This document shows, piece after piece, positions 1 to 64,000 of a DNA stretch of 64,000 nucleotides. The notes beneath the pieces are model-generated. The model had not been told where the DNA came from. It saw nothing but the letters and a program-made list of their open reading frames with translations, and did not search any database. The position numbers and the translations under genes were made by a program. This stretch comes from Aquipuribacter sp. SD81 (GTDB lineage: Bacteria > Actinomycetota > Actinomycetes > Actinomycetales > JBBAYJ01). Location: NCBI RefSeq assembly GCF_037153975.1, contig NZ_JBBAYJ010000007.1, positions 1 to 64,000 of the forward strand. The letters run 5' to 3'. Within the stretch, counting starts at the first letter, position 1, and each line of letters starts with the position of its first letter.

Positions 1-27
1 CGGAGTCGGAGTCGGAGTCGGAGTCGG
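1..27. repeat. GGAGTC hexanucleotide tandem repeat
   Basis: About four and a half copies of GGAGTC lie at the window edge, in frame with the HNH gene and encoding alternating Glu-Ser. The true length cannot be seen because the array runs off the left end. Confidence 0.7.
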
Positions 28-1526
28 CGCAGTCGTGCTGCCGGCCCGCGGACGCGGCGGAGGTCGACCGGTACTGCGCGGCGGAGGTCGCCGTCGCCCT
101 GCGCGTCTCCCACGGCGCAGCGGCGGACCGGGTGGCGCTCGCGGACACCCTGCACCGTCGGCACCGCGCGACCCTGGCCGGGATGCTCACCGGTGACGTG
201 CCGCTGCCGCACGCCCGCGCGCTCGCCGAGGCCGCCTCACCCCTGACCGACGACACCGCGGCCGAGCTGGAGGGCCTGCTGCTGCCGACCGCCCGGACCG
301 GCACGCCCGCGCAGGTCGCCGCCCGCGGGCGGCGGCTGGCGATGCGCCTGGACGCCCGCGCCGCCTCCCGCCGCTGCCAGGCGGCGCGCGACGCCCGCCG
401 CGCGCGGGCGTGGGGGGTGGCGGACGGGATGGGGGTGCTGCAGGTCAGCGGGCCCGCCGCGACCGTCGCCGCCGCGTGGGCGCGCGTGGACACCCTCGCC
501 CGCACCGCCCAGGACGACGCCCGCCGCACCCTCAAAGACCTCCAACAGCAAGAAGCAGCGGCAGCGGCAGCGGCAGCGGCAGACACGAACGGCGCCGCAG
601 GTCAGCTGGCCGAACCCGCTCCGGACCCCGCCACGCTCGACCCTGCTGCGCTGGTGCCGACGCTGGACCAGCTGCGCGCCGACACCGTCCTGCGCCTGCT
701 CGCCGGCACCCACGACCTCACCCAGGCCCCCAGCCCGTACGCACAGGTCCACATCGACGTCGTCGTCCCCGCCACCACCCTCCGCGGCGTCACAACAGAC
801 GAGTCCGGTGACGAGCCGGGCGAGGTCGCCGGAATGGGCCCCATCCCTGCCGAAGAGGTCCGCGCCCTCACCCGCACCCCCGGCACCCGCGTCCGCGACC
901 GCGCACTCGGCAGCTGCGAGCACGCCGCCCACGACAACCGCCCAGGCCCCTGCTCGGCACCCGGTACCCAGCACGATCCCGGCCCGTACCGCGTCCCCGA
1001 GCCCCTCGCCCGCACCGTCCGCGCCCGCGACACCACCTGCCGCTTCCCCGGCTGCCGCGCCGCCGCCCGACGCTGCGACACCGACCACACCATCCCCCAC
1101 CCCACCGGCCCCACCGCCGAGTGCAACCTCGCCTGCCTGTGCCGCTTCCACCACCGCGTCAAACACCGCGGCCACTGGCACCTGCACCAGCTCGGCGCCG
1201 GCACCCTCCGATGGACCAGCCCCCACGGCCTGGTCGCCACCACCCGACCACCCGAGCACCACCTCGAACCCCACGCCGACGACCACGACGCCGACGCCGA
1301 CCCCGACGCCGACGACCACGAGCCCGTGCCGTACTGCCCGCTGTCCCTCGACGGCACCCCCGGCGACCCCACCGCACCACCGCCCACACCGGACACAACC
1401 CCCGACGACGACCCACCCTGGGCACGACGACCTCCGTGGACCCTGACGCCGACCTTGACGCCGACGCCGACACCCACGCCGACGCCACCACCGCCATGCC
1501 CACCGCCGCCGGACGACGCCGCGTAG
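1..1526 (+). CDS. DUF222 / HNH endonuclease domain protein (5' partial)
   Basis: The frame is open from base 3, so the start lies left of the window; 507 codons are visible. The first part has the helical DUF222 pattern (VALRVSHGAAADRVALADTL, about visible residues 30-50). Near residues 345-390 comes an HNH nuclease core: CRFPGC, then CDTDHTIPH, a CRFHHRVKH stretch and a HWHL tail. The family is the actinobacterial 13E12-like group, present in many copies per genome; the nuclease chemistry is inferred and the biological role is not established. The visible N-terminus starts with Ser-Glu repeats encoded by a GGAGTC hexamer repeat. There is an alanine run near base 560 (GGCAGC repeats), and the C-terminus is rich in Asp/Ala/Pro/Thr repeats. 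It converges with the epimerase gene 22 nt downstream. Confidence 0.9.
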   Translation, partial: ESESESESAQSCCRPADAAEVDRYCAAEVAVALRVSHGAAADRVALADTLHRRHRATLAGMLTGDVPLPHARALAEAASPLTDDTAAELEGLLLPTARTGTPAQVAARGRRLAMRLDARAASRRCQAARDARRARAWGVADGMGVLQVSGPAATVAAAWARVDTLARTAQDDARRTLKDLQQQEAAAAAAAAADTNGAAGQLAEPAPDPATLDPAALVPTLDQLRADTVLRLLAGTHDLTQAPSPYAQVHIDVVVPATTLRGVTTDESGDEPGEVAGMGPIPAEEVRALTRTPGTRVRDRALGSCEHAAHDNRPGPCSAPGTQHDPGPYRVPEPLARTVRARDTTCRFPGCRAAARRCDTDHTIPHPTGPTAECNLACLCRFHHRVKHRGHWHLHQLGAGTLRWTSPHGLVATTRPPEHHLEPHADDHDADADPDADDHEPVPYCPLSLDGTPGDPTAPPPTPDTTPDDDPPWARRPPWTLTPTLTPTPTPTPTPPPPCPPPPDDAA

Positions 1527-1548
1527 ACGACGACGGCCGGGCGCCGCG

Positions 1549-2562
1549 CTACCGACGAGCCTGCTGGACCAGCTCCGCCTCGCGGTCGCGCGACAGTCCG
1601 CGCGACAGCTCCCTCGGCTCGGCCTGCAGCCACGCGAGCACGTCGGCCACCGTCTCCTGCGGCGACCGCGTGACGAATCCGGCCGCCCGGGCCCGCGCGG
1701 CGCTGACCTGCAGCATCCCGGGGCTGTCGTTCGTAGCCGGGTCCAGCCACAGCGGCAGGTCGACCCAGGGCCGCACCTGCCCGTCGCCGTCACCCACGGC
1801 CCCGGCGGGCAGCGGCACCAGCTGCGCGCCCGACCCGGACACCGACACGCACGTCTCGACGAGCTCACGGAAGGCGTGCGGCTCGTCGGCCACCGTGAAC
1901 GGCCCGCCGAGCCGCTCGGCGCCGGCCCGGACGAGGAACGCGGCGAGGTCGCGGGCGTCCACCCACTGCGTCGGCACGTCGAGGTCCGGTGGTACGACGT
2001 GGTCGCCGGGCTCGGCGAGCCGCTGCACCCAGTACGTGAACCTGTCCGTCGGGTCGTAGGGGCCGGCCACGATCGTCGGTCGCGCGAGCGTCGGGGTGCC
2101 GAAGCGTGCGACCGCGCGACGCTCGCACAGCACCTTCAGCTCGCCGTACAGGCGCATGTCCGCCCGGTCGGGCACGGGCTCGAGCAGCTCGAGCAGCGCG
2201 GCGTCCTCCGTCGCGCCGGCCTCGGCGAGCGGCGCGTACACCGAGACCGTCGACACGAGCACGTAGTGACCGACCCGGTCGGCGGTCGCTCCGTCAGGAC
2301 CGAGCAGCGCGTCCGCGACCCGGTCGACGTGGTCGGGGTGGTAGGCGGAGACGTCGTGGACGACGTCCCAGCGCTGCGTGCCGGTCAGCGCGGACACGTC
2401 CCCGTCGCGGTCACCGGTCAGTCGGGGCACGTCCGGGAAGAGGTCGACGCCGGTGCGCCCGCGGTGGAAGAGCGTCACGTCCCACCCGTCGTCGAGCAGG
2501 GCCTGGACGAGGTGGCGGCCGACGAACGACGTGCCGCCGAGGACGAGAGCGCTTTGGGTCAC
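1549..2562 (-). CDS. NAD-dependent epimerase/dehydratase (atypical SDR)
   Basis: This 337-residue Rossmann-fold protein begins VTQSALVLGGTSFVGRHLV, whose GGTSFVG loop is the glycine-rich dinucleotide-binding motif of extended/atypical SDR proteins. Later segments (YVLVSTVSVYAP, YGELKVLCE, RPTIVAGPYDPTDRF) match the strand-end, YxxxK-like and substrate-side regions of sugar epimerases and RNA-binding SDR relatives. The YGELK segment places Tyr and Lys in the usual catalytic spacing. The GTG start at 2562 is preceded by TAGCCT 8 nt upstream on the minus strand and no Shine-Dalgarno, so a leaderless transcript is likely. Longer upstream starts would run through the promoter. The substrate is unknown; it stands alone, divergent from the chemoreceptor gene. 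Confidence 0.85.
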   Translation of the reverse strand: MTQSALVLGGTSFVGRHLVQALLDDGWDVTLFHRGRTGVDLFPDVPRLTGDRDGDVSALTGTQRWDVVHDVSAYHPDHVDRVADALLGPDGATADRVGHYVLVSTVSVYAPLAEAGATEDAALLELLEPVPDRADMRLYGELKVLCERRAVARFGTPTLARPTIVAGPYDPTDRFTYWVQRLAEPGDHVVPPDLDVPTQWVDARDLAAFLVRAGAERLGGPFTVADEPHAFRELVETCVSVSGSGAQLVPLPAGAVGDGDGQVRPWVDLPLWLDPATNDSPGMLQVSAARARAAGFVTRSPQETVADVLAWLQAEPRELSRGLSRDREAELVQQARR

Positions 2563-2570
2563 GACCGACA

Positions 2571-2576
2571 AGGCTA
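2571..2576 (-). promoter_or_regulatory. -10 element for epimerase gene (leaderless)
   Basis: TAGCCT on the minus strand ends 8 nt before the GTG start, which has no Shine-Dalgarno sequence. This is one of a recurring set of TANNNT elements at start codons in this window. Confidence 0.45.
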
Positions 2577-2788
2577 GCGACCGGTGACCGGGCGGGACGC
2601 GGCCCGAGCCCCTGACCCGGTCGCACCCCGACCGGCGCGCCACGGGCCGCGCCGCGCCGGTCGGCGTCTTCCCGCCGAGCGGGTGATCGTCGCGCCCCTG
2701 GCGTCGAGCCGGACGCTCACCGTGTCGACAGGGGGTGCGTGGCGGGGTCGCCCGCCGCCACGACCGCCCACGTCCGAAGGAGGCCCAG

Positions 2789-4888
2789 GTGTCCGTCATC
2801 CCCGTCCACCCGCCCCTGGTGCTGCGTCCGGTGCTCGCAGTGGCGGACCGCTTCCGCACGAGCGCGCGGCTCGTGGCGCTCGTCCTCGTCATGCTGGTCC
2901 CTGCGGTCGTCTCCGCCACCGCCTTCGGTCAGGCTGTGGGTGCCCAGGCGGCATTCGCGGAGAAGGAGCGGAGCGGGGTGGCGGTGCTCGTCCCCGCGCT
3001 GACCGCCCTCGCCGACGTCGCGGACGGGCGCGGTCCCGCGCTCGAGGAGCTCCGCGCGGCCGCGGCCCGGAACCCCGTCCTCGGGCTGGAGGCCGAGCTC
3101 GCCGCCGTCGAGGACTCAGCCGGTGCCGCCGACGCGGGGACGCCGGCGGGCCGGGTCCGTTCCGCCGGTGCGCTCGCCGACCTCGTCGCGCACGTCGGCG
3201 ACACATCGAACCTCATCCTCGACCCGGACCTCGACTCCTTCTACGTCATGGACACCCTCGTCGTGCAGCTGCCCAAGGCGCTCGTTGCCGCCGTGGAGGC
3301 CTCCGCGACGAGCGAGGACGCCGACGCCGCCGACGTCATCGCCCGGCAGGCGGTGCTCGCCGGGGCGCTGTCGGGTGCGGGGGAGTCCGCCGGGCGCGAC
3401 GTCGCGACCGCACGCGACACGACCGCGGACCCCGCGGCCCTCGTCCCGCTCGACGGCGTGGTCGCGGTGGCCGACGAGGCCGCCCGGCTCGGCCAGGTCA
3501 TGGCGACGACCCTCGACCGCCCCGGCCCGCCCGACACGACCCGGCTCGCCGAGCTGGCGGCGCCGGCGGCGCTGGAGGCCGGCGGCGTCCTCGACGCGCT
3601 GCTGCAGGCTCGGGTGGCGCAGCTGGAGCAGCAGCGGCTGGAGACGCTCCTGCTCGTCATGAGCGGGCTGCTCGTGGCCGTCTGGCTGGCCGCAGCCGTG
3701 TGGTGGCGCACCCGCCACGACGTGTCCCTGCTGCTCGACGGGGTCACCGCGCTCGCCTCCGGCGACCTCGACGAGCGGACGCTCCCCGGCGGGCGTGACG
3801 AGTTCGCCCAGATCGGTGCCGCGGTCGCCGGGGCGCGGGGGCAGCTGGACCGGCAGCGCAGCGCGCTCGCGGCCGCGAGCCAGGCGCGCGAGGAGCAGAC
3901 GCACGCGACGTTCCTGCACGCGCGGACGGCGGAGAAGCAGTCACGCGAGCGGGCGCAGGACATCGTGAGCACGACGTCCGGCGACATCGTCCGCGAGCTG
4001 AGGGACGTGGTGGACCAGGTGGCCGCCGTGCGCGCCGCGGCGGCGACCATCGGTGAGCGCGTGCACGAGGCGGACGCCGTGACGCGCGGCGTCGTGGCGC
4101 AGGCGGCGGAGGCCGACGAGGTCGTCGGTGTGCTCACCACGAGCCTGCGCGCCATCGACTCGCTCGCCTCGACGATCGCCGGGGTCGCGGGGCAGACGAA
4201 GCTCCTCGCCCTCAACGCGACGATCGAGGCGGCCCGAGCCGGTGAGGCCGGGCGCGGCTTCACGGTGGTGGCCGAGGAGGTCAAGTCCCTCGCCACGGCC
4301 ACGGCCGGGTCCACCGAGCGAATCGCGGCGACGCTGGCGGAGGTGGAGAGCAACGCCCGCGCGGTGTCGGCGACGATCTCGAGCATGGGCCGTGGCATCG
4401 GCGGCATCGACGTGGCCTCGGAGGCCCTGCGCCGGGTCGCGGCCGAGCAGCTCGCGGTCGTCGCGGAGCTCGACGAGGCGGTGGGCAACGCCATCCGCCG
4501 CATCGAGGAGATGAGCGACCTCGCCGACCAGCTCGAACGCCGCCGCACCGAGCGGTTCCTCTTCCGCAGCGAGGGCACGCTCGAGGTCGACGGGGCGGCG
4601 TTCCCGACGCGGCACGTCGACCTCGGTGCCGGAGGGACGCGCGTCGTCGTGGCCCGGGACGTGGTCGCGCGGCCGGGGACACCGGTCCGGGTCCGCGTCG
4701 CCCTCGCGGGCTCTTCCGAGGTGCTGCCCGGACAGGTGCTCCGCGCTGACCCGCACCCCGACGGCCGGGAGCTGGCGGTCGAGTTCACCGGCCTGTCGAC
4801 CGCGACGCAGTCACGTCTCGACGAGGAGCTGCGCCGCCTCGCCGAGCGGTCCGCCGGTCGAGCGACGAAGACCCTGCGGGGTGAGTGA
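2789..4888 (+). CDS. Methyl-accepting chemotaxis protein with C-terminal PilZ domain
   Basis: This 699-residue transmembrane receptor has a first membrane helix near residues 28-48, a mostly helical outside or sensor region to about 283, a second helix near 284-306 ([20 protein letters not shown]), then a HAMP-like linker and the cytoplasmic signalling hairpin. The hairpin tip region ([20 protein letters not shown], from about residue 466) is diagnostic of chemoreceptors. From about residue 584 a PilZ domain follows: RRTER supplies RxxxR and DLGAGG sits at the D/NxSxxG site with Gly in place of Ser. The expected partners are CheA/CheW for the tip and cyclic di-GMP for PilZ; none of the che genes is in the window. 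GTG at 2789 was chosen because AAGGAGG ends 5 nt upstream. The stop codon overlaps the 3' end of tRNA-His. Confidence 0.9.
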
Positions 4889-4953
4889 CGGGACTTGAAC
4901 CCGCGACATCCGCGACCACAACGCGGCGCTCTACCAGCTGAGCTACACCCACC
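4880..4953 (-). tRNA. tRNA-His (GTG anticodon)
   Basis: The minus strand folds as a cloverleaf with the anticodon GTG at 4917-4919 in the loop TTGTGGT. The acceptor strands are GTGGGTG and CACTCAC. An extra 5' G at 4953 can pair with C at 4880, the G-1:C73 pair specific to tRNA-His. The T arm contains GGTTCAAGTCCC. CCA is not encoded. The 3' end overlaps the last 9 nt of the chemoreceptor gene on the other strand. Confidence 0.95.
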
Positions 4954-4956
4954 ACG

Positions 4957-4980
4957 GCCGCGCGTGCACGCACGCGCGGC
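4957..4980 (-). terminator. 10-bp perfect inverted repeat between orn and tRNA-His
   Basis: GCCGCGCGTG and CACGCGCGGC flank a 4-nt loop. On the minus strand the hairpin lies after orn and just before tRNA-His, so it may end orn transcription or form the 5' leader of the tRNA precursor. There is no U-tract, as is usual for actinobacterial terminators. Confidence 0.5.
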
Positions 4981-4990
4981 TGCACCGAGA

Positions 4991-4996
4991 AGTGTA
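4991..4996 (-). promoter_or_regulatory. Possible -10 element of tRNA-His
   Basis: TACACT on the minus strand would place the transcription start about 30 nt ahead of the mature tRNA, immediately before the 4957-4980 hairpin. No convincing -35 is visible. Confidence 0.35.
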
Positions 4997-5045
4997 GCCG
5001 CCCCGCACGGGTGCCCGCGCCGCCCGCCGCGGGACGGCCCGCGGG

Positions 5046-5780
5046 CTAGGCAGGGGTGCGCGAGGAGGGGTCGGACCCCTCACCCGTCGGTGCGGCGTGT
5101 GCGGCGGCGAGACCCGGCGCCCACGCGGGCACCGAACCGGCGGGCACCTCGTGCGCGGGCGCCATCGCCTTCACCTGGTCGCTGTCGGGTCCGGGCAGCG
5201 GCACGAACACCGCCTCGCGGTAGAACCGCAGCTCGGCGATCGACTCGAGGATGTCGGCCATCGCCCGGTGCCCACCGTGCTTGGCCGGGGCGTTGAAGTG
5301 CACCCGCGGGTACCAGCGGCGCACGAGCTCCTTGATGCTCGACACGTCGACGACCCGGTAGTGCAGGTGCTCCTCGAGCAGGGGCATGTCACGGGCGATG
5401 AAGCCGCGGTCGGTGCCGACGCTGCTGCCCGCCAGCGGCGCCTTGCGGGCGTCGGGCACGTACCGCCGGACGTAGGCGAGCACCTGCTCCTCGGCGTCGG
5501 CGACGGTCGTGCCCTCCGCGAGGACGTCGAGCAGGCCCGAGGTCGTGTGCATCTCGCGCACGACGTCGCGCATCTGGGCGAGGGACTCCTCCGGCGGGCG
5601 GATGACGACGTCGACACCCTCCCCGAGCACGGTGAGCTCGCCGTCGGTGACGAGCGCGGCGATCTCGACGAGCGCGTCGCGCTCGAGGTCCAGGCCCGTC
5701 ATCTCGCAGTCGACCCACACGATGCGGTCCCGGGAGGGCACCGGACCGGTCGAGGGGGCCTTCGCGCCGTCGCTGCTCAC
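5046..5780 (-). CDS. orn: Oligoribonuclease (DEDDh 3'-5' exonuclease)
   Basis: Orn removes nucleotides from 2-5 nt RNAs and degrades pGpG, the product of cyclic di-GMP phosphodiesterases. The DEDDh motifs are present: WVDCEMTGLDLERD (first Asp and Glu), SVGTDRGFIARDMP (middle Asp) and HRAMADILES (His and last Asp). The family core is about 200 residues; here about 35 extra residues rich in Ala/Pro follow. The longest frame starts at 5789, but that GTG lies inside a TAGGGT -10 hexamer. GTG at 5780 sits 7 nt after that hexamer and fits a leaderless start, giving 244 residues. It is divergent from the PrsW-like gene, and the two promoters are about 20 nt apart. Confidence 0.93.
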   Translation of the reverse strand: MSSDGAKAPSTGPVPSRDRIVWVDCEMTGLDLERDALVEIAALVTDGELTVLGEGVDVVIRPPEESLAQMRDVVREMHTTSGLLDVLAEGTTVADAEEQVLAYVRRYVPDARKAPLAGSSVGTDRGFIARDMPLLEEHLHYRVVDVSSIKELVRRWYPRVHFNAPAKHGGHRAMADILESIAELRFYREAVFVPLPGPDSDQVKAMAPAHEVPAGSVPAWAPGLAAAHAAPTGEGSDPSSRTPA

Positions 5781-5787
5781 GCCCGTC

Positions 5788-5793
5788 ACCCTA
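5788..5793 (-). promoter_or_regulatory. -10 element of orn
   Basis: TAGGGT on the minus strand ends 7 nt before the GTG at 5780, which decides the start of orn. Confidence 0.5.
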
Positions 5794-5809
5794 CGTGCCG
5801 GAGCCCGCC

Positions 5810-5815
5810 TACCCT
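5810..5815 (+). promoter_or_regulatory. -10 element of the PrsW-like gene
   Basis: TACCCT ends 6 nt before the ATG at 5822. There is no Shine-Dalgarno sequence, so transcription probably starts at the A of ATG. Confidence 0.5.
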
Positions 5816-5821
5816 CCGAGC

Positions 5822-6955
5822 ATGACCCAGCCCGTGCCGCAGGCGCCCCCTCCGGCCCTCCCGCCGGTCACCGGGACGCGGGTCGGTCAGGTCGTCCTGA
5901 CGGTCGTGGGGGCGCTGCTCGTGCTCGGGTGCGGGCTCGCGGTGACGGTGGTCCTGCTGCTGTCGACCGGCCCGGTGGGTTACCTCGCCGGGCTCGCGCT
6001 CGCGTGCGTGCCCGCGGTCCCGCTCGTGCTGGTGTACCTGTGGCTGGACCGCCACGAGCCCGAGCCGCGCGGGCTGCTGCTGTTCGGCTTCGGCTGGGGC
6101 GCGAGCGTCGCGACGGCCGGGGCGCTCCTCCTCAGCCTGCCCCCGACCCTCGCGGTCGGTGCCGCGGGAGGGGACGCCGAGGTGGTCGGTGCGGTCCTCG
6201 TCGCCCCGGTCGTCGAGGAGGCGCTGAAGGGCCTCGGCATCCTCGTCGTCGTGTGGCTCGGCCGGCGAGCACTGGACGGCCTCGTCGACGGTGTCGTCTA
6301 CGCCGGCATGGTGGGCGTCGGCTTCGCCTTCACCGAGAACATCCTCTACCTCGGCGTCGCCCTCGCCGAGGGCGGCGTCGGCGGCCTGCTGTCGACGTTC
6401 GTGGTCCGCGGTGTCGTGTCGCCGTTCGCCCACCCCCTCTTCACGGCTGCCTTCGGCATCGGCCTCGTGCTGTACAGCCGCCGACGCGGCTCGGGTCGCG
6501 CGCTGTACCCGCTCGTCGGCCTCGCAGCCGCCATCGGCCTCCACGCGCTGTGGAACGGCCTCGCAGTGGTGGCGCCCGGCGGCTTCCTCGTCACCTTCGT
6601 CGTGCTGTGGGTGCCGCTGTTCACGACCTTCGTGGTCGTCGCCCTGCTCGCGAGGCGACGCGAGGCCCGCATGATCCGCACGAACCTCGCCCTGTACTCC
6701 CGCTACGGCTACCTCGCCCCGGCGGAGGAGCGCATGGTCGGCTCGCTCGCGGAGCGGCGGCAGGCGCTGGAGTGGGCCCGCGCCCGCGGCGGGTCACCGG
6801 CGCGTGCGGCCATGCACCGGTTCCAGGTCGCGGCCGTCCGGCTCGCGCACCTGCGCCAGCGCATGGAGGACGGCACCGCCCCGTGGGACGCCGCGCAGCG
6901 CGAGCGCGACCTGCTCGCCCTGCTCGCGAGCGCCCGCGCCGCGTACGCGGGCTGA
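5822..6955 (+). CDS. PrsW-family intramembrane metalloprotease
   Basis: This 377-residue polytopic membrane protein has about eight hydrophobic segments in residues 20-290 and a charged cytoplasmic tail of about 90 residues. The family motifs are in order: VVEEALKGLG near residue 130 (the EExxK motif), FTENILYLG near 170, HPLFTAAFGIG near 203 and HALWNG near 240. These supply the Glu and His residues thought to bind metal in PrsW/Rce1-like (ABI/CAAX) proteases. In Bacillus, PrsW cleaves an anti-sigma factor; the substrate here is unknown, and no anti-sigma gene is adjacent. ATG at 5822 was chosen because a TACCCT hexamer lies 6 nt upstream. Confidence 0.88.
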   Translation: MTQPVPQAPPPALPPVTGTRVGQVVLTVVGALLVLGCGLAVTVVLLLSTGPVGYLAGLALACVPAVPLVLVYLWLDRHEPEPRGLLLFGFGWGASVATAGALLLSLPPTLAVGAAGGDAEVVGAVLVAPVVEEALKGLGILVVVWLGRRALDGLVDGVVYAGMVGVGFAFTENILYLGVALAEGGVGGLLSTFVVRGVVSPFAHPLFTAAFGIGLVLYSRRRGSGRALYPLVGLAAAIGLHALWNGLAVVAPGGFLVTFVVLWVPLFTTFVVVALLARRREARMIRTNLALYSRYGYLAPAEERMVGSLAERRQALEWARARGGSPARAAMHRFQVAAVRLAHLRQRMEDGTAPWDAAQRERDLLALLASARAAYAG

Positions 6956-7154
6956 CGCGGCGGCGCGGGCAGGCGGGCCGAGCGAGGGCCGCCGGCGCGT
7001 CGAGGTGGACCAGACGGACGAGAGGGGCGGGACGGGCGAGACGGGCGCGCTCGGCCGCGGTCCCGGCGGTCCGTGACCGGATCGGGACCGTCCCGCGACC
7101 GGATCGTGTCCTCGGTGCGGATCGGTTCGTGACCTCCGCTCGTCAGACTCCTGA

Positions 7155-7173
7155 GCACGCCACCGGGGCGTGC
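7155..7173 (+). promoter_or_regulatory. Hairpin abutting a ribosome binding site
   Basis: GCACGCC and GGCGTGC flank a 5-nt loop. The stem ends directly at the GGGAGGA ribosome binding site (7174-7180) of the DUF4349 gene, so folding could affect its translation. No ligand-binding domain is recognisable. Confidence 0.3.
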
Positions 7174-7187
7174 GGGAGGAGCCCACC

Positions 7188-8234
7188 ATGACCACGTCGC
7201 GCACCGTCCTCGCCCTGCTCGTCGCCCTGCTGCTCGGTCTCACGCTCGCCGCGTGCGGCGCCGACTCCGGGGCGACCGAGTCCGTCGCCGACGACGCCGT
7301 CGGTGCGTCGGGGGAGGACGGCTGGGCCGACGCCCGGGAGGCGCCGCAGGAGGCGGACGCGGAGGGTGAAGCGGCCGGCGGGGCGGTGGAGGACGCGGGC
7401 GAGGCGGCGGGCGAGGGGGCCGGTGTCCCGGCCGAGGGCGGGGCGGCCGGGGCCGACGCCGACGCGGAGGCGGCGCAGGCGGCCGCGGCCGGGTCGGGGA
7501 CCGCGGTGGCGGCGGCGGGTGCGGTCGAGCGCGGCCGCCGCATCGTGACGACGACGCTCGACGTCGCCGTCGAGGACGTCGCCCGGGCGGCGCGGCAGGT
7601 GCGGGACGCCGCCGTCGTGGCGGGCGGCTACGTGCAGGCGGAGGAGACGGTCGGCGGCGAGCAGCCGAGCGCGGTGCTCACCCTGCGGGTGCCCGTCGAG
7701 GGGACCGGCGACGTCATGACCCGGGCCGCGGCGCTCGGGCAGGAGGTGAACCGGACGAGCGACGTCGAGGAGGTCGAGACCCGCATCGTCGACCTCGAGA
7801 GCCGTGTCGCCACCCAGCGCGCGGGTGTCGAGCGGGTGCGCTCGCTGCTCGCCGGGGCCGAGGACCTCGAGGACGTGCTCGCGCTCGAGCGCGAGCTGAC
7901 GCGCCGGCAGGCGGACCTGGAGGCCCTCGACGCGCAGCGCGCCGCCCTCACCGACCGTGCCGCGCTCGCCACGGTGACCGTGCGGCTCACGCTGCCGGAG
8001 GACGTCGAGCCCGTCGAGGCCGTCGCACCCCCGTTCCTGCGGGGCCTGCAGGGCGGCTGGGACGCGCTGGCCGCCTCCACCGGCGTCGTGCTCGTCGTGG
8101 TGGGGAGCCTGCTGCCCTTCGCCGTCGTCGCGCTCGTCCTCGGCGGCGTCGCGCTGCTGGTCGTGCGGGCCGTGCGTCGAGCGGCTCCGACCCGTCCGGC
8201 GCCGGCTCCGCCCGCCGCGCACAATGAGGCGTGA
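7188..8234 (+). CDS. DUF4349 domain lipoprotein
   Basis: This 348-residue lipoprotein has a hydrophobic signal peptide ending in the lipobox LAAC (Cys near residue 23). About 90 residues of Ala/Glu/Gly-rich linker follow, then the DUF4349 core from about residue 119: IVTTTLDVAVEDVARAA, a Gly-Tyr-Val strand, a long central coiled coil (RIVDLESRVATQRAGVERV through RRQADLEALDAQRAALT) and a TVTVRLTLPE strand. A C-terminal membrane helix (about 300-330) ends in a basic tail. DUF4349 proteins are envelope proteins of unknown function. The start has GGGAGGA 7 nt upstream. The GTGA overlap with the next gene suggests co-translation with the pirin. Confidence 0.85.
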   Translation: MTTSRTVLALLVALLLGLTLAACGADSGATESVADDAVGASGEDGWADAREAPQEADAEGEAAGGAVEDAGEAAGEGAGVPAEGGAAGADADAEAAQAAAAGSGTAVAAAGAVERGRRIVTTTLDVAVEDVARAARQVRDAAVVAGGYVQAEETVGGEQPSAVLTLRVPVEGTGDVMTRAAALGQEVNRTSDVEEVETRIVDLESRVATQRAGVERVRSLLAGAEDLEDVLALERELTRRQADLEALDAQRAALTDRAALATVTVRLTLPEDVEPVEAVAPPFLRGLQGGWDALAASTGVVLVVVGSLLPFAVVALVLGGVALLVVRAVRRAAPTRPAPAPPAAHNEA

Positions 8235-9241
8235 GCAACCTCGACTCCTCCCCGACGGAGACGCGGCTCGGCGACGTGCCGCAGCAGGCCGGTGCGCCCG
8301 GGGCCGGATCGCCGGACACCGCCGGACGCGGGCCGATCGCCCGGACCCTCGCCGCACGCGAGGTGCCGCTCGGCGGGCCGCGCGCCATGCGGGTGCGCCG
8401 CACCCTGCCGTCGCGGGGGCGGACGACCATCGGCGCGTGGTGCTTCGTCGACCAGTACGGCCCGGCGCGCGGGGAGCGGGTCATGGTGGTCCCGCCCCAC
8501 CCGCACACGGGCCTGCAGACCGTGACGTGGCTGGTCGGCGGGGAGGCGCTGCACCACGACTCCGTCGGCTCGGAGCAGACCATCAGTCCCGGTCAGCTCA
8601 ACCTCATGACGAGCGGGCACGGCGTCTCCCACGGCGAGCAGTCGCTGGCCGGTGACGGCACGCCCCTGCACGGCGTCCAGCTGTGGGTCGCGCTGCCGGA
8701 GGAGCACCGCCACCAGGCACCGCACTTCGAGCACCACGCCGACCTGCCGGTGGCCGAGCGGCAGGTCGACGGCGTCGACGTGCGCACGACCGTCCTCGTC
8801 GGCACGCACGACGGCCTCACGTCGCCTGCCGCCGCGTACACCCCGCTCGTCGGTGCAGAGGTGCGTACGTCAGGTCCCGTGCGGCTGCGCCTGCCGCTGG
8901 AGCCGGCCTTCGAGCACGGGCTGCTGCTGGTGGCGGGGGCGTGCGAGGTCGAGGGGGAGCGGCCCGACGCCGGCGACCTCGTCGACCTCGGGGACGACCG
9001 CGACGACGTCGTGGTCGAGGTCGGCGAGGCCTCGACCTTGCTCCTGCTCGGCGGGGCGCCGTTCGGCGAGCAGCTCGTCATGTGGTGGAACTTCGTCGGG
9101 CGCACGCACGAGGAGGTCGCGGCCGCCCGTGCGGCGTGGCAGGAGCGCGAGGAGCGGTTCGGGACCGTGCCCGGCTGGGAGCCGGAGTCGTGGCTGCGGG
9201 CGCCGGAGCTGCCGAACGTGCGGCTGCGGCCGCGCGGGTGA
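8231..9241 (+). CDS. Pirin family protein
   Basis: This 336-residue bicupin belongs to the pirin family. The N-terminal cupin has the metal-site region HPHTGLQTVTWLVGGEALHH and the later segment TSGHGVSHGEQS, giving His and Glu ligands typical of pirins (quercetinase activity or redox-linked regulation have been reported for relatives). The C-terminal cupin (about residues 200-300) contains GGAPFGEQLVMWWNFVGRTH, the usual pirin_C ending. The GTG start overlaps the preceding stop in a GTGA, so translation is probably coupled to the DUF4349 lipoprotein gene. Confidence 0.9.
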   Translation: MSNLDSSPTETRLGDVPQQAGAPGAGSPDTAGRGPIARTLAAREVPLGGPRAMRVRRTLPSRGRTTIGAWCFVDQYGPARGERVMVVPPHPHTGLQTVTWLVGGEALHHDSVGSEQTISPGQLNLMTSGHGVSHGEQSLAGDGTPLHGVQLWVALPEEHRHQAPHFEHHADLPVAERQVDGVDVRTTVLVGTHDGLTSPAAAYTPLVGAEVRTSGPVRLRLPLEPAFEHGLLLVAGACEVEGERPDAGDLVDLGDDRDDVVVEVGEASTLLLLGGAPFGEQLVMWWNFVGRTHEEVAAARAAWQEREERFGTVPGWEPESWLRAPELPNVRLRPRG

Positions 9242-9271
9242 GGCGACACCCCACCCGTATGGCGTACCGGC

Positions 9272-9366
9272 GCAGTGACTCTGCGTGCCTTTTCGGCTAC
9301 GCCCGGGCTGCGCGCGCTCCACGGTCGGAGTAACTCACCGCTGCCTGCAGTCGACTCTGCGTGGCC
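9272..9366. repeat. Two near-identical dyad elements upstream of the GNAT gene
   Basis: GCAGTGACTCTGCGTGCC at 9272 and GCAGTCGACTCTGCGTGGCC at 9347 are direct copies about 75 nt apart that differ by two inserted bases. Each is also a dyad: CGCAG-N5-CTGCG in the first and GCAG-N6-CTGC in the second. This layout suits a dimeric regulator binding twice in the promoter region of the acyltransferase gene. Confidence 0.5.
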
Positions 9367-9391
9367 GAAGCATATGTTCTTGGCGTCACCG

Positions 9392-9405
9392 AGAGGGTTC
9401 CCTCT
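9392..9405. promoter_or_regulatory. Short inverted repeat near the GNAT start
   Basis: AGAGGG-TT-CCCTCT lies 26 nt upstream of the ATG at 9431. It could be an operator half-site pair or a weak leader hairpin. Confidence 0.3.
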
Positions 9406-9430
9406 TCGTGCAACCGTGAACGGAGAGCAC

Positions 9431-10222
9431 ATGCTGCAGCGCCCGCGCCCAGAGCTGGACCTGGCCTCGACCGACCAGCCGATGCGACTCGTCTTCGCGC
9501 CCTCCGGAGCGGAGTTGGAGGCGGCCCTCGAGTGCGAGGGTGACGTCTTCGAGCAGCGCTTCGGGGAGTCGAGGGAACACCTCCGGGGCTCGCTCGCCGC
9601 GCACGAAGACACGTCGGTCTTCCTCGCCGTCCTCGCCTCTGACGGCACCGCGGTCGCCGCATCGCGGCTGGTCACGCCTGGCTCCCGTCGTCACAAGACT
9701 CTCGACTACCTCGCCGAGGCTCCCTGGGGGCTGGACGCGGACGAGTGCGCCGACCTGGCGGGCGTCCGCCTGGAGTCGACCTACGACGTCGCGACCCTCT
9801 GCGTCCGACCCCGTTCAGAGGGGGAGGGCGCGCTCTGGACCGCCGCGCTCTGCCACGGCATGTTCCAGATCGCAAAGGCGAACGGCGTCAGTCACACGGT
9901 CGCGCTGCTGGACGAGGGGGCGCGCGCCCGTCTGGCGGCCGTCGGCATCATCTACACAGCCTTCCCCGGCGCCTCACCGCAGCCCTTCGACGGTTCCCCC
10001 GCGACGACCCCGGTCTACGCATCCATGACGGAGATGGTCGAACGTCAGCGTCGAGACTTCCCGGAGGCGTACGCGCTCATCGGCAAGGGACTCGGCCTGA
10101 GCGGGGTCCACGTGCCCTCGCTCGAGCACTTCCGTGTGCCGGCTCTCCCCGTCACGCTCGACGTGCGCGAGTCCCGCTGGGACGTCGCGGCCGCGGGTCT
10201 CGAGGCAGTCGGCATGGCCTGA
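9431..10222 (+). CDS. GNAT-fold acyltransferase, autoinducer-synthase-like
   Basis: This protein of about 263 residues shows a GNAT/LuxI-like layout. An N-terminal helix (DVFEQRFGESREHL) is followed by a strand pair (SVFLAVLASDGTAVAASRLV), a long insert, then DVATLCVRPRSEGEGALWTA, a helix (LCHGMFQIAKANGVSHTVAL) and a C-terminal strand region ending TPVYASMTEM. This order recalls N-acyl-amino-acid or homoserine-lactone synthases and related GNATs, but the diagnostic LuxI residues are not all present, so product and acyl donor are unknown. ATG at 9431 follows GGAGAG closely; an in-frame GTG at 9416 is an alternative. It ends 11 nt from the convergent GGDEF-EAL gene. Its upstream region is AT-richer than the surroundings and holds two dyad repeats. 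Confidence 0.65.
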   Translation: MLQRPRPELDLASTDQPMRLVFAPSGAELEAALECEGDVFEQRFGESREHLRGSLAAHEDTSVFLAVLASDGTAVAASRLVTPGSRRHKTLDYLAEAPWGLDADECADLAGVRLESTYDVATLCVRPRSEGEGALWTAALCHGMFQIAKANGVSHTVALLDEGARARLAAVGIIYTAFPGASPQPFDGSPATTPVYASMTEMVERQRRDFPEAYALIGKGLGLSGVHVPSLEHFRVPALPVTLDVRESRWDVAAAGLEAVGMA

Positions 10223-10233
10223 GCGCTGCGTCC

Positions 10234-12501
10234 TCAGCCGACAGAGGGACGCAGGTCGAGGGCGCGCCGACCCGCCAGCCATCTGTCGAGCTGTTCCGGG
10301 GGCATGGGCGCCGCGACGTGGAACCCTTGCAGCACGTCGACGCCGGCGGTGCGCAGGAGGGCAGCGGTTGCCGCGTCCTCGACGCCCTCGGCCACGACCT
10401 GCAGACCCATCGCGTGCGCGAGTGCCGTCGTCGACTCGATGATCACACGGCTCGCGTAGTCCGACGTCGCCGCAGCCACGAAGGAGCGGTCGATCTTCAG
10501 CTCGTGGACCGGTAGGTCACGAAGGTAGGCGAGGGACGAGAATCCACTGCCGTAGTCGTCGATGGCCGCGCGCACGCCCTTCTCCTTCAGCGCGACGAGC
10601 TGCAGGCGCGCGCGTTCGGGCTCGGAGACGAAGGACTCCTCCGTCACCTCGAGGGTCATGCGCTCACGCGGCAGACCGGCTCGATCCAGCTGCGCGAAGA
10701 GGAACGGCAGCACGCGCCCTCCCAGCAGCTCGGGCGGGGCGCAGTTGAAGCCGACGGAGAAGCGGTGTCCGGCCTCCTGCCACGTCACAGCGTCCTGGAC
10801 CGCGGCTCTGACCACGGCTTCGCTGAGGGCAGGCATGAGACCGGCTTGCCGGGCCTGAGGCAGGAAGGCGATCGGAGCCAGTAGACCGTGCTGCGGGTGC
10901 TCCCACCTCACGAGGCCCTCAACGGCGACGACCTCACCGGTGCGGGCGTCGACCTGCGGCTGATACCAGAGCCGTAGCTCACCGCGTGCGATACCGGTCC
11001 GCAGCTCCTCCATGAGTGCCAACCGGGCACGGGAGTAGTGGTCAAAGGTGCTGTCGTAGAGCGTCTCGCCGAGGCGGCTGTTCTTGGCCCGGTACATCGC
11101 CACATCGGCCTTGCGCAGGAGGGCCACGGCCGACTCCATGGCAGAGCCCCGGACCGCTACTCCCACGGACGCAGACACGGACATCTCGATGTCCTCGACG
11201 GTGATCGGCTCGGCCAGCGATGCTCGAATGCGACGTGCCTGTCGGAGCAGGTCGACCGGGTCGTCGTCGCGCACCACCACGGCGAATTCGTCCCCGCCCA
11301 GACGCGCAACCAGGGCTCGCGGTACCGCGGCCGTGAGGCGTTCCGCCACAAGCCGCAAGAGGTCGTCGCCGGCGGCGTGCCCCAGGCTGTCGTTGACCTC
11401 CTTGAAGCCGTCGAGGTCGATGAGGAGCAGGGCGACGGGCTCGTCCGCAGAGAGCGTGGCGTCGAGCCGTCGCAGCACTGCGCGGCGATTGGCCAGGCCG
11501 GTCAGCTCGTCGGTACGCGAGAGCCGGAACGCCTCCGCGGCGCCTTGTGCCTGCCGTAGCGCTGCGGTGAGCCGGACGCCGGCGGCGACGAGGGTGATGA
11601 CAGCCGGGACGGTGGCCCACCATGAACCCGAGTCAGCGGGTCGCAGGACGAGCGTGGTGGTGGCGACCGCGGCCGCGACCACGACGAGACCCGTCCTCAC
11701 GCGGCGCCGCGTCGTCGTCGCGAGTGGAGCGACGGCACGGCGACACGTGGCTCCCGTGACCACGAGGGCGAACGCCGTGCCGTAGGAGACGTCGACCAAC
11801 AGGTTCGAGAAGTACGCCTGCTGCGCGCTCCCGACGAGGAAGGCGACGTCCGACGCTGTGAGGAGGAGGAAGCCGCCGAGGAGCAACCACGTGTCGGGCG
11901 TCCACGTCCGGGAGCCCTGTACGGCCTGTCCGAGAACGAGGAGGATCAGCGACACGTCCAGCAGCGGGTACACGAGCGCCAGGACCAGCGCGAGACCCTC
12001 GTGCCCGAAGACGTCACCGAGCGGGCTGGCGATGAGGGCGCCGGCGATCGACGCCACAGCTGAGCACACGAGCACCGTCTCGAGCCACAGGACGGCGTCG
12101 GGTCGTGTCTGCTGTCGGCGATCGAGCAGTACGAACGCTGCCATGCCCAGATAGCTCGGGAAGTACAGAAGCTCGGCCGGGCCCGGGAAGCTCTGTGCAC
12201 CTAGCGAACCGTCCTGGTGGATGAGGGAGCTGCCCGCCGCCCAGAGGCAGAGGCCGCTGAGGAGCGCGACAAGACCGGCGCGGCGCGCGGGACGACGCAG
12301 GGACGACACCGCGAGGCGGAGCGCCGCGGCCCCGAAGAAGGCGGCGAGGACGGCCGTGACCAGCGCCGGAGGGCTCTCCTCGATGGAGAAGCCCGTGGCG
12401 ACGGCACCGAGGGAGGCGCCGACCGCGACTGTCGCCCACATGAGTAGCACCGTCGCTAGCCCGAGACGGCGGCCAAGGCGTGGGGGACTGAGTTCGCTCA
12501 C
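10234..12501 (-). CDS. Membrane-anchored GGDEF-EAL protein (c-di-GMP cyclase/phosphodiesterase)
   Basis: This 755-residue protein has eight or so hydrophobic helices in the first 300 residues, forming a membrane sensor of unrecognised type. A GGDEF domain follows (RTDELTGLANRRAV then an intact GGDEF near residue 401). The RxxD inhibitory site is absent (RALV). The EAL domain starts near 525 with EGLVRW in place of EAL. LEVTEE, IDDYGSGFSSL, LKIDRSFV and AEGVED are all present, so metal and catalytic residues look intact and phosphodiesterase activity is plausible. The GTG start overlaps the stop of a 23-codon leader ORF, which alone carries the Shine-Dalgarno sequence. Its 3' end converges on the GNAT gene. 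Confidence 0.92.
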   Translation of the reverse strand: MSELSPPRLGRRLGLATVLLMWATVAVGASLGAVATGFSIEESPPALVTAVLAAFFGAAALRLAVSSLRRPARRAGLVALLSGLCLWAAGSSLIHQDGSLGAQSFPGPAELLYFPSYLGMAAFVLLDRRQQTRPDAVLWLETVLVCSAVASIAGALIASPLGDVFGHEGLALVLALVYPLLDVSLILLVLGQAVQGSRTWTPDTWLLLGGFLLLTASDVAFLVGSAQQAYFSNLLVDVSYGTAFALVVTGATCRRAVAPLATTTRRRVRTGLVVVAAAVATTTLVLRPADSGSWWATVPAVITLVAAGVRLTAALRQAQGAAEAFRLSRTDELTGLANRRAVLRRLDATLSADEPVALLLIDLDGFKEVNDSLGHAAGDDLLRLVAERLTAAVPRALVARLGGDEFAVVVRDDDPVDLLRQARRIRASLAEPITVEDIEMSVSASVGVAVRGSAMESAVALLRKADVAMYRAKNSRLGETLYDSTFDHYSRARLALMEELRTGIARGELRLWYQPQVDARTGEVVAVEGLVRWEHPQHGLLAPIAFLPQARQAGLMPALSEAVVRAAVQDAVTWQEAGHRFSVGFNCAPPELLGGRVLPFLFAQLDRAGLPRERMTLEVTEESFVSEPERARLQLVALKEKGVRAAIDDYGSGFSSLAYLRDLPVHELKIDRSFVAAATSDYASRVIIESTTALAHAMGLQVVAEGVEDAATAALLRTAGVDVLQGFHVAAPMPPEQLDRWLAGRRALDLRPSVG

Positions 12502-12569
12502 AGGCGTTCACCCGGCCATCGGTCGGCGAGCAGCACGAGGCGACGACGCACGGGCGTCGTGTCCGCCAT
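12498..12569 (-). CDS. 23-residue leader ORF translationally coupled to the GGDEF-EAL gene
   Basis: ATG at 12569 is preceded on the minus strand by GAGGAGG with a 6-nt spacer. The frame encodes a 23-residue basic peptide (starting MADTTPVRRRLVLL). Its TGA overlaps the GTG of the GGDEF-EAL gene in a GTGA, and that GTG has no Shine-Dalgarno of its own. A 7-bp hairpin lies inside the ORF just after the start. I see no similarity to a known small protein; it may be a coupling or attenuation leader, or a small functional peptide. Confidence 0.5.
   Translation of the reverse strand: MADTTPVRRRLVLLADRWPGERL
12543..12560 (-). promoter_or_regulatory. Hairpin inside the leader ORF
   Basis: ACGACGC and GCGTCGT flank a 4-nt loop. 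In the minus-strand RNA the stem starts about codon 4 of the leader ORF, so translation of the leader would open it. Confidence 0.35.
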
Positions 12570-12866
12570 CTGCCGCCTCCTCACCGCACCCGCCGCTGCG
12601 GCCACGTCGACCGGTGCGGGGGCACCGGTCGAGGCTCCGAATCGGCTCACGGGAAGGGTTCTTGAGCGCTGAAGGACCGGCCTCACCGGGATGCCGAGCG
12701 CGCGTGCCCGGCTCGTCCGGTTTCGTCGTCCCGAGCCCGCGTGGTCACCGCGTCGGCGGGCGGATGGGCCTCGGCCGTCCCCGCCGGAGAGCCCGGCCGG
12801 CCGGGCGCCAGTAGCCTCGCCGGGGCCGGACCCGCCCGGCCGGGGGACGAGTCCGGAGGAGATCGA
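12570..12866. other. Divergent intergenic region, leader ORF to GH13 gene
   Basis: This 297-bp region has no convincing gene. It holds an 11-bp perfect inverted repeat at 12607-12632 and, near the right end, the GH13 ribosome binding site at 12855-12860. No clear -35/-10 pair could be assigned to either strand. Confidence 0.5.
12607..12632. promoter_or_regulatory. 11-bp perfect inverted repeat, possible operator
   Basis: TCGACCGGTGC and GCACCGGTCGA flank a GGGG loop. It sits between divergent genes, so a terminator role is unlikely and an operator or leader-RNA hairpin is more plausible. Confidence 0.45.
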
Positions 12867-14468
12867 ATGGCAGCCGAGTGGCTGAGGGACGCCGTCCTGT
12901 ACGAGGTCTACCCGCAGTCCTTCGCCGACTCCGACGGCGACGGCGTGGGCGACCTCCGTGGCGTCATCGACCGGCTCGACCACATCGCCTCGCTCGGCGT
13001 CGACGCGATCTGGTTCAACCCGTGCTTCGCCTCGCCGTTCGTCGACGCCGGCTACGACGTCGCCGACTACCTTCGCATCGCGCCCCGGTACGGCACGAAC
13101 GACGACATGGTCGAGCTGGTCGAGAAGGCCCGCGAGCGCGGCATCCGCGTGATCCTCGACCTCGTGGTCGGCCACACGTCGACCGAGCACGAGTGGTTCC
13201 AGGCCGAGCTGCACGCCGACGGTCCCTCGCCCGAGGGCGACCGCTACGTCTGGCGCGACGAGGCGCCGCCGCGCGGCTGGGAGCAGGACACGCCCGGCAT
13301 CCCCGCGTGGGTGCCCTCACCCGGGCCCCGGAAGGGCTGGTACCTCAAGAACTTCTACGACGCCCAGCCCGCGCTCAACTTCGGGTGGCTGCACTCCGCG
13401 GACGAGCCGTGGCGCGACCCGGTCGACGCCCCCGGCCCGCTGCGCAACCGCCGGGCCCTGCGCGACATCATGGACTTCTGGCTGTCGCGCGGCGTCGCCG
13501 GCTTCCGCGTGGACATGGCCTTCTCGCTCGTCAAGGACTACGACACGGAGCGCTCCCAGGCCGCATCGACGGAGATCTGGCGCGAGATCCGCGCGTGGCT
13601 CGACGAGGCCCACCCGGACGCCGTCCTCATCCCCGAGGGCAGCGAGCCGCGGACGGGGGAGCCGCTCGCCTTCGACGGCGACTTCTCCCTCGTCATATTC
13701 GAGGCGCACGCGAGCCTCTTCGACAACCACTACGCGGGCCGTCTGCCGTGGCACGAGCCGCGCGAGCCGTACTTCGACGCCGAGGGGCGGGGGAGCACCG
13801 CCACGTGGCTGCAGGCCTGGCGAGAGGCCCGGGAGGCCGACCCGGACCGCATGGTCCTGCTCGCGAGCGCCGACCACGACTACGACCGGCTGCGCTGCGG
13901 CCCTCGCGGGCCCGAGCAGCTGGGTGCGGCCTTCACGTTCCTCTTCACGTGGGGCACCGTGCCGTGCCTGTACTACGGCGACGAGATCGGCATGCGGTAC
14001 CTGCCGGACATGCCGGACGTGGAGGGCGCGATCTGCAACCCGGCGTACAACCGCGCGGGCTGCCGCACGCCGATGCAGTGGGACGACGGGCCCAACGCGG
14101 GCTTCTCCACCGCCGACGCCTCCGCGCTGTACCTGCCGGTCGACCCGGACCCCGACCGCCCGACGGTCGCCGCGCAGGACGGCGTGCCGGGCTCGACGCT
14201 CACGCTGGTCCGGGAGCTGCTCGCGCTGCGCCGGGCCACGCCCGCACTGCAGGGCCACGCCAGCACGCGCGTGGTCGCCGACGGCTACCCCTTCGCGTGG
14301 GTGCGCGGCGACAGCCACCTCGTCGTCGTCAACCCGCGGCGCGAGGCCGGCTCGGCGGAGGTGGCCGAGGCGGCCGGGGCCGGGCTGCTGTGGGGCCAGG
14401 GCGTCTCCGTCGACGGCGCGCGGCTCGCCGTCGACGGCTTCGGCTACGGCGTGCTGAGGCTGTCCTGA
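12867..14468 (+). CDS. GH13 family alpha-glucosidase / alpha-amylase-like enzyme
   Basis: This 533-residue protein has the GH13 (beta/alpha)8 barrel. Visible conserved regions are YEVYPQSFADSDGDGVGDL near the N-terminus (a calcium-loop-like DSDGDGVGD), DLVVGHTS near residue 98 (region I), GFRVDMAFS near 212 with the nucleophile Asp (region II), LIPEGSEP near 255 with the acid/base Glu (region III) and ASADHDYDR near 333 with the transition-state Asp (region IV). A short beta-sandwich domain ends it. The subfamily (glucosidase, trehalose synthase-like or transglycosylase) cannot be settled by eye. Region I has Gly where Asn is usual. No signal peptide is seen, so it is cytosolic. ATG at 12867 has GGAGGA 6 nt upstream. 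Confidence 0.85.
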   Translation: MAAEWLRDAVLYEVYPQSFADSDGDGVGDLRGVIDRLDHIASLGVDAIWFNPCFASPFVDAGYDVADYLRIAPRYGTNDDMVELVEKARERGIRVILDLVVGHTSTEHEWFQAELHADGPSPEGDRYVWRDEAPPRGWEQDTPGIPAWVPSPGPRKGWYLKNFYDAQPALNFGWLHSADEPWRDPVDAPGPLRNRRALRDIMDFWLSRGVAGFRVDMAFSLVKDYDTERSQAASTEIWREIRAWLDEAHPDAVLIPEGSEPRTGEPLAFDGDFSLVIFEAHASLFDNHYAGRLPWHEPREPYFDAEGRGSTATWLQAWREAREADPDRMVLLASADHDYDRLRCGPRGPEQLGAAFTFLFTWGTVPCLYYGDEIGMRYLPDMPDVEGAICNPAYNRAGCRTPMQWDDGPNAGFSTADASALYLPVDPDPDRPTVAAQDGVPGSTLTLVRELLALRRATPALQGHASTRVVADGYPFAWVRGDSHLVVVNPRREAGSAEVAEAAGAGLLWGQGVSVDGARLAVDGFGYGVLRLS

Positions 14469-14493
14469 CCCCGCGCACGCAGGCGGCCCGCGC

Positions 14494-15132
14494 GTGAGCC
14501 AGGACCTGACGGGTGTCGCCGCCTGGGCGGTCCGCGTCATGGAGGCCCTCGGGGGCCCCGGCGCCGCCCTCGTCGTCGCGCTGGAGAACGTCTTCCCGCC
14601 CATCCCGAGCGAGGTGGTCCTGCCGCTGGCCGGCTTCACCGCGAGCCAGGGCACGTTCACGGTCCTCGGCGCGATCCTGTGGACGACAGCGGGGTCGGTC
14701 GCCGGCGCCCTGCTGCTGTACGGGCTCGGCCGCTGGTTCGGCGCGCGCCGGGTCCGGGCGGTGGCCGCGCGCATCCCGCTGGTCGACGCCCGCGACATCG
14801 ACAGGGCGGAGGAGTGGTTCCAGCGGCACGGGCGCTCCGCGGTCTTCTTCGGCCGCATGCTGCCGGTGGTCCGGAGCGCGATCAGCGTCCCGGCCGGCGC
14901 GGAGGCCATGCCGGTCGTGCCGTTCACGCTGCTGACGCTCGCGGGCAGCGGCATCTGGAACGGCGTCTTCGTCGTCGCCGGGTACCTGCTCGGGGAGAAC
15001 TGGTCGGCGGTCTCGCCGTACGCCGAGGTGCTGCAGTGGGTGGTCGTCGCCGCCCTCGTGGCCCTCGTCGTGTGGTTCGTCGTGGTCCGGCTGCGACGGC
15101 GGCGCAGCCACGGCGGGATCGTGGACGGCTGA
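14494..15132 (+). CDS. DedA family membrane protein
   Basis: This 212-residue protein has the DedA/VTT signature: a re-entrant segment LENVFPPIPSEVVLPLAG, then GSVAGALLLYGLGRWFG, the region FGRMLPVVRSAISVPAGAE with the conserved Arg residues (FxGRxxPxxR), and a C-terminal helix with a basic tail. Family members are thought to move lipid carriers such as undecaprenyl phosphate or phospholipids across the membrane. The GTG start at 14494 follows the GH13 stop by 25 nt, so the two are probably co-transcribed. It converges with the mutarotase-like gene, leaving 7 nt between stops. Confidence 0.88.
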   Translation: MSQDLTGVAAWAVRVMEALGGPGAALVVALENVFPPIPSEVVLPLAGFTASQGTFTVLGAILWTTAGSVAGALLLYGLGRWFGARRVRAVAARIPLVDARDIDRAEEWFQRHGRSAVFFGRMLPVVRSAISVPAGAEAMPVVPFTLLTLAGSGIWNGVFVVAGYLLGENWSAVSPYAEVLQWVVVAALVALVVWFVVVRLRRRRSHGGIVDG

Positions 15133-15139
15133 GGCCGCC

Positions 15140-15987
15140 TCAGCGGTAGGAGGCGGATCGGCCGGCCACCAGGACCTGCCGGGCCCGCCACACGCCACCC
15201 GGCGCGAGCGTGCGCGGCTCGAGCAGGGCGGGCTCGACGCACACGAACTCGCCCTCACCGCCGGGGTGCACGTCGGCTGGCGCCTTGCCCGGACCGGGGT
15301 TCCACACGACCCGGGAGTCCACGCCGTCGGCGGTGAGCGAGACGGCGTCGCCCGAGCCGTCGTCGACGACCACGACCCCGTCGTCGCCCGCGGGCACCCC
15401 CTCGACCGCGACGTCGATCGGGCCGACGACGTCGAGCGGGCCCGTCACGTGCCACGGCGCCCCGCCGCCGTTGGGTCGGGCGAGCATCCCGTCCAGGCCG
15501 ACGACGGCGGTCGTGGCTGTCGATGACACCCGCAGGTAGGTGTGGAAGGCGGCCGTCGTGGTGAGGGGGGTGTCCCCGTCGTTGCGCGCGACCAGCGTCA
15601 GCACGAGGGACGAGCCCTCCGCCTCGCCGTCGAGCTCGAGCGTGAACGCGTGGCCGAGCGGGGTGTCGCCGGCCCCGCACACCAGGCGCAGCCGGGCGTG
15701 CGCGGCGCCGTCGGCGGTCCGGCCGACCTCGAGGAGGTCCCATGCCCGGTCGCGCGCGACGCCGTGACGCGGCCCGTCCCCCCGGTCGGAGAACTGCGGC
15801 CAGATGATCGGGACGCCGCCGCGGATGGCGGTGCCCGGCCCGCACCCCGTGTCGCGGCTGCACCACAGCCGGTCCGTCCCCCCGGCCGGTACCCATCCGG
15901 CGACGTGCCCCCCATGCGGGTACACGCGGAAGGAGGCCCCGTCGGCGGCGGTCACCTCGACGGGCTCGCACGGGTCCGGGGTCGCGG

Positions 15988-15991
<4 letters not shown>
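15140..15991 (-). CDS. D-hexose-6-phosphate mutarotase-like (aldose 1-epimerase fold)
   Basis: This 283-residue galactose-mutarotase-fold protein begins after VTATPDPCEPVEVTAADG. Segments typical of the YeaD/hexose-6-phosphate group are GGVPIIWPQFSDRGDGPRHG, a catalytic His in FHTYLRV, the VVWNPGPGKA strand and the catalytic Glu in FVCVEPALLEP. The predicted reaction is alpha/beta interconversion of glucose 6-phosphate or a related sugar. The GTG start overlaps the stop of the upstream GH13 gene by 4 nt, so it is translationally coupled to it, which fits joint use in glucan or oligosaccharide breakdown. A longer reading through the upstream gene in another frame is an artefact. Confidence 0.87.
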
Positions 15992-18713
<2,722 letters not shown>

Positions 18714-18783
18714 CGACGGGGCGCCAGGACCCCGGAGGCAGCGCACGGGCCGGTCCGGTAGCGGTCCGCCCGGCGCGGTGCGG

Positions 18784-19314
18784 TCACGTGGCGGCGGCGC
18801 GCTGCCTTAGCCGGTGACGCCGGACGGCGTCGCGGTTGGCGCAGGTCGTGCCGCAGTAGCGCTGCCGTCCGTTGCGGGTGGTGTCGACGACCACGTGGTC
18901 GCAGCCCGGCGCGTCGCAGCGGCCGAGCCGGTGCATGCCGCGGCCCGTCAGGTGCACGGCCGTGGCGGCGCTCACGAGCGCGGCGACCTGCGCGGCGACG
19001 CCGAGCCGGTCGGGCCGGAAGTGCAGGTGCCAGCCGTCGCCGGAGTGGTCGGTGAGCCGCGGGTGGTCCGTGCTGCGGGCGAGCAGCCCGTTGAGCAGGG
19101 TCGCGCGCCGGGCCGGCTCGTCGGCGTCCACGACGGCGAGCCAGTCGGCGAGGAACGCCTGGACCCCGGTGACGTCCTCGGCGGTGGCCGGCTGCTCCAG
19201 GCGCACCCCGGCCGCGGCGCAGCGGGCGGCGAGGTCGGCCGGGCTGCGCGCGGGGGCGCTCGCAAGGTCGGCGGCGAGTGCGAGGACCGCCCTCGTGTAA
19301 GGGTTGAGTTGCAC
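18784..19314 (-). CDS. CGNR zinc finger / ABATE domain transcriptional regulator
   Basis: This 176-residue protein starts at VQLNPYTRAVLALAADL, the usual beginning of the family. The N-terminal two thirds is the helical ABATE-like ligand-binding domain. The C-terminal CGNR zinc finger has RCDAPGCDHVVVD and YCGTTCANRDAVRRHR, giving four Cys ligands, with CANR in place of CGNR. Such proteins are predicted DNA-binding regulators. GTG at 19314 lies 6 nt after TGTAAT on the minus strand without a Shine-Dalgarno, so a leaderless start is likely. It is divergent from the 53-residue CxC protein (26 bp apart) and convergent with dgdA. Confidence 0.87.
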   Translation of the reverse strand: MQLNPYTRAVLALAADLASAPARSPADLAARCAAAGVRLEQPATAEDVTGVQAFLADWLAVVDADEPARRATLLNGLLARSTDHPRLTDHSGDGWHLHFRPDRLGVAAQVAALVSAATAVHLTGRGMHRLGRCDAPGCDHVVVDTTRNGRQRYCGTTCANRDAVRRHRLRQRAAAT

Positions 19315-19339
19315 ACGACCATTACACCAGGCTGACGAC

Positions 19340-19501
19340 ATGATGCACGAGCACGAGTGGTCCGACCGGTCGACGCACGTCACGAGCAGCGGGTGGCTCG
19401 TCTACCGCGCCTGCCGGTGCGGGGCCTGGCAGGTCACGCAGCCCTGGCGGGAGGCGCAGGACCAGGTCCTCGCCGAGGCCGGCCGGGCGGACGCCTCCTG
19501 A
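19340..19501 (+). CDS. Small CxC-containing protein (53 aa)
   Basis: This 53-residue protein begins [20 protein letters not shown] and then carries YRACRCGAW, a Cys-x-Cys-Gly knuckle. His-rich N-termini followed by a YRxCRCG motif occur in small conserved actinobacterial proteins, as far as I recall, without known function. The His and Cys residues could hold one zinc. Two adjacent ATG codons (19340, 19343) are possible starts. It is divergent from the CGNR regulator and could be its target or partner. Confidence 0.6.
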
Positions 19502-19523
19502 CGGTGCGCGGCGCGCCGACGAC

Positions 19524-19676
19524 TCAGGCGCGCACGCAGTCGCAGACCAGCGACTCCCAGCCGCAGCGGCGGCACTCCTGCCACCGCCGCTCGAGGATGC
19601 GCGACCCCGGCAGGTCCAGGGTCGCGATCAGCTCGTCAGTGGAGGTGCCGCACTCGAGGCAGACGTCGTCGTCCAT
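19524..19676 (-). CDS. Small Cys-rich zinc-ribbon-like protein (50 aa)
   Basis: This 50-residue protein has Cys pairs at residues 6/9 (CLEC), 35/38 (CRRC) and 45/47 (CDC), enough for a zinc ribbon. ATG at 19676 is preceded on the minus strand by GGGAGGG with an 8-nt spacer, which supports translation. It is convergent with the 53-residue CxC protein and divergent from the cold-shock gene. I do not recognise the family. The same frame stays open far upstream, but that stretch is antisense to the cold-shock gene and is a GC-driven shadow. Confidence 0.6.
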
Positions 19677-19838
19677 GCCGCACACCCTCCCCGCATCACC
19701 TTCGGGGAACCTGGGTGCGGACCCGGGTGGCGGCGTGCCCGGCGCCACCGGGTCGGGCGGGGCGCGCGGGTGGTCGTGGCACGCCGCATCGTCGGTGACA
19801 CTAGGAGGTCGTCCCGTCACCGCACCAAGGAGCTCCAC

Positions 19839-20843
19839 GTGCCCTCTGCCACCGTCCGCTGGTTCGACCCCGAGCGGGGATTCGGCTTCCTCGCGCCCGA
19901 GGACGGCTCCGAGGACATCTTCGTCCACGCCTCCGAGGTGCTCGGCGGAGACGGTCCGCGCGTGCTGCGGGAGGGCCAGGCCGTCGACTTCGAGGTCGGG
20001 GACGGCCCGCGCGGGCCGCAGGCGCGCCGGGTCCGCGTCACCGGGGACGTCGCGGCCGGCGCCGAGCTCGGCGTTCTCGGCACGGTGGCGTGGTTCGAGC
20101 CGACGAAGGGCTACGGCTTCCTGACGCCCGACGACGGTGGCGCCGAGGTGTTCGTGCACGGCTCCGCGGTCCTGACCGGCGGCGTGCTCGTCGAGGGCCA
20201 GCGCGTCGCGTTCCTCCTCGGCGAGGGTGAGAAGGGCCCGCAGGCGGAGCACGTGCTGCCGCTGGCGGCGTCCGCGTCGGGCGGCGGGGTCGCGACCGGG
20301 GGCGCCGACGGCGCCGACGGCACGGTCTCCTGGTTCGACGACGAGAAGGGCTTCGGCTTCCTCACCCCCGACGCCGGCGGCGAGGACGTGTTCGTGCACG
20401 TGCGGGCGCTCGCGCCCGGGCTCGACGGCCTCGCCGAGGGTGACCGCGTCGCCTACGAGGTCGTGCAGGGCGACCGCGGCCCGCAGGCCCGCGACGTGCG
20501 TGTGGTCGGGGGCTCCGGCCGCCGTGCGCCGGGCGGTCGCGACCGGGGCGGTCGGGGCGCCGGCCCCGGCCGCGGTGGGCCGGGTGGTCGCGGTGCCGGG
20601 GCGCCGCGCGGCGGCGCCCCCTCGCGGGGCGGCGCTGGGACCCGGGGCGGCGAGGGCGTGGTCGTGCGCTTCGACGCCGAGCGCGGCTTCGGCTTCATCC
20701 AGCCCGACTCCGGCGGCGACGACCTCTTCGTGCACGTGTCGACGGTGCGCGGCACCGACGGCCTGTACGAGGGCGACCGGGTGCGCTACGACGTCCGGCA
20801 GAGCGACCGTGGTCCGCAGGCGGACCGGGTGGAGCTGCTCTGA
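19839..20843 (+). CDS. Protein with four cold-shock domains and an RG-rich linker
   Basis: This 334-residue protein contains four CSD OB-folds. Each has the RNP1-like core and RNP2-like [23 protein letters not shown] (about 10-30), [19 protein letters not shown] (about 88-106), [19 protein letters not shown] (about 170-190) and [19 protein letters not shown] (about 284-305). Between domains 3 and 4 lies a Gly/Arg-rich stretch ([18 protein letters not shown] type) of about 45 residues, an expected RNA-binding or condensate-forming segment. Single-domain Csp proteins are about 67 residues; four in tandem is unusual for bacteria. Likely role: RNA or ssDNA binding. GTG at 19839 follows AAGGAG by 6 nt; the longer frame from 19770 lacks a domain. 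Confidence 0.88.
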
Positions 20844-20846
20844 GGC

Positions 20847-21365
20847 TCAGCCCATCGTCTTGGCCCCGTCGATGTGCTCGCGGAGCATGTCGGCGTGCCC
20901 CGCGTGCTGGGCGATCTCCGCGGTGAGGTGCACGAAGGCCCGGCGGGCGCTGCGCACGGCGCCCGGCGGGAACCACGGCGCGTCCGGCAGCGGCTGCGTG
21001 GCGTCGAGGTCGACCGTGCGCACGAGCTCGTCGGTGGCCGCCGCGGCGGCGTCCCAGGCCTCGAGCGCCTCGGCGAGGCTCGTGCCTCCGGGCAGGGTGA
21101 AGCTGGCGTCGAAGGCCGCCTGGCCGGCCTCGTCCTCGGCCATCGCGGACGGGCCGTCCACGACGAAGCCCGCCCACTGCCGCTCCATGAGCGTGACGTG
21201 CGTGACGAGGCCGCCGAGGCTCAGCTCGCTGCGGGTCGGCCGGCTCCGGACCTGAGCGTCGTCCAGCCCGTCGAGGGTGAGGCGGAACAGGTAGCGCTGC
21301 GTCGCGAGGCTCTCCAGCAGGTCGGCGCGCTCGCGGGGCAGGTCACCGGTGCGCTGTGTCGTCAT
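20847..21365 (-). CDS. DinB / DUF664 family protein
   Basis: This 172-residue four-helix protein of the DinB/mycothiol-dependent enzyme superfamily begins MTTQRTGDLPRERADLLESL. It has the metal-site pattern spread over helices: GLVTHVTLMERQW (first His with Glu) and FVHLTAEIAQHAGHADMLRE (HxxxxxxxHxxH-type). Relatives are thiol-S-transferases or of unknown function. ATG at 21365 lies 7 nt after TAGCGT on the minus strand without a Shine-Dalgarno, so it is probably leaderless. Its stop is 3 nt from the cold-shock gene stop. Confidence 0.8.
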   Translation of the reverse strand: MTTQRTGDLPRERADLLESLATQRYLFRLTLDGLDDAQVRSRPTRSELSLGGLVTHVTLMERQWAGFVVDGPSAMAEDEAGQAAFDASFTLPGGTSLAEALEAWDAAAAATDELVRTVDLDATQPLPDAPWFPPGAVRSARRAFVHLTAEIAQHAGHADMLREHIDGAKTMG

Positions 21366-21372
21366 GACCCGG

Positions 21373-21378
21373 ACGCTA
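21373..21378 (-). promoter_or_regulatory. -10 element of the DinB-like gene
   Basis: TAGCGT on the minus strand ends 7 nt before the ATG at 21365; no Shine-Dalgarno sequence is present. Confidence 0.4.
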
Positions 21379-21450
21379 GGACCGGGGACCGACAGCGCCG
21401 GCCGCCGACATCCGTGAGGTGGCCCGACCACGAGGGTGACCACGACGAGG

Positions 21451-21523
21451 TGGCCCCGAGAGGATTCGAACCTCCGACACACGGTTTAGGAAACCGTTGC
21501 TCTATCCCCTGAGCTACGAGGCC
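21451..21523 (-). tRNA. tRNA-Arg (CCT anticodon)
   Basis: The minus strand gives a 73-nt cloverleaf. The acceptor strands are GGCCTCG and CGGGGCC, the D arm is GCTC/GAGC, the anticodon loop is TTCCTAA with CCT at 21488-21490, and the T arm holds GGTTCGAATCC. The discriminator is A and CCA is not encoded. It reads AGG codons, which are rare in this GC-rich genome. Confidence 0.95.
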
Positions 21524-21825
21524 TGCGCGGACACAGCCGCCAGCACGACGGTACACCGCAGCGCTCCCCAATCCGCTGGCCGACGACCGTCGCGCGCGGG
21601 CAGAGCCGCGCCCGACGTCGAGGGCACCCGCGCGAGTGGCGGAGCCGGCCGGAGGCCGCGCGGCACCTGGTGGCTGCGGGCGTGTGCCCCCAATGGGGGC
21701 ATACGCCTTCTCGGCCGGCACTCCGCTCCGCGGGAGCTGTCGTGACGGCCGCGCGTTGCGGTCTGCGGCGTGACCGTCCTCACTCGCGCGAGTGATCTCG
21801 GGCCGGGACCGGGTACGGCAACCGT
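21524..21825. other. Intergenic region between tRNA-Arg and the flavodoxin-like gene
   Basis: This 302-bp region has no supported gene. On the minus strand TACCGT (21548-21553) could be the -10 of tRNA-Arg. A 27-nt inverted repeat lies at 21680-21706. TACGGC about 9 nt before the ATG at 21826 may be the start-proximal promoter of the reductase. Confidence 0.45.
21680..21706. promoter_or_regulatory. 12-bp inverted repeat with 3-nt loop
   Basis: GCGTGTGCCCCC and GGGGGCATACGC flank AAT, with one G-T wobble. It lies upstream of both neighbouring genes, so it is more likely an operator or a small structured RNA than a terminator. Confidence 0.4.
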
Positions 21826-22434
21826 ATGACCGATCTCAAGGCCCTCGTGCTCGTCTGCTCGCTCAAGCCCTCGCCCGCGTCGTCCAGCTCGGAGACCCTC
21901 GGCCGTGAGGTGCTCACGGCCCTCGAGGGACACGGCGTGACCGGCGAGGTCGTCCGCGTCGTCGACCACGACGTCAGGTTCGGCGTCGAGAAGGACATGG
22001 GCGACGGCGACGCCTGGCCCGCGATCCGCGAGAAGGTCCTCGCCTCCGACATCCTCGTGCTCGCGACCCCGATCTGGATGGGGCAGCCGGCGTCCGTCGC
22101 CAAGGTCGTCCTGGAGCGCCTCGACGCGGAGGTGGCGGAGACGAAGGACGACGGCCGGCCCATCCTCTTCGACAAGGTCGCGGGCGTCGCGGTCGTCGGC
22201 AACGAGGACGGGGCGCACCACGTGAGCGCCGAGGTGTTCCAGTCGCTCAACGACGTCGGCTTCTCGCTGCCGCCGCAGGCGGTCACGTACTGGGTCGGCG
22301 AGGCCATGCAGGGCACCGACTACAACGACCTCGACGAGAAGCCCGAGACGACCCAGGGCACCACGAAGACCCTCGCCGCGGGTCTCGCGCACGCCGCCCG
22401 GCTGCTCAAGGAGAACCCGTACCCGGCGAGCTGA
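21826..22434 (+). CDS. NAD(P)H-dependent FMN reductase / flavodoxin-fold oxidoreductase
   Basis: This 202-residue flavodoxin-like fold protein starts MTDLKALVLVCSLKPSPASS, with the FMN phosphate loop SLKPSPASSSSE. LVLATPIWMGQPASVAKVVLERL follows, the typical second flavin-contact loop of the NADPH-dependent FMN reductase family, and then FDKVAGVAVVGNEDGAHH. It probably reduces flavin or quinone substrates with NAD(P)H in the cytosol. It stands alone; a 6-bp hairpin follows the stop. Confidence 0.87.
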   Translation: MTDLKALVLVCSLKPSPASSSSETLGREVLTALEGHGVTGEVVRVVDHDVRFGVEKDMGDGDAWPAIREKVLASDILVLATPIWMGQPASVAKVVLERLDAEVAETKDDGRPILFDKVAGVAVVGNEDGAHHVSAEVFQSLNDVGFSLPPQAVTYWVGEAMQGTDYNDLDEKPETTQGTTKTLAAGLAHAARLLKENPYPAS

Positions 22435-22452
22435 CGCGTCCTGGCTGACGCG
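22435..22452 (+). terminator. Hairpin after the FMN reductase gene
   Basis: CGCGTC and GACGCG flank a 6-nt loop directly after the stop codon. A longer pairing of GCGTCCTGG (22436) with CCAGGACGC (22468) is an alternative fold. No U-tract. Confidence 0.35.
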
Positions 22453-22516
22453 CCCGGACCGGTCACACCAGGACGCCGGACCTGCCCCGTCCCCACGACA
22501 GGGGAGGATGCCGGGC

Positions 22517-25500
22517 GTGCGTGCGCAGGTGAGCGTCGTCGACCCGGGCGGTGGGACCGTCCGGGACGTCGTGCTCGACACCGACCCGGACGTGACGGTC
22601 GCGGCGGTGGCGGCCGCGCTCGCCGGGACGGAGCCGGGCGCGGCGCCGACCCTGTGGGTTCGGGGCCGTCCGCTCGACGGCCAGGAGCCGGTCGGGAGCT
22701 CTGCCGTCGTCGACGGCGCCCTGGTCGGGCTCGGCAGCCCCGTCGACAGCGACGCCGGCGAGCCGCTCGGGCTCGTCGAGCTCCGGGTGGTGGGCGGGCC
22801 GGGCGCGGGGGTCGTCCGCCGGCTCACGGCCGGAACCGCCGACGTGGGCGGCGGTCCGGCGGTCCTCCTGCGGCTGCCCGGCGCCCCGGACGCAGTCCTC
22901 GCGACCCTCGACGTCGCCGTCACCGGCGAGGTGACCGTCGCGCCCGGGGACGGGACCGGGGCCGTCGTCCTCGAGGGCGAGCCCGTCACGACACCGCGCA
23001 CCTGGTCGCGCGGTGGCGTCCTGCGGGTCGGGGACTCGCTCGTGCAGCTGTGCGCGGTCGACGAGCCCGACGCCGCCCTGCACCCGAGCGACGACGGCGC
23101 CGGTCTGGACTACAACCGCCCGCCCCGCCTGCTGCCGCCGGAGCGGCAGACCGTGTACCGCCTGCCCCGGCGCCCCACCGCGCCGCACCGGCGGCCGCTG
23201 CCGGTCGTGGCGGCGCTCGTGCCGCTGGTCCTGGCGTGCGTCATGGCCTTCGCCTTCGACCGGCTCTTCTTCCTCGTCTTCGGTGTCATGACCCCCGTCA
23301 TGCTCGTCGCCAACTTCTTCTACGAGCGCCGCACCGGCCGCGCCCGCTACCGCACCGAGCTCAAGGCCTACGAGCGCCGCCGCGGCGAGGTCGAGGCCGA
23401 CGCGCGCGAGGCGCTCGTGCTCGAGCGCGACGCCCGGCGGCACGAGGCACCCGACCCCGCCACGCTGCTGCTCACCGCCGTCGGGCCGCGCTCGCGGCTG
23501 TGGGAGCGGCGCCGGGGCGATCCCGACCACCTGCTGCTGCGCATCGGCACCGCCGACCTGCCGAGCGACGTCGTCGTGGAGGACCCCGAGCAGCACGAGC
23601 ACCGGCGCAAGGTGGCGGAGACGGCACCGGACGTGCCGGTCACCGTCCCGCTCGGCGAGCGCGGTGTCGTCGGCGTCGCCGGGGACGGCGCCCAGGTGCG
23701 TCTCCTCGCCGGCTGGTGCGTCGGCCAGCTCGCGGTGCTGCAGTCGCCCTCCGACGTCTGCCTCGTCGTGCTCACCGACCCCGCCGGCGCGCCGTCGTGG
23801 GACTGGGTGCGGTGGCTGCCGCACGCCCGCCCGTCGCTCGGGCAGGACGCGCTCAGCCTCCTCGGCACCGACACGGAGACGTGCGCCCGCAGGGTCGCCG
23901 AGCTGACGGCCCTCGTCGCCGCCCGGCGGGCGGCCAGCCGCGGCCGCCAGGGGATGAGCGAGCCGCCCGACGTCGTCGTCGTGCTGGACGGCGCCCGGCG
24001 GCTGCGGTCCCTGCCCGGGGTCGTCCAGCTCCTGCGCGACGGACCCGAGGTCGGCGTCCGCTTCCTCTGCCTCGACGCGGACCGGCGGTTCCTGCCCGAG
24101 GAGTGCACCGCCGTCGTCGCCCTGCACCCCGGCCCCGACGGCGCGACCGTCGTGCACCTCGCCCAGCAGCGCAGCGACGACGTCACGGACGCCCGCCCGG
24201 ACCTCGTGCCGACCACGTGGCCGGCGCGCGTGGCCCGCGCGCTCGCGCCGCTGCGCGACGTGGGCGACGACGACGACGCGGCGCTGCCGCCGGCGGCCCG
24301 GCTGCTGGACGTCCTCGGGCTGCCGCAGCCCGCCGGCGAGGCGGTCGCCGCCCGCTGGTTGCTCGGCGGCGCCACCACGGAGGCCGTCCTCGGGGTGTCG
24401 CTGGACGGGCCGTTCGCGCTCGACCTGCGCCGCGACGGACCCCACGCCCTGGTCGCCGGCACCACCGGCTCCGGCAAGTCCGAGCTGCTGCAGACCCTCG
24501 TCGCCTCCCTCGCCGTCGCCAACCGCCCGGACGCGATGACGTTCGTCCTCGTCGACTACAAGGGCGGGGCCGCCTTCAAGGACTGCGTCGACCTGCCGCA
24601 CACCGTCGGCATGGTCACCGACCTCGACACGCACCTCGTCGCCCGGGCCCTCGCCTCGCTGGGTGCGGAGCTGCGCCGCCGGGAGCACGTGCTCGCGGCC
24701 GCGGGTGCCAAGGACATCGAGGACCACGCCGACCTCGCCCGCCGTGACGGGCTCGCGCCCCTGCCGCGCCTCGCCATCGTCATCGACGAGTTCGCCTCCC
24801 TCGCCCGTGAGCTGCCCGACTTCGTCAGCGGGCTCGTGAACATCGCCCAGCGCGGCCGCAGCCTCGGTATCCACCTCGTGCTCGCGACGCAGCGTCCCTC
24901 CGGTGTCGTCTCGCCGGAGATACGGGCCAACACCAACCTGCGGATCGCGCTGCGCGTCACCGACGCGGGCGAGTCGACGGACGTCCTCGACGCGCCCGAC
25001 GCCGCCCGCATCACCAAGTCGACGCCGGGCCGGGCCTTCGTCCGGCTCGGGGCGGGCAGCATCGTGCCCTTCCAGGCCGGTCGCGTCGGCGGGCGCTGGC
25101 CCGGCCGTGACCCCCGCGGCGGTGCGGTGCGCGCGCCGTGGGTCACGAGCGTGCCCACCGAGCGGCTCGGCCACCCCGAGCCGCGTCGGCCCGCGGCGCC
25201 GGGCGGCGGCGGCGACGTGGAGACCACCGACCTGTCCGTGCTCGTCGCCGCCGTCCGCGCCGCCGCGGCGCGGGTGGCCGTGCCCGCGCCCCACCGGCCG
25301 TGGCTGGAGGCGCTCCACGGCGTCGTCACCCTCGAGCAGGTGGCGCGCCTGGCCGGCTCGGCCGAGGTGCTGCCGGGCGCGCCGGCCGCCGCGTACGCCG
25401 TCGCCGATCTGCCGTCGCAGCAGGCGAGGCGGCTGCTCGGTGTCGACCTCGCGACCTTCCAGCACCTGTACGTCGTGGGCTCGCCCCGCAGCGGGCGCTC

Positions 25501-26887
25501 GCAGACCCTGCGCACGCTCGCGGGCGCCCTCGCGGCCGCGCACCCCGTCGCCGACGTGCACCTGTACGGCCTCGACTGCGGCAACGGGGCGCTGCTGCCG
25601 CTCACCCGGCTTCCGCACTGCGGGGCCGTCGTCACCCGCACGCAGGAGGAGCGGGCTCGGCGGCTGCTGCTCAAGCTGGCCGCAGAGGTGCAGCGCCGCG
25701 GCGAGCTGCTCGCCGCGGGCGGGTTCGCCGACGTGGGGGAGCAGCGGCGCGCCGCCGCTCCCGAGGAGCGGCTGCCGCACGTCGTCCTGCTGGTCGACCG
25801 GTGGGAGGGCTTCGTCGGCGGGCTCGGGGACGCTGACGGCGGCCGCCTCACCGAGGTTGTCCAGCAGCTGCTGCGCGAGGGCGCAGGCGTCGGCGTGCAC
25901 CTCGTCGTCGCCGGCGACCGGCAGCTGCTGTCCACCCGCATGGCGACCCTCGTGGAGGACAAGCTGCTGCTGCGCCTCGCCGAGCGCAACGACTACTCGA
26001 TGGCGGGCATCGTCCCGCGGACCCTGCCCGAGGACATCGCGCCGGGCCGCGCGTTCCTGTCCGAGTCCGGCACCGAGGCGCAGGTCGCGGTCCTCACCGA
26101 CGACCTGTCCGGTGCCGCCCAGGCCGACGCCCTCGCGCGCATCGGCGCGGCGGCGCGGGAACGCGACCGCGGGACACCGCGCACGCAGCGGCCGTTCCGC
26201 GTCGACACCCTCCCGGCGACCCTCGACTTCGCCGCCGCGCGCGCCCTGCGCGACGAGGACGAGACGTCCCCGCTGTGGGCGATGGTCGGTGTCGGCGGCG
26301 ACGAGCTCGTCGCCCTGGGACCCGACCTCGGCGACGTCCCGACGTTCGTCGTCGCGGGACCGCCCAAGTCCGGGCGGTCCGGGGTGCTGCTGTCGATGGC
26401 GCGCTCCGTGCTCGCCCAGGGCGGTGAGGTGGTGGTGCTCGCGCCCCGGGCCTCGCCCCTGCGCGACCTCGCCGGCACGGCGGGAGTGCGGGGCGTGCTC
26501 ATCGACGCCGAGCCCACCGCGGACGAGCTCGAGGGGCTCCTCACGGGCGGCGGCCCGGTCGCGCTCGTCGTCGACGACGGCGAGCTCGTCAAGGACATGC
26601 CGGCCGCGGACTGGCTGCGCGCGTGGCTGCGGACCGCGGCCGACGGGGCCGGCGCTCTCGTCCTCGGCGGAACGCTCGGCGAGGTGGCGGCCGGCTTCTC
26701 CGGCTGGCAGGTCGACGTCAAGCGCGCCCGCCGGGGGGCGCTGCTGTGCCCCCAGAGCCCGCTCGACGGTGACACGGTCGGCGTCCGGCTGCCACGCAGC
26801 CTCGTCGGGCAGCCGGTGCAGCCCGGCCGGGCGCTCCTCCACCTCGGCGACGGCGAGCTCGTGACGGTCCAGGTCCCCGTGCCGTAG
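22517..26887 (+). CDS. eccC: Type VII secretion FtsK/SpoIIIE-type ATPase EccC
   Basis: This protein of about 1456 residues is the motor of the ESX/type VII system. An N-terminal ubiquitin-like/FHA-type region (to about 200) is followed by a membrane hairpin near 230-275 (VVAALVPLVLACVMAFAF and onward), a linker domain, and three ATPase domains. The first has an intact Walker A GTTGSGKSE near 648 and Walker B LAIVIDEFASL. The second (GSPRSGRSQ near 988) and third (GPPKSGRSG near 1282) have Arg in place of the Walker A Lys. GGGGAGG touches the ATG at 22508, which is too close for initiation; GTG at 22517 is 9 nt downstream and was chosen. No EccB, EccD, EccE or mycosin is in the window, but two secreted proteins and a WXG100 follow. 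Confidence 0.92.
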   Translation: MRAQVSVVDPGGGTVRDVVLDTDPDVTVAAVAAALAGTEPGAAPTLWVRGRPLDGQEPVGSSAVVDGALVGLGSPVDSDAGEPLGLVELRVVGGPGAGVVRRLTAGTADVGGGPAVLLRLPGAPDAVLATLDVAVTGEVTVAPGDGTGAVVLEGEPVTTPRTWSRGGVLRVGDSLVQLCAVDEPDAALHPSDDGAGLDYNRPPRLLPPERQTVYRLPRRPTAPHRRPLPVVAALVPLVLACVMAFAFDRLFFLVFGVMTPVMLVANFFYERRTGRARYRTELKAYERRRGEVEADAREALVLERDARRHEAPDPATLLLTAVGPRSRLWERRRGDPDHLLLRIGTADLPSDVVVEDPEQHEHRRKVAETAPDVPVTVPLGERGVVGVAGDGAQVRLLAGWCVGQLAVLQSPSDVCLVVLTDPAGAPSWDWVRWLPHARPSLGQDALSLLGTDTETCARRVAELTALVAARRAASRGRQGMSEPPDVVVVLDGARRLRSLPGVVQLLRDGPEVGVRFLCLDADRRFLPEECTAVVALHPGPDGATVVHLAQQRSDDVTDARPDLVPTTWPARVARALAPLRDVGDDDDAALPPAARLLDVLGLPQPAGEAVAARWLLGGATTEAVLGVSLDGPFALDLRRDGPHALVAGTTGSGKSELLQTLVASLAVANRPDAMTFVLVDYKGGAAFKDCVDLPHTVGMVTDLDTHLVARALASLGAELRRREHVLAAAGAKDIEDHADLARRDGLAPLPRLAIVIDEFASLARELPDFVSGLVNIAQRGRSLGIHLVLATQRPSGVVSPEIRANTNLRIALRVTDAGESTDVLDAPDAARITKSTPGRAFVRLGAGSIVPFQAGRVGGRWPGRDPRGGAVRAPWVTSVPTERLGHPEPRRPAAPGGGGDVETTDLSVLVAAVRAAAARVAVPAPHRPWLEALHGVVTLEQVARLAGSAEVLPGAPAAAYAVADLPSQQARRLLGVDLATFQHLYVVGSPRSGRSQTLRTLAGALAAAHPVADVHLYGLDCGNGALLPLTRLPHCGAVVTRTQEERARRLLLKLAAEVQRRGELLAAGGFADVGEQRRAAAPEERLPHVVLLVDRWEGFVGGLGDADGGRLTEVVQQLLREGAGVGVHLVVAGDRQLLSTRMATLVEDKLLLRLAERNDYSMAGIVPRTLPEDIAPGRAFLSESGTEAQVAVLTDDLSGAAQADALARIGAAARERDRGTPRTQRPFRVDTLPATLDFAAARALRDEDETSPLWAMVGVGGDELVALGPDLGDVPTFVVAGPPKSGRSGVLLSMARSVLAQGGEVVVLAPRASPLRDLAGTAGVRGVLIDAEPTADELEGLLTGGGPVALVVDDGELVKDMPAADWLRAWLRTAADGAGALVLGGTLGEVAAGFSGWQVDVKRARRGALLCPQSPLDGDTVGVRLPRSLVGQPVQPGRALLHLGDGELVTVQVPVP

Positions 26888-26935
26888 CCGCTGCCACAAC
26901 GCCCTCACGCGACGGGCGACCTCCCACCCGGCCGG

Positions 26936-26941
26936 TACGAT
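26936..26941 (+). promoter_or_regulatory. Possible -10 upstream of the lipoprotein gene
   Basis: TACGAT lies about 50 nt upstream of the GTG at 26994, leaving a leader that contains the GAGGGG ribosome binding site. No clear -35. Confidence 0.3.
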
Positions 26942-26993
26942 CCGCTCCGACCGGACACCCGGCGCCGGACACCCAGCGGACGAGGGGACGCCT

Positions 26994-27662
26994 GTGCTGC
27001 CACGCCACCCGGCGCTGCTCGCCCTCGCGCCGTTGCTGCTGCTGACGGCGTGCGGCGGCGACGGCGAGGTCGCCGCGGCCCCGACCGCGGACCGGGCGGT
27101 CGACTCGGCGCCGGTGCCGGTCGATGCGGCCGATCCGTCGGCCGGGTCGACGTCGGGGACGGACACCGCCGACGACGACGAGCAGGAGCTGCGCGAGCGT
27201 GCCGAGCGCCTCGTGGTCGTCCGTGACGGGTTCCTCGAGCGTCCCGCCCGGCAGGACCCCGCCGTGCTCGACGAGGTGAGCGTCGGGGACCTGCGGCGCA
27301 ACCTCGGACGCTCGGGCGAGACGCTGCCCCTCGTGGACGAGCGGGCCTACGGCTTCGTCGGGGGCACGGGCGTGGAGTGGGTCGAGGTCACCGAGCTGAG
27401 CACGGACCCGGTCACGTCACCCGTCGACGGCGTGGAGGGCGTGACGGGGACAGCCGTGGTCGCCATCTGCCAGGACAACAGCGCGATCGAGGCGGTGGAC
27501 GAGGCCGGCGAGGTCCTCGAGGGCGTCTCCGACATCGCCGACCACACGGTGGCGGGCTTCCGCTTCGTCCACCTGGACGACGGGCCCGCCGGTGAGGGCT
27601 GGTACGCCTCGTCGGGACTCGCCGAGGCGCCGGAGGTGGAGCGGTCGTGTCCCGAGGACTGA
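26994..27662 (+). CDS. Lipoprotein of unknown function next to EccC
   Basis: This 222-residue protein has a hydrophobic signal ending LLLLTACGG, a lipobox with Cys near residue 18. A low-complexity Asp/Ala/Pro stretch follows, then a folded region (about 60-215) with LRERAERLVVVRDGFLE, VVAICQDNSAIEAVDE and HTVAGFRFVHLDD. It resembles small secreted NTF2-like lipoproteins in length and strand pattern, but I do not recognise a family. GTG at 26994 has GAGGGG 6 nt upstream. It overlaps the next gene by 16 nt, so the two are coupled and probably belong with the EccC gene. Confidence 0.75.
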   Translation: MLPRHPALLALAPLLLLTACGGDGEVAAAPTADRAVDSAPVPVDAADPSAGSTSGTDTADDDEQELRERAERLVVVRDGFLERPARQDPAVLDEVSVGDLRRNLGRSGETLPLVDERAYGFVGGTGVEWVEVTELSTDPVTSPVDGVEGVTGTAVVAICQDNSAIEAVDEAGEVLEGVSDIADHTVAGFRFVHLDDGPAGEGWYASSGLAEAPEVERSCPED

Positions 27663-28639
27663 TGTGGGCAGGGTCGGCGGCCCGTCGCACCGCGGCTATC
27701 GTCGTCGCCGGCGTGCTGGCTCTCGCGGGCGCAGCCACGGCGCTGCCCGCCGCGGCGTCCGGCACCGCGCCGACGTGCACGGTGGAGCAGGCGCAGCTGG
27801 GGCTGTGCGTCATCGAGGTCGAGGACGAGGTCGAGCAGCCCGGCGCACCCGGTGGCGGGTCCGGCGGCGGGGTCCCCCAGCCGCAGGTGTGCCGGTACGG
27901 CCTGCAGCAGGTGCCGTGCGTCGACGCCGAGGGCCGCACGTGGTCGGCCGGCGGGCAGTGCTACGTGGGTGCCGCTCTCGACACCGTCGTGGGCGGGGCC
28001 TTCACGCCCGAGCTGACCCAGGCGGAGTTCGACGAGCGGACCGCGGGCGGCCAGCGGCCCTACGAGTGCCTCGCCCCGGACTGGGTGATCCCGATGCGCA
28101 TCACGTACATCTGGGCCGACGGTCCACCGCCGGTCGACCCACGGGTGGTGGCGGAGCAGGCGATCGCCCGGCTGCAGGTCGAGGCGGTCGAGATCGGCAT
28201 GGCGCCGCACACGCTGTCCGAGGACCCGGACAGCCTCGGTCTCGTCGGCCTGCCGGTGCACATGTGGGCGGAGGCGCCCGGCGCCAGCACCGTCGGGCCG
28301 ACGAGCGCCACCGCCAGCGCGGGCGCCGTGACCGTCACCGCCACGGCGCGGCTGGACCGCGTCGTGTGGTCGATGGGCGACGGCACGAGCGTGACGTGCA
28401 CCGGACCGGGCACCCCCTACGACCCGGCCCGGGGTGCCGCGCCGAGCCCGGACTGCGGCCACCGGTACACGACCACGAGCGCCGGCCGGCCGTCCGACGC
28501 CTTCACGGTGACCGCGACCTCGTACTGGGTCGTCGACTGGGTCGGCGGTGGCCAGTCCGGTCAGGTGACCTTCGACCTGAGCAGCAGCGACCAGGTCCGC
28601 ATCGGCGAGTCCCAGGTCGTCATCACCCGCGGCGGCTGA
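27647..28639 (+). CDS. Secreted protein, PKD-like domain, type VII neighbourhood
   Basis: This 330-residue exported protein has a basic start, then AAIVVAGVLALAGAATALPAAASG, a Sec signal with an AxA-like site near residue 38. The mature part has Cys pairs (CTVEQAQLGLC, VCRYGLQQVPC) and VVAEQAIARLQVEAVEIGMA, a pattern seen in secreted actinobacterial proteins next to ESX genes. The C-terminal half has beta-sandwich features of a PKD-like domain (VVWSMGDGTSVTCTGPGTPY and DCGHRYTTTS). Function unknown; likely a cell-envelope partner of the lipoprotein. The GTG at 27647 lies inside the end of the lipoprotein gene. Confidence 0.72.
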   Translation: MSRGLMWAGSAARRTAAIVVAGVLALAGAATALPAAASGTAPTCTVEQAQLGLCVIEVEDEVEQPGAPGGGSGGGVPQPQVCRYGLQQVPCVDAEGRTWSAGGQCYVGAALDTVVGGAFTPELTQAEFDERTAGGQRPYECLAPDWVIPMRITYIWADGPPPVDPRVVAEQAIARLQVEAVEIGMAPHTLSEDPDSLGLVGLPVHMWAEAPGASTVGPTSATASAGAVTVTATARLDRVVWSMGDGTSVTCTGPGTPYDPARGAAPSPDCGHRYTTTSAGRPSDAFTVTATSYWVVDWVGGGQSGQVTFDLSSSDQVRIGESQVVITRGG

Positions 28640-28685
28640 GCCTGCCGCGGGCGATGACCGACCGGTGCCTGCGGGGTGTCCCGGT

Positions 28686-28982
28686 TCAGCCGCCGATCTG
28701 CTGGGCGAGCTGGGCGTCGGCGTCCTCCAGCGTCTGCGACGCGGCCTCGAGGAAGGCCGACATGCCCTCGATGCCGCCGACGACCTGCAGGGCGCCGGTG
28801 TTGAACTCGTGGTGGCTGGCGTCGAAGGCCTTCGACGAGCGGTCGGTCACGTAGCCGCCGGCCACGAGGCCCTCGACGAGCCCGCGCAGCTCCTGCAGCT
28901 TGGCCTCCAGGTCGGCCTGGCCGTTGCGCAGCCGCGTCGCCGCGTCGCGCATGTCGGCGTAGGTGACGTTCATGTTCGCCAT
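28686..28982 (-). CDS. WXG100 family (ESAT-6-like) type VII substrate
   Basis: This 98-residue helical-hairpin protein starts MANMNVTYADMRDAATRLRN. It is the length of WXG100 proteins, which form dimers exported by EccC-driven systems. The turn reads GGYVTDRSSKAF, with no Trp-x-Gly, so the hallmark is replaced. The C-terminal helix ends TLEDADAQLAQQIGG and lacks a clear YxxxD/E export signal. It is transcribed opposite to eccC, from a promoter with TCGACA, 17 nt and TAGGGT; GAGGGG serves as ribosome binding site. Confidence 0.88.
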   Translation of the reverse strand: MANMNVTYADMRDAATRLRNGQADLEAKLQELRGLVEGLVAGGYVTDRSSKAFDASHHEFNTGALQVVGGIEGMSAFLEAASQTLEDADAQLAQQIGG

Positions 28983-29050
28983 GGGTGGTTCCCCTCGTGC
29001 TCGGCCACCGCGGTGGCGCTCCGTTGACAGGGGCGAGCACCCCCGCGCGC

Positions 29051-29079
29051 ACCCTATGCAGCCGCCGGAAGGGTGTCGA
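29051..29079 (-). promoter_or_regulatory. Sigma70-type promoter of the WXG100 gene
   Basis: On the minus strand TCGACA (29079-29074) and TAGGGT (29056-29051) are separated by exactly 17 nt, leaving a leader of about 60 nt. Confidence 0.55.
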
Positions 29080-29157
29080 CGACGCCCGGGCGGGTGCGTC
29101 CCGGGTCGAGCGCGACAGGTGCGGCCCCCGCCCCGGTCGTGACCGACGGCGTTCGAT

Positions 29158-29173
29158 TGTGATGCAGATCACG
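29158..29173. promoter_or_regulatory. CRP/GlxR-type binding site
   Basis: TGTGA-TGCAGA-TCACG matches the CRP-family consensus TGTGA-N6-TCACA in 9 of 10 defined positions. It lies 115 nt before the ATG at 29289 and on the far side of the WXG100 promoter. Confidence 0.55.
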
Positions 29174-29288
29174 TCGAGAGTAGTTGGAGACCTGCAGGGG
29201 CCGCGGCCGGGCAAGCAATCGGGCAAGGGTGCCCGGGCACCGTCCTGACCTCCGGCGGCCGACCGCCGACCGTCACGAGGAGGACCCC

Positions 29289-30101
29289 ATGCCCGCAGCC
29301 GCGACCCACGCCCGAGCGCCCCGCCGCACCGCCGGCCTCGCGGGTCGGCTCAACAGCGAGTGGGGCTCCGGCGTGGCCGACCAGGTCGAGGCGGCACTGC
29401 CACGGTGGTCCCGCACCGAGGTGGCGCTCGCCCTGCCCGGGGTCGCGGCCCTGGAGGCGGCCGCCTCCGCCCGCGACAACGACGAGGTGCTGCGGGCGCT
29501 CCTGCGGCTGCACCGCGGCGGTGACCCGCTCGCCGGGCGCGCCCTGCTGCAGCTGCTGCTCGGGGTGGCGCTCGGTCTCGCCCGGCGCACGTGTCACCAC
29601 GCCGGGGGTGACCGCGAGGAGTCGGAGGCCCGGGCGGTCACGGAGCTGCTCGACCTGCTCGGCACGGTCCCGCTCACCACCGGCGCCCGCGTCGCGGACC
29701 GCCTCGCCCTCGACCTGCTGTCGCGCCTGACGAGGGCCGCGGGCCGGCGCGGCGAGGAGCACGCCGTCGGCGGCGTCGCCGAGGTGGAGCAGGCCCTGGC
29801 GGCGCAGTGGCCGGTCCGCACGCGCGACGCCCTCGTGTCGGCCGCCGCGGACTCGCCGGGCGAGACCCGCGCCGACCTCGCGCTCCTCGACGTCCTCGTG
29901 CAGGGGACCAGGCGCGGGGCCATCGGCACCGAGGAGGCGCGGCTGCTGTGGGAGGTCCACAGCCCGGCGGCCTCCGGCGGCATCGAGCGGCTGGCGCGGG
30001 ACACGGGCGTCGCCGCGCCGGCACTGCGTCAGCGGGTGAGCAGGGCGAGGCGGCGGCTGGTCGACGCACTCGCCGAACCGCATGCGGTGAGCGCTGCGTG
30101 A
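29289..30101 (+). CDS. Hypothetical protein with C-terminal HTH, upstream of the Tad operon
   Basis: This 270-residue mostly helical protein is not recognised as a named family. The C-terminus (LARDTGVAAPALRQRVSRAR then RRLVDAL) looks like a sigma-70 region 4 or related helix-turn-helix, so it may regulate transcription. There is no signal peptide or membrane segment. ATG at 29289 has GAGGAGGA 4 nt upstream, and a CRP-like box lies further upstream. It precedes the Tad operon by 220 nt and may control it. Confidence 0.6.
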   Translation: MPAAATHARAPRRTAGLAGRLNSEWGSGVADQVEAALPRWSRTEVALALPGVAALEAAASARDNDEVLRALLRLHRGGDPLAGRALLQLLLGVALGLARRTCHHAGGDREESEARAVTELLDLLGTVPLTTGARVADRLALDLLSRLTRAAGRRGEEHAVGGVAEVEQALAAQWPVRTRDALVSAAADSPGETRADLALLDVLVQGTRRGAIGTEEARLLWEVHSPAASGGIERLARDTGVAAPALRQRVSRARRRLVDALAEPHAVSAA

Positions 30102-30321
30102 GCGGTCCGTCGCACCGCGCTGAGCAGGTGTCGCCCACCTGCCGGACAGGGTTGCGTCGCAGGTCAGCGGCCTGTCGGAACCGGGGTAGCATCCGCCGGT
30201 ACGTCCTGGGGAGGCGCCAGGTGCACCGGCTCCGGCTGGGCGCCGCGGGGAGCGTCAGCCGACAGCGTCGCCCGGGCCGTCCTGTGAGCGGCCCGTGCCG
30301 ACCGTCGACCTCAGGGGACCG

Positions 30322-31017
30322 ATGACCACGCAGACAGCACCACGTGCCGGTGCCCGCCCGGCCACGCCGCAGGCACCCCGGACCCGCCCGGTGAGCGCGC
30401 CGCGCACCCGTCGCCGCCCGGGTCTGCTCGCCCTCGGCATCGCCCTGGTCGTCGTCTCGGCCCTCGGGGCCGTGTCGCTGTTCACCGTGTTCAGCGACAC
30501 CCAGCGGGTGGTCCTCGTCGTGGCCCCGGTCGACGCCGGCCAGACCATCGGCGCGGAGGACCTGGCCGTCACCGACGCCACGGTCGGCCCGGACCTCGCC
30601 GTCGTGCCCGCGGGCGAGCTCGACGCCGTGGTCGGCGCCGTCGCCCGTGTCCCCCTCCTCGCCGGCCAGCTGCTGAGCCCCGAGGCCGTCCTCGACGGTC
30701 CGCCCGTGCCGGGCGACGGCGCCGCCGTCGTCGGCCTGCCCCTGACGCGGACGCAGATGCCCGCCGGCGGGCTGCAGGCCGGCGACCGCATCCTCGTCGT
30801 GGACACCCCGCAGGCGGGCGGTGAGCCGCCGACCGGCGTGCCCGACGCCATCCCCGCGACCGTGCTGCGGGTCGTGACGGACCCCGACGACCCGACCATC
30901 GCCGTCGTCGACGTCGTCGCCCCCGTCGACGACGCGCGGAGCCTCGGCGCGAGGGGGGCGACGGGACGTATCGCGGTCGTCCTGGAGGCGTCGGTGTCGC
31001 TGGACCAGGAGGGCTGA
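30322..31017 (+). CDS. SAF domain / CpaB-like Flp pilus assembly protein
   Basis: This 231-residue protein has a basic Pro-rich N-terminus, one membrane helix (PGLLALGIALVVVSALGAVS, about 36-55) and an outside SAF domain (VVAPVDAGQTIGAEDLAVTD and VPAGELDAVVG). C-terminal strands follow, as in RcpC/CpaB proteins that assist Flp pilus assembly at the cell surface. ATG at 30322 was chosen over GTG 30295 because AGGGGA lies just upstream. Its stop overlaps the next ATG by one base, so it is the first gene of the coupled Tad operon. Confidence 0.8.
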   Translation: MTTQTAPRAGARPATPQAPRTRPVSAPRTRRRPGLLALGIALVVVSALGAVSLFTVFSDTQRVVLVVAPVDAGQTIGAEDLAVTDATVGPDLAVVPAGELDAVVGAVARVPLLAGQLLSPEAVLDGPPVPGDGAAVVGLPLTRTQMPAGGLQAGDRILVVDTPQAGGEPPTGVPDAIPATVLRVVTDPDDPTIAVVDVVAPVDDARSLGARGATGRIAVVLEASVSLDQEG

Positions 31018-31901
31018 TGCTCGTCAGCCTCGTGTCGGCGAAGGGCTCGCCCGGTGTCACCACGGCGTCCCTCGGGCTCGCGCTGCTGTGGCCGCGCCCG
31101 GCGGTCCTCGTCGAGGCGGACGTCGCCGGGTCCAGCAGCCTGCTGGCGGGCTGGCTGCAGGGCAGCGTGCGGCACGACCGAGGTCTGATCAACCTCGCGT
31201 TCACCTTCACGCAGCGGGCCATCACGGCCAGCGACCTGTGGGAGGAGTCGGTCGTCGCCCGGGACCCGGACGTGGTGGTCGTGCCCGGCATCCCCAGCCC
31301 CGAGCAGGTCGGCACGCTGGTGCCCATGTGGCCCGCGCTGGCCTCGCTCGCCAGCCAGCTGGAGCAGGCCGGCACGGACCTCCTCGTCGACACGGGTCGG
31401 CTCGGCGCGGAAGGCGCACCGCGACCAGTGTGGGACGCCAGCGACCTGGTGCTGCTGGTCTGCGGGACCCGGCTGCCGGACATCGCCGCCGCACGACCGG
31501 CGACCCGCCGGCTGCTCAGCGACCGGGTGCCCGACCAGGCGCAGAACGTCGGTCTGCTGGTCGTCGACACCGGCGGCCCGTACCCGCCGCGCGAGATCGC
31601 CTCCGCCCTCGGCTTGCCCCTCGTCGGGCACCTGCCGCGGTCCAAGCACGCCCGCAACCTCAGCGACGGCGGGCCGCTCGACCGCCTCGCCCAGACCCCG
31701 CTCGGCCGCTCGCTGGTCGCCACGGCAGGCGGGGTCGAGCGCTTCGTCCGGGCGCGGCGCACCTTCCTCAACCCCACCGCCCACGGCGGGGACGCCGAGG
31801 CGGCACCGTCGTCGGCGGACATGGCGCTCCTCGACGCCTCCGCCGACCCGGGCGGCCCCGTCCCCGTCGAGACCGCCGGGAGGCGACGTGGCCGAGCGTG
31901 A
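31017..31901 (+). CDS. CpaE-like ParA/MinD family ATPase
   Basis: This 294-residue protein starts MLVSLVSAKGSPGVTTASLG. The KGSPGVTT loop is the deviant Walker A of ParA/MinD proteins, followed by a VLVEADVAGS strand. In Tad systems CpaE (TadZ) marks the pole or site for pilus assembly. The C-terminal 40 residues are low complexity. The start overlaps the SAF gene stop (TGATG), and the end overlaps cpaF by 14 nt. Confidence 0.82.
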   Translation: MLVSLVSAKGSPGVTTASLGLALLWPRPAVLVEADVAGSSSLLAGWLQGSVRHDRGLINLAFTFTQRAITASDLWEESVVARDPDVVVVPGIPSPEQVGTLVPMWPALASLASQLEQAGTDLLVDTGRLGAEGAPRPVWDASDLVLLVCGTRLPDIAAARPATRRLLSDRVPDQAQNVGLLVVDTGGPYPPREIASALGLPLVGHLPRSKHARNLSDGGPLDRLAQTPLGRSLVATAGGVERFVRARRTFLNPTAHGGDAEAAPSSADMALLDASADPGGPVPVETAGRRRGRA

Positions 31902-33738
31902 CGCGGTGACGTCCATCCCGGACCTGCCGCTCTTCGATGACCTGCACGACCACGGACGCGGGCAGCCCGAGCGCGAGGCGGTCGACCCCTACGAGCAGCG
32001 CGAGCGGTCGCGGCGCGAGGAGCAGGCGACCCGGTCCGTGCCCCCGACGACGCGCGCCGACGCGGACCCGTTCGGGCCGCGCCGACGGCAGCGGCAGGGC
32101 GGGTTCCTCCGCGGGCTCGCCGGCCCGTCCCGCCCGGGTGCCACGGCCGAGGGTGCACGCGGCGCCCGACGGGCCCAGCCGCACGGCTGGGTACCTGCCG
32201 CGGTCGACGACGAGGTCGTCGAGCAGGACACACGGCTCGTCGGCCAGGCCGGCGGGCTCGCCGCGACAGGGGCGGAGCGTGTCCCCGTCACGGTCGAGGC
32301 CGACCTCGCGAGCGAGGGGCGCCGGGCGACGTCCCCCTCCGCGACGGACGTGGCATCGCCGGCGCCGGACGTGCCGTCGGCCCCGACCGGTGCCGACGAC
32401 GCCCCCGGCTGGGACGTGGTCCGTGAGCTCCGCGAGCAGGCCTCGACGCGCCTCGCCGCGCGGCTTCGCGCCGAGAGCGGACTGGGCGCGGAGGACCGCC
32501 GCGCCCTCGGCCGCGCCGTGGTGGAGGAGCTGCTCACCGAGCGGGACCGGGCGGCCACCTTCGACGGTCGTCGTGCGAGCACGCCCGAGCAGCGGCGCGC
32601 CCTGGCCAAGGCCCTCGACGACGCGTTGTTCGGACTCGGTCGTCTGCAGCCGCTGGTCGACGACCCCGGCATCGAGAACATCGAGATCACCGGCCACGAC
32701 CGCGTCGTCGTGGAGCGCGTGGGCGGTGTGCTGGAGAAGGTGCCCGCGGTCGCCGACAGCGACGCCGAGCTCGTCGACTACCTGCAGTTCCTCGCGAGCC
32801 GCGCGAGCGAGAGCAACGACCGGCCGTTCTCCTCCGCGCACCCGCGCCTGCACCTCAACCTGCCCGGCTCCCGTGCCCGGCTGGCCGCCATCGGCTGGGT
32901 GACGCCGCGCCCCGTCGTCCGCATCCGCATGCACCGCCTCACCGACGTGACGCTCGACGACCTCGTCGCCCTGCGCACCGTCGACGAGCGACTGGCCTCG
33001 TTCCTGTCCGCCGCGGTGCGCGCGCGCAAGTCCGTCGTGGTGAGCGGGGACATGGGCGCCGGGAAGACCACGATGCTGCGCGCCCTGGCCCGGACCATCG
33101 ACCCCGCCGAGGCGATCGCGACCCTCGAGACGGAGTACGAGCTCTTCCTCCACGAGATGCCCGGCTACGAGCGTGTCGTCGCCCTCGAGGGCCGGCCCGG
33201 GTCCGGTGAGCGCGGTCCCGACGGGCGACCGCTCGGGGAGATCACGGTCGAGGACCTCTTCGTCGACGTCCTGCGCCTCAACGTCTCCCGGATCATCGTC
33301 GGGGAGGTCCGCGGGCCCGAGGCAGCCGCCATGTTCAAGGCGATGCAGGCGGGCGCGGGGTCCCTGTCGACGGTCCACGCGAAGAACGCCGCCGACACCA
33401 TCGAGCGGCTCACCCTGGCGGTGCACAGCGCGGGCGGCACCGAGTCCTACGCCGACCGGCTCGTCGCCCAGCAGATCGACTACGTCGTCCACATGGCCTC
33501 GGTCCGCGACCACGACGGCACGCGCGCCCGCGTCGTCGACGAGGTCATGGAGGTCACCCGCGGCGAGGGCGGGCGGCCCGCCACGACCCTCGTCTTCGGT
33601 CCGGGCAGCGACCGCCGGGCCGTGCCCCGGGTACCCCCGTCGGGTCTCGCGGACCTCGAGGCCGTCGGCTTCGACGGCTCGCTGCTCGACACCGCGTGGG
33701 ACGACGAGGCAGGGCTCGGGGGAGTGGCCTACCGATGA
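31888..33738 (+). CDS. cpaF: CpaF/TadA secretion ATPase of the Tad pilus
   Basis: This 616-residue hexameric secretion ATPase powers Flp pilus extension. The first about 180 residues are disordered and charged. The N-domain follows, then Walker A GDMGAGKTT near residue 386, the Asp box region ETEYELFLHEM, Walker B region IIVGEVRGPEAAAMFKAM and the His box STVHAKNAADTIERL. These match the CpaF branch of the GspE family. GTG at 31888 lies in the end of the cpaE-like gene; the stop overlaps tadB in an ATGA. Confidence 0.94.
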   Translation: MAERDAVTSIPDLPLFDDLHDHGRGQPEREAVDPYEQRERSRREEQATRSVPPTTRADADPFGPRRRQRQGGFLRGLAGPSRPGATAEGARGARRAQPHGWVPAAVDDEVVEQDTRLVGQAGGLAATGAERVPVTVEADLASEGRRATSPSATDVASPAPDVPSAPTGADDAPGWDVVRELREQASTRLAARLRAESGLGAEDRRALGRAVVEELLTERDRAATFDGRRASTPEQRRALAKALDDALFGLGRLQPLVDDPGIENIEITGHDRVVVERVGGVLEKVPAVADSDAELVDYLQFLASRASESNDRPFSSAHPRLHLNLPGSRARLAAIGWVTPRPVVRIRMHRLTDVTLDDLVALRTVDERLASFLSAAVRARKSVVVSGDMGAGKTTMLRALARTIDPAEAIATLETEYELFLHEMPGYERVVALEGRPGSGERGPDGRPLGEITVEDLFVDVLRLNVSRIIVGEVRGPEAAAMFKAMQAGAGSLSTVHAKNAADTIERLTLAVHSAGGTESYADRLVAQQIDYVVHMASVRDHDGTRARVVDEVMEVTRGEGGRPATTLVFGPGSDRRAVPRVPPSGLADLEAVGFDGSLLDTAWDDEAGLGGVAYR

Positions 33739-34775
33739 CCGCACTCCTCCTCGGTCTGCTCGCCGGCCTGGCGGCGCTGGGCGTCCTGCTCGCCGTGCTC
33801 GGTGCCCTGCCCGCGCCGCCGCCACGCGTGCGCGTGGACGAGACGCGCCGGCGGCCCTCGCCGGTCGACCGCCTGCTCGGGCGGCACCTCCCGCCGCGGC
33901 AGCGGCGGCGCCGCCGCCTCCTGCTGGGCGGCGGTGTGGCGGTGGGTGTCGTGGTGTGGCTGGTGACGGGCTTCGTCCTCGCGGTCGTCCTCGCGCCGCT
34001 GGCGATCTTCGGGCTGCCGACGCTGCTCAGCGCGCCTCGGTCCGCGGTCGACGTGAACCGGCTCAACGCGCTCGAGCAGTGGACCCGCAGCCTGTCGGGT
34101 GTGCTGGTCGTCGGGGCCGGTATCGAGAGCGCCCTCATCGCCAGCGCGGCCTCGGCCCCGGCCGCGATCCGCGACGACGTCAACCTGCTCGCCGCCCGCA
34201 TCAACGCCCGCTGGCCGACCGACCGGGCGGTGCGGCAGTTCGCCGACGACTTCGACGACGCGACCGCCGACCTCGTCGCGGCGACGCTCGTCCTCGGCGC
34301 CCAGCGCCGGGGCGACGGGCTGGCCGCGGTGCTCGACGACCTCGCCGCGAGCGTCGCGGAGGAGGTGCGCATCCGCCGCGCGATCGAGGCGGACCGGGCC
34401 AAGCCGAGGACGACCGCCCGCATCGTGACGGCGGTCAGCCTCACCGGCGTCGCCATCGGCTTCGTCTCCGGCTACTTCGGCCCGTTCATGGCCGGCATCG
34501 GCCAGCTCATCCTCGTCGTGCTGCTCGGGCTCTTCGTCGGCTGCCTCGTGTGGATGCGCGCCGTCACGGCCGGCACACCCACCCCGCGCTTCCTCACCGC
34601 GACCGGGCCCACGGCGCCCGAGCGGCTCCCGGTCGGGCCCGGTGGCCCCCGGACCGCCGCGGCCGAGCGTGCGTGGTCCCCCCAGTGGGCCGACGGCCGC
34701 GCTCCGGTGCCGAGCGCGCGTGGCGCGGTCACCGGCGCCGGGGGCGGCCCGTCCGGACTCGGGCGGGGGGTGTAA
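33735..34775 (+). CDS. tadB: TadB-like pilus inner-membrane platform protein
   Basis: This 346-residue protein has membrane helices near residues 3-22 and 55-90 and a C-terminal pair (about 230-280). The cytoplasmic T2SSF helical domain lies between (ALEQWTRSLSGVLVVGAGIE, LAARINARWPTDRAVRQFAD, ATLVLGAQRRGDGLAAVLDD). This is the GspF-like platform of Tad systems. The last about 60 residues are a low-complexity Pro/Ala tail. ATG at 33735 overlaps the cpaF stop; the upstream in-frame extension has no support. Confidence 0.9.
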   Translation: MTALLLGLLAGLAALGVLLAVLGALPAPPPRVRVDETRRRPSPVDRLLGRHLPPRQRRRRRLLLGGGVAVGVVVWLVTGFVLAVVLAPLAIFGLPTLLSAPRSAVDVNRLNALEQWTRSLSGVLVVGAGIESALIASAASAPAAIRDDVNLLAARINARWPTDRAVRQFADDFDDATADLVAATLVLGAQRRGDGLAAVLDDLAASVAEEVRIRRAIEADRAKPRTTARIVTAVSLTGVAIGFVSGYFGPFMAGIGQLILVVLLGLFVGCLVWMRAVTAGTPTPRFLTATGPTAPERLPVGPGGPRTAAAERAWSPQWADGRAPVPSARGAVTGAGGGPSGLGRGV

Positions 34776-34776
34776 C

Positions 34777-35670
34777 GTGCCGCCGCTGAGCCTGCAGCTC
34801 GCCCTCCTCGTCGGGGCCGTCGTCGGCCTCGGCCTGTTCCTCGTCGTCCGCGAGCTCGTCCCGGCGAGTCCCCGCCTCGACGACGCGCTCGACCGGCTGC
34901 GCACGCAGCGGGTGCGCGTGGTGCCGACCGAGGGCCGCCGCTCGCTGCAGTCGCGCGTCGGCGAGGGCCTCGCGCGGCGCAGCGGCCGCCTCCCGTTCGT
35001 CACCGTCCCCACCCGCGAGCTCGCCATCCTCCGCGTGCAGCCGAGCGAGTTCCTCGGCGAGAAGGCGCTGCTCGCGCTCATCGGCCTCGCCTTCCCTCCC
35101 GTGGCGACCATCATCTTCCGCTGGCTCGGCCTCGGCGTGCCGCTCCTCGTCCCCGCGGGCGCCTCGCTGGTGCTCGGTCTCGTGTTCTTCCTCCTGCCCG
35201 ACGCCGGGGTCCGGACCAAGGCGGCGCGGGCCCGCGAGGAGTTCGCCCGCGCCGTCGGCGCCTACCTCGAGCTCGTCGCGCTCGAACGGCGTGCCGGCAG
35301 CGGGCCCACCCAGGCCCTCGCCCGCGCCTCCTCCGTGGCGGAGTCCTGGCCGTTCGTGCGCATCCGGCAGGAGCTCATGCGGGCGCAGCTGGCCGGCACC
35401 GCCCCGTGGACGAGCCTCGCGGAGCTCTCCGAGGAGCTCGGCGTGCCCGCCCTGGAGGAGACGGCCGACATCGTGCGCCTGGCCGGCGAGGACGGCGGCT
35501 CGGTGTACGAGGCGCTCCGGGCGCGTGGGCGTGGCCTGCGTACGGAGCTGCTCGCCGCCGAGCAGAGCCGTGCGAACGCCACCACGCAGAGCCTGGGGGT
35601 GCCCGTCGCGGCGCTCGGCCTCGTCTTCTCGCTCCTGCTCTTCACCCCCGCGGCACTGGAGATCCTGTGA
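34777..35670 (+). CDS. tadC: TadC-like pilus inner-membrane platform protein
   Basis: This 297-residue GspF-like protein has an N-terminal helix (LALLVGAVVGLGLFLVV), paired helices near 85-140, and a T2SSF domain (YLELVALERRAGSGPTQALA, LEETADIVRLAGEDGGSVYE). A last membrane helix ends the protein. It pairs with TadB as the platform of the Tad machine. GTG at 34777 directly follows the tadB stop. The 117 nt after its stop contain a perfect 24-bp palindrome before the pilin gene. Confidence 0.9.
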   Translation: MPPLSLQLALLVGAVVGLGLFLVVRELVPASPRLDDALDRLRTQRVRVVPTEGRRSLQSRVGEGLARRSGRLPFVTVPTRELAILRVQPSEFLGEKALLALIGLAFPPVATIIFRWLGLGVPLLVPAGASLVLGLVFFLLPDAGVRTKAARAREEFARAVGAYLELVALERRAGSGPTQALARASSVAESWPFVRIRQELMRAQLAGTAPWTSLAELSEELGVPALEETADIVRLAGEDGGSVYEALRARGRGLRTELLAAEQSRANATTQSLGVPVAALGLVFSLLLFTPAALEIL

Positions 35671-35689
35671 GCCGCCGCCCCCACGACCA

Positions 35690-35713
35690 CCCCGACCGCG
35701 GCCGCGGTCGGGG
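35690..35713 (+). terminator. Perfect 24-bp palindrome between tadC and the pilin gene
   Basis: CCCCGACCGCGG is followed directly by its reverse complement. As RNA it would form a strong stem inside the operon, suited to partial termination or to protecting the downstream pilin message. A second GC-rich partial dyad follows at about 35720-35750. Confidence 0.5.
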
Positions 35714-35787
35714 GCAGCACGTCCGCGACCCCGACCCCGGGGACGCGGGAACGGCACCGGCCGCGCGGCCGGAGATGGAGGACCACC

Positions 35788-36033
35788 ATGACCGCACTGG
35801 CCACCAGCCTCGGGACCCGCGTGCGGGTCGCCGTCGTGCTGCTCACGGTCGGCGTGCTGACCGGGTCGCTGCTCGAGCGCCGGGCCACGCAGCGACGGGC
35901 GCGCGACGCGGGCTTCACCACGATCGAGTGGGTCGTGATCGCCCTGGGGCTCTTCCTCATCGCGGGCATCGCGGTGGCGGCGATCACGACGGCGGTGCAG
36001 TCGCGTTTGGACCGGATCACGCCTGCGGGGTGA
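35788..36033 (+). CDS. Flp-type pilin-like small protein
   Basis: This 81-residue protein has a basic first part and then DAGFTTIEWVVIALGLFLIA, a class III (type IVb) prepilin motif. A Gly cleavage site is followed by Phe-Thr-Thr-Ile-Glu, with Glu at mature position 5 and a single hydrophobic helix. It is the likely major or a minor Flp pilin. It differs from most Flp proteins by its long leader with an extra hydrophobic stretch (VAVVLLTVGVLTGSLL). GGAGG lies 6 nt before the ATG. It overlaps the next gene in a GTGA. Confidence 0.75.
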   Translation: MTALATSLGTRVRVAVVLLTVGVLTGSLLERRATQRRARDAGFTTIEWVVIALGLFLIAGIAVAAITTAVQSRLDRITPAG

Positions 36034-36443
36034 GCATCCGGCGGGACCGCCGCCTCAGCGGGGGCGGCGAGGCGGACCGCGGCGCGACGACGCTCGAGCT
36101 CGTCGTGCTGTTCCCCGTCATGCTGCTGCTCGTCTTCGGCATCCTGCAGGGCGTCTTCTGGTACCACGCGCGCACCGTGGCGCTCGCCGCGGCCGGCAGC
36201 GGGGTGGCGGTGACGCGCACCGAGCAGGGCACGAGCGCGGCGGGCAGGGCGGCCGCGAGCGACTTCGTCGAGCGCGCCGGCGGGGGGGAGGTCCTCGCGG
36301 GGGTGCAGGTGCAGGCCGCCCGGAGCGCCACCGAGGCCAGCGTGACCGTGAGCGGGCGGGCGCCGTCCCTGCTGCCGGGGCTGCCCGGTCCGCCGGTGCG
36401 CCAGACCGCGACCGGCCCCGTGGAGCGGGTGACGACCTCGTGA
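36030..36443 (+). CDS. TadE-like pseudopilin
   Basis: This 137-residue TadE-like protein has a short charged leader, then RGATTLELVVLFPVMLLLVF with the Gly cleavage site and Glu at position 5, one N-terminal helix and an extracytoplasmic domain. TadE/F proteins are minor pseudopilins of the Tad machine. The GTG start overlaps the Flp-like gene stop and its own stop overlaps the next GTG. Confidence 0.82.
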   Translation: MSIRRDRRLSGGGEADRGATTLELVVLFPVMLLLVFGILQGVFWYHARTVALAAAGSGVAVTRTEQGTSAAGRAAASDFVERAGGGEVLAGVQVQAARSATEASVTVSGRAPSLLPGLPGPPVRQTATGPVERVTTS

Positions 36444-36892
36444 GCGTCCGGTGGCGGCTGTTCTCCCTGCGGCGGCGCGGTGACCGGGGGACCACCACGC
36501 TGGAGTTCGTCGTCGTGGTGCCCGGTCTGCTCCTGCTCGTCGGTCTGCTCGCCGTGGCGGGCCGGGTGGCCCTGGCCGGTACGGCCGTCGAGGCCGCCGC
36601 GGCGGCCGCGGCCCGGCAGGCCTCGCTCGAGCGCTCGGCGGGGCAGGCGTCCGCCTCCGGGCAGCAGGCCGCGCGCGGCAACCTGGACGGCCAGGGCCTG
36701 GACTGCGCGTCGGTCCAGGTCGACGTGGACACCAGCGGCTTCGCCCGACCTGTGGGCACACCGGCCCAGGTCCGCGCGACGGTCACCTGCGCGGTGCGGC
36801 TGTCGGACCTGAGCCTGCCGGGGGTGCCGGGCACGACCCGGCTCGACGCCACCGCCGTGTCCCCGCTCGACACGTACCGGGTCCGCGGGTGA
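36440..36892 (+). CDS. TadE/TadF-like pseudopilin
   Basis: This 150-residue protein has a leader ending RRRGDRGTTTLEFVVVVPGL, again with Gly then Glu at position 5, an N-terminal helix, and an outer domain with two Cys (LDCASVQV, VTCAVRL) that could form a disulfide. It is coupled to both neighbours by GTGA overlaps. Confidence 0.82.
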   Translation: MSVRWRLFSLRRRGDRGTTTLEFVVVVPGLLLLVGLLAVAGRVALAGTAVEAAAAAAARQASLERSAGQASASGQQAARGNLDGQGLDCASVQVDVDTSGFARPVGTPAQVRATVTCAVRLSDLSLPGVPGTTRLDATAVSPLDTYRVRG

Positions 36893-37329
36893 CGCCCGTG
36901 CAGCGACGGTGCCGACGGGTCGGCGGCGACCGCGGGTCGACCACGCTGTTCGTCGTCGTCCTCATGGTCGCGCTGCTGCTCGCGGCGGGGCTGGTCACCG
37001 ACGGCGCCGGTCGCGTCCAGGCGCTGCAGCGGGCGGACACCGTCGCCGCGGAGGCCGCCCGCGCCGCGGGGCAGGAGCTCGACGCCGCCCGGGCCGTCCA
37101 GGGTGACCCCGGGGTGCTCGACACCGCACGCGCCGCCGCTGCGGCTCGCGCCCACCTGGCCGCGGCCGGGGTCGAGGGCTCGGTCCGGACGACGTCGGTC
37201 CCGACCCCGGCCGGCATCGTCGCCGCCGTCACTGTCACGGCCAGGGTCGTCCACGACCCTGTCTTCCTCGGTGGCACGCGCACGGTCACGGGCACCGCGA
37301 CCGCGCGCCTCGCGCAGGGCGTCACCTGA
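36889..37329 (+). CDS. TadG/TadE-like pilus assembly protein (Rv3654c-like)
   Basis: This 146-residue protein has a leader DRGSTTLFVVVLMVALLLAAG, the same cleavage context, but Phe stands at position 5 in place of Glu. A helix-rich outer region follows (AAEAARAAGQELDAARA). It resembles the small TadE-like protein that ends actinobacterial tad clusters. The GTG overlaps the previous stop. Confidence 0.72.
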   Translation: MTPVQRRCRRVGGDRGSTTLFVVVLMVALLLAAGLVTDGAGRVQALQRADTVAAEAARAAGQELDAARAVQGDPGVLDTARAAAAARAHLAAAGVEGSVRTTSVPTPAGIVAAVTVTARVVHDPVFLGGTRTVTGTATARLAQGVT

Positions 37330-37384
37330 GCAGGAGCCGCGGACCGGCGGGCCGGTCCGTCCACGAGGAGGAGGGACAGCAGGC

Positions 37385-40300
37385 ATGAGGGTGGTCCGGG
37401 GTCTCGGTGCCCTGCTCGTGCTGGTCGTGCTCCTCGCAGGCATCCCCTACGCGCTGTGGCAGCTGGGCCAGCTCGGTCCGCTGACCGGCAACGCCTCCCC
37501 GCAGGACGCCCTCGACCTGCTGCTGCGCCCGGACGACGGGAGCCTGCTCCTCGCGGCGCTCACGGTCCTGGGCTGGCTGGCGTGGGCGTCCTTCGCGCTG
37601 GCCGTGGTCGTCGAGGTCCCCGCGCACGCGCGGGGGCTGCCGTCGCCGAGGGTCCCCGGCCTGGGTCTGCAGCAGCGGGCGGCGTCCCTGCTCGTGGGTG
37701 CCGTGGTCGCCCTGCTGGTCGGTGCGGGCGCCGCGGCCCCGGCGACCGCGCTCACCCTGGACGACGCGCGGCCCGCCGCGACCGCCGCGGCGACCGTCGA
37801 CGTCGACGGGACGGGCTCGTCGGTCACCTCGACGACGGAGCAGCGACCGGTCGGGGCGGTGTCGGCGGTGCCCGACGACGGGGAGCGGGCCGCGGCGGAG
37901 CCGGACGCGCCGGCGCCCGCGTCGGCGCTCGTCGTCGTGCAGCAGGGGGACAGCCTGTGGTCGCTCGCCGAGACGCACCTCGGCGACGGCACCCAGTGGC
38001 GGCAGATCGCCGCGGCGAACCTGGGAGCGCCCCAGCCCGACGGTGGAGCCCTCGGCGCGGACGGGCAGATCAGCCCCGGCTGGCAGCTGACCGTGCCCGG
38101 GGCGGGCGCCGTCACCCAGGACGCCGACCAGGGGGCGGGGACCGCGCGCGGCGACCTCGAGCACGTCGTGGAGCGCGGCGACACCCTCTCCGCGATCGCC
38201 GCGGAGCACCTGGGCGACGCGGACCGCTGGCCCGAGGTCGCCGAGGCCACCGAGGCGACGGTGCAGCCGGGCGGCGAGCGCCTGGAGGACCCGGACCTCA
38301 TCTACCCGGGCTGGACGGTCACGGTCCCGGGGGCCGGAGAACCGGTCGCCCCCGGTCCATCCGCCGACGCACCCGCCGAAGCGTCCGACGCGTCCGGCGC
38401 GGGCACCGGCACGGATGGCGCCGACCCGGGGGCGGGTCCCGACCCGGCCGTGGGTGCGGACGGGGGTGGCGACCAGGTGGGCGGTCCGTCCACGGACCCC
38501 GGCTACCCCGGCGCCGGGTCGTGGGGCGCGCTCGCGGACGCGGGCCGCGCGGACGCCGCGGGCGGGACGGACGGCGCGGGCACCGCCGAGGACACGGCCA
38601 CCGAGGACACCGACGCGGCGGGCGCCGACGACGCCGGAGACGCCGCAGCCGACGCGGTCGACGTGCGGACACCGGCCGGCATCGGGGGTCTGCTCGCGGC
38701 GGCGGCCGTGGGCCTGCTGGCCGCGCGCCGGCGCGACGCCCGCGAGGAACGGCGTCCGGGTCAGCGGCTCACGCCGCCGGAGCCGGAGGACAGCCGCCTC
38801 GAGGAGCAGCTGCGGGCCGTCGCCGCGTCCAGCGGGGGTGCGCACCTCGACGGTGCACTCGCCGACCTCCGGCGCAGGCTCGCCGCCTCCGGCCGCGGTC
38901 TCCCGCCGGTCCGCGCCGCCCGCCTGACACCCGACGACCTCGAGCTCTACCTGGTGGAGCCCGCGGACCTGCCCGCCCCTTGGACGGCGCTCGACGACCG
39001 GACCGTGTGGCACGTCGAGCTCGCCGCCCTGACCGGCGACGAGCCGCAGCGCCGACTCGTCGAGGAGCTCGGGCTCGACCTGCTCGGGGGCGCCACCGCA
39101 CCGGTCCGCCGGCCGGTCGACGAGCCGCTGCCGCTGCCCGGGCTCGTGTGCCTCGGCACGGACGACGACGACGGCCTCGTGCTCCTCGACCTCGAGCAGC
39201 TGGGCGGGCTCGCCGTCGTCGGCGAGGCGCGGGAGGCGCGGACGGTCCTGGCCGCGGTCGCCGCCGAGCTCGCCGTCGGTCGGGCGCGGGAGACCGTCGA
39301 GGTCCTCCTCGTCGGCTTCGGGGCCGAGCTGGCCGCGGCCGTACCCGGCGGCGCCCTCCGCCACGTGCCGGACGTCGACCGGCTGCTCGTGGAGCTCGAG
39401 GCGCGCCGCGCCGACGTCGACCGGGTCCTCACCGACGCGGGTGTCGGCAGCGTCGCGGACGCGAGGCGGAGCGGTCGAGCCCGCGAGGCGTGGGACGGGC
39501 AGGTCGTGCTGCTCGGCGACCCCGCCGACGTGGCCCGCCAGGCCGAACGGCTGTCGAGGGTGCTCGACGACCTGCCGCGCGGCGGGGTGACGACCGTGGT
39601 CGCCGCGTCGCACCACGGCGACGACGACCTCGCGGCCCTCATCGGCTGGCAGCTGCGGCTCGAGGGCGGCGCGGAGGAGTGGGCGACGCTCGAGCCCGCA
39701 GGGGTCGTCCTTCGTCCGCAGCGCCTGACCCTGCCGGACGTGCAGCGGCTCACCCGCCTGCAGACGCGGCCCGCCGCGGTGGCCGGGCCGGCGTGGGGGC
39801 GCTCGCTGTCCTCCGTGGCGCTGGTCGGTGGGGGAGGGGGTCCCGCGCAGGCCGCCACCCCGCCCCCGGAGCCGGAGCCTCGACTGCCGGTGGCCGAGGA
39901 CCTGTACGGCGGCGAGGACCCGGTCGTGCAGCTGCTGGGGCAGGTGCGCGTGCACCACGCTCGCGGGCCGTCCCCCGCCAGCCACACGGCGCGCGCCACC
40001 GCGCTCGTCGCGTACCTCGCGACCGCCGGCTCGCCGCGCACGCGCTCCCAGGTGGCCGAGGCCCTCTCCCCGGCGCGACGGCTCACGGAGCAGACGGTGC
40101 ACGCCCTCGCCTCACGGACCCGCCGCTGGCTCGGCGAGGACGACGGCGGCCGGCCGTACCTGCCGCGGGCGGTCGACTCCGGCACGTACCGCGTGCACCC
40201 CGCGGTCACGACCGACTGGCAGCGCTGGCAGCGGCTGCTCGGCGACGACATCACCCGCACCCCGGTCGCGGTCCTCGTTGCGGCGCTCGAGCTGGTCGAC

Positions 40301-40684
40301 GAGCCGTTCGCGGGTGTCGTCGAGCGGCACTACGCGTGGGCGGAGCAGCAGCGGGAGGAGGTCCTCGCCGGTGTCGTGGACGTGGCGCACGAGGCGGCGA
40401 GACGCTCGTTGCAGGCCGGTGACGCGGACCTCGCGCGCCGGGCCGCCCGCGCGGGCATGCGGGTGGACCCCGCGGCCGAGGTGCTGTGGCGGGACCTGCT
40501 GCTCGCGGAGCAGGCCGCGGGCCGGCCCGCCGTCGTCGCGCAGCTCGTCGAGCGCCTCCGCTCCTACGCCGACGACCTCGGCGTCGACCTCGCGCCGGAG
40601 ACCGAGCGGCTGCTCGACGAGGTCACCGCCGGTGCCGGGACGCGCCGCGGTCGCCGGGAGCGGGCGCGCGCCGTGGGCCTGTGA
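37385..40684 (+). CDS. LysM - transmembrane - BTAD/SARP-like regulator protein
   Basis: This 1099-residue mosaic protein has two N-terminal membrane helices (about 5-25 and 55-75) and a third near 100-120. Two LysM domains follow (VVQQGDSLWSLAETHLGDG near 183, HVVERGDTLSAIAAEHLGD near 260), then a Gly/Ala/Asp linker and another helix near 433-450 (GIGGLLAAAAVGLLAARR). A large cytoplasmic region ends in an OmpR-type winged helix (about 850-930) and a BTAD helical repeat domain (about 945-1090; LQAGDADLARRAARAGMRVD). The layout suggests a cell-wall-sensing, membrane-bound transcription regulator. Similar proteins accompany actinobacterial Tad loci. ATG at 37385 follows a GAGGAGGAGGG stretch. 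Confidence 0.85.
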   Translation: MRVVRGLGALLVLVVLLAGIPYALWQLGQLGPLTGNASPQDALDLLLRPDDGSLLLAALTVLGWLAWASFALAVVVEVPAHARGLPSPRVPGLGLQQRAASLLVGAVVALLVGAGAAAPATALTLDDARPAATAAATVDVDGTGSSVTSTTEQRPVGAVSAVPDDGERAAAEPDAPAPASALVVVQQGDSLWSLAETHLGDGTQWRQIAAANLGAPQPDGGALGADGQISPGWQLTVPGAGAVTQDADQGAGTARGDLEHVVERGDTLSAIAAEHLGDADRWPEVAEATEATVQPGGERLEDPDLIYPGWTVTVPGAGEPVAPGPSADAPAEASDASGAGTGTDGADPGAGPDPAVGADGGGDQVGGPSTDPGYPGAGSWGALADAGRADAAGGTDGAGTAEDTATEDTDAAGADDAGDAAADAVDVRTPAGIGGLLAAAAVGLLAARRRDAREERRPGQRLTPPEPEDSRLEEQLRAVAASSGGAHLDGALADLRRRLAASGRGLPPVRAARLTPDDLELYLVEPADLPAPWTALDDRTVWHVELAALTGDEPQRRLVEELGLDLLGGATAPVRRPVDEPLPLPGLVCLGTDDDDGLVLLDLEQLGGLAVVGEAREARTVLAAVAAELAVGRARETVEVLLVGFGAELAAAVPGGALRHVPDVDRLLVELEARRADVDRVLTDAGVGSVADARRSGRAREAWDGQVVLLGDPADVARQAERLSRVLDDLPRGGVTTVVAASHHGDDDLAALIGWQLRLEGGAEEWATLEPAGVVLRPQRLTLPDVQRLTRLQTRPAAVAGPAWGRSLSSVALVGGGGGPAQAATPPPEPEPRLPVAEDLYGGEDPVVQLLGQVRVHHARGPSPASHTARATALVAYLATAGSPRTRSQVAEALSPARRLTEQTVHALASRTRRWLGEDDGGRPYLPRAVDSGTYRVHPAVTTDWQRWQRLLGDDITRTPVAVLVAALELVDEPFAGVVERHYAWAEQQREEVLAGVVDVAHEAARRSLQAGDADLARRAARAGMRVDPAAEVLWRDLLLAEQAAGRPAVVAQLVERLRSYADDLGVDLAPETERLLDEVTAGAGTRRGRRERARAVGL

Positions 40685-40700
40685 CCGGGGCCGGCCCCGG
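40685..40700. terminator. 16-bp perfect palindrome between convergent genes
   Basis: CCGGGGCCGGCCCCGG directly follows the BTAD protein stop and precedes the sir2 stop on the other strand. Probably a bidirectional terminator or roadblock. Confidence 0.5.
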
Positions 40701-40706
40701 GCTCCC

Positions 40707-41561
40707 TCAGGCCGCGAGACGGGCCGACAGGGCGGTCAGCACCGGTGAGCACCCCTCGTCCAGGTGCACCGTCGCGAGCTCTGCCGCCCTGGTCGGACCC
40801 CGGTTGACGACGACCACGGGGATCCCGCGGGACGCCGCCCGCTTGACGAACCGACGCCCCGAGAAGACGGTGCACGACGTCCCCGCCACGAGCAGGGCCC
40901 GGGCGCCGTCGACGAGGCCGTAGCAGCGCTCGACCCGCCCGACCGGCACGTTCTCGCCGAAGAACACGACGTCCGGCTTGAGCGCCCCGCCGCAGGTCTC
41001 GCACGCGGCGACGACGAAGCCGTCCGTGTCGTCGATGACGACGTCGCCGTCCGGCGCGACGTCGGCCTCGGGCAGGTCGTCCCGCTCGGCCCAGCCCGGG
41101 TTGAGCGCGCTCAGCCGCTCGTGAAGCCGGCGGCGCTCCGAGCGCACGCCGCAGTCCAGGCAGACCACCCGCGACAGCGCCCCGTGCAGCTCGACGACCG
41201 GGTCGGAGCCCGCCGCGACGTGCAGCCCGTCGACGTTCTGCGTGACGACCGCGTCGACGAGCCCCCGCGTGCCGAGCGCGGCGAGCGCCCGGTGGCCGTC
41301 GTTCGGGGCCGCGGTCGACATGCGCAGCCAGCCGACGTGGCTGCGCGCCCAGTAGCGGCGTCTCGCGTCGGCGCTGCGCGTGAACTGCTGGTACGTCATG
41401 GGCGTGCGGCGCGGCGAGCCGGGGCCGCGGTAGTCCGGGATGCCGGAGTCCGTGCTGAGCCCGGCTCCCGTGAGCGCGACGACCCCACCGCCCGCGAGGA
41501 GCCGGTAGGCCTCCTCGAGCGTGCCGGCGGCCGCCTCCACAGGCAGCGGGTGCACGACCAT
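40707..41561 (-). CDS. Sir2 family NAD-dependent protein deacylase
   Basis: This 284-residue sirtuin has GAGLSTDSGIPDYRG near residue 30 (NAD binding), TQNVDGLH near 110, the catalytic His in VELHGALS, and a zinc ribbon with CLDC and CETC. FFGENVP and VAGTSCTVFS complete the Rossmann side (TS in GTS retained). It removes acyl groups from lysine using NAD. ATG at 41561 lies 7 nt after TACCCT on the minus strand, so it is probably leaderless. It is divergent from the DUF5995 gene with only 18 bp between starts. Confidence 0.93.
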   Translation of the reverse strand: MVVHPLPVEAAAGTLEEAYRLLAGGGVVALTGAGLSTDSGIPDYRGPGSPRRTPMTYQQFTRSADARRRYWARSHVGWLRMSTAAPNDGHRALAALGTRGLVDAVVTQNVDGLHVAAGSDPVVELHGALSRVVCLDCGVRSERRRLHERLSALNPGWAERDDLPEADVAPDGDVVIDDTDGFVVAACETCGGALKPDVVFFGENVPVGRVERCYGLVDGARALLVAGTSCTVFSGRRFVKRAASRGIPVVVVNRGPTRAAELATVHLDEGCSPVLTALSARLAA

Positions 41562-41568
41562 CGCCTCA

Positions 41569-41574
41569 AGGGTA
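41569..41574 (-). promoter_or_regulatory. -10 element of the sir2 gene
   Basis: TACCCT on the minus strand ends 7 nt before the ATG and lies within the 18-bp gap to the divergent gene. Confidence 0.45.
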
Positions 41575-41579
41575 AGCCG

Positions 41580-42401
41580 GTGTCCGTGCGCCTCCGACCG
41601 CTGCCCGGGCAGGACCCGACACCCCGACCCGGACCCCTCAGGGGCGACGGCCTCGCCGCGACGGACCCGGCCATCGCCGGTGTCGTCGCCCGGATGGACA
41701 CCGCCCTGTCGCGGCTCGAGCAGCTCGGCGACCCGGCCCGGCACTTCCTCACGACCTACCGCGACGTCACGCACGCCGTCGGCGCCGCCGCCGGCTCCGG
41801 CCGCGTGGAGGACCCGGCGTGGCTCGCCCGCTGGGACGTCGCCTTCGCCGAGCCCTACCTCGAGGCCCTCGCCGCGCGCGAACGCGGCGACCACGTGGCG
41901 GGGCCGTGGCGCGAGGCGTTCGCCGCACCGGCCGACCTGCACCCGTACCTGCACGTCCTGCTCGGCATGAACGCCCACATCAACCTCGACATGCCGTTGT
42001 CGCTGCTCGCGGTGCTGAGCGACGCCGACGTCCGCGACGAGCGGCTCATGGCCTCACGGCACCGCGACCACGAGGCGCTCGACTCCGTCATCGCCGCGCT
42101 CGTGCCGGAGCAGTCGCGGCGGCTGGTCCGTGTTGCCGGGCCCGGCGCGGCGCCCGGCCCGCTCGACCGCGCGCTCATGCCGGCGTCCCGCGCGGCGTCC
42201 CGGCAGGTGCTCCGGCACGGCCGGCACGCGGTGTGGCGCAACACGGGGGTGCTGCTCGGGGCCCGGCGCGAGGGGCCCGGCGCGCTCCGGGCTGCCACCG
42301 ACCGCCTCGAGCGGCTCACGACGGACCGCGTGGCGGACCTCGTCGGACCCCGGCACCCGCTGCTGCACCTGGCGCGCCGCGGCTTCGGGGTCCGCCTGTA
42401 G
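41580..42401 (+). CDS. DUF5995 family protein
   Basis: This protein of about 273 residues shows the DUF5995 pattern: RMDTALSRLEQLGDPARHFL, DPAWLARWDVAFAEPYLEAL, and the conserved HVLLGMNAHINLDMPLSLL near residue 130. These lie in an all-helical fold, possibly metal-binding through the His residues. Function unknown. GTG at 41580 was taken as the start. ATG at 41694 is a shorter option, and the frame remains open upstream as a shadow of sir2. Its first bases share the divergent promoter region with sir2. Confidence 0.75.
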   Translation: MSVRLRPLPGQDPTPRPGPLRGDGLAATDPAIAGVVARMDTALSRLEQLGDPARHFLTTYRDVTHAVGAAAGSGRVEDPAWLARWDVAFAEPYLEALAARERGDHVAGPWREAFAAPADLHPYLHVLLGMNAHINLDMPLSLLAVLSDADVRDERLMASRHRDHEALDSVIAALVPEQSRRLVRVAGPGAAPGPLDRALMPASRAASRQVLRHGRHAVWRNTGVLLGARREGPGALRAATDRLERLTTDRVADLVGPRHPLLHLARRGFGVRL

Positions 42402-42424
42402 CGCCGCCTGCGCGACGACCCTCT

Positions 42425-42460
42425 GACCACCCGCCCGACCACCCGCCCGACGACCCGTCC
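42425..42460. repeat. 12-bp tandem repeat, three copies
   Basis: GACCACCCGCCC occurs twice exactly and once as GACGACCCGTCC, followed by a partial copy, in the 160-bp gap between the DUF5995 and EamA genes. Confidence 0.6.
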
Positions 42461-42549
42461 GACGACAGGGTTCGGGCTCCCGCGGGCCACCCCGGTCCTA
42501 GTGGTCCGGCTCGGCACGAAACGGGAGGGGCGCCGTCGGTGCCCGGCCG

Positions 42550-42555
42550 TACCGT
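42550..42555 (+). promoter_or_regulatory. -10 element of the EamA transporter gene
   Basis: TACCGT ends 6 nt before the GTG at 42562; no Shine-Dalgarno, so a leaderless message is likely. Confidence 0.45.
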
Positions 42556-42561
42556 CGCGCC

Positions 42562-43632
42562 GTGAGCCCGACCGCGTCCCGTCCCGCCCTCGTGCTGGCG
42601 TGGTTCGTCGCCGCCTCCTGCTGGGGCGCGAGCTTCCTGTTCATCAAGTGGGGGCTGGAGGGGCTGTCGCCGGCGCAGGTCGCACTCGCCCGGGTCCTGC
42701 TCGGGTCGCTGTTCCTCGGCGGCTGGCTGCTCGTCACCCGCACCCGCCTGCCGCGCGACCGCACGACCTGGGCGCACCTGGCGGTCCTCGGGCTGTTCTT
42801 CTGCTTCCTGCCCTTCACGCTCTTCGCCTGGGCGGAGACCCGCATCGACAGCGGCCTGGCCGCCGTCCTCAACGCCACCACGCCGCTGTGGACGCTCGTC
42901 CTCGTCCTCGCGTTCCTGCCGGCGGAGAAGGTCACGACCCGCAAGGTCGTCGGCCTGCTCGTCGGCTTCGCCGGCGTGGTCGTCGTGACCCTCCCCGACC
43001 TCGCCGCCGGAGCCGGCGGCAGCCTGCTGGGGCAGCTGGCGTGCCTGGGGGCGACCGCCTGCTACGGCGTGGCGCTCGTGTGGGTGCGCCGCTTCGTCAT
43101 CCCGCGCGGGGTCCAGCCGCTCGTCATCGCGTTCGGGCAGGTCACGTGCGGACTCGGCTGGTGCCTGCTCGCGGCCCCGGTGCTGTCGCGCGACCCGGTC
43201 GACCTGTCGTGGACGGTCGTCCTCGCGATGGTCGCGCTCGGTGTGCTCGGGACCGGTCTCGCCTTCGTCCTCAACACCGCCGTGACGGCGGGGCTCGGGG
43301 CGACGTTCGCGTCGACCGTCACGTACCTGTCGCCGGTCATCGGGGTCGTGCTCGGTGTCGTCGTGCTCGGGGAGGAGCTCACGGTCGCCGGGGTCGCGGG
43401 CGGCGCCGTCGTCATCCTGGGGGTGGCCGTCGGCCAGGGCCTGCTGCGTCTCCCGGGTCGTCGTCCGGACGGCGGTCCGCGCGACGCCCGGGCGCCGGCC
43501 GTCCCGGCGACGGCGGTGGCGACGGGGGCGGCGGTGCCTCCGTCCCGGGGTGCGCAGCCGCCTGCAGGGCAGCCGGACGCAGCCGCGCCACCTCCTCCCG
43601 CAGGGCACGGAGCTCCTCGAGCACGGGCCTGA
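42562..43632 (+). CDS. EamA family (DMT) transporter
   Basis: This 356-residue protein has ten hydrophobic helices in two EamA repeats (residues about 8-145 and 155-295). WFVAASCWGASFLFIKWGL and LNATTPLWTLVLVLAFL lie in the first half, and TYLSPVIGVVLGVVVLGEEL in the second. It is a probable exporter of metabolites or amino acids. The last about 60 residues are a Pro/Ala tail encoded in the segment that overlaps, antisense, the 3' end of the K+ channel gene by 221 bp; the natural end may be earlier in other strains. Confidence 0.88.
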   Translation: MSPTASRPALVLAWFVAASCWGASFLFIKWGLEGLSPAQVALARVLLGSLFLGGWLLVTRTRLPRDRTTWAHLAVLGLFFCFLPFTLFAWAETRIDSGLAAVLNATTPLWTLVLVLAFLPAEKVTTRKVVGLLVGFAGVVVVTLPDLAAGAGGSLLGQLACLGATACYGVALVWVRRFVIPRGVQPLVIAFGQVTCGLGWCLLAAPVLSRDPVDLSWTVVLAMVALGVLGTGLAFVLNTAVTAGLGATFASTVTYLSPVIGVVLGVVVLGEELTVAGVAGGAVVILGVAVGQGLLRLPGRRPDGGPRDARAPAVPATAVATGAAVPPSRGAQPPAGQPDAAAPPPPAGHGAPRARA

Positions 43633-44482
43633 GCGCACTCTCGTCGAGCGCTGCAGCGGAGGTCGCCGGCGCGCCCGGGCCCCGACCGGTCGCCGCGAGG
43701 TCGGGCTCGGCGCCGTGCTCGGCGCCGTGCTCGGCGCCGTGCTCGGCGCCGTGCTCGGTGTCGTGCTCGGTGCCGGGTGCGGGCCTGTCGCCCGGGACCG
43801 CCGCGCGGGCCCACACCCCCGTGCCGGACGGCCTCGTCCGGGTGAGGTGCGCGGCGACGCTCGCGGTGAGCGTGCCGAGAACGCCGATGCCCAGCAGCAT
43901 CCCCGTCACCGCGAAGGCGCGCCCCAGCGGGGTGACGGGCACGAGGTCGCCGTAGCCGACCGTGGCCACCGTGACCACCGCCCACCACAGCGCGTCGCCG
44001 TACCCGGTGATGAGCGCGCCCTCCGCGTCGCGCTCGGCGACGAGGACCGCGGCCGCCAGCAGCAGCACGAGCGTCCCCGCGACCAGGACGAGGTCGACGA
44101 CCGTCCGTCGCACGACGTCGCCCGGGCGCCCGTCCACCCCCGCCGCGCGCAGCAGCGCCCTTCCGGCCACGAGCGCCGCCAGCACGCCGGGCACGAGCAG
44201 CACGAGCAGCTGCACGGGATGAGCGAGCGCGAAGGCCAGGGCCGCGCGGCTGCGGACGAGGCGGACCGCGTACCCCGCCGCGAACAGCAGCCACACGAGC
44301 GTGCGGGCCACGACCGCGACGAGGTCCACGAGCGGGTCGTCGAGGACGGCCTGGGCCGCGGTGGCGGCGAGGAAGACGAGCGACGCCCCGACCAGGAGGG
44401 GGCGCCGCCACGCGCGGTCGGCGGCGCCGCCGGTTCCCGCTCGTCCCACGCCCACGAGTGTCGTCGGGGCACGCCCCCGCAC
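43412..44482 (-). CDS. Two-pore-domain-like / voltage-gated-type potassium channel
   Basis: This 356-residue membrane protein has about six helices. The last two flank the selectivity filter TVGYGD near residue 173 in VVTVATVGYGDLVPVTPLG. The cytoplasmic tail has four EHGA repeats and a short coiled coil (LEELRALREEVARL). It likely conducts K+; the tail may aid tetramer formation. The N-terminal 30 residues are uncertain: GTG at 44482, 44455 or 44449 are possible, the last lying 7 nt after GACACT. The gene is divergent from the helicase-like gene and overlaps the EamA tail antisense. Confidence 0.85.
   Translation of the reverse strand: MRGRAPTTLVGVGRAGTGGAADRAWRRPLLVGASLVFLAATAAQAVLDDPLVDLVAVVARTLVWLLFAAGYAVRLVRSRAALAFALAHPVQLLVLLVPGVLAALVAGRALLRAAGVDGRPGDVVRRTVVDLVLVAGTLVLLLAAAVLVAERDAEGALITGYGDALWWAVVTVATVGYGDLVPVTPLGRAFAVTGMLLGIGVLGTLTASVAAHLTRTRPSGTGVWARAAVPGDRPAPGTEHDTEHGAEHGAEHGAEHGAEPDLAATGRGPGAPATSAAALDESALRPVLEELRALREEVARLRPAALQAAAHPGTEAPPPPSPPPSPGRPAPGRRADRRPDDDPGDAAGPGRRPPPG
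43705..43764. repeat. 12-bp tandem repeat inside the K+ channel gene
   Basis: GCTCGGCGCCGT occurs four times exactly and once with two changes, encoding repeated Glu-His-Gly-Ala on the minus strand. Copy number could vary by slippage without breaking the frame. Confidence 0.75.
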
Positions 44483-44486
44483 CCCG

Positions 44487-44492
44487 TACCGT
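44487..44492 (+). promoter_or_regulatory. -10 element of the helicase-like gene
   Basis: TACCGT ends 7 nt before the ATG at 44500; no Shine-Dalgarno. Confidence 0.45.
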
Positions 44493-44499
44493 GAGAGGC

Positions 44500-47400
44500 A
44501 TGTCGCAGCCCGAGTCGTCCGGGGCGCCTCGGGAGCCCGGCCGCGAGCCGGCTCGCGCGGCCGCCGTGCTCGACCGTGCGCGGGCGGCTCTGCTGGACCG
44601 GCCCTCCGCGGCGCGTGACCTCAGGCTCGTCGCGGACGCGACGCTCGACCTCACGGTCGCCCACCCGTCCGGGCAGGCGGTCCTGCTGTCGACCGGGCGC
44701 CAGGCCCTGTCCGGTCTCGTGCGCGACGCCGAGGCGCGCGTCGAGGCCCTGCGACGGCTCCGGCGCTTCCGCGAGGTGATCGGCGAGCTGGAGGCCGACG
44801 GGCTGCAGGCGGGCCACCTGGTCGCCGGCGTCGTCGTGCTGCCCGGGGCCGTGGAGGTCCCCGTGCTGCTGCGCCGCTGCCGCGTGGGCGGGACGGGCGA
44901 CGGCGACGTGTCGGTCTCCGTGTCCGGCGACGCCGTGCTCAACCCCGCGCTCGTCCGCGAGCTCGCGCGGCGCAGCTCCGGCGCCCTCGACCTCGACCAC
45001 GTCGTGGCGGGGCGCGTGCCCCGCCCCGACGCGCGGGGCGGCGTCGACCCCTACCCGCTCCTCGACCTCGTGCAGTCCCACCTGCCCGCCGTGCCGGGTG
45101 CCACGCTGCGCCGCCGGCTGCTGCTCGCGCCCGTCACGGTCGACCCGGACCGGGTCGTCGCCGACCTCGACCGGCTGCGTCCGCTCCTCGACGACGCCTC
45201 GCCGCTCGCCTGGCTCGGCGACGACTGGGACGAGGACGGTCCCGCGCTCGCCGCCCGTCTGGCCGCGGCTATCGAGGCCGGTCCCGTGGACCCCGGGCCC
45301 GGCGTCGCGGCCGTCGCGGAGCTGCTCGACCGCTTCGCCCCGACCCGCCCCGACGCCGACCAGCGCCGTGTGCTCGAGGCGGTCCTCGCCGGCCACAGCC
45401 TCGCCGTCGACGCCCCGCCCGGCACCGGGGCCACCACGCTCGCGGTGACGGTCGCGGCGGTCGCGACGGCCACCGGGCGCCGCTGTCTCGTGGTGGTGCC
45501 CGACCCCGGACAGGCCGACGTGCTCCGGGACCGACTCGAGGCGAGCGGCCTCGCCGGCGCCGTCGGTGACGAGCCGCTGGCCGGCCCGGTCGGTGGCGGT
45601 GGTCCCGAGGCCGCTGGTGCCTCGGGTGCCGTCGGTGCCACGGGTGACGTCGCCGCCCCCGCCCGCGCGGCGGACGGCGCCCCCGGCGACGCCCGGCACA
45701 GCGCCCGGCACGAGGCCGCGGCCCAGCGCTACCGCGACGCGGCCACGCGGCTGCGGGAGGTGCGCCGGCCGTGGCAGGTCAGCCGCGCCGACGTGCTGTC
45801 GGCCCTCGCCGCCGGCGTCCTGGACGGCCCGCGGCTCACCGACGTCGTCCTGCCCCAGGACCCCGGCACCGCCCTGTCGCGCGACCAGGTCGACGCCCTC
45901 GCCGAGGACCTCGGCGAGGCGGTGCGCCTCGGCCTGCTCGAGGAGCGGACCAGCGCCTGGACCGGCGCGCGCATCACCGACCGGCAGGGCGCGCAGGAGG
46001 CGCTCGGCCTCGCCCGTCGCCTGCGCGACGAGCTGGTGCGGGAGGCCGCCACGGCCGCCGACGACCTCGCGCACGGCACGGGCACCGCGCCCGCGACGAC
46101 GGTCTCGGAGGTCGCGCAGCGCCACCGGCTCTTCAGCGGCCTGCAGGCGACGCTGGACCGGCTGGTGCCCGAGGTCTTCGACATGCACGTGCTCGACCTC
46201 GTCGCCGCGACCGGCGACGAGGAGTTCCGCCGCACGACGGGCTACGCGGTGCCGCTGCCGAGCCGCTGGCGGCTGCAGCGGCGCGCCCGGCGCCTCGTCC
46301 GCCCCGGTGTGCAGGTGGACGACGCCCAGCTGCACCGTCTGTTGGTCGCGGCCGCCGACCAGCGCCGGCAGTGGCAGGAGATCTCCGAGGGGACCGGCTG
46401 GGCGCACCTGCCCGCCGCGACCGGCGCGATGGTGGCGGCGCTCGCGGCGCTCGTGCGCGCCTGCCAGCGCCTCGACGCCGTGCACCCCGGGCTCGGCCTC
46501 ATGGGCTCCGACCTCGACGCCGTGCAGGCGACGGCCGCGCGCCTGGCCGACGACGCCCTCGCGCTGGACGACCTGCCGAGGCGCACGCTGCTGGAGCAGC
46601 GGGTGCGCGAGCGCGGCGGCGAGCGGCTGGTCCGCGCGCTGCGGGATCTGCCGCCCGGCGTCGTCGACCCGGCCGCCGCGGCCCGCGAGCTGCGCCTGGC
46701 GTGGTGGCACGGTGTCGCCGACGCCACGGCCCCCGCCACGGCCGACCGGGCGGCCACCACGGACGCCGCCGCGGAGCACGCGCGCTCGGAGGCGGCGTGG
46801 CTCGCCGGGGCGGCGGCCCGGGCCGCGGCGTCCCGCGCCGGCCTCGACCCGCGGCTGCGGCTGCCGGACCCGGTGCGCGTCGTGCTGCCCGCGCAGGTGG
46901 CCGACCTAGCCCCGGACGACCACGTGGACGTCGTCGTCCTCGACGACGCCGGGCGCCTGCCCGTGGTCGACGTCGTGGGGGCGCTCGCCCGCGCCGCGCA
47001 GGTGGTCGCGGTCGGTGACCTCGGCACGGCGAGGCCGGGCTCCGCGGGTGCGGTGCTGCTGGGCTGTGTGCCCGCCGACGCCCTCACCGCCTCCCACCGT
47101 GCGCAGGACCCGGTGCTGGCGGGGCTCGCGACGGCAGCCGGGAGCCGCCCGGTCCGCACCGCCGGCAGCCCGAGCACGCAGGCGGCCGTCGTGCGGACGT
47201 TCCTCGAGGGCGCCGTCGGCCTGCCCGGTGGGGACGTGGACCGGCTGGAGACGACAGAGGCCGAGGTCGAGCACGTCGTCGCGGAGGTCCTGCGGCTCGT
47301 CGCGGAGCTCGCGACGCAGGACCCGCCGCGCTCCGTCGCCGTGCTCGCCCTCACCCGCGCGCACGCCGCGGCCGTCGCGGCGGGCGTCCGGCGCGCGGTG

Positions 47401-48684
47401 CGGACCTACCCCGCGCTCGCGGACGCCTTCGGCGCCGACCACGAGGAGCCGGTCATCGTGGCGACCGTCGACCAGGCACGCGGGGCGGAGCGCGACGAGG
47501 TCGTCCTCACCACCGGCTTCGCCCGCACGCCCCACGGCCGCGTCGTGCACCGCTTCGGGCCGCTCGACGGCGACGGCGGCCCCGGGCTGCTCGCGACCGC
47601 CGTGACCCGCGCGAGGCACCGGCTGCACGTGGTGACGGCGCTGCGCGCCCGCGATCTCGACCCGGGCCGGCTGCGGACGCCGGGCGCCCGGGCGCTGCGC
47701 GACGTCCTCACCGCGGTCGAGGAGGCAGCGGGCCGGCCGGAGCGCGCCGGCCGAGGCCGCGGCACAGGGCACCGTGCGCCGACGGGTGGCGCGTCCACCT
47801 CGGCGCCACCCTCGGGTCCCTCCGCCGCCGCGGCGACCACGGCAGACGTTCCGGCCGAGCGGGCCCGCCGCCTCGGCGACCCCGTGCTGGGGGTGCTGGC
47901 CGCCGAGCTGACCGACGTCCACACCGTGACGGTCGAGCCGGCGACCGGCGGCGGTCTGCTCGTCTGCGGGCCCGGTGGGGTCGTCGTCGTCGACGTGGAC
48001 CTCGACGTGCCCGACCCGGCTGCGCTCGCCGCGCGTCGCGCCCGGCTCGCGGAGGCGGGCTGGCCGCACCGGCTCGTGGCCGCGGAGGTCGTGGCCGCCG
48101 ACGTCGCCGGCGCGGCGCGCGACCTGGCCGTCGGCCTCGGCGCCGAGCCGGCGCAGGTCGGTGTCGACGCCGCGCCGCTCGTCGTGCCCGCCGGTGATCC
48201 GGGCGCCGAACGTGACCCGGAGGCCGCCGGCTCGGGCGCTGCCGTGCCAGGACCCGCGCCGACCGCGCCCGACGCGCCCGGTGAGCCCGGTGAGCCCGGC
48301 GAGCCCGGTGAGCGGGGCGAGCCCGGTGAGCGGGGCGACGCCGGTGAGCCCGGCGAGGCCTCCGAGCCCGACGCGGCCGGTGAGCCCGAGGAGGCCAGCG
48401 ACGTCGACGAGCCCGACGCCGCCGACGAGCCCGCAGCCCCCGCCACCGCGCACCAGGCGACCGACGCCCCGCCCGCGGAGCCGCCTTCCGCGGGCGTCCG
48501 GTCCGAGGGACCGGACGCAGACGCGCCCGCCGAGCGCGACGGCGCCGCGCAGCAGGCGCGCCCCGCACGCGGCGCCGCGTCGGAGCCGGTCCTGCCGCCG
48601 TCGCCGGACGAGTCGGCGGTCGGCTGGGGCGAGCCCGACGACGGCGAGGACCGGCTGCTCCGGGAGCGCCCGCCCCACTGGTGA
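44500..48684 (+). CDS. SF1 helicase-like (Dna2/Nam7-type) large protein with altered Walker A
   Basis: This 1394-residue protein has an N-terminal alpha/beta region (about 1-250). The SF1 core starts near residue 290 with PTRPDADQRRVLEAVLAGHS (Q-motif-like), then APPGTGATTLA near 308. Here Ala stands where the Walker A lysine should be. VVVLDDAG is the Walker B-like strand, and the C-terminal helicase motifs are IVATVDQARGAERDEVVLTT and LLATAVTRARHRLHVVTAL (motif VI-like with TRAR). ATP hydrolysis is therefore doubtful. The last about 200 residues are disordered, with GEP/GER repeats from about 1260. It is a possible nucleic-acid-binding protein of defence or repair type. Leaderless start at 44500. 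Confidence 0.72.
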   Translation: MSQPESSGAPREPGREPARAAAVLDRARAALLDRPSAARDLRLVADATLDLTVAHPSGQAVLLSTGRQALSGLVRDAEARVEALRRLRRFREVIGELEADGLQAGHLVAGVVVLPGAVEVPVLLRRCRVGGTGDGDVSVSVSGDAVLNPALVRELARRSSGALDLDHVVAGRVPRPDARGGVDPYPLLDLVQSHLPAVPGATLRRRLLLAPVTVDPDRVVADLDRLRPLLDDASPLAWLGDDWDEDGPALAARLAAAIEAGPVDPGPGVAAVAELLDRFAPTRPDADQRRVLEAVLAGHSLAVDAPPGTGATTLAVTVAAVATATGRRCLVVVPDPGQADVLRDRLEASGLAGAVGDEPLAGPVGGGGPEAAGASGAVGATGDVAAPARAADGAPGDARHSARHEAAAQRYRDAATRLREVRRPWQVSRADVLSALAAGVLDGPRLTDVVLPQDPGTALSRDQVDALAEDLGEAVRLGLLEERTSAWTGARITDRQGAQEALGLARRLRDELVREAATAADDLAHGTGTAPATTVSEVAQRHRLFSGLQATLDRLVPEVFDMHVLDLVAATGDEEFRRTTGYAVPLPSRWRLQRRARRLVRPGVQVDDAQLHRLLVAAADQRRQWQEISEGTGWAHLPAATGAMVAALAALVRACQRLDAVHPGLGLMGSDLDAVQATAARLADDALALDDLPRRTLLEQRVRERGGERLVRALRDLPPGVVDPAAAARELRLAWWHGVADATAPATADRAATTDAAAEHARSEAAWLAGAAARAAASRAGLDPRLRLPDPVRVVLPAQVADLAPDDHVDVVVLDDAGRLPVVDVVGALARAAQVVAVGDLGTARPGSAGAVLLGCVPADALTASHRAQDPVLAGLATAAGSRPVRTAGSPSTQAAVVRTFLEGAVGLPGGDVDRLETTEAEVEHVVAEVLRLVAELATQDPPRSVAVLALTRAHAAAVAAGVRRAVRTYPALADAFGADHEEPVIVATVDQARGAERDEVVLTTGFARTPHGRVVHRFGPLDGDGGPGLLATAVTRARHRLHVVTALRARDLDPGRLRTPGARALRDVLTAVEEAAGRPERAGRGRGTGHRAPTGGASTSAPPSGPSAAAATTADVPAERARRLGDPVLGVLAAELTDVHTVTVEPATGGGLLVCGPGGVVVVDVDLDVPDPAALAARRARLAEAGWPHRLVAAEVVAADVAGAARDLAVGLGAEPAQVGVDAAPLVVPAGDPGAERDPEAAGSGAAVPGPAPTAPDAPGEPGEPGEPGERGEPGERGDAGEPGEASEPDAAGEPEEASDVDEPDAADEPAAPATAHQATDAPPAEPPSAGVRSEGPDADAPAERDGAAQQARPARGAASEPVLPPSPDESAVGWGEPDDGEDRLLRERPPHW
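48283..48357 (+). repeat. Collagen-like Gly-x-y coding repeat
   Basis: Repeated GAGCCCGGTGAGCCCGGC-type units encode GEP/GER triplets near the C-terminus of the helicase-like protein. Confidence 0.65.
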
Positions 48685-48727
48685 GGCGCCCCACGCCGAC
48701 GCCCGACGGGGCGCGACGCCGGAGGGA

Positions 48728-48787
48728 GTCGGTGCCGGCCCTCGGCGCACGCCCCGGAACCCGTCAGGGCCCAGGGGCGGCACCGAC
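48728..48787. terminator. Large imperfect stem-loop between convergent genes
   Basis: GTCGGTGCCG (48728) pairs with CGGCACCGAC (48778), and inside it CGCCCC can pair with GGGGCG. It lies between the stops of the helicase-like gene and mscL, as expected of a bidirectional terminator. Confidence 0.5.
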
Positions 48788-48793
48788 GAGGGG

Positions 48794-49204
48794 TCAGAGG
48801 GTGGGGCGCCCCTGCTGCGCGCGGAGCAGGTCGCGGATCTCCGTCAGGAGCTCGATGTCCGGGGTGGGAGCCGCCTCGGCCGGCAGCTCGCCGGCCCGGC
48901 GGAGCTCGGCGAGCCTGTTCATCGGCAGCACGAAGACGAAGTAGACGACGGCTGCGGTGATGAGGAACTGGATGACCGCCCCCAGCAGCGCGCCGAAGTT
49001 GACGATCGTCGCGGGGTTGCCGTCGACGAGCTGCACCGACAGCCCCGGGATCTCCCCGCCGCCGCCCACGGCGGCCAGGACGGGGTTGATGACCTGCTCG
49101 GTGACCGACGCGACGAGCGCGGCGAACGCCGTGCCGATGACGACCGCGACAGCAAGCTCCACGATGTTGCCGCGGAGCACGAAGTCCTTGAAGCCCTGGA
49201 GCAC
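48794..49204 (-). CDS. mscL: Large-conductance mechanosensitive channel
   Basis: This 136-residue protein starts VLQGFKDFVLRGNIVELAVA, the conserved N-terminal helix and TM1 start of MscL. TM1 continues VVIGTAFAALVASVTEQVI, the periplasmic loop is short, and TM2 is FGALLGAVIQFLITAAVVYF, followed by a cytoplasmic helix (LLTEIRDLLRAQ). It opens under membrane tension to release solutes on osmotic downshock. GTG at 49204 follows GGAGGGAG on the minus strand; the 21-residue upstream extension is not supported. A TAGGGT -10 lies about 85 nt upstream. Confidence 0.95.
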   Translation of the reverse strand: MLQGFKDFVLRGNIVELAVAVVIGTAFAALVASVTEQVINPVLAAVGGGGEIPGLSVQLVDGNPATIVNFGALLGAVIQFLITAAVVYFVFVLPMNRLAELRRAGELPAEAAPTPDIELLTEIRDLLRAQQGRPTL

Positions 49205-49287
49205 GAGCTCTCCCTCCCGCTGCCGACCGGCAGCCCTGGCAGGGCGCGACGGCGACCGCCGGCCCACCGGCAGGCCGCCGGCACGTC

Positions 49288-49293
49288 ACCCTA
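49288..49293 (-). promoter_or_regulatory. Possible -10 element of mscL
   Basis: TAGGGT on the minus strand, about 85 nt before the mscL start, in the 145-bp gap after the SAF gene. No good -35. Confidence 0.35.
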
Positions 49294-49349
49294 GAACGGG
49301 GACACCGATCGGGTCGGGGCCGGACCAGCCAGGGTCGGCGGCGGGCCGC

Positions 49350-50087
49350 TCACGGTCCGGGTCCCCGCGGGCGCAGCGCGAGGTCGAGGCCCCCCGGCCG
49401 GGCGCTCGCGAGGACCCGCGCGTCGGCGTCCGACACCGCGACCGCGACGGTCCCCGTGGGCACGGTGGCGGCGCCCGACGTGCCCGACGCGCCCGCCGTG
49501 CCGTCCACCGGAACGGGTACCGCGACGACCAGCGCCGCCTCGACCAGCCGCACCACCGGCGCGGTCCCGGCCTGCACCCAGCCCGCCGGCGCGTCGAGCG
49601 CGGCACGGTCACCGGGCGCGTCCCGGGGCCGGTCGTCGGGCGGCGCGGGGCCGTACACGTCGACCCGGTCGCCGGGGCGCAGCAGCGGCAGCAGCCCCGG
49701 CTCCACCGGGGCCACCGCGACGAGGACGGAGCGGTGGCCCACGAGGCCGGCCGCCTCCGGCGCCGCGCCGGTCGTCGCGGCGCCGCTCGCCGCGGCCTCC
49801 GCGGCGAGCACCCCGTCGGTCACCCGCGCGTCCCACAGCCCGCCGCTCCCCGGCCCGCCTGCGGCCGGCAGTGGGCTCAGGCCGGACCCGGCGACCCCGT
49901 CGCCCGGCGCGTCCGGGGCGCCGGGGGACGCGTCGGGCGCCGTGCCGCGGGCCAGCAGCGGGCCGAGCAGCAGGCAGAGCACCGCGACCGGCACCGCGAC
50001 CGGCGCGAGCCGGGACCACGTCCGGCGCACGCGACGGCGCCGGTGCGGGTCGAAGCGCACCAGCGGTCGGAACGGTCCCGGCAGCAC
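49350..50087 (-). CDS. SAF domain protein, CpaB/RcpC-like
   Basis: This protein of about 245 residues has a basic start, one membrane helix (LAPVAVPVAVLCLLLGPLLA) and a SAF-like outside domain (SVLVAVAPVEPGLLPLLRPG then DRVDVYGP). It resembles the RcpC/CpaB group and the SAF proteins that sit between FmdB and MscL in some actinomycetes, as I recall. The start is uncertain: GTG 50087 was chosen, while GTG at 50147 and 50180 give longer forms with Arg/Pro-rich leaders; none has a good Shine-Dalgarno. It is a second SAF gene outside the Tad operon. Confidence 0.65.
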   Translation of the reverse strand: MLPGPFRPLVRFDPHRRRRVRRTWSRLAPVAVPVAVLCLLLGPLLARGTAPDASPGAPDAPGDGVAGSGLSPLPAAGGPGSGGLWDARVTDGVLAAEAAASGAATTGAAPEAAGLVGHRSVLVAVAPVEPGLLPLLRPGDRVDVYGPAPPDDRPRDAPGDRAALDAPAGWVQAGTAPVVRLVEAALVVAVPVPVDGTAGASGTSGAATVPTGTVAVAVSDADARVLASARPGGLDLALRPRGPGP

Positions 50088-50226
50088 CCGCCCAGCGTGA
50101 CGCCGCCCGGCGAGGCCCCGGGCCGGACGCGGGCGCCGGCTGTGGACGGGCGGGCCGGTCGCGGGGTGTGGGGACGTCACACGGCGGTGCGGGCGGCGGG
50201 CGAGGCGGTGCGTCCGCAGGTCCGCC

Positions 50227-50637
50227 TCAGGCGGCCGAGGACCCGCTCGTGCCCTTGCCCGACGACCCGGACGTGCCCGACGACCCGGACGACGACCCCG
50301 ACCCGCCGGAGCCGGAGCCGGTCGAGCCGGAGCCCGAGGAACCTGAGCCCGACGAGCCGGAGGCAGAGGACGACTCGCCCGAGGACCCCGACCCGCCCGA
50401 GGAGCCGGAGCCGGACCCGCCGGAGCCGGACCCGTTCGAGCCAGAGCCGGAGCCGGAGCTCGAGCGGGAGTCGGTGCGGTAGAAGCCCGAGCCCTTGAAC
50501 ACGACCCCGACGGCGCCGAACTTCTTGCGCAGCCGCCCGGAGCACTCCGGGCAGTCGGTGAGGGCGTCGTCGGTGAAGGACTGCTGGGCGTCGAACTCGT
50601 GACCGCACGCGGTGCACGCGTAGGCGTACGTCGGCAC
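50227..50637 (-). CDS. FmdB family zinc ribbon protein with Ser/Gly tail
   Basis: This 136-residue protein starts VPTYAYACTACGHEFDAQQS and continues DCPECSGRLRKKFG, giving two CxxC knuckles of the FmdB putative regulatory zinc ribbon (about residues 7-45). GVVFKGSGFYRTDSR is the conserved family ending. After that come about 70 residues of nearly pure Ser/Gly, longer than in most members. GTG at 50637 follows AGGAGG. The role is unknown; regulation of formamidase was proposed for the namesake. Confidence 0.88.
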   Translation of the reverse strand: MPTYAYACTACGHEFDAQQSFTDDALTDCPECSGRLRKKFGAVGVVFKGSGFYRTDSRSSSGSGSGSNGSGSGGSGSGSSGGSGSSGESSSASGSSGSGSSGSGSTGSGSGGSGSSSGSSGTSGSSGKGTSGSSAA

Positions 50638-50724
50638 GGGGCCTCCTGGCGTCGTGGGACCCCGCGGACCGGGGTAGCACTCGTTGGTGTCGAGTGCCAA
50701 TAGTACGGCCGGGCGCCGGGTGCG

Positions 50725-51369
50725 TCAGCGGCTGGCGATGGCGAGGAACTCCGCGCGGGTCCGTGCGTCCTCCCGCACCCGCCCGAGCAGCGCAGACGTC
50801 GTGGTGCTCGAGCCCTGCGCCTGCACGCCGCGGATCGTCATGCACGTGTGCTCGGCGGTGAGCACGACCCCGACGCCCTTCGGCTCGAGGTGCTCCTGCA
50901 GCCAGCGGGCGACCTGCTGCGTCATGCGCTCCTGCACCTGCGGGCGGCGGGCGAACAGCTCGACGACCCGCGCGAGCTTGCTGAGCCCGAGGATGCGGTC
51001 CGCGGGCAGGTACCCGACGGTCGCGTGCCCCGTGAAGGGCAGCAGGTGGTGCTCGCACACCGACGTGAACTCGATGTCGCGGGCGACGACCATCTCGTCG
51101 TAGCCCTCGTCGTTGGGGAACGTCGTCATCTCGAACGGGCGCGGGCGGAACAGCTCCGCGTACGCCTTGGCCATCCGCAGCGGCGTGCGGTCGAGCCCGG
51201 GCCGGTCGAGGTCGACGCCGAGCGCCACGAGGAAGGCCCGCGCGGCGTCCTCGGCGGCGGGCAGGTCCGGCTCGGGCATGGGTCCCGTCACGAGCTCAGC
51301 GGTGCGCGGGGCGGTGTCGTCGACGCGGCGGGAACGGGCGACGGACAGGTCGGGGACGGACGCGGACAC
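50725..51369 (-). CDS. folE: GTP cyclohydrolase I
   Basis: This 214-residue enzyme makes dihydroneopterin triphosphate from GTP for folate synthesis. Its landmarks are GLDRTPLRMAKAYAELF, the zinc and active-site block FTSVCEHHLLPFTGHATVGY (Cys and His ligands), QERMTQQVARWL, and TAEHTCMTIRGVQ with the second Cys ligand. GTG at 51369 follows GGAGGAGG with a 5-nt spacer; the longer frame is not needed. The neighbouring antiporter gene lies upstream on the same strand. Confidence 0.96.
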   Translation of the reverse strand: MSASVPDLSVARSRRVDDTAPRTAELVTGPMPEPDLPAAEDAARAFLVALGVDLDRPGLDRTPLRMAKAYAELFRPRPFEMTTFPNDEGYDEMVVARDIEFTSVCEHHLLPFTGHATVGYLPADRILGLSKLARVVELFARRPQVQERMTQQVARWLQEHLEPKGVGVVLTAEHTCMTIRGVQAQGSSTTTSALLGRVREDARTRAEFLAIASR

Positions 51370-51430
51370 GGGGACCTCCTCCGGCGCCCGCAGCAGGGGA
51401 GCGAGGCGCCGCGACCACGGTAGACGCGCC

Positions 51431-52981
51431 TCACGGCGGTCGCTCCCCTGCCGGGTCGCCCCAGCCCGCGAGGCGACCGTGCTCGCTGACCGCACGCAGG
51501 CGCCGCTCGACGGCCTCCCGGACCGCCGGCGTCGTCACGACGAGGACGGCGTCGCCGTGGCGCAGCGTCGTGGCCGGCGACGGCACGACGGCGCCGTCCG
51601 GCCGTACGACGAGCGAGACGTGGGCCGGGCGCGGCAGGCGCAGCTCCTGCACGCTGACCCCGTGCAGCCGGGAGCGCTCGTGCACCTGCACCTCCAGCAG
51701 GTCCGCGCCCATCCGCCCGAGCGGGGAGCTCTCGACGTCGACCTCGGCGTTGTGGTCGTCCTCCTGCAGCCCGAGCCGGCGCGCGAGCCACGGCAGCGTC
51801 GGCGCCTGGAGCAGGACGCTCACGACCACCACGACGAAGACGACGTCGAAGATGCGGCGGGAGCCGTCGACGCCCGCGATGACGGGGATGGTCGCGAGCA
51901 CGATGGGCACGGCGCCGCGCAGCCCCGCCCACGAGAGGAACACCTGGTCGCGCCACGGCACGCCCAGCCACGACACCGACGCCACCACCGAGGCGGGCCG
52001 CGCGACCAGCACGAGGATCGCGGTGATGGCGAGGGCGGGCAGCAGGGCGTCGGGCAGCCGCGAGGGGGTCGCGAGGAGGCCCAGCAGCACGAACAGGCCG
52101 ATCTGCGCGAACCAGCCGAGCGACGTCGCGAAGCCGCGGGTGGCACCCCCGTGCGGCAGCCGTGCGTTGCCCACGACGAGCGCGGCGACGTAGACGGCGA
52201 TGAAGCCGCTGCCGCCCAGCAGGACCGCCGCGCCGTAGGCGATGCCGACGACGGCGAGCACCGCGAGGGGGAAGGGCCCGGACACCGGCGCCGCGAGCCG
52301 TCGCAGCGCGGTGGTGCCCGCCCGCCCGACCAGCAGGCCGACGACCACGCCGACGAGCAGGGCGAGGACGGCCAGCAGCACCGACAGCCACCACGGGTCC
52401 TCGCTCGTGCCCGCGGCCGCCGCCGTCAGCGCGAGGACGGCGAGGACCGCTGGCGCGTCGTTGAGCCCCGACTCGGCCTCGAGCGCACCGACCAGGCGGC
52501 GCGGCAGCCGTACCGAGCGCAGGACGGAGAACACCGCCGCGGCGTCGGTGCTCGCGACCACCGCGCCCAGCAGCAGCGCCGTCACGAGGTCGACGTCGAG
52601 GACCAGCCACGCGCCCACGCCCGTCACGAGCAGCGAGACGCACGTGCCGAGCGTCGCGAGCGCGGACGCGGGCCCGAGCGAGCCGCGGATGGAGTCCCAC
52701 CGGGTCGTGAGACCGCCCTCGGCGAGGATGAGCGCGAGGGCCGTGTAGCCGAGGCCCTGCACGAGCTGCTCGTCGTCGAACTGCAGGCCGAGCACGTCCT
52801 CGCCGAGCAGCACGCCCAGCGCGAGGTAGAGCAGCAGCGAGGGCAGGCCCGTCCTCGTCGACAGCCGCACGGCGGCGACTGCGAGGAGCAGGACGAGCGC
52901 GACGGCGACGAGGACGGCCTCGGGCGGGGCGACGACGGCCCGGCCGTCGAGCACCCCGAGCGCGGGCACCGTCCACAGCAC
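51431..52981 (-). CDS. CPA1-type K+(Na+)/H+ antiporter with RCK_C domain
   Basis: This 516-residue protein has 12-13 membrane helices. LILAEGGLTTRWDSIRGSLG and LLLGAVVASTDAAAVFSVLR (with ESGLNDAPAVLAVLAL) form the CPA1 ion-binding Asp region, and GLRGAVPIVLATIPV lies later. The C-terminal about 120 residues form a TrkA-C/RCK_C regulatory domain (LLEVQVHERSRLHGVSVQEL and LRHGDAVLVV). It resembles potassium/proton antiporters of the NhaP2/CvrA group. GTG at 52981 was chosen because GGAGG lies 6 nt upstream. Confidence 0.9.
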   Translation of the reverse strand: MLWTVPALGVLDGRAVVAPPEAVLVAVALVLLLAVAAVRLSTRTGLPSLLLYLALGVLLGEDVLGLQFDDEQLVQGLGYTALALILAEGGLTTRWDSIRGSLGPASALATLGTCVSLLVTGVGAWLVLDVDLVTALLLGAVVASTDAAAVFSVLRSVRLPRRLVGALEAESGLNDAPAVLAVLALTAAAAGTSEDPWWLSVLLAVLALLVGVVVGLLVGRAGTTALRRLAAPVSGPFPLAVLAVVGIAYGAAVLLGGSGFIAVYVAALVVGNARLPHGGATRGFATSLGWFAQIGLFVLLGLLATPSRLPDALLPALAITAILVLVARPASVVASVSWLGVPWRDQVFLSWAGLRGAVPIVLATIPVIAGVDGSRRIFDVVFVVVVVSVLLQAPTLPWLARRLGLQEDDHNAEVDVESSPLGRMGADLLEVQVHERSRLHGVSVQELRLPRPAHVSLVVRPDGAVVPSPATTLRHGDAVLVVTTPAVREAVERRLRAVSEHGRLAGWGDPAGERPP

Positions 52982-53029
52982 CGTCCGCCTCCACCTCCCG
53001 ACCCCGCTCCCGCGCCCTAGTGTGCCGGG

Positions 53030-53482
53030 GTGCGCGACGGGGGCGAGGGGACCGACCGGTGGCCGGGCGCGCCGACGGCGCGCCGGCCGCACCGCCGGCG
53101 GCCCAGGACGTCGCGGTCGGTCGTCGCGACGCCGTGGCCCCCGTCAGGGCCGGACCACGCGCGCACGTCCGTCCCGGCCATGCGCATGGTCGTCGACCTC
53201 GGTGAGCCGGACGGGTCCCGCTGGGTCGACCTCACCGGTGTGTCCCGGGCGCCGGATGCCGGTCAGCGCCGAGGCGGTCCGGGCGGCGGCGCAGACCCGT
53301 CAGGAGCTGGTGCCGCCCGCCCCCGGTCGCTGAGCCCGACGAGCCCCGACGGCGTGAGCGCGTGGCCGACGGGCCGGTCGTGCGGCTCGCGCGGCAGGGC
53401 GCCCGGCGGCAGCACCTCGTCGTCGTGCACCAGCGCGACGACGGGCACGCCGTCGGGGAGCCGGGCCAGCGCCCGGTCGTAG
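53030..53482 (+). CDS. Possible small hypothetical protein (leaderless)
   Basis: A GTG at 53030 lies 6 nt after TAGTGT (53018-53023), the same start-proximal arrangement seen at well-supported genes here. The first about 80 codons have strong third-position GC and include MRMVVDLGEPDGSRWVDLTG, which looks protein-like. The rest runs antisense into the 5-FCL gene and looks random. It could be a short real gene whose end is altered, or chance. The rest of 52982-53262 shows no other gene. Confidence 0.3.
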   Translation: MRDGGEGTDRWPGAPTARRPHRRRPRTSRSVVATPWPPSGPDHARTSVPAMRMVVDLGEPDGSRWVDLTGVSRAPDAGQRRGGPGGGADPSGAGAARPRSLSPTSPDGVSAWPTGRSCGSRGRAPGGSTSSSCTSATTGTPSGSRASARS

Positions 53483-53916
53483 GAGCCGCCGCCCTGCCCC
53501 AGCCGGGTGCCGGAGCGGTCGACGGCGAGCGCCGGGACCACGACGAGGGCGCACCCGGCGAGGGCGTCGCGCCCGAGCCGCCGGCCCGGCGGGGTGCGCG
53601 CGGACCGGGTGGCGCCGTCGTCGAGGACCCAGTCGAGGTCGAGGTCGTCGCGCACGACGGGCAGGAGCACCCGGTGCCCGCCGTCGGCGAGCGCCCGCCG
53701 CAGCGGCCACGTGCCGGGCTCGTCCGGCAGCGACACGTACAGCGCGACCGTGACGGGCGGGGCCGCCGTGGTGAGCGCCAGCAGCGCCGGGACGGAGGCG
53801 GCGAGCCGGTCCGCGACGACCTCTCGCGGCAGCGGACGCGCGTCGTCGGCCAGCGCGCGGCGCGCGCGGACGGCGCGTCGCTCGGGGCGCTTCAGGGGGC
53901 TGTGTCGCGCCGTCAT
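53263..53916 (-). CDS. 5-formyltetrahydrofolate cyclo-ligase
   Basis: This 217-residue enzyme converts 5-formyl-THF to 5,10-methenyl-THF with ATP. The C-terminal ATP-binding motif VVPALAVDRSGTRLGQGGGSYDRAL is present with GQGGGSYDR intact, and the N-terminal basic region matches KxxLR-type starts. In mycobacteria this gene is the divergent neighbour of galU; here a diguanylate cyclase gene sits between. The tail of about 20 residues is Pro/Ala-rich. Confidence 0.9.
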   Translation of the reverse strand: MTARHSPLKRPERRAVRARRALADDARPLPREVVADRLAASVPALLALTTAAPPVTVALYVSLPDEPGTWPLRRALADGGHRVLLPVVRDDLDLDWVLDDGATRSARTPPGRRLGRDALAGCALVVVPALAVDRSGTRLGQGGGSYDRALARLPDGVPVVALVHDDEVLPPGALPREPHDRPVGHALTPSGLVGLSDRGRAAPAPDGSAPPPGPPRR

Positions 53917-53966
53917 GGGATGATCCTCGCTGTTCGGACGTGGAAGCTCCCCCGGGGAGGCAGGCA

Positions 53967-56060
53967 GTGGGCATCAGGGGACGGTTGTTCGTCGCTCTGG
54001 TCGTCGCCGCCGTCGTGCCCCTGGTCGGGGTCTTCGTCCTCACGGGCATCCTCCTGCCGTACTCCGTCAACGCCTCCGAGTCCCGGCGGCTCGACCAGGT
54101 GGCGGAGGCCGGCTCCACCCTGCTGCGTCGCGACTGCGCGGCGCTCGGGCAGCAGGCCGAGGTGGTGGTCGCGCAGCTGCTCGGTGAGATCGCGGCCTCC
54201 GACGTCGCGACCGACCCCCGGGTCGTCCTTCGTCGCGAGGCCCAGCAGGTCGTGGACGGTCTGGTGTCCAGCAGCGACCCGTGGTCGGTGGTCGTCGTCG
54301 AGCGCGGCGAGAACGGCCCGAGCCGGGTCGCGGCATCCTCCGGCGACCCCGGAGTGCCTGCTGCGGCCGCGGACCCCGGGCCCTACCTCTCGTTGGCCTG
54401 CTCGCAGGGGGTGCTCAGCTCCGACGAGGCGGGCCCGGTCCTGGCCAGCACGCTCGACGTCGACCTCGGCACGAGCGCCGAGCCCGTGGCCACCGTCCTC
54501 GTCGTCCAGCCCCTCGACAGGGAGGCCGTCGACCGCCTGGCCGGCACCGTGGGGCTGAGCCGGACGGCTCTCGTGCTACTCGAGAGGACCGGCGGCGTCG
54601 TCGCGGCCTCCTCGACGCTGCAGGACACCGCCGGCGCCGTGGCCACCGAGGTCGAGGCCCAGGGCGGCGAGCGCGGGCTTGTCGCGGACCGCCGGTTCGA
54701 GGTCGGGCCCGAGGTATTCGACGGGCGGCTGCAGGTCGTGGCGGTCGGCCTGCCGCAGTCCTCCATCAGCCGGCCGCTCGTCATCAGCTTCGTCGTCAGC
54801 GCGTTCCTCGTCGCCCTGCTCGTCTGGCTCCTCAGCACCACGGTGCTGCGGCCCCTCACCGAGCTCGCGGACCTCGCGCGGCGGGTCGCGGCCGGCGAGG
54901 TCGCCGGGCCCACCGACGTGCCCCGGGTCACGACCGACTCCGACCTGCAGCGGGTGTCGAGCGTCCTCGGTGCGCTCGCGCAGGACCTCCGCCGCCGCGA
55001 GGCCGACGCCCAGCGCCAGCAGGGGGTGTTCCTCGACGCCTTCTCCCGCTTCGGTGACGCGCTGCAGCAGACGCACGACCGCGACGGCCTGCTGCAGACG
55101 GTCCTGCAGGCGGCGCTGCTCGCGGCGGAGGCGCCGATGGGCGTCGCGCTGCACCACGACCGCGGGTCCCGGCTGGGGCGCCGGCTCGTGTCGCTGCGCG
55201 AGCGGGCCCGGGGCGAGGCGGGCGCGGGCCCCACCGAGCTCGACGAGGCGCTGCGCACCCGTCTCGTGCGCCACGCCGACCGCGCGATGGCGGAGCGGGC
55301 GACGATCGAGGACCCCGGCGACGACCTGCTCGGCCCCGTGCTCGCGGTGCCGCTCGGCAACGGCACCCGGCCGCTGGGCGCCGTCGTCGTCGCCCGTGAC
55401 CCCGGCTCGCCCGCCTACGACGCCGTCGCCTTCGAGGCCCTCGGCGCCCTCGCGGGCAACGCCGGCACGGCGCTGGCCAACATCAAGGACCACCTCGAGG
55501 TCGAGCGGCTGTCGGTCACCGACCCGCTCACCGGCGTCCACAACTTCCGCCACCTCAGCACGATGCTGGCCCGCGAGCTCGAGCGCGCCGTCCGCTTCGG
55601 GCACCCGCTCGGCGTCCTCATGCTCGACATCGACCGCTTCAAGCCCGTCAACGACACGTACGGCCACGCCGCGGGCGACGCGGTCCTCCGCGAGCTCGCC
55701 CGGCGCGTGGCGGAGTGCGTGCGGGAGGTCGACACCGTCGCCCGGTACGGCGGGGAGGAGTTCGCCCTCCTGCTGCCCGAGACCGACCTGGAGGGCTCGG
55801 CGGCGCTCGCCGAGCGGATCCTGGCCTCGCTGCGGGCCGAGCCGTTCCGCCTGCCCGACGGCGGGCCCGAGCTGCTGGTGACCGCGAGCGTCGGCATCGC
55901 GTGCTACCCCGAGCACGGCACCACCGGCACCGACCTCATGCGCGCGGCCGACGTGGCGCTGTACGAGGCGAAGGAGCGCGGCCGGGACCGCACCCAGGTC
56001 GCCGCCCTGCCCGGGGCCGGCGACAGCGGCGGGGCGGTGCGCGCCGCCGCGCGGGACTGA
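53967..56060 (+). CDS. Diguanylate cyclase with membrane sensor, HAMP, GAF and GGDEF domains
   Basis: This 697-residue protein has a first helix near residues 5-30, an outside sensor domain of about 220 residues, and a second helix near 270-290 (LVISFVVSAFLVALLVWLLS). A HAMP domain (LRPLTELADLARRVAAGEVA) and a GAF-like domain (about 360-510) follow. The C-terminal GGDEF domain begins TDPLTGVHNFRHLSTMLARE and contains YGGEEF near 593; REVD upstream is an RxxD inhibitory site. It should make cyclic di-GMP and show product inhibition. GTG at 53967 follows GGGGAGG by 6 nt. It lies between the divergent 5-FCL gene and galU. Confidence 0.93.
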   Translation: MGIRGRLFVALVVAAVVPLVGVFVLTGILLPYSVNASESRRLDQVAEAGSTLLRRDCAALGQQAEVVVAQLLGEIAASDVATDPRVVLRREAQQVVDGLVSSSDPWSVVVVERGENGPSRVAASSGDPGVPAAAADPGPYLSLACSQGVLSSDEAGPVLASTLDVDLGTSAEPVATVLVVQPLDREAVDRLAGTVGLSRTALVLLERTGGVVAASSTLQDTAGAVATEVEAQGGERGLVADRRFEVGPEVFDGRLQVVAVGLPQSSISRPLVISFVVSAFLVALLVWLLSTTVLRPLTELADLARRVAAGEVAGPTDVPRVTTDSDLQRVSSVLGALAQDLRRREADAQRQQGVFLDAFSRFGDALQQTHDRDGLLQTVLQAALLAAEAPMGVALHHDRGSRLGRRLVSLRERARGEAGAGPTELDEALRTRLVRHADRAMAERATIEDPGDDLLGPVLAVPLGNGTRPLGAVVVARDPGSPAYDAVAFEALGALAGNAGTALANIKDHLEVERLSVTDPLTGVHNFRHLSTMLARELERAVRFGHPLGVLMLDIDRFKPVNDTYGHAAGDAVLRELARRVAECVREVDTVARYGGEEFALLLPETDLEGSAALAERILASLRAEPFRLPDGGPELLVTASVGIACYPEHGTTGTDLMRAADVALYEAKERGRDRTQVAALPGAGDSGGAVRAAARD

Positions 56061-56131
56061 GCGTGCGGGACTCAGGGTGCCCGGACGCCCGGGGCCGTGG
56101 GCGTGCAGGTGAGGCTCGGCGCGGGGACCCC

Positions 56132-56137
56132 TAGGGT
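56132..56137 (+). promoter_or_regulatory. -10 element of galU (leaderless)
   Basis: TAGGGT ends 6 nt before the ATG at 56144, which lacks a Shine-Dalgarno sequence. Confidence 0.5.
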
Positions 56138-56143
56138 CGGCGC

Positions 56144-57055
56144 ATGACTGCTGACGCTCGGGCCACGAAGGCCGTCATCCCGGCCGCGGGCCTCGGGACC
56201 CGGTTCCTGCCCGCCACCAAGGCGACGCCGAAGGAGATGCTGCCGGTCGTCGACCGGCCGGCCATCCAGTACGTCGTCGAGGAGGCGGTCGACGCCGGCC
56301 TCGAGGACGTCCTCATGATCACCGGGCGCAGCAAGCGGGCGCTCGAGGACCACTTCGACCGCAACCTCGAGCTCGAGCAGTCGCTGCAGGCCAAGGGCAA
56401 GAACGACACCCTCCGCTCCGTGCAGGAGTCCAACGACCTCGGCACGATCCACTACGTGCGCCAGGGCGACCCCCGCGGCCTCGGCCACGCGGTGCTGTGC
56501 GCCGCGCAGCACGTGGGCCACGAGCCGTTCGCGGTGCTGCTGGGCGACGACCTCATCGACCCGCGCGACAGCATCCTGCCGCGCATGCTCGACGTGCAGG
56601 CCCGCCACGGCGGCAGCGTCGTGCTGCTCATGGAGGTGCCGGAGGACCAGGTCAACCTCTACGGCTGCGCGGCGGTCGAGGCGACCGACGAGGAGGACGT
56701 CGTCCGCGTCACCGGGCTCGTCGAGAAGCCGGACCCCGAGGAGGCGCCGAGCAACCTCGCCCTCATCGGCCGGTACGCCCTCGACCCGGCCGTGTTCGAG
56801 GTGCTCCGCCACACGCCCTACGGGCGCGGCGGGGAGATCCAGCTGACCGACGCGCTGCAGACCCTCGCCCACGGCGAGGACGACGGCTACGGCGTGCGCG
56901 GCGTCGTGTTCCGCGGCCGCCGCTACGACACCGGCGACCGCCTCGACTACCTCAAGACGGTCGTGCGCCTCGCGTCCGAGCGCGACGACCTCGGGCCGGA
57001 CTTCCGTGCGTGGCTGCAGGAGTACGTCGCGGGCGAGGGCCCGGACCTGTCGTGA
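56144..57055 (+). CDS. galU: UTP-glucose-1-phosphate uridylyltransferase
   Basis: This 303-residue enzyme makes UDP-glucose. The nucleotide-binding start KAVIPAAGLGTRFLPATKAT and PKEMLPVVDRPAIQYVVEEA are classic. LLGDDLID supplies the metal Asp, and LVEKPDPEEAPSNLALIGRY and YDTGDRLDYL complete the family pattern. It supplies precursors for polysaccharide, trehalose and cell-wall synthesis. It heads the run galU-moeA-moaC-mogA-rimJ-sepX, with 7 nt to the next gene. Confidence 0.96.
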   Translation: MTADARATKAVIPAAGLGTRFLPATKATPKEMLPVVDRPAIQYVVEEAVDAGLEDVLMITGRSKRALEDHFDRNLELEQSLQAKGKNDTLRSVQESNDLGTIHYVRQGDPRGLGHAVLCAAQHVGHEPFAVLLGDDLIDPRDSILPRMLDVQARHGGSVVLLMEVPEDQVNLYGCAAVEATDEEDVVRVTGLVEKPDPEEAPSNLALIGRYALDPAVFEVLRHTPYGRGGEIQLTDALQTLAHGEDDGYGVRGVVFRGRRYDTGDRLDYLKTVVRLASERDDLGPDFRAWLQEYVAGEGPDLS

Positions 57056-57062
57056 GGCGGCG

Positions 57063-58331
57063 GTGAGCGCGGCGGGCGGCGGGCTGCCGGGGGCCGGGCT
57101 GCTGGGGGTGGACGAGCACCTGCGCGAGTGCCTCGCGCTCGCCGTGCCGCTGCCGCCCGCCGACCTGCCCCTCTTGGACGCGCTCGGCCGGGTGCTCGCC
57201 GAGGACGTCGTCGCACCCGCCCCGCTGCCGGGCGCCGACAACTCCGGCATGGACGGCTACGCCGTGCGGTGCGCCGACGTCGCGGGCGCGAGCGAGGCGA
57301 CCCCCGTCGAGCTGCCCGTCGTCGGTGACGTCGCGGCCGGCGAGCACGCGGCGCCCCTCGCCCCCGGCACCGCCGTCCGGATCATGACGGGCGGGGTCGT
57401 GCCCGCCGGAGCCGACGGCGTCGTGCCCGTCGAGCAGACCGACGGCGGGACCGACGTCGTCCGGCTGCGGGCCGAGGCCGTTCCGGGTCGCTTCGTGCGG
57501 CGGGCGGGCAGCGACGTCGCCGCGGGCGAGGTCGTGGCGCGGGTCGGCGACCCGCTCGACCCGCGCCGGCTGTCCCTGCTCACCGCGGTCGGCCGGGCCT
57601 CGGTGCGGGTACGTCCCGCGCCCCGCGTCGTCGTCATGAGCACCGGCGACGAGGTCGTCGCGCCGGGGGCGCCGCTGCGCCCGGGCCAGGTGCACGACTC
57701 CAACGGCGTCGGCGTGGCGGCGGCGGCCCTCGAGCTGGGCTGCCGCGTCACCCGGGCCGGCGCCGTGCCGGACGACCCCGACGGCTTCCGCGCCGCCCTC
57801 GCCGACGCGCTGGGCGCCGCCGACGTGCTCGTGACGACGGGGGGCGTGTCCGCGGGTGCGTTCGACGTCGTCAAGGCGGTGCTGCGCGACAGCGGGACGG
57901 TGCGCTTCCGTCGGGTCGCGGTGCAGCCCGGCATGCCGCAGGGTCTCGGTGTGCTGCGGGGAGCCGACGGGCGGGACGTGCCCGTGTTCTGCCTGCCGGG
58001 CAACCCGGTGAGCGCGATGGTGTCCTTCGAGGTGTTCGTGCGACCGGCGCTGCGGACCGTGCTCGGGGAGCGCGACGTGCTGCGGCCCACCGTCCCGGCG
58101 ACGGTCCGCGGGGGCTGGGCCTCGCCCGAGGGCAAGCGGCAGTACGCGCGGGTCCGGCTGGAGCGCAGCGCCGGCGGCGGCCTCGTCTGCGAGGCGGTCG
58201 GCGGCCAGGGCAGCCACCTTGTCGCCGACCTCGCGACCGCGGACGCGCTCGCCGTCGTCCCCGAGGCCGTCACCGCCGTCGCCGAGGGCGACACCCTCGA
58301 GTGCCTCCTGGTCGGGGCGGTGCCGCGGTGA
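57063..58331 (+). CDS. moeA: MoeA-family molybdopterin molybdenumtransferase / Glp
   Basis: This 422-residue protein has the MoeA layout. Domain 1 has PGADNSGMDGYAVR and VRIMTGGVVPAGADGVVPVE. The MoCF-like domain 3 has VVMSTGDEVVAPGAPLRPGQ, DSNGVG and TTGGVSAG, and FCLPGNPVSAMVSFEVFVRP is followed by a C-terminal barrel. MoeA inserts molybdate into molybdopterin. In Corynebacterium and Mycobacterium the paralogue at this position is Glp, which binds FtsZ and the membrane protein GlpR/SepX. The adjacent moaC and mogA argue that cofactor synthesis is retained here. Dual roles are inference. The GTG start was chosen; its stop overlaps moaC in a GTGA. Confidence 0.93.
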   Translation: MSAAGGGLPGAGLLGVDEHLRECLALAVPLPPADLPLLDALGRVLAEDVVAPAPLPGADNSGMDGYAVRCADVAGASEATPVELPVVGDVAAGEHAAPLAPGTAVRIMTGGVVPAGADGVVPVEQTDGGTDVVRLRAEAVPGRFVRRAGSDVAAGEVVARVGDPLDPRRLSLLTAVGRASVRVRPAPRVVVMSTGDEVVAPGAPLRPGQVHDSNGVGVAAAALELGCRVTRAGAVPDDPDGFRAALADALGAADVLVTTGGVSAGAFDVVKAVLRDSGTVRFRRVAVQPGMPQGLGVLRGADGRDVPVFCLPGNPVSAMVSFEVFVRPALRTVLGERDVLRPTVPATVRGGWASPEGKRQYARVRLERSAGGGLVCEAVGGQGSHLVADLATADALAVVPEAVTAVAEGDTLECLLVGAVPR

Positions 58332-58813
58332 GCGAGGAGCCGCGCGGGCTCACGCACGTCGACGCCGCCGGCCAGGCGCGCATGGTCGACGTGAGCGCCA
58401 AGCCCGTCACGGTCCGCGAGGCCGTCGCGACCGGCCTGGTGCGGTGCGCGCCGCACGTCGTCGCGGCGCTGCGCGACGCGAGCGTCCCGAAGGGCGACGT
58501 GCTCGCCGTCGCCCGCCTCGCCGGCATCCAGGCGACGAAGCGGACCCCCGACCTCGTCCCGCTCGCCCACCCCGTCGCGGTGCACGGCGTCGTCATGGAC
58601 GTCGAGGTCGTCGACGCGGGCGTGTCGCTGCGCGCGAGCGTCCGGACGGCGGAGCGCACCGGCGTGGAGATGGAGGCGCTCACCGCGGTCGCGGTCGCCG
58701 GTCTCGCGGTCGTCGACATGGTGAAGGCGCTCGACCGCGAGAGCGAGATCACCGACGTGCGGGTCGTGGCCAAGCGCGGTGGCCGTTCCGGGGACTGGGT
58801 CCGCGGTGGCTGA
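58328..58813 (+). CDS. moaC: Cyclic pyranopterin monophosphate synthase
   Basis: This 161-residue enzyme, with MoaA, makes cyclic pyranopterin monophosphate. Its signatures are THVDAAGQARMVDVSAKPVT, ATKRTPDLVPLAHPVAVHGV, GVEMEALTAVAVAGLAVVDM and KALDRESEITDVRVVAKRGG, which hold the active-site Lys and the His/Glu residues. It is coupled to moeA by GTGA and overlaps mogA by 8 nt. No moaA lies in the window. Confidence 0.96.
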   Translation: MSEEPRGLTHVDAAGQARMVDVSAKPVTVREAVATGLVRCAPHVVAALRDASVPKGDVLAVARLAGIQATKRTPDLVPLAHPVAVHGVVMDVEVVDAGVSLRASVRTAERTGVEMEALTAVAVAGLAVVDMVKALDRESEITDVRVVAKRGGRSGDWVRGG

Positions 58814-59372
58814 GCACGCTCCCGGCGGCGCCGGGTCGGGCGCGGCCAGCGGCGCTCCCGTCGCGACGGGCAGGGCCGTGGTCGTCACGGTGTCGACGAG
58901 TGCGGCGGCGGGCACCGCGGCGGACCGCTCCGGCCCGCTGCTCGTCGACGGGCTGCGCGGGCTCGGCCTCGACACCCCCGACGCCCGGGTCGTGCCCGAC
59001 GGCGACGCGGTCGCCGACGCCCTCCGCTCGGCCCTGGCCGACGGGGCCGACGTCGTCCTGCTCACCGGCGGCACCGGCCTGAGCCCCGACGACACCACAC
59101 CGGAGCAGGTCCGCCCGCTGCTCGAGCGCGAGGTCCCGGGCATCGCGGAGGCGCTGCGCGCCGACGGCCGTGCCCGCGGCGTCGCCACCGCGGCGCTGTC
59201 GCGCTCGGTCGCGGGTGTCGCGGGACGGAGCCTCGTCGTGGCCCTGCCCGGCTCGACCGGCGCGTGCCGCGACGCGCTGGAGGTCCTCGGCCCGTTGCTG
59301 CCGCACGCCGTGGCGCTGCTCGGCGGGACGCCGGGGGAGCGGCTGCACCCCGGCGGCAGGGGGGACGCGTGA
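58806..59372 (+). CDS. mogA: MogA/MoaB-type molybdopterin adenylyltransferase
   Basis: This 188-residue protein has a Gly/Ala-rich N-terminus, then VVVTVSTSAAAGTAADRSGP, VLLTGGTGLSPDDTTPEQVR (the conserved TGGTG...D loop) and LVVALPGSTGACRDALEVL. Together these are the molybdopterin-binding fold of MogA/MoaB/Cnx1G. It adenylates molybdopterin before MoeA acts. The GTG at 58806 overlaps the end of moaC, and the stop overlaps the next gene in a GTGA. Confidence 0.92.
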   Translation: MAEHAPGGAGSGAASGAPVATGRAVVVTVSTSAAAGTAADRSGPLLVDGLRGLGLDTPDARVVPDGDAVADALRSALADGADVVLLTGGTGLSPDDTTPEQVRPLLEREVPGIAEALRADGRARGVATAALSRSVAGVAGRSLVVALPGSTGACRDALEVLGPLLPHAVALLGGTPGERLHPGGRGDA

Positions 59373-59980
59373 GGCTCTGGCCGGTCGAGCTCGGGCACGG
59401 GCCGCTCCGGCTGCGCCCGCTTCGCCGACGCGACCAGCACGCGTGGGAGGAGGTGCAGGTCCGCAACCGCGACTGGCTGCAGCCGTGGGAGGCGACGTCG
59501 CCGGACTCCGCCACGCCCCCGACCTTCGCCCAGATGGTGGCGGGTATGCGCCGGCAGGCTCGAGAGGGCCGGGCGCTGCCGTTCGCGATCGACGTCGACG
59601 GCCGGCTGCGGGGGCAGCTGACGGTGTCGCTGCTCGCGTGGGGCGCGTTCCGCAGCGGGACGGTCGGGTACTGGATCGACCGCGCGGTGGCGGGACGAGG
59701 GCACGTGCCGTGCGCCGTGGGGCTCGCGGTCGACCACTGCTTCGCGGCCGGGCTGCACCGCATGGAGGTGAACATCCGGCCGGAGAACGGCCCGAGCCTC
59801 GCCGTCGCACGCAGGCTCGGCCTGCGCGAGGAGGGGCTGCGCCGCGGGCTGCTGCACATCGACGGCGACTGGCGCGACCACCTGTCCTTCGCGGTCCTCG
59901 CCGAGGAGGTGCCGGACGGCCTGCACGCCCGGGCGCACCAGCGCTCGAGCGGCAGCCACGAGGTCGCGACACACCTGTGA
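59369..59980 (+). CDS. RimJ-like GNAT N-acetyltransferase
   Basis: This 203-residue GNAT protein of the RimJ/RimL type has LRLRPLRRRDQHAWEEVQVR at the start, FRSGTVGYWIDRAVAGRGHV (acyl-CoA loop region, with RGHV at the pyrophosphate site) and HRMEVNIRPENGPSLAVARR, then LGLREEGLRRG. It occupies the same place as rimJ between glp and the SepX gene in mycobacteria and corynebacteria. The substrate is unknown; a ribosomal protein or other N-terminus is possible. The GTG overlaps the mogA stop. Confidence 0.9.
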   Translation: MRLWPVELGHGPLRLRPLRRRDQHAWEEVQVRNRDWLQPWEATSPDSATPPTFAQMVAGMRRQAREGRALPFAIDVDGRLRGQLTVSLLAWGAFRSGTVGYWIDRAVAGRGHVPCAVGLAVDHCFAAGLHRMEVNIRPENGPSLAVARRLGLREEGLRRGLLHIDGDWRDHLSFAVLAEEVPDGLHARAHQRSSGSHEVATHL

Positions 59981-60008
59981 GGTCCACGCCCGCGGCGACC
60001 CGCGCACC

Positions 60009-60014
60009 TACGGT
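60009..60014 (+). promoter_or_regulatory. -10 element of the sepX-like gene
   Basis: TACGGT ends 6 nt before the GTG at 60021, which lacks a Shine-Dalgarno. It gives this gene its own promoter inside the cluster. Confidence 0.5.
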
Positions 60015-60020
60015 CGTCAC

Positions 60021-60902
60021 GTGGGCACGGGCGGGATCATCTTCCTCGTCATCGCAGGCTTCTGGGTCGTCTACCTCGTGCCGGTGCTCGCCCGCGAGCG
60101 GGCGGCGCGGCTGGAGAACCGGGACGGCGACCGGTCGTCGGCGGCGGTCCGGGTGCTCGAGCGCCCCGCCGCCCAGCGGCCCTCGCACCGGGTCGTGCTG
60201 ACCGCCGACCGGCCGCTGGTCTCCGACCGCATGCCGGCGCGGCCCACCCCGGACCTCGCCGAGACCCTGCGGCGCCGCTCGGCCACCGACCGCCTCGCGA
60301 CCCGCGTGCGCGCGTGGGCCGCGCTGGTCGGGGTCGTCGTGCTCGTCGCCACCGGCCTCGCCGCGCCGTTCGGGGCGGTGCCGTGGTGGGCGCCCGTCGC
60401 GGCCGTCGGCTGGCTCGGTGCCGTCGTCGTGTCCGGAGCCGTGTCCGCCGCCGGGGCCCGCCGCCGTCACGCGCCGGTCCGCCGCACCGCCGTCGACCTG
60501 CCGCCCCGGGCCCGCCGCGTCGCGACCGAGGTCTTCGACGCCCGCGCCTCCCGCCCCGCCCCGCCGCCCGCGTCGTCCCCCGTGGCCGCGCCGTCGACGA
60601 TCCCGGCGGGTCGTGCGACCGGGGTGGAGGCGCCACGCCGCGCCGCGGTCGGGGAGCAGGGCGACGGCACGTGGACCCCGGCCGCCGTCCCCGCACCCGT
60701 GTACGTCAACAAGCCCGTCAGCCCGCGCCCGCCGGCCCTGCCGTGGTCGCTTCCGCCCGTCGCCCTCGGCGACGCGGAGCCCGGCCGCGCGGCGACCGGT
60801 CCCTCGACGCCGCCGCGTGAGCAGTCCGGGACCGCCCCCGCCGCCGACGACGCCGCCCCCATGGCGGAGCAGCCGCCCGAGCGGCGCAGCGCCGCCGGCT
60901 GA
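60021..60902 (+). CDS. sepX: SepX/GlpR-like divisome membrane protein
   Basis: This 293-residue protein has an N-terminal membrane helix (GGIIFLVIAGFWVVYLVPVL) followed by an acidic/basic linker, a pair of helices near 95-140 (LVGVVVLVATGLAAPFGAVP, VAAVGWLGAVVVSG) and a Pro-rich tail. The N-terminal signature GxIIFLVIxxxWxVYLVP and the position after rimJ match SepX (Streptomyces) and GlpR (Corynebacterium), the membrane receptor of Glp and part of the FtsZ-based divisome. Identification rests on gene order plus the N-terminal pattern. Confidence 0.78.
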   Translation: MGTGGIIFLVIAGFWVVYLVPVLARERAARLENRDGDRSSAAVRVLERPAAQRPSHRVVLTADRPLVSDRMPARPTPDLAETLRRRSATDRLATRVRAWAALVGVVVLVATGLAAPFGAVPWWAPVAAVGWLGAVVVSGAVSAAGARRRHAPVRRTAVDLPPRARRVATEVFDARASRPAPPPASSPVAAPSTIPAGRATGVEAPRRAAVGEQGDGTWTPAAVPAPVYVNKPVSPRPPALPWSLPPVALGDAEPGRAATGPSTPPREQSGTAPAADDAAPMAEQPPERRSAAG

Positions 60903-60954
60903 CGGACCCGGACCAGCGGTCCGCCGCGAGCGGGCCGACGCCTCACCGGGTGCC

Positions 60955-60960
60955 TAGGGT
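60955..60960 (+). promoter_or_regulatory. -10 element of the NmrA-like gene
   Basis: TAGGGT ends 6 nt before the GTG at 60967; no Shine-Dalgarno. Confidence 0.5.
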
Positions 60961-60966
60961 CGTGCC

Positions 60967-61830
60967 GTGCCCGCAGCCGACGACCCCGCCCCCGCGCCGC
61001 CGCCACCCCGCCGGGTCCTGCTGACCGGGGCGCGCGGTACGACCAGCGTCCCCCTCGCGGCCCTCCTCGCCCGGCAGGGCGACGTCGAGGTGCTGGGCGG
61101 CAGCAGCAGGCCGGAGGCGGTCGACCTCGAGGGGGTGACCCCGACGCGCCTGTCGTGGGACGACCCGGCCGGCTGGCCGGCGGCCCTCGACGGCGTCGAC
61201 GCGGTGTACGTCGTGCTGCCCATCCGGTCCGACGCGCCGGAGATCCTGCGGGACGTGCTCGCGGACGTCGACCCGGGGACGCGCGTCGTGCTCCTGTCGG
61301 AGCGCAACGCCGACGACGGCGGGCCCGACGGCTGGACGGTGCGGGCCGAGCGGGCCGTCCGCGACAGCGGCCTGCCGTGGACGGTGCTGCGCCCCAGCTG
61401 GTTCATGCAGGTCCTCACGGACCCGCGCTTCTTCGGTGACGCGGTGCGGCAGGACGGTGAGCTGCCCTTCGCCGACGGCGGAGCGCCCGTGGCGTGGATC
61501 GACGCCCGCGACATCGCGGCGGTGGCGGAGCGGGCCCTCGTGTCCGACGGTCTCCTTGGGCGGGTGCTCGAGCTGTCCGGGCCGGAGTCGCTCACGCTCC
61601 GGGAGACCGCCGCACGGCTCGCCGCCGCGGCCGGGCGGCCGGTGAGCCACCGGTCCACGAGCGTCGAGGAGGCGGTCGCAGGCAGCGACGGCTTCGAGCG
61701 CGCGCTCAGCGCGTACACCTTCGAGCGCGTCGCGGCCGGACGCTTCGCCGAGGTGACCGGCACGGTGGCGGAGGTGACCGGCCGTCCCGCACGCAGCCTC
61801 GGGCAGTACCTGCACGAGGTGGGCCTCTGA
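60967..61830 (+). CDS. NmrA-like NAD(P)-binding protein
   Basis: This 287-residue Rossmann protein reads RRVLLTGARGTTSVPLAALL at the start (GARGTTS loop, a variant of GxxGxxG). It continues VDAVYVVLPIRSD and WTVLRPSWFMQVL, then AWIDARDIAAVAERAL, a pattern of the NmrA/TMR-type atypical SDRs, which act as redox sensors or quinone/azo reductases. Function not fixed. The leaderless start is supported by TAGGGT. A GC-rich hairpin follows the stop. Confidence 0.85.
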   Translation: MPAADDPAPAPPPPRRVLLTGARGTTSVPLAALLARQGDVEVLGGSSRPEAVDLEGVTPTRLSWDDPAGWPAALDGVDAVYVVLPIRSDAPEILRDVLADVDPGTRVVLLSERNADDGGPDGWTVRAERAVRDSGLPWTVLRPSWFMQVLTDPRFFGDAVRQDGELPFADGGAPVAWIDARDIAAVAERALVSDGLLGRVLELSGPESLTLRETAARLAAAAGRPVSHRSTSVEEAVAGSDGFERALSAYTFERVAAGRFAEVTGTVAEVTGRPARSLGQYLHEVGL

Positions 61831-61856
61831 CCGCCGCCCACGGGCGTCGGCGGCGG
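61831..61856 (+). terminator. Hairpin after the NmrA-like gene
   Basis: CCGCCGCC and GGCGGCGG flank a 10-nt loop immediately after the stop codon. No U-tract. Confidence 0.5.
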
Positions 61857-61889
61857 CCTCGGGCGTCGTGGCGGGGTCCGGCGCGGTGC

Positions 61890-61895
61890 TAACCT
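61890..61895 (+). promoter_or_regulatory. Possible -10 element of tRNA-Ala
   Basis: TAACCT lies 12 nt before the mature tRNA-Ala 5' end. Confidence 0.4.
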
Positions 61896-61907
61896 CGTGG
61901 CTCGCAA

Positions 61908-61980
61908 GGGGCTGTGGCGCAGCTGGTAGCGCACCTCGTTCGCAACGAGGGGGTCAGGGGTTCGAGTCCCCTCAGCTCCA
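61908..61980 (+). tRNA. tRNA-Ala (CGC anticodon)
   Basis: A 73-nt cloverleaf: acceptor strands GGGGCTG and CAGCTCC include the G3-U70 wobble that identifies alanine tRNA. The anticodon loop TTCGCAA holds CGC at 61941-61943, the T arm contains GGTTCGAGTCC, and the discriminator is A. CCA is not encoded. Confidence 0.96.
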
Positions 61981-61985
61981 CCCAC

Positions 61986-62010
61986 CGGGGCCGGTCACCG
62001 ACCGGCCCCG
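61986..62010 (+). terminator. Terminator hairpin of tRNA-Ala
   Basis: CGGGGCCGGTC and GACCGGCCCCG form a perfect 11-bp stem with a 3-nt loop just after the tRNA. No U-tract. Confidence 0.65.
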
Positions 62011-62062
62011 ACGCTCGTCCGGGGCGGGCGACCGCCCGACCGTCGCTGTCGGACCGCGCCCC

Positions 62063-62068
62063 TACGGT
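62063..62068 (+). promoter_or_regulatory. -10 element of the RibD-C reductase gene
   Basis: TACGGT ends 8 nt before the GTG at 62077; no Shine-Dalgarno. Confidence 0.4.
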
Positions 62069-62076
62069 CACCGGCC

Positions 62077-62652
62077 GTGGGACGCATCCTCTTCGACACC
62101 GCCACGAGCATCGACGGCTTCATCGCCGACCCGGACGGCTCCCTCGCCTGGCTCTTCGCCGTCGAGGGGGGCGAGGACCCCGACGAGGCGCTCTTCCCCA
62201 GCGGCGCGAGCGTGCTCGTCGAGGGCTCGACGACGTACGAGTGGATCCTCCGCGAGGAGGACGTGCTCGCCCACCCCGAGAAGTGGCAGGGCTTCCACGG
62301 CGACCGCCCGACGTTCGTCTTCACCCACCGGGACCTGCCGGTGCCCACCGGTGCCGACGTGCGGTTCGTGCGCGGGCCGGTCGCCGACGTCCTGCCGCGG
62401 CTGCGCGAGGCCGCCGGCGACGGCGACATCTGGGTCGTGGGAGGGGGCGACCTCGCCGGTCAGTTCCTCGACGCGGGCGCCCTCGACGAGGTCGCCCTGT
62501 CCGTGGCGCCGGTCGCCCTCGGCGGCGGCGCGCCGCTGCTGCCGCGGCGCGTCACCTCCGAGCGGCTCCGGCTGCGCTCCGCCGCCGCCCACGGGCAGTT
62601 CGCTCGGCTCGTCTACGAGGTCCGGCCGGCGCACGACGCGCTCAGCCCGTGA
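62077..62652 (+). CDS. RibD C-terminal / dihydrofolate-reductase-fold protein
   Basis: This 191-residue protein has the RibD_C fold: RILFDTATSIDGFIADPDGS at the start, LVEGSTTYEWI, PTFVFTHRDLP, IWVVGGGDLAGQFLDAGALD and LSVAPVALGGGAPLLP. These match the dihydrofolate-reductase-like family common in actinomycetes, which bind NADPH and act on unknown pterin-like or flavin-like substrates. It is convergent with the DUF427 remnant, and its last 11 nt overlap that frame antisense. Confidence 0.87.
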   Translation: MGRILFDTATSIDGFIADPDGSLAWLFAVEGGEDPDEALFPSGASVLVEGSTTYEWILREEDVLAHPEKWQGFHGDRPTFVFTHRDLPVPTGADVRFVRGPVADVLPRLREAAGDGDIWVVGGGDLAGQFLDAGALDEVALSVAPVALGGGAPLLPRRVTSERLRLRSAAAHGQFARLVYEVRPAHDALSP

Positions 62653-62905
62653 CGCGCCCGTCGACCTCGGTCCGTACGCCCCCACCCATGAAGCACACGT
62701 GCCCGGGCAGCGGCAGCGCCTCGGGCAGCGGCTCCTCGTAGCCCCACGCGACGTCGGCGGGGCCGCCGACGAGCGAGCGGTACGTCGCGTCGCCCTCGTA
62801 CGGGCAGGCGTGGCCGTGGTGCTGTCGCGCGGCCCCTCCGGCGTCGCGAGCGCACGGACGTACGTCGGGCACGAGCAGCAGCAGGTGGTCGGTGCCGCGG
62901 TCGCC
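62642..62905 (-). pseudogene. DUF427 gene remnant (C-terminal half)
   Basis: The frame encodes HACPYEGDATYRSL, then DVAWGYEEPLPEALPLPG and a VDGRV ending, which are the conserved second half of DUF427. The N-terminal strands of the family are missing. Upstream in frame is a TAA (62906-62908), then the palindromic repeat block. A GTG at 62872 could make a 76-residue protein, but without half the fold. Most likely a gene truncated when the repeats formed or inserted. Confidence 0.6.
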
Positions 62906-62920
62906 TTAACGCTCGGACGT

Positions 62921-63074
62921 GTCGTGCACGACCACCTGGAGGGGGCGGGTGTCGCCGCTGCCTCACGCACGACCGTGTCGTGCCCGACCGTCTCGTGCGC
63001 GACCCTGTCGGGCGCGACACGGTCGTGCGTGACGCGAGTGGTGCAGCACCTCGCCCCAGGTGGTCGTGCACGAC
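62921..63074. repeat. 154-bp imperfect palindrome
   Basis: Outer arms (62921-62939 and 63056-63074) are 19-nt exact inverted repeats built on GTCGTGCACGAC. Inner arms (62963-62988 and 63007-63032) match at 25 of 26 positions. Both pairs share one centre at 62997.5, with equal 23-nt spacers, so the whole block is one symmetric structure able to form a long hairpin or cruciform. It has no coding features. Confidence 0.85.
62967..63041. repeat. 15-bp tandem repeat, five imperfect copies
   Basis: Units begin GCACGACCGTGTCGT, GCCCGACCGTCTCGT, GCGCGACCCTGTCGG, GCGCGACACGGTCGT and GCGTGACGCGAGTGG. Each unit has internal dyad symmetry, which partly generates the larger palindrome. Confidence 0.7.
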
Positions 63075-63135
63075 CGATCCCTACGACCGATCCCTACGAC
63101 CGGTCCGTACGACCGGTGCCTGCGACCGGCCCGCA
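63071..63135. repeat. 13-bp tandem repeat, five copies (iteron-like)
   Basis: CGACCGATCCCTA occurs twice exactly, then CGACCGGTCCGTA, CGACCGGTGCCTG and CGACCGGCCCGCA. The 13-bp period is not a multiple of 3, so the array is non-coding. It directly abuts the palindrome. Confidence 0.8.
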
Positions 63136-63175
63136 CGAGCCCGGCCCGACCGGCCCGGCCGCCGTCACGACCAGG

Positions 63176-64000
63176 TCAGACCCAGCTCGGCCACCACATG
63201 CGCAGGCGCCACTCCGAGGTCGTGATGACCTGCGCCGTCCACACGGGGTAGAAGAACAGCAGGCACGCGACCGCGCCGACGACGACCGCCCCGACGCCGA
63301 CCGCCCCCCACAGGCGCCGGTCCGGCGAGGCGGTCACCGGCCCGAGCAGCAGCCCGAGGGCGTACGTGAGGGCGAGCACGAGGTACGGCACGAAGGCGAC
63401 GGCGTAGAAGTAGAAGATCGTGCGGTCCTGGAAGGCGAACCACGGCAGGTAGCAGGCCGCGAGCGGCACGAGCACCGCCCCGGCCCGCCAGTCGCGACGC
63501 AGCAGCCACGCGAGCAGGCAGACGACGACGGCGATGGTGCCGCCCCACCACACGACCGGGTTGCCGAGCGACGTCACCGCCGAGCTGCAGGCGTCGGCGC
63601 CGCAGCCCTCCAGCCCCTCGTTCTGGCCGCGGTAGTAGAACGACGTCGGCCGGCCCATGACGAGCCACGACCAGGGGTTCGCCATGTACGGGTGCTCGTT
63701 GTCGACCGTGTTGATCGAGCGGTGGAAGTCGTACGCGGAGACGTGGTAGTGCCACAGGCTCGCGAGCGCGTCGGGCAGCCACGGGGTCGCCTCGTCCGGG
63801 TTCTCCGCCGCCCACTGCCGGCTGTACGCGTCCGGCGAGCGGAACCAGCCCGTCCACGACGCCAGGTAGGTGACGAACGCGACCGGGACCAGGGCGAGGA
63901 ACGCGAACCACGAGTCGCGCACGAGCATCCCCGTGAACCAGCGGTCGACCCCGACCGCGCGGCGCGCACCCATGTCCCACAGCACGGTGAGCACGCCGAA
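63176..64000 (-). CDS. Protein O-mannosyltransferase-like membrane protein (5' partial)
   Basis: The frame is open to base 64000, so the N-terminal part lies right of the window; 274 residues are visible. They match the C-terminal half of actinobacterial Pmt: SWTGWFRSPDAYSRQWA, WHYHVSAYDFHRSINTVDNE, HPYMANPWSWLVMGRPTSFY, GNPVVWWGGTIAVVVCLLAW and PWFAFQDRTIFYFYAVAFVP, with about six membrane helices. Pmt transfers mannose from polyprenyl-phosphate mannose to Ser/Thr of exported proteins. The catalytic N-terminal loop is not in view. Confidence 0.92.
   Translation of the reverse strand, partial: FGVLTVLWDMGARRAVGVDRWFTGMLVRDSWFAFLALVPVAFVTYLASWTGWFRSPDAYSRQWAAENPDEATPWLPDALASLWHYHVSAYDFHRSINTVDNEHPYMANPWSWLVMGRPTSFYYRGQNEGLEGCGADACSSAVTSLGNPVVWWGGTIAVVVCLLAWLLRRDWRAGAVLVPLAACYLPWFAFQDRTIFYFYAVAFVPYLVLALTYALGLLLGPVTASPDRRLWGAVGVGAVVVGAVACLLFFYPVWTAQVITTSEWRLRMWWPSWV

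Follow-up and report, generated by a model that had tools for sequence, protein, structure and literature searches.

We identified the block at 62921-63134 of the window (the whole 64,000-nt stretch analysed, from contig C7 of Aquipuribacter sp. SD81) as, with a probability of about 60%, a member of a REP/BIME- or MITE-like family of palindromic repeats that is non-coding, dispersed and specific to this lineage. The results showed 17 loci of one architecture in this genome, absence of the element at syntenic sites in congeners, and a position of the copies that is nearly always just 3' of genes. We regard the family as previously unlisted and as having its own architecture, with a resemblance to known bacterial intergenic palindromes. 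The original prediction had offered three readings of the block: a protein-binding control element, an iteron origin or a non-autonomous mobile palindrome. The last fits best, because other copies exist in the genome and the congener sites are empty, and protein binding by the dyads is plausible because conservation is much stronger in them than in the spacers. An iteron origin was not supported: the family has 17 loci, and the window copy is flanked by genes for RibD_C, a DUF427 remnant and a protein-O-mannosyltransferase (PMT), none of which is a replication gene.

The predicted palindrome and arrays proved to be real, with two co-centred inverted repeats, five 15-bp dyad units and five 13-bp units at the right coordinates. 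The whole element, delimited by its inverted repeat, dyads, RNA fold and the 17 related loci, is a 154-bp imperfect palindrome (62921-63074) with arms at 62921-62995 and 63000-63074 that are 76% complementary around a 4-nt centre; the second inverted repeat (62974-63003 and 63007-63036) shares this centre. The 12-bp dyads start at 62921, 62962, 62977, 62992, 63007, 63022 and 63063, giving spacings of 41, 15, 15, 15, 15 and 41 bp. The left outer dyad, GTCGTGCACGAC (62921-62932), is followed by a 29-bp spacer (62933-62961) starting with CACCTGGAGG, which corresponds to the family motif CNCCTGRGG. Repeat and dyad mapping then placed five inner dyads in 15-bp steps, separated by 3-bp linkers, at 62962-63033. 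The right 29-bp spacer (63034-63062), delimited by dyad mapping and half-element comparison, and the right outer dyad GTCGTGCACGAC (63063-63074), delimited by half-element comparison, complete the element. Repeat comparison showed five 13-bp tandem units at 63070-63134, the first of which shares the last 5 bp of the right outer dyad. Matches to the repeat unit within the window numbered 28, against 10.3 ± 3.5 expected. The RNA of the block folded into a single long hairpin (-158.9 kcal/mol, z -9.2; 0 of 200 shuffles equalled it), and an Rfam search of the element returned only sub-threshold hairpin (miRNA) look-alikes, none above the gathering score. We rejected a coding array, in which 15 bp would be five codons, because the 41-bp spacings break the frame and the ORFs entering the arrays look like caller artefacts.

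The suggested check for further genome copies was positive. A blast of the block against its own genome gave many secondary matches of 69-93% identity, and reading these yielded the 17 loci, all built from 12-bp dyads GTCGYGCRCGAC and spread over contigs C1 (two loci), C2 (six), C4, C5, C7 (the window), C8, C12, C14, C16, C23 and C40. The family order is an outer dyad, a 29-bp spacer, inner dyads every 15 bp, a second 29-bp spacer and an outer dyad, with the generic form RTMG-GTCGTGCACGAC - 29-bp spacer starting CNCCTGRGG - CTCACGCACGAC - (YGT GTCGYGCACGAC)n - centre - inverse. Each of the 13 arrays tabulated holds 3 to 10 inner dyads in 15-bp register, and element length across the family is about 70-350 bp. 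Some copies carry additional 56-bp repeats, each a 27-bp dyad pair plus a 29-bp spacer, and three half-elements were found (C16:16488, C2:190961 and C2:192941). A 72-position sequence model of the half-element detected no additional locus in the genome at E < 1e-3.

To compare syntenic sites, we used two congeners, G001 and G002, and found sites without the element at six places, as the empty-site check had envisaged. In G002, purH and mdh lie about 51 bp apart with a plain hairpin in the gap, which here measures 237 bp and includes the element; the gap between deoA and add is about 37 bp in G002, about 10 bp in G001 and 420 bp here; these gene names were read from translations plus an mdh scan rather than from family searches. 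The occupied gaps on C14, C12 and C23 measure 355, 336 and 439 bp, against about 9, 80 and 17 bp in a congener, and C2:190918-193157 is 2240 bp long, against about 50 bp in G002. At all six readable sites the congener gaps were short and the element was absent. The extra DNA at occupied sites extends beyond the outer dyads, and several such stretches are tandem arrays. The simplest reading of these alignments is that the blocks were most likely gained in the SD81 species; loss in both congeners could in principle give the same pattern.

No relative was found outside SD81 in several searches. The half-element model gave only background in G001 and G002, and 396 genomes of the order contained no relative outside its own genome at E ≤ 1e-5. 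The exact core was not found outside its own genome in GTDB r220, a scan that may omit records close to that genome. The core pattern had no match in IMG/VR, and blastn against phages and plasmids had none either. With 2 mismatches allowed, the core pattern gave scattered matches only, mostly single, in the other genomes among 149 relatives. No paper carrying the dyad string was found among those searched.

We then compared 35 half-elements. The outer dyad is near-invariant, at about 1.9 bits per column, and the inner dyads are strongly conserved, whereas the spacers carry about 0.6 bits per column and yet are 28-30 bp long every time. What persists is thus the dyads and their distances and not the spacers, which suggests protein sites. 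Between the two arms of one locus, the spacers were no more complementary than between arms from different loci (permutation p 0.18 and 0.34). Co-evolving hairpin arms were accordingly unsupported across the family, though the arms of the window copy, and of the C23 copy, pair better than in other copies.

These patterns raise the alternative that the copies are chromosomal binding-site clusters, that is, operator arrays for a dimeric DNA-binding protein (a nucleoid, segregation or domain-boundary factor) that are kept for function, with palindromicity as a by-product. Besides the conserved dyads and spacing, the permutation result favours it, as the spacers are not being preserved for pairing in a long hairpin; so does clustering, as six of the 17 loci lie within 41 kb (C2:152384-193064; simulated P about 5e-6), which would not be expected of a freely jumping element. 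We nevertheless consider it unlikely. A core chromosome system would not be expected to be missing from both congeners and the 396 genomes, unit number is highly variable, and clear intergenic solitary sites are lacking: the 15 solitary exact 12-mers in the genome look coding (mostly VVHD), except for one or two unclear cases. The same 12-mers were rejected as a regulon. The G002 stretch syntenic to the six-locus C2 region is colinear and longer.

The arrays also carry signs of local growth. Neighbouring 15-mers within an element are 78% identical, compared with 66% between loci, and nine neighbours are identical, which is taken from the sequences as recent tandem duplication. At the window copy, each 13-bp unit combines one half of the terminal dyad (ACGACC-like) with 7 bp of flanking sequence, and the units are more diverged farther from the element. 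Tandem arrays touch the element end at C7, C2:156709, C16 and C23; units with the terminal half-dyad are 10 bp long at C2:156709 and 16 bp at C16. Since the 13-bp unit starts with the terminal half-dyad, the palindrome and the array are not independent, and the end of the element is probably where both originated. Beside the C23 element, a long degenerate CGGTCGGTC-type tandem array (C23:51081-51229) is missing at the same gene pair in G002 and G001.

Flank-derived units, identical neighbouring units and the failure to find target duplications would also be consistent with replication-repair debris, in which slippage and template switching at hairpin-prone sites made the arrays with no mobile element involved. 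This explanation appears very improbable, because 17 unlinked sites share their dyads, linkers, CCTGRGG motif and 41-bp spacing, which local slippage cannot bring about. Under the preferred reading of a dispersed repeat family, the copies would have been inserted by a putative trans-acting enzyme recognising the 12-bp dyads as a dimer site or, alternatively, through copying during replication or repair. Once a copy is in place, its 15-bp, 56-bp and flank-derived (10/13/16-bp) arrays may expand and shrink by slippage or unequal exchange. Strong spacer differences between copies make a single recent burst not obvious.

Gene positions around the loci were determined with a simple codon-usage gene caller. 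A stop codon lies within about 20-125 bp of the element at 15-16 of the 17 loci, several copies lie between convergent genes, and no clear case of a divergent gene pair was seen among the 17, the C8 locus being uncertain. The family is thus extragenic, multi-copy and mainly 3' of genes, and REPs have the same positional pattern, being extragenic and mainly 3' of genes between convergent or unidirectional ORFs (PMC3733652). Copies just past stop codons, several of them convergent, together with the strong folding of every full copy (z between about -5 and -13), would suit transcription-end elements, in which a large RNA hairpin ends or protects the transcript and this role explains why the element was copied from one 3' end to another. 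However, a U-tract is missing 3' of the hairpin, and at purH-mdh a conventional hairpin, as in both congeners, can be read beside the element and so was not replaced by it. We judge this role distinctly improbable as the explanation of the family. If the copies are instead dispersed repeats, selection may have purged insertions near promoters or in genes, so that copies persist in 3' spacers, where a hairpin in the transcript may stabilise upstream mRNA or block read-through.

The block had also been predicted to have displaced half of a DUF427 gene. The gene is indeed truncated relative to congener G002, and the loss had been understated, with roughly the last 60 amino acids left. The remnant is the C-terminal end of the gene (62642-62872, minus strand) and matches only profile positions 43-91 of 93 in Pfam PF04248. 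In G002 the longer homologue, an ORF of 320 aa, has two DUF427-like halves, as read from its translation, and is followed by two smaller ORFs before PMT; about the last 60 amino acids of this ORF align here, at 62657-62818. About 1.5 kb of G002 sequence corresponds to about 0.35 kb here, containing the element and the array. The element is a possible cause of the truncation. On the other side, the C-terminal part of PMT (Pfam PF16192; 63176-64000, minus strand) has its stop codon 101 bp from the element. A tRNA gene lies at 61908-61980 of the window (Rfam tRNA, 68 bits), about 1 kb upstream of the block, and a tRNA gene is also close to the DUF427 homologue in G002.

To look for a mobiliser, we examined the flanks and the genome for traces of transposition. 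The target duplication that had been proposed as a check was not found around the copies: shared flank words were not in excess (4.5 vs 4.9 bp), with element ends that are themselves uncertain. The Y1 (RAYT) transposase family PF01797 had 0 matches in the genome, which is 96.7% complete, and the controls were positive. Neither a transposase-like gene nor an autonomous copy was recognised in the flanks examined, in a draft assembly where family searches covered a minority of the flank genes. The block at C2:190961-193064 has a left half-element (190961-191029) and right half-elements (192941-193064), with 1.9 kb between them. The bracketed segment (C2:191030-192940) has a GC content of 0.67, against 0.76 in its surroundings, and contains two ORFs (223 and 308 aa) that matched no Pfam, NCBIfam or PHROGs family; searching viral sequences with the cargo protein gave no relative. 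G002 lacks the whole 2.2-kb block. The segment may equally well have inserted into an element already there or have been transported by it. A bolder version of the mobile reading would be a new kind of bacterial mobile palindrome, made of 12-bp dyad chains and moved without target duplication by a putative dyad-binding enzyme, which would seed arrays at its edges and could carry genes; we consider this rather unlikely.

Among known systems, the family appears functionally closest to REP/BIME or MITE-type repeats and lies outside the tagged REP/RAYT families. Like the GTAG- and CGTC-tagged REP/BIME elements (PMC3733652), it consists of extragenic palindromes with many copies per species, mostly downstream of genes, often in inverted pairs with spacers and sometimes clustered with flanking DNA in tandem. 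Known REP units are 20-40 bp long with a GTAG or CGTC tag, and GTAG families have RAYT transposases (PMC3733652), whereas the SD81 elements are about 70-350 bp long and string 12-bp dyads together at 41/15-bp spacing. Of 25 outer ends, about 5 have GTAG before the outer dyad, and the external ends include GTCG, GTAG, ATCG and others. With no invariant GTAG/CGTC tag and no Y1 transposase, membership of the tagged REP/RAYT families was rejected. MITE-like bacterial sequences such as RU elements (PMC2759123, PMC2229807) are likewise short, non-coding, palindromic, dispersed and intergenic, and the SD81 family is short, non-coding and dispersed with terminal inverted repeats; it differs in that no target duplication and no parental transposon were found and in its arrays of internal dyads, whose number varies.

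Catalogued tagged REP families are mostly from Proteobacteria, and CGTC families have no known mobiliser (PMC3733652). Within the searches made, the SD81 family is restricted to a single actinobacterial species of high GC, and its empty sister sites, fixed dyad spacing and visible array growth make it a clean case for finding a repeat-spreading agent. Because the conserved dyad is a single 12-bp sequence, a cognate protein can be searched for directly.

CRISPR arrays are a resemblance only, in the 56-bp-period stretches on C5 and C2 where 29-bp spacers separate copies of a 27-bp palindromic repeat. We rejected this assignment because the SD81 spacers are related or duplicated, share CNCCTGRGG and are near-identical between neighbours, rather than unique. 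CRISPR finders could miscall the two mimicking stretches, C5:130367-130550 and C2:162865-163008.
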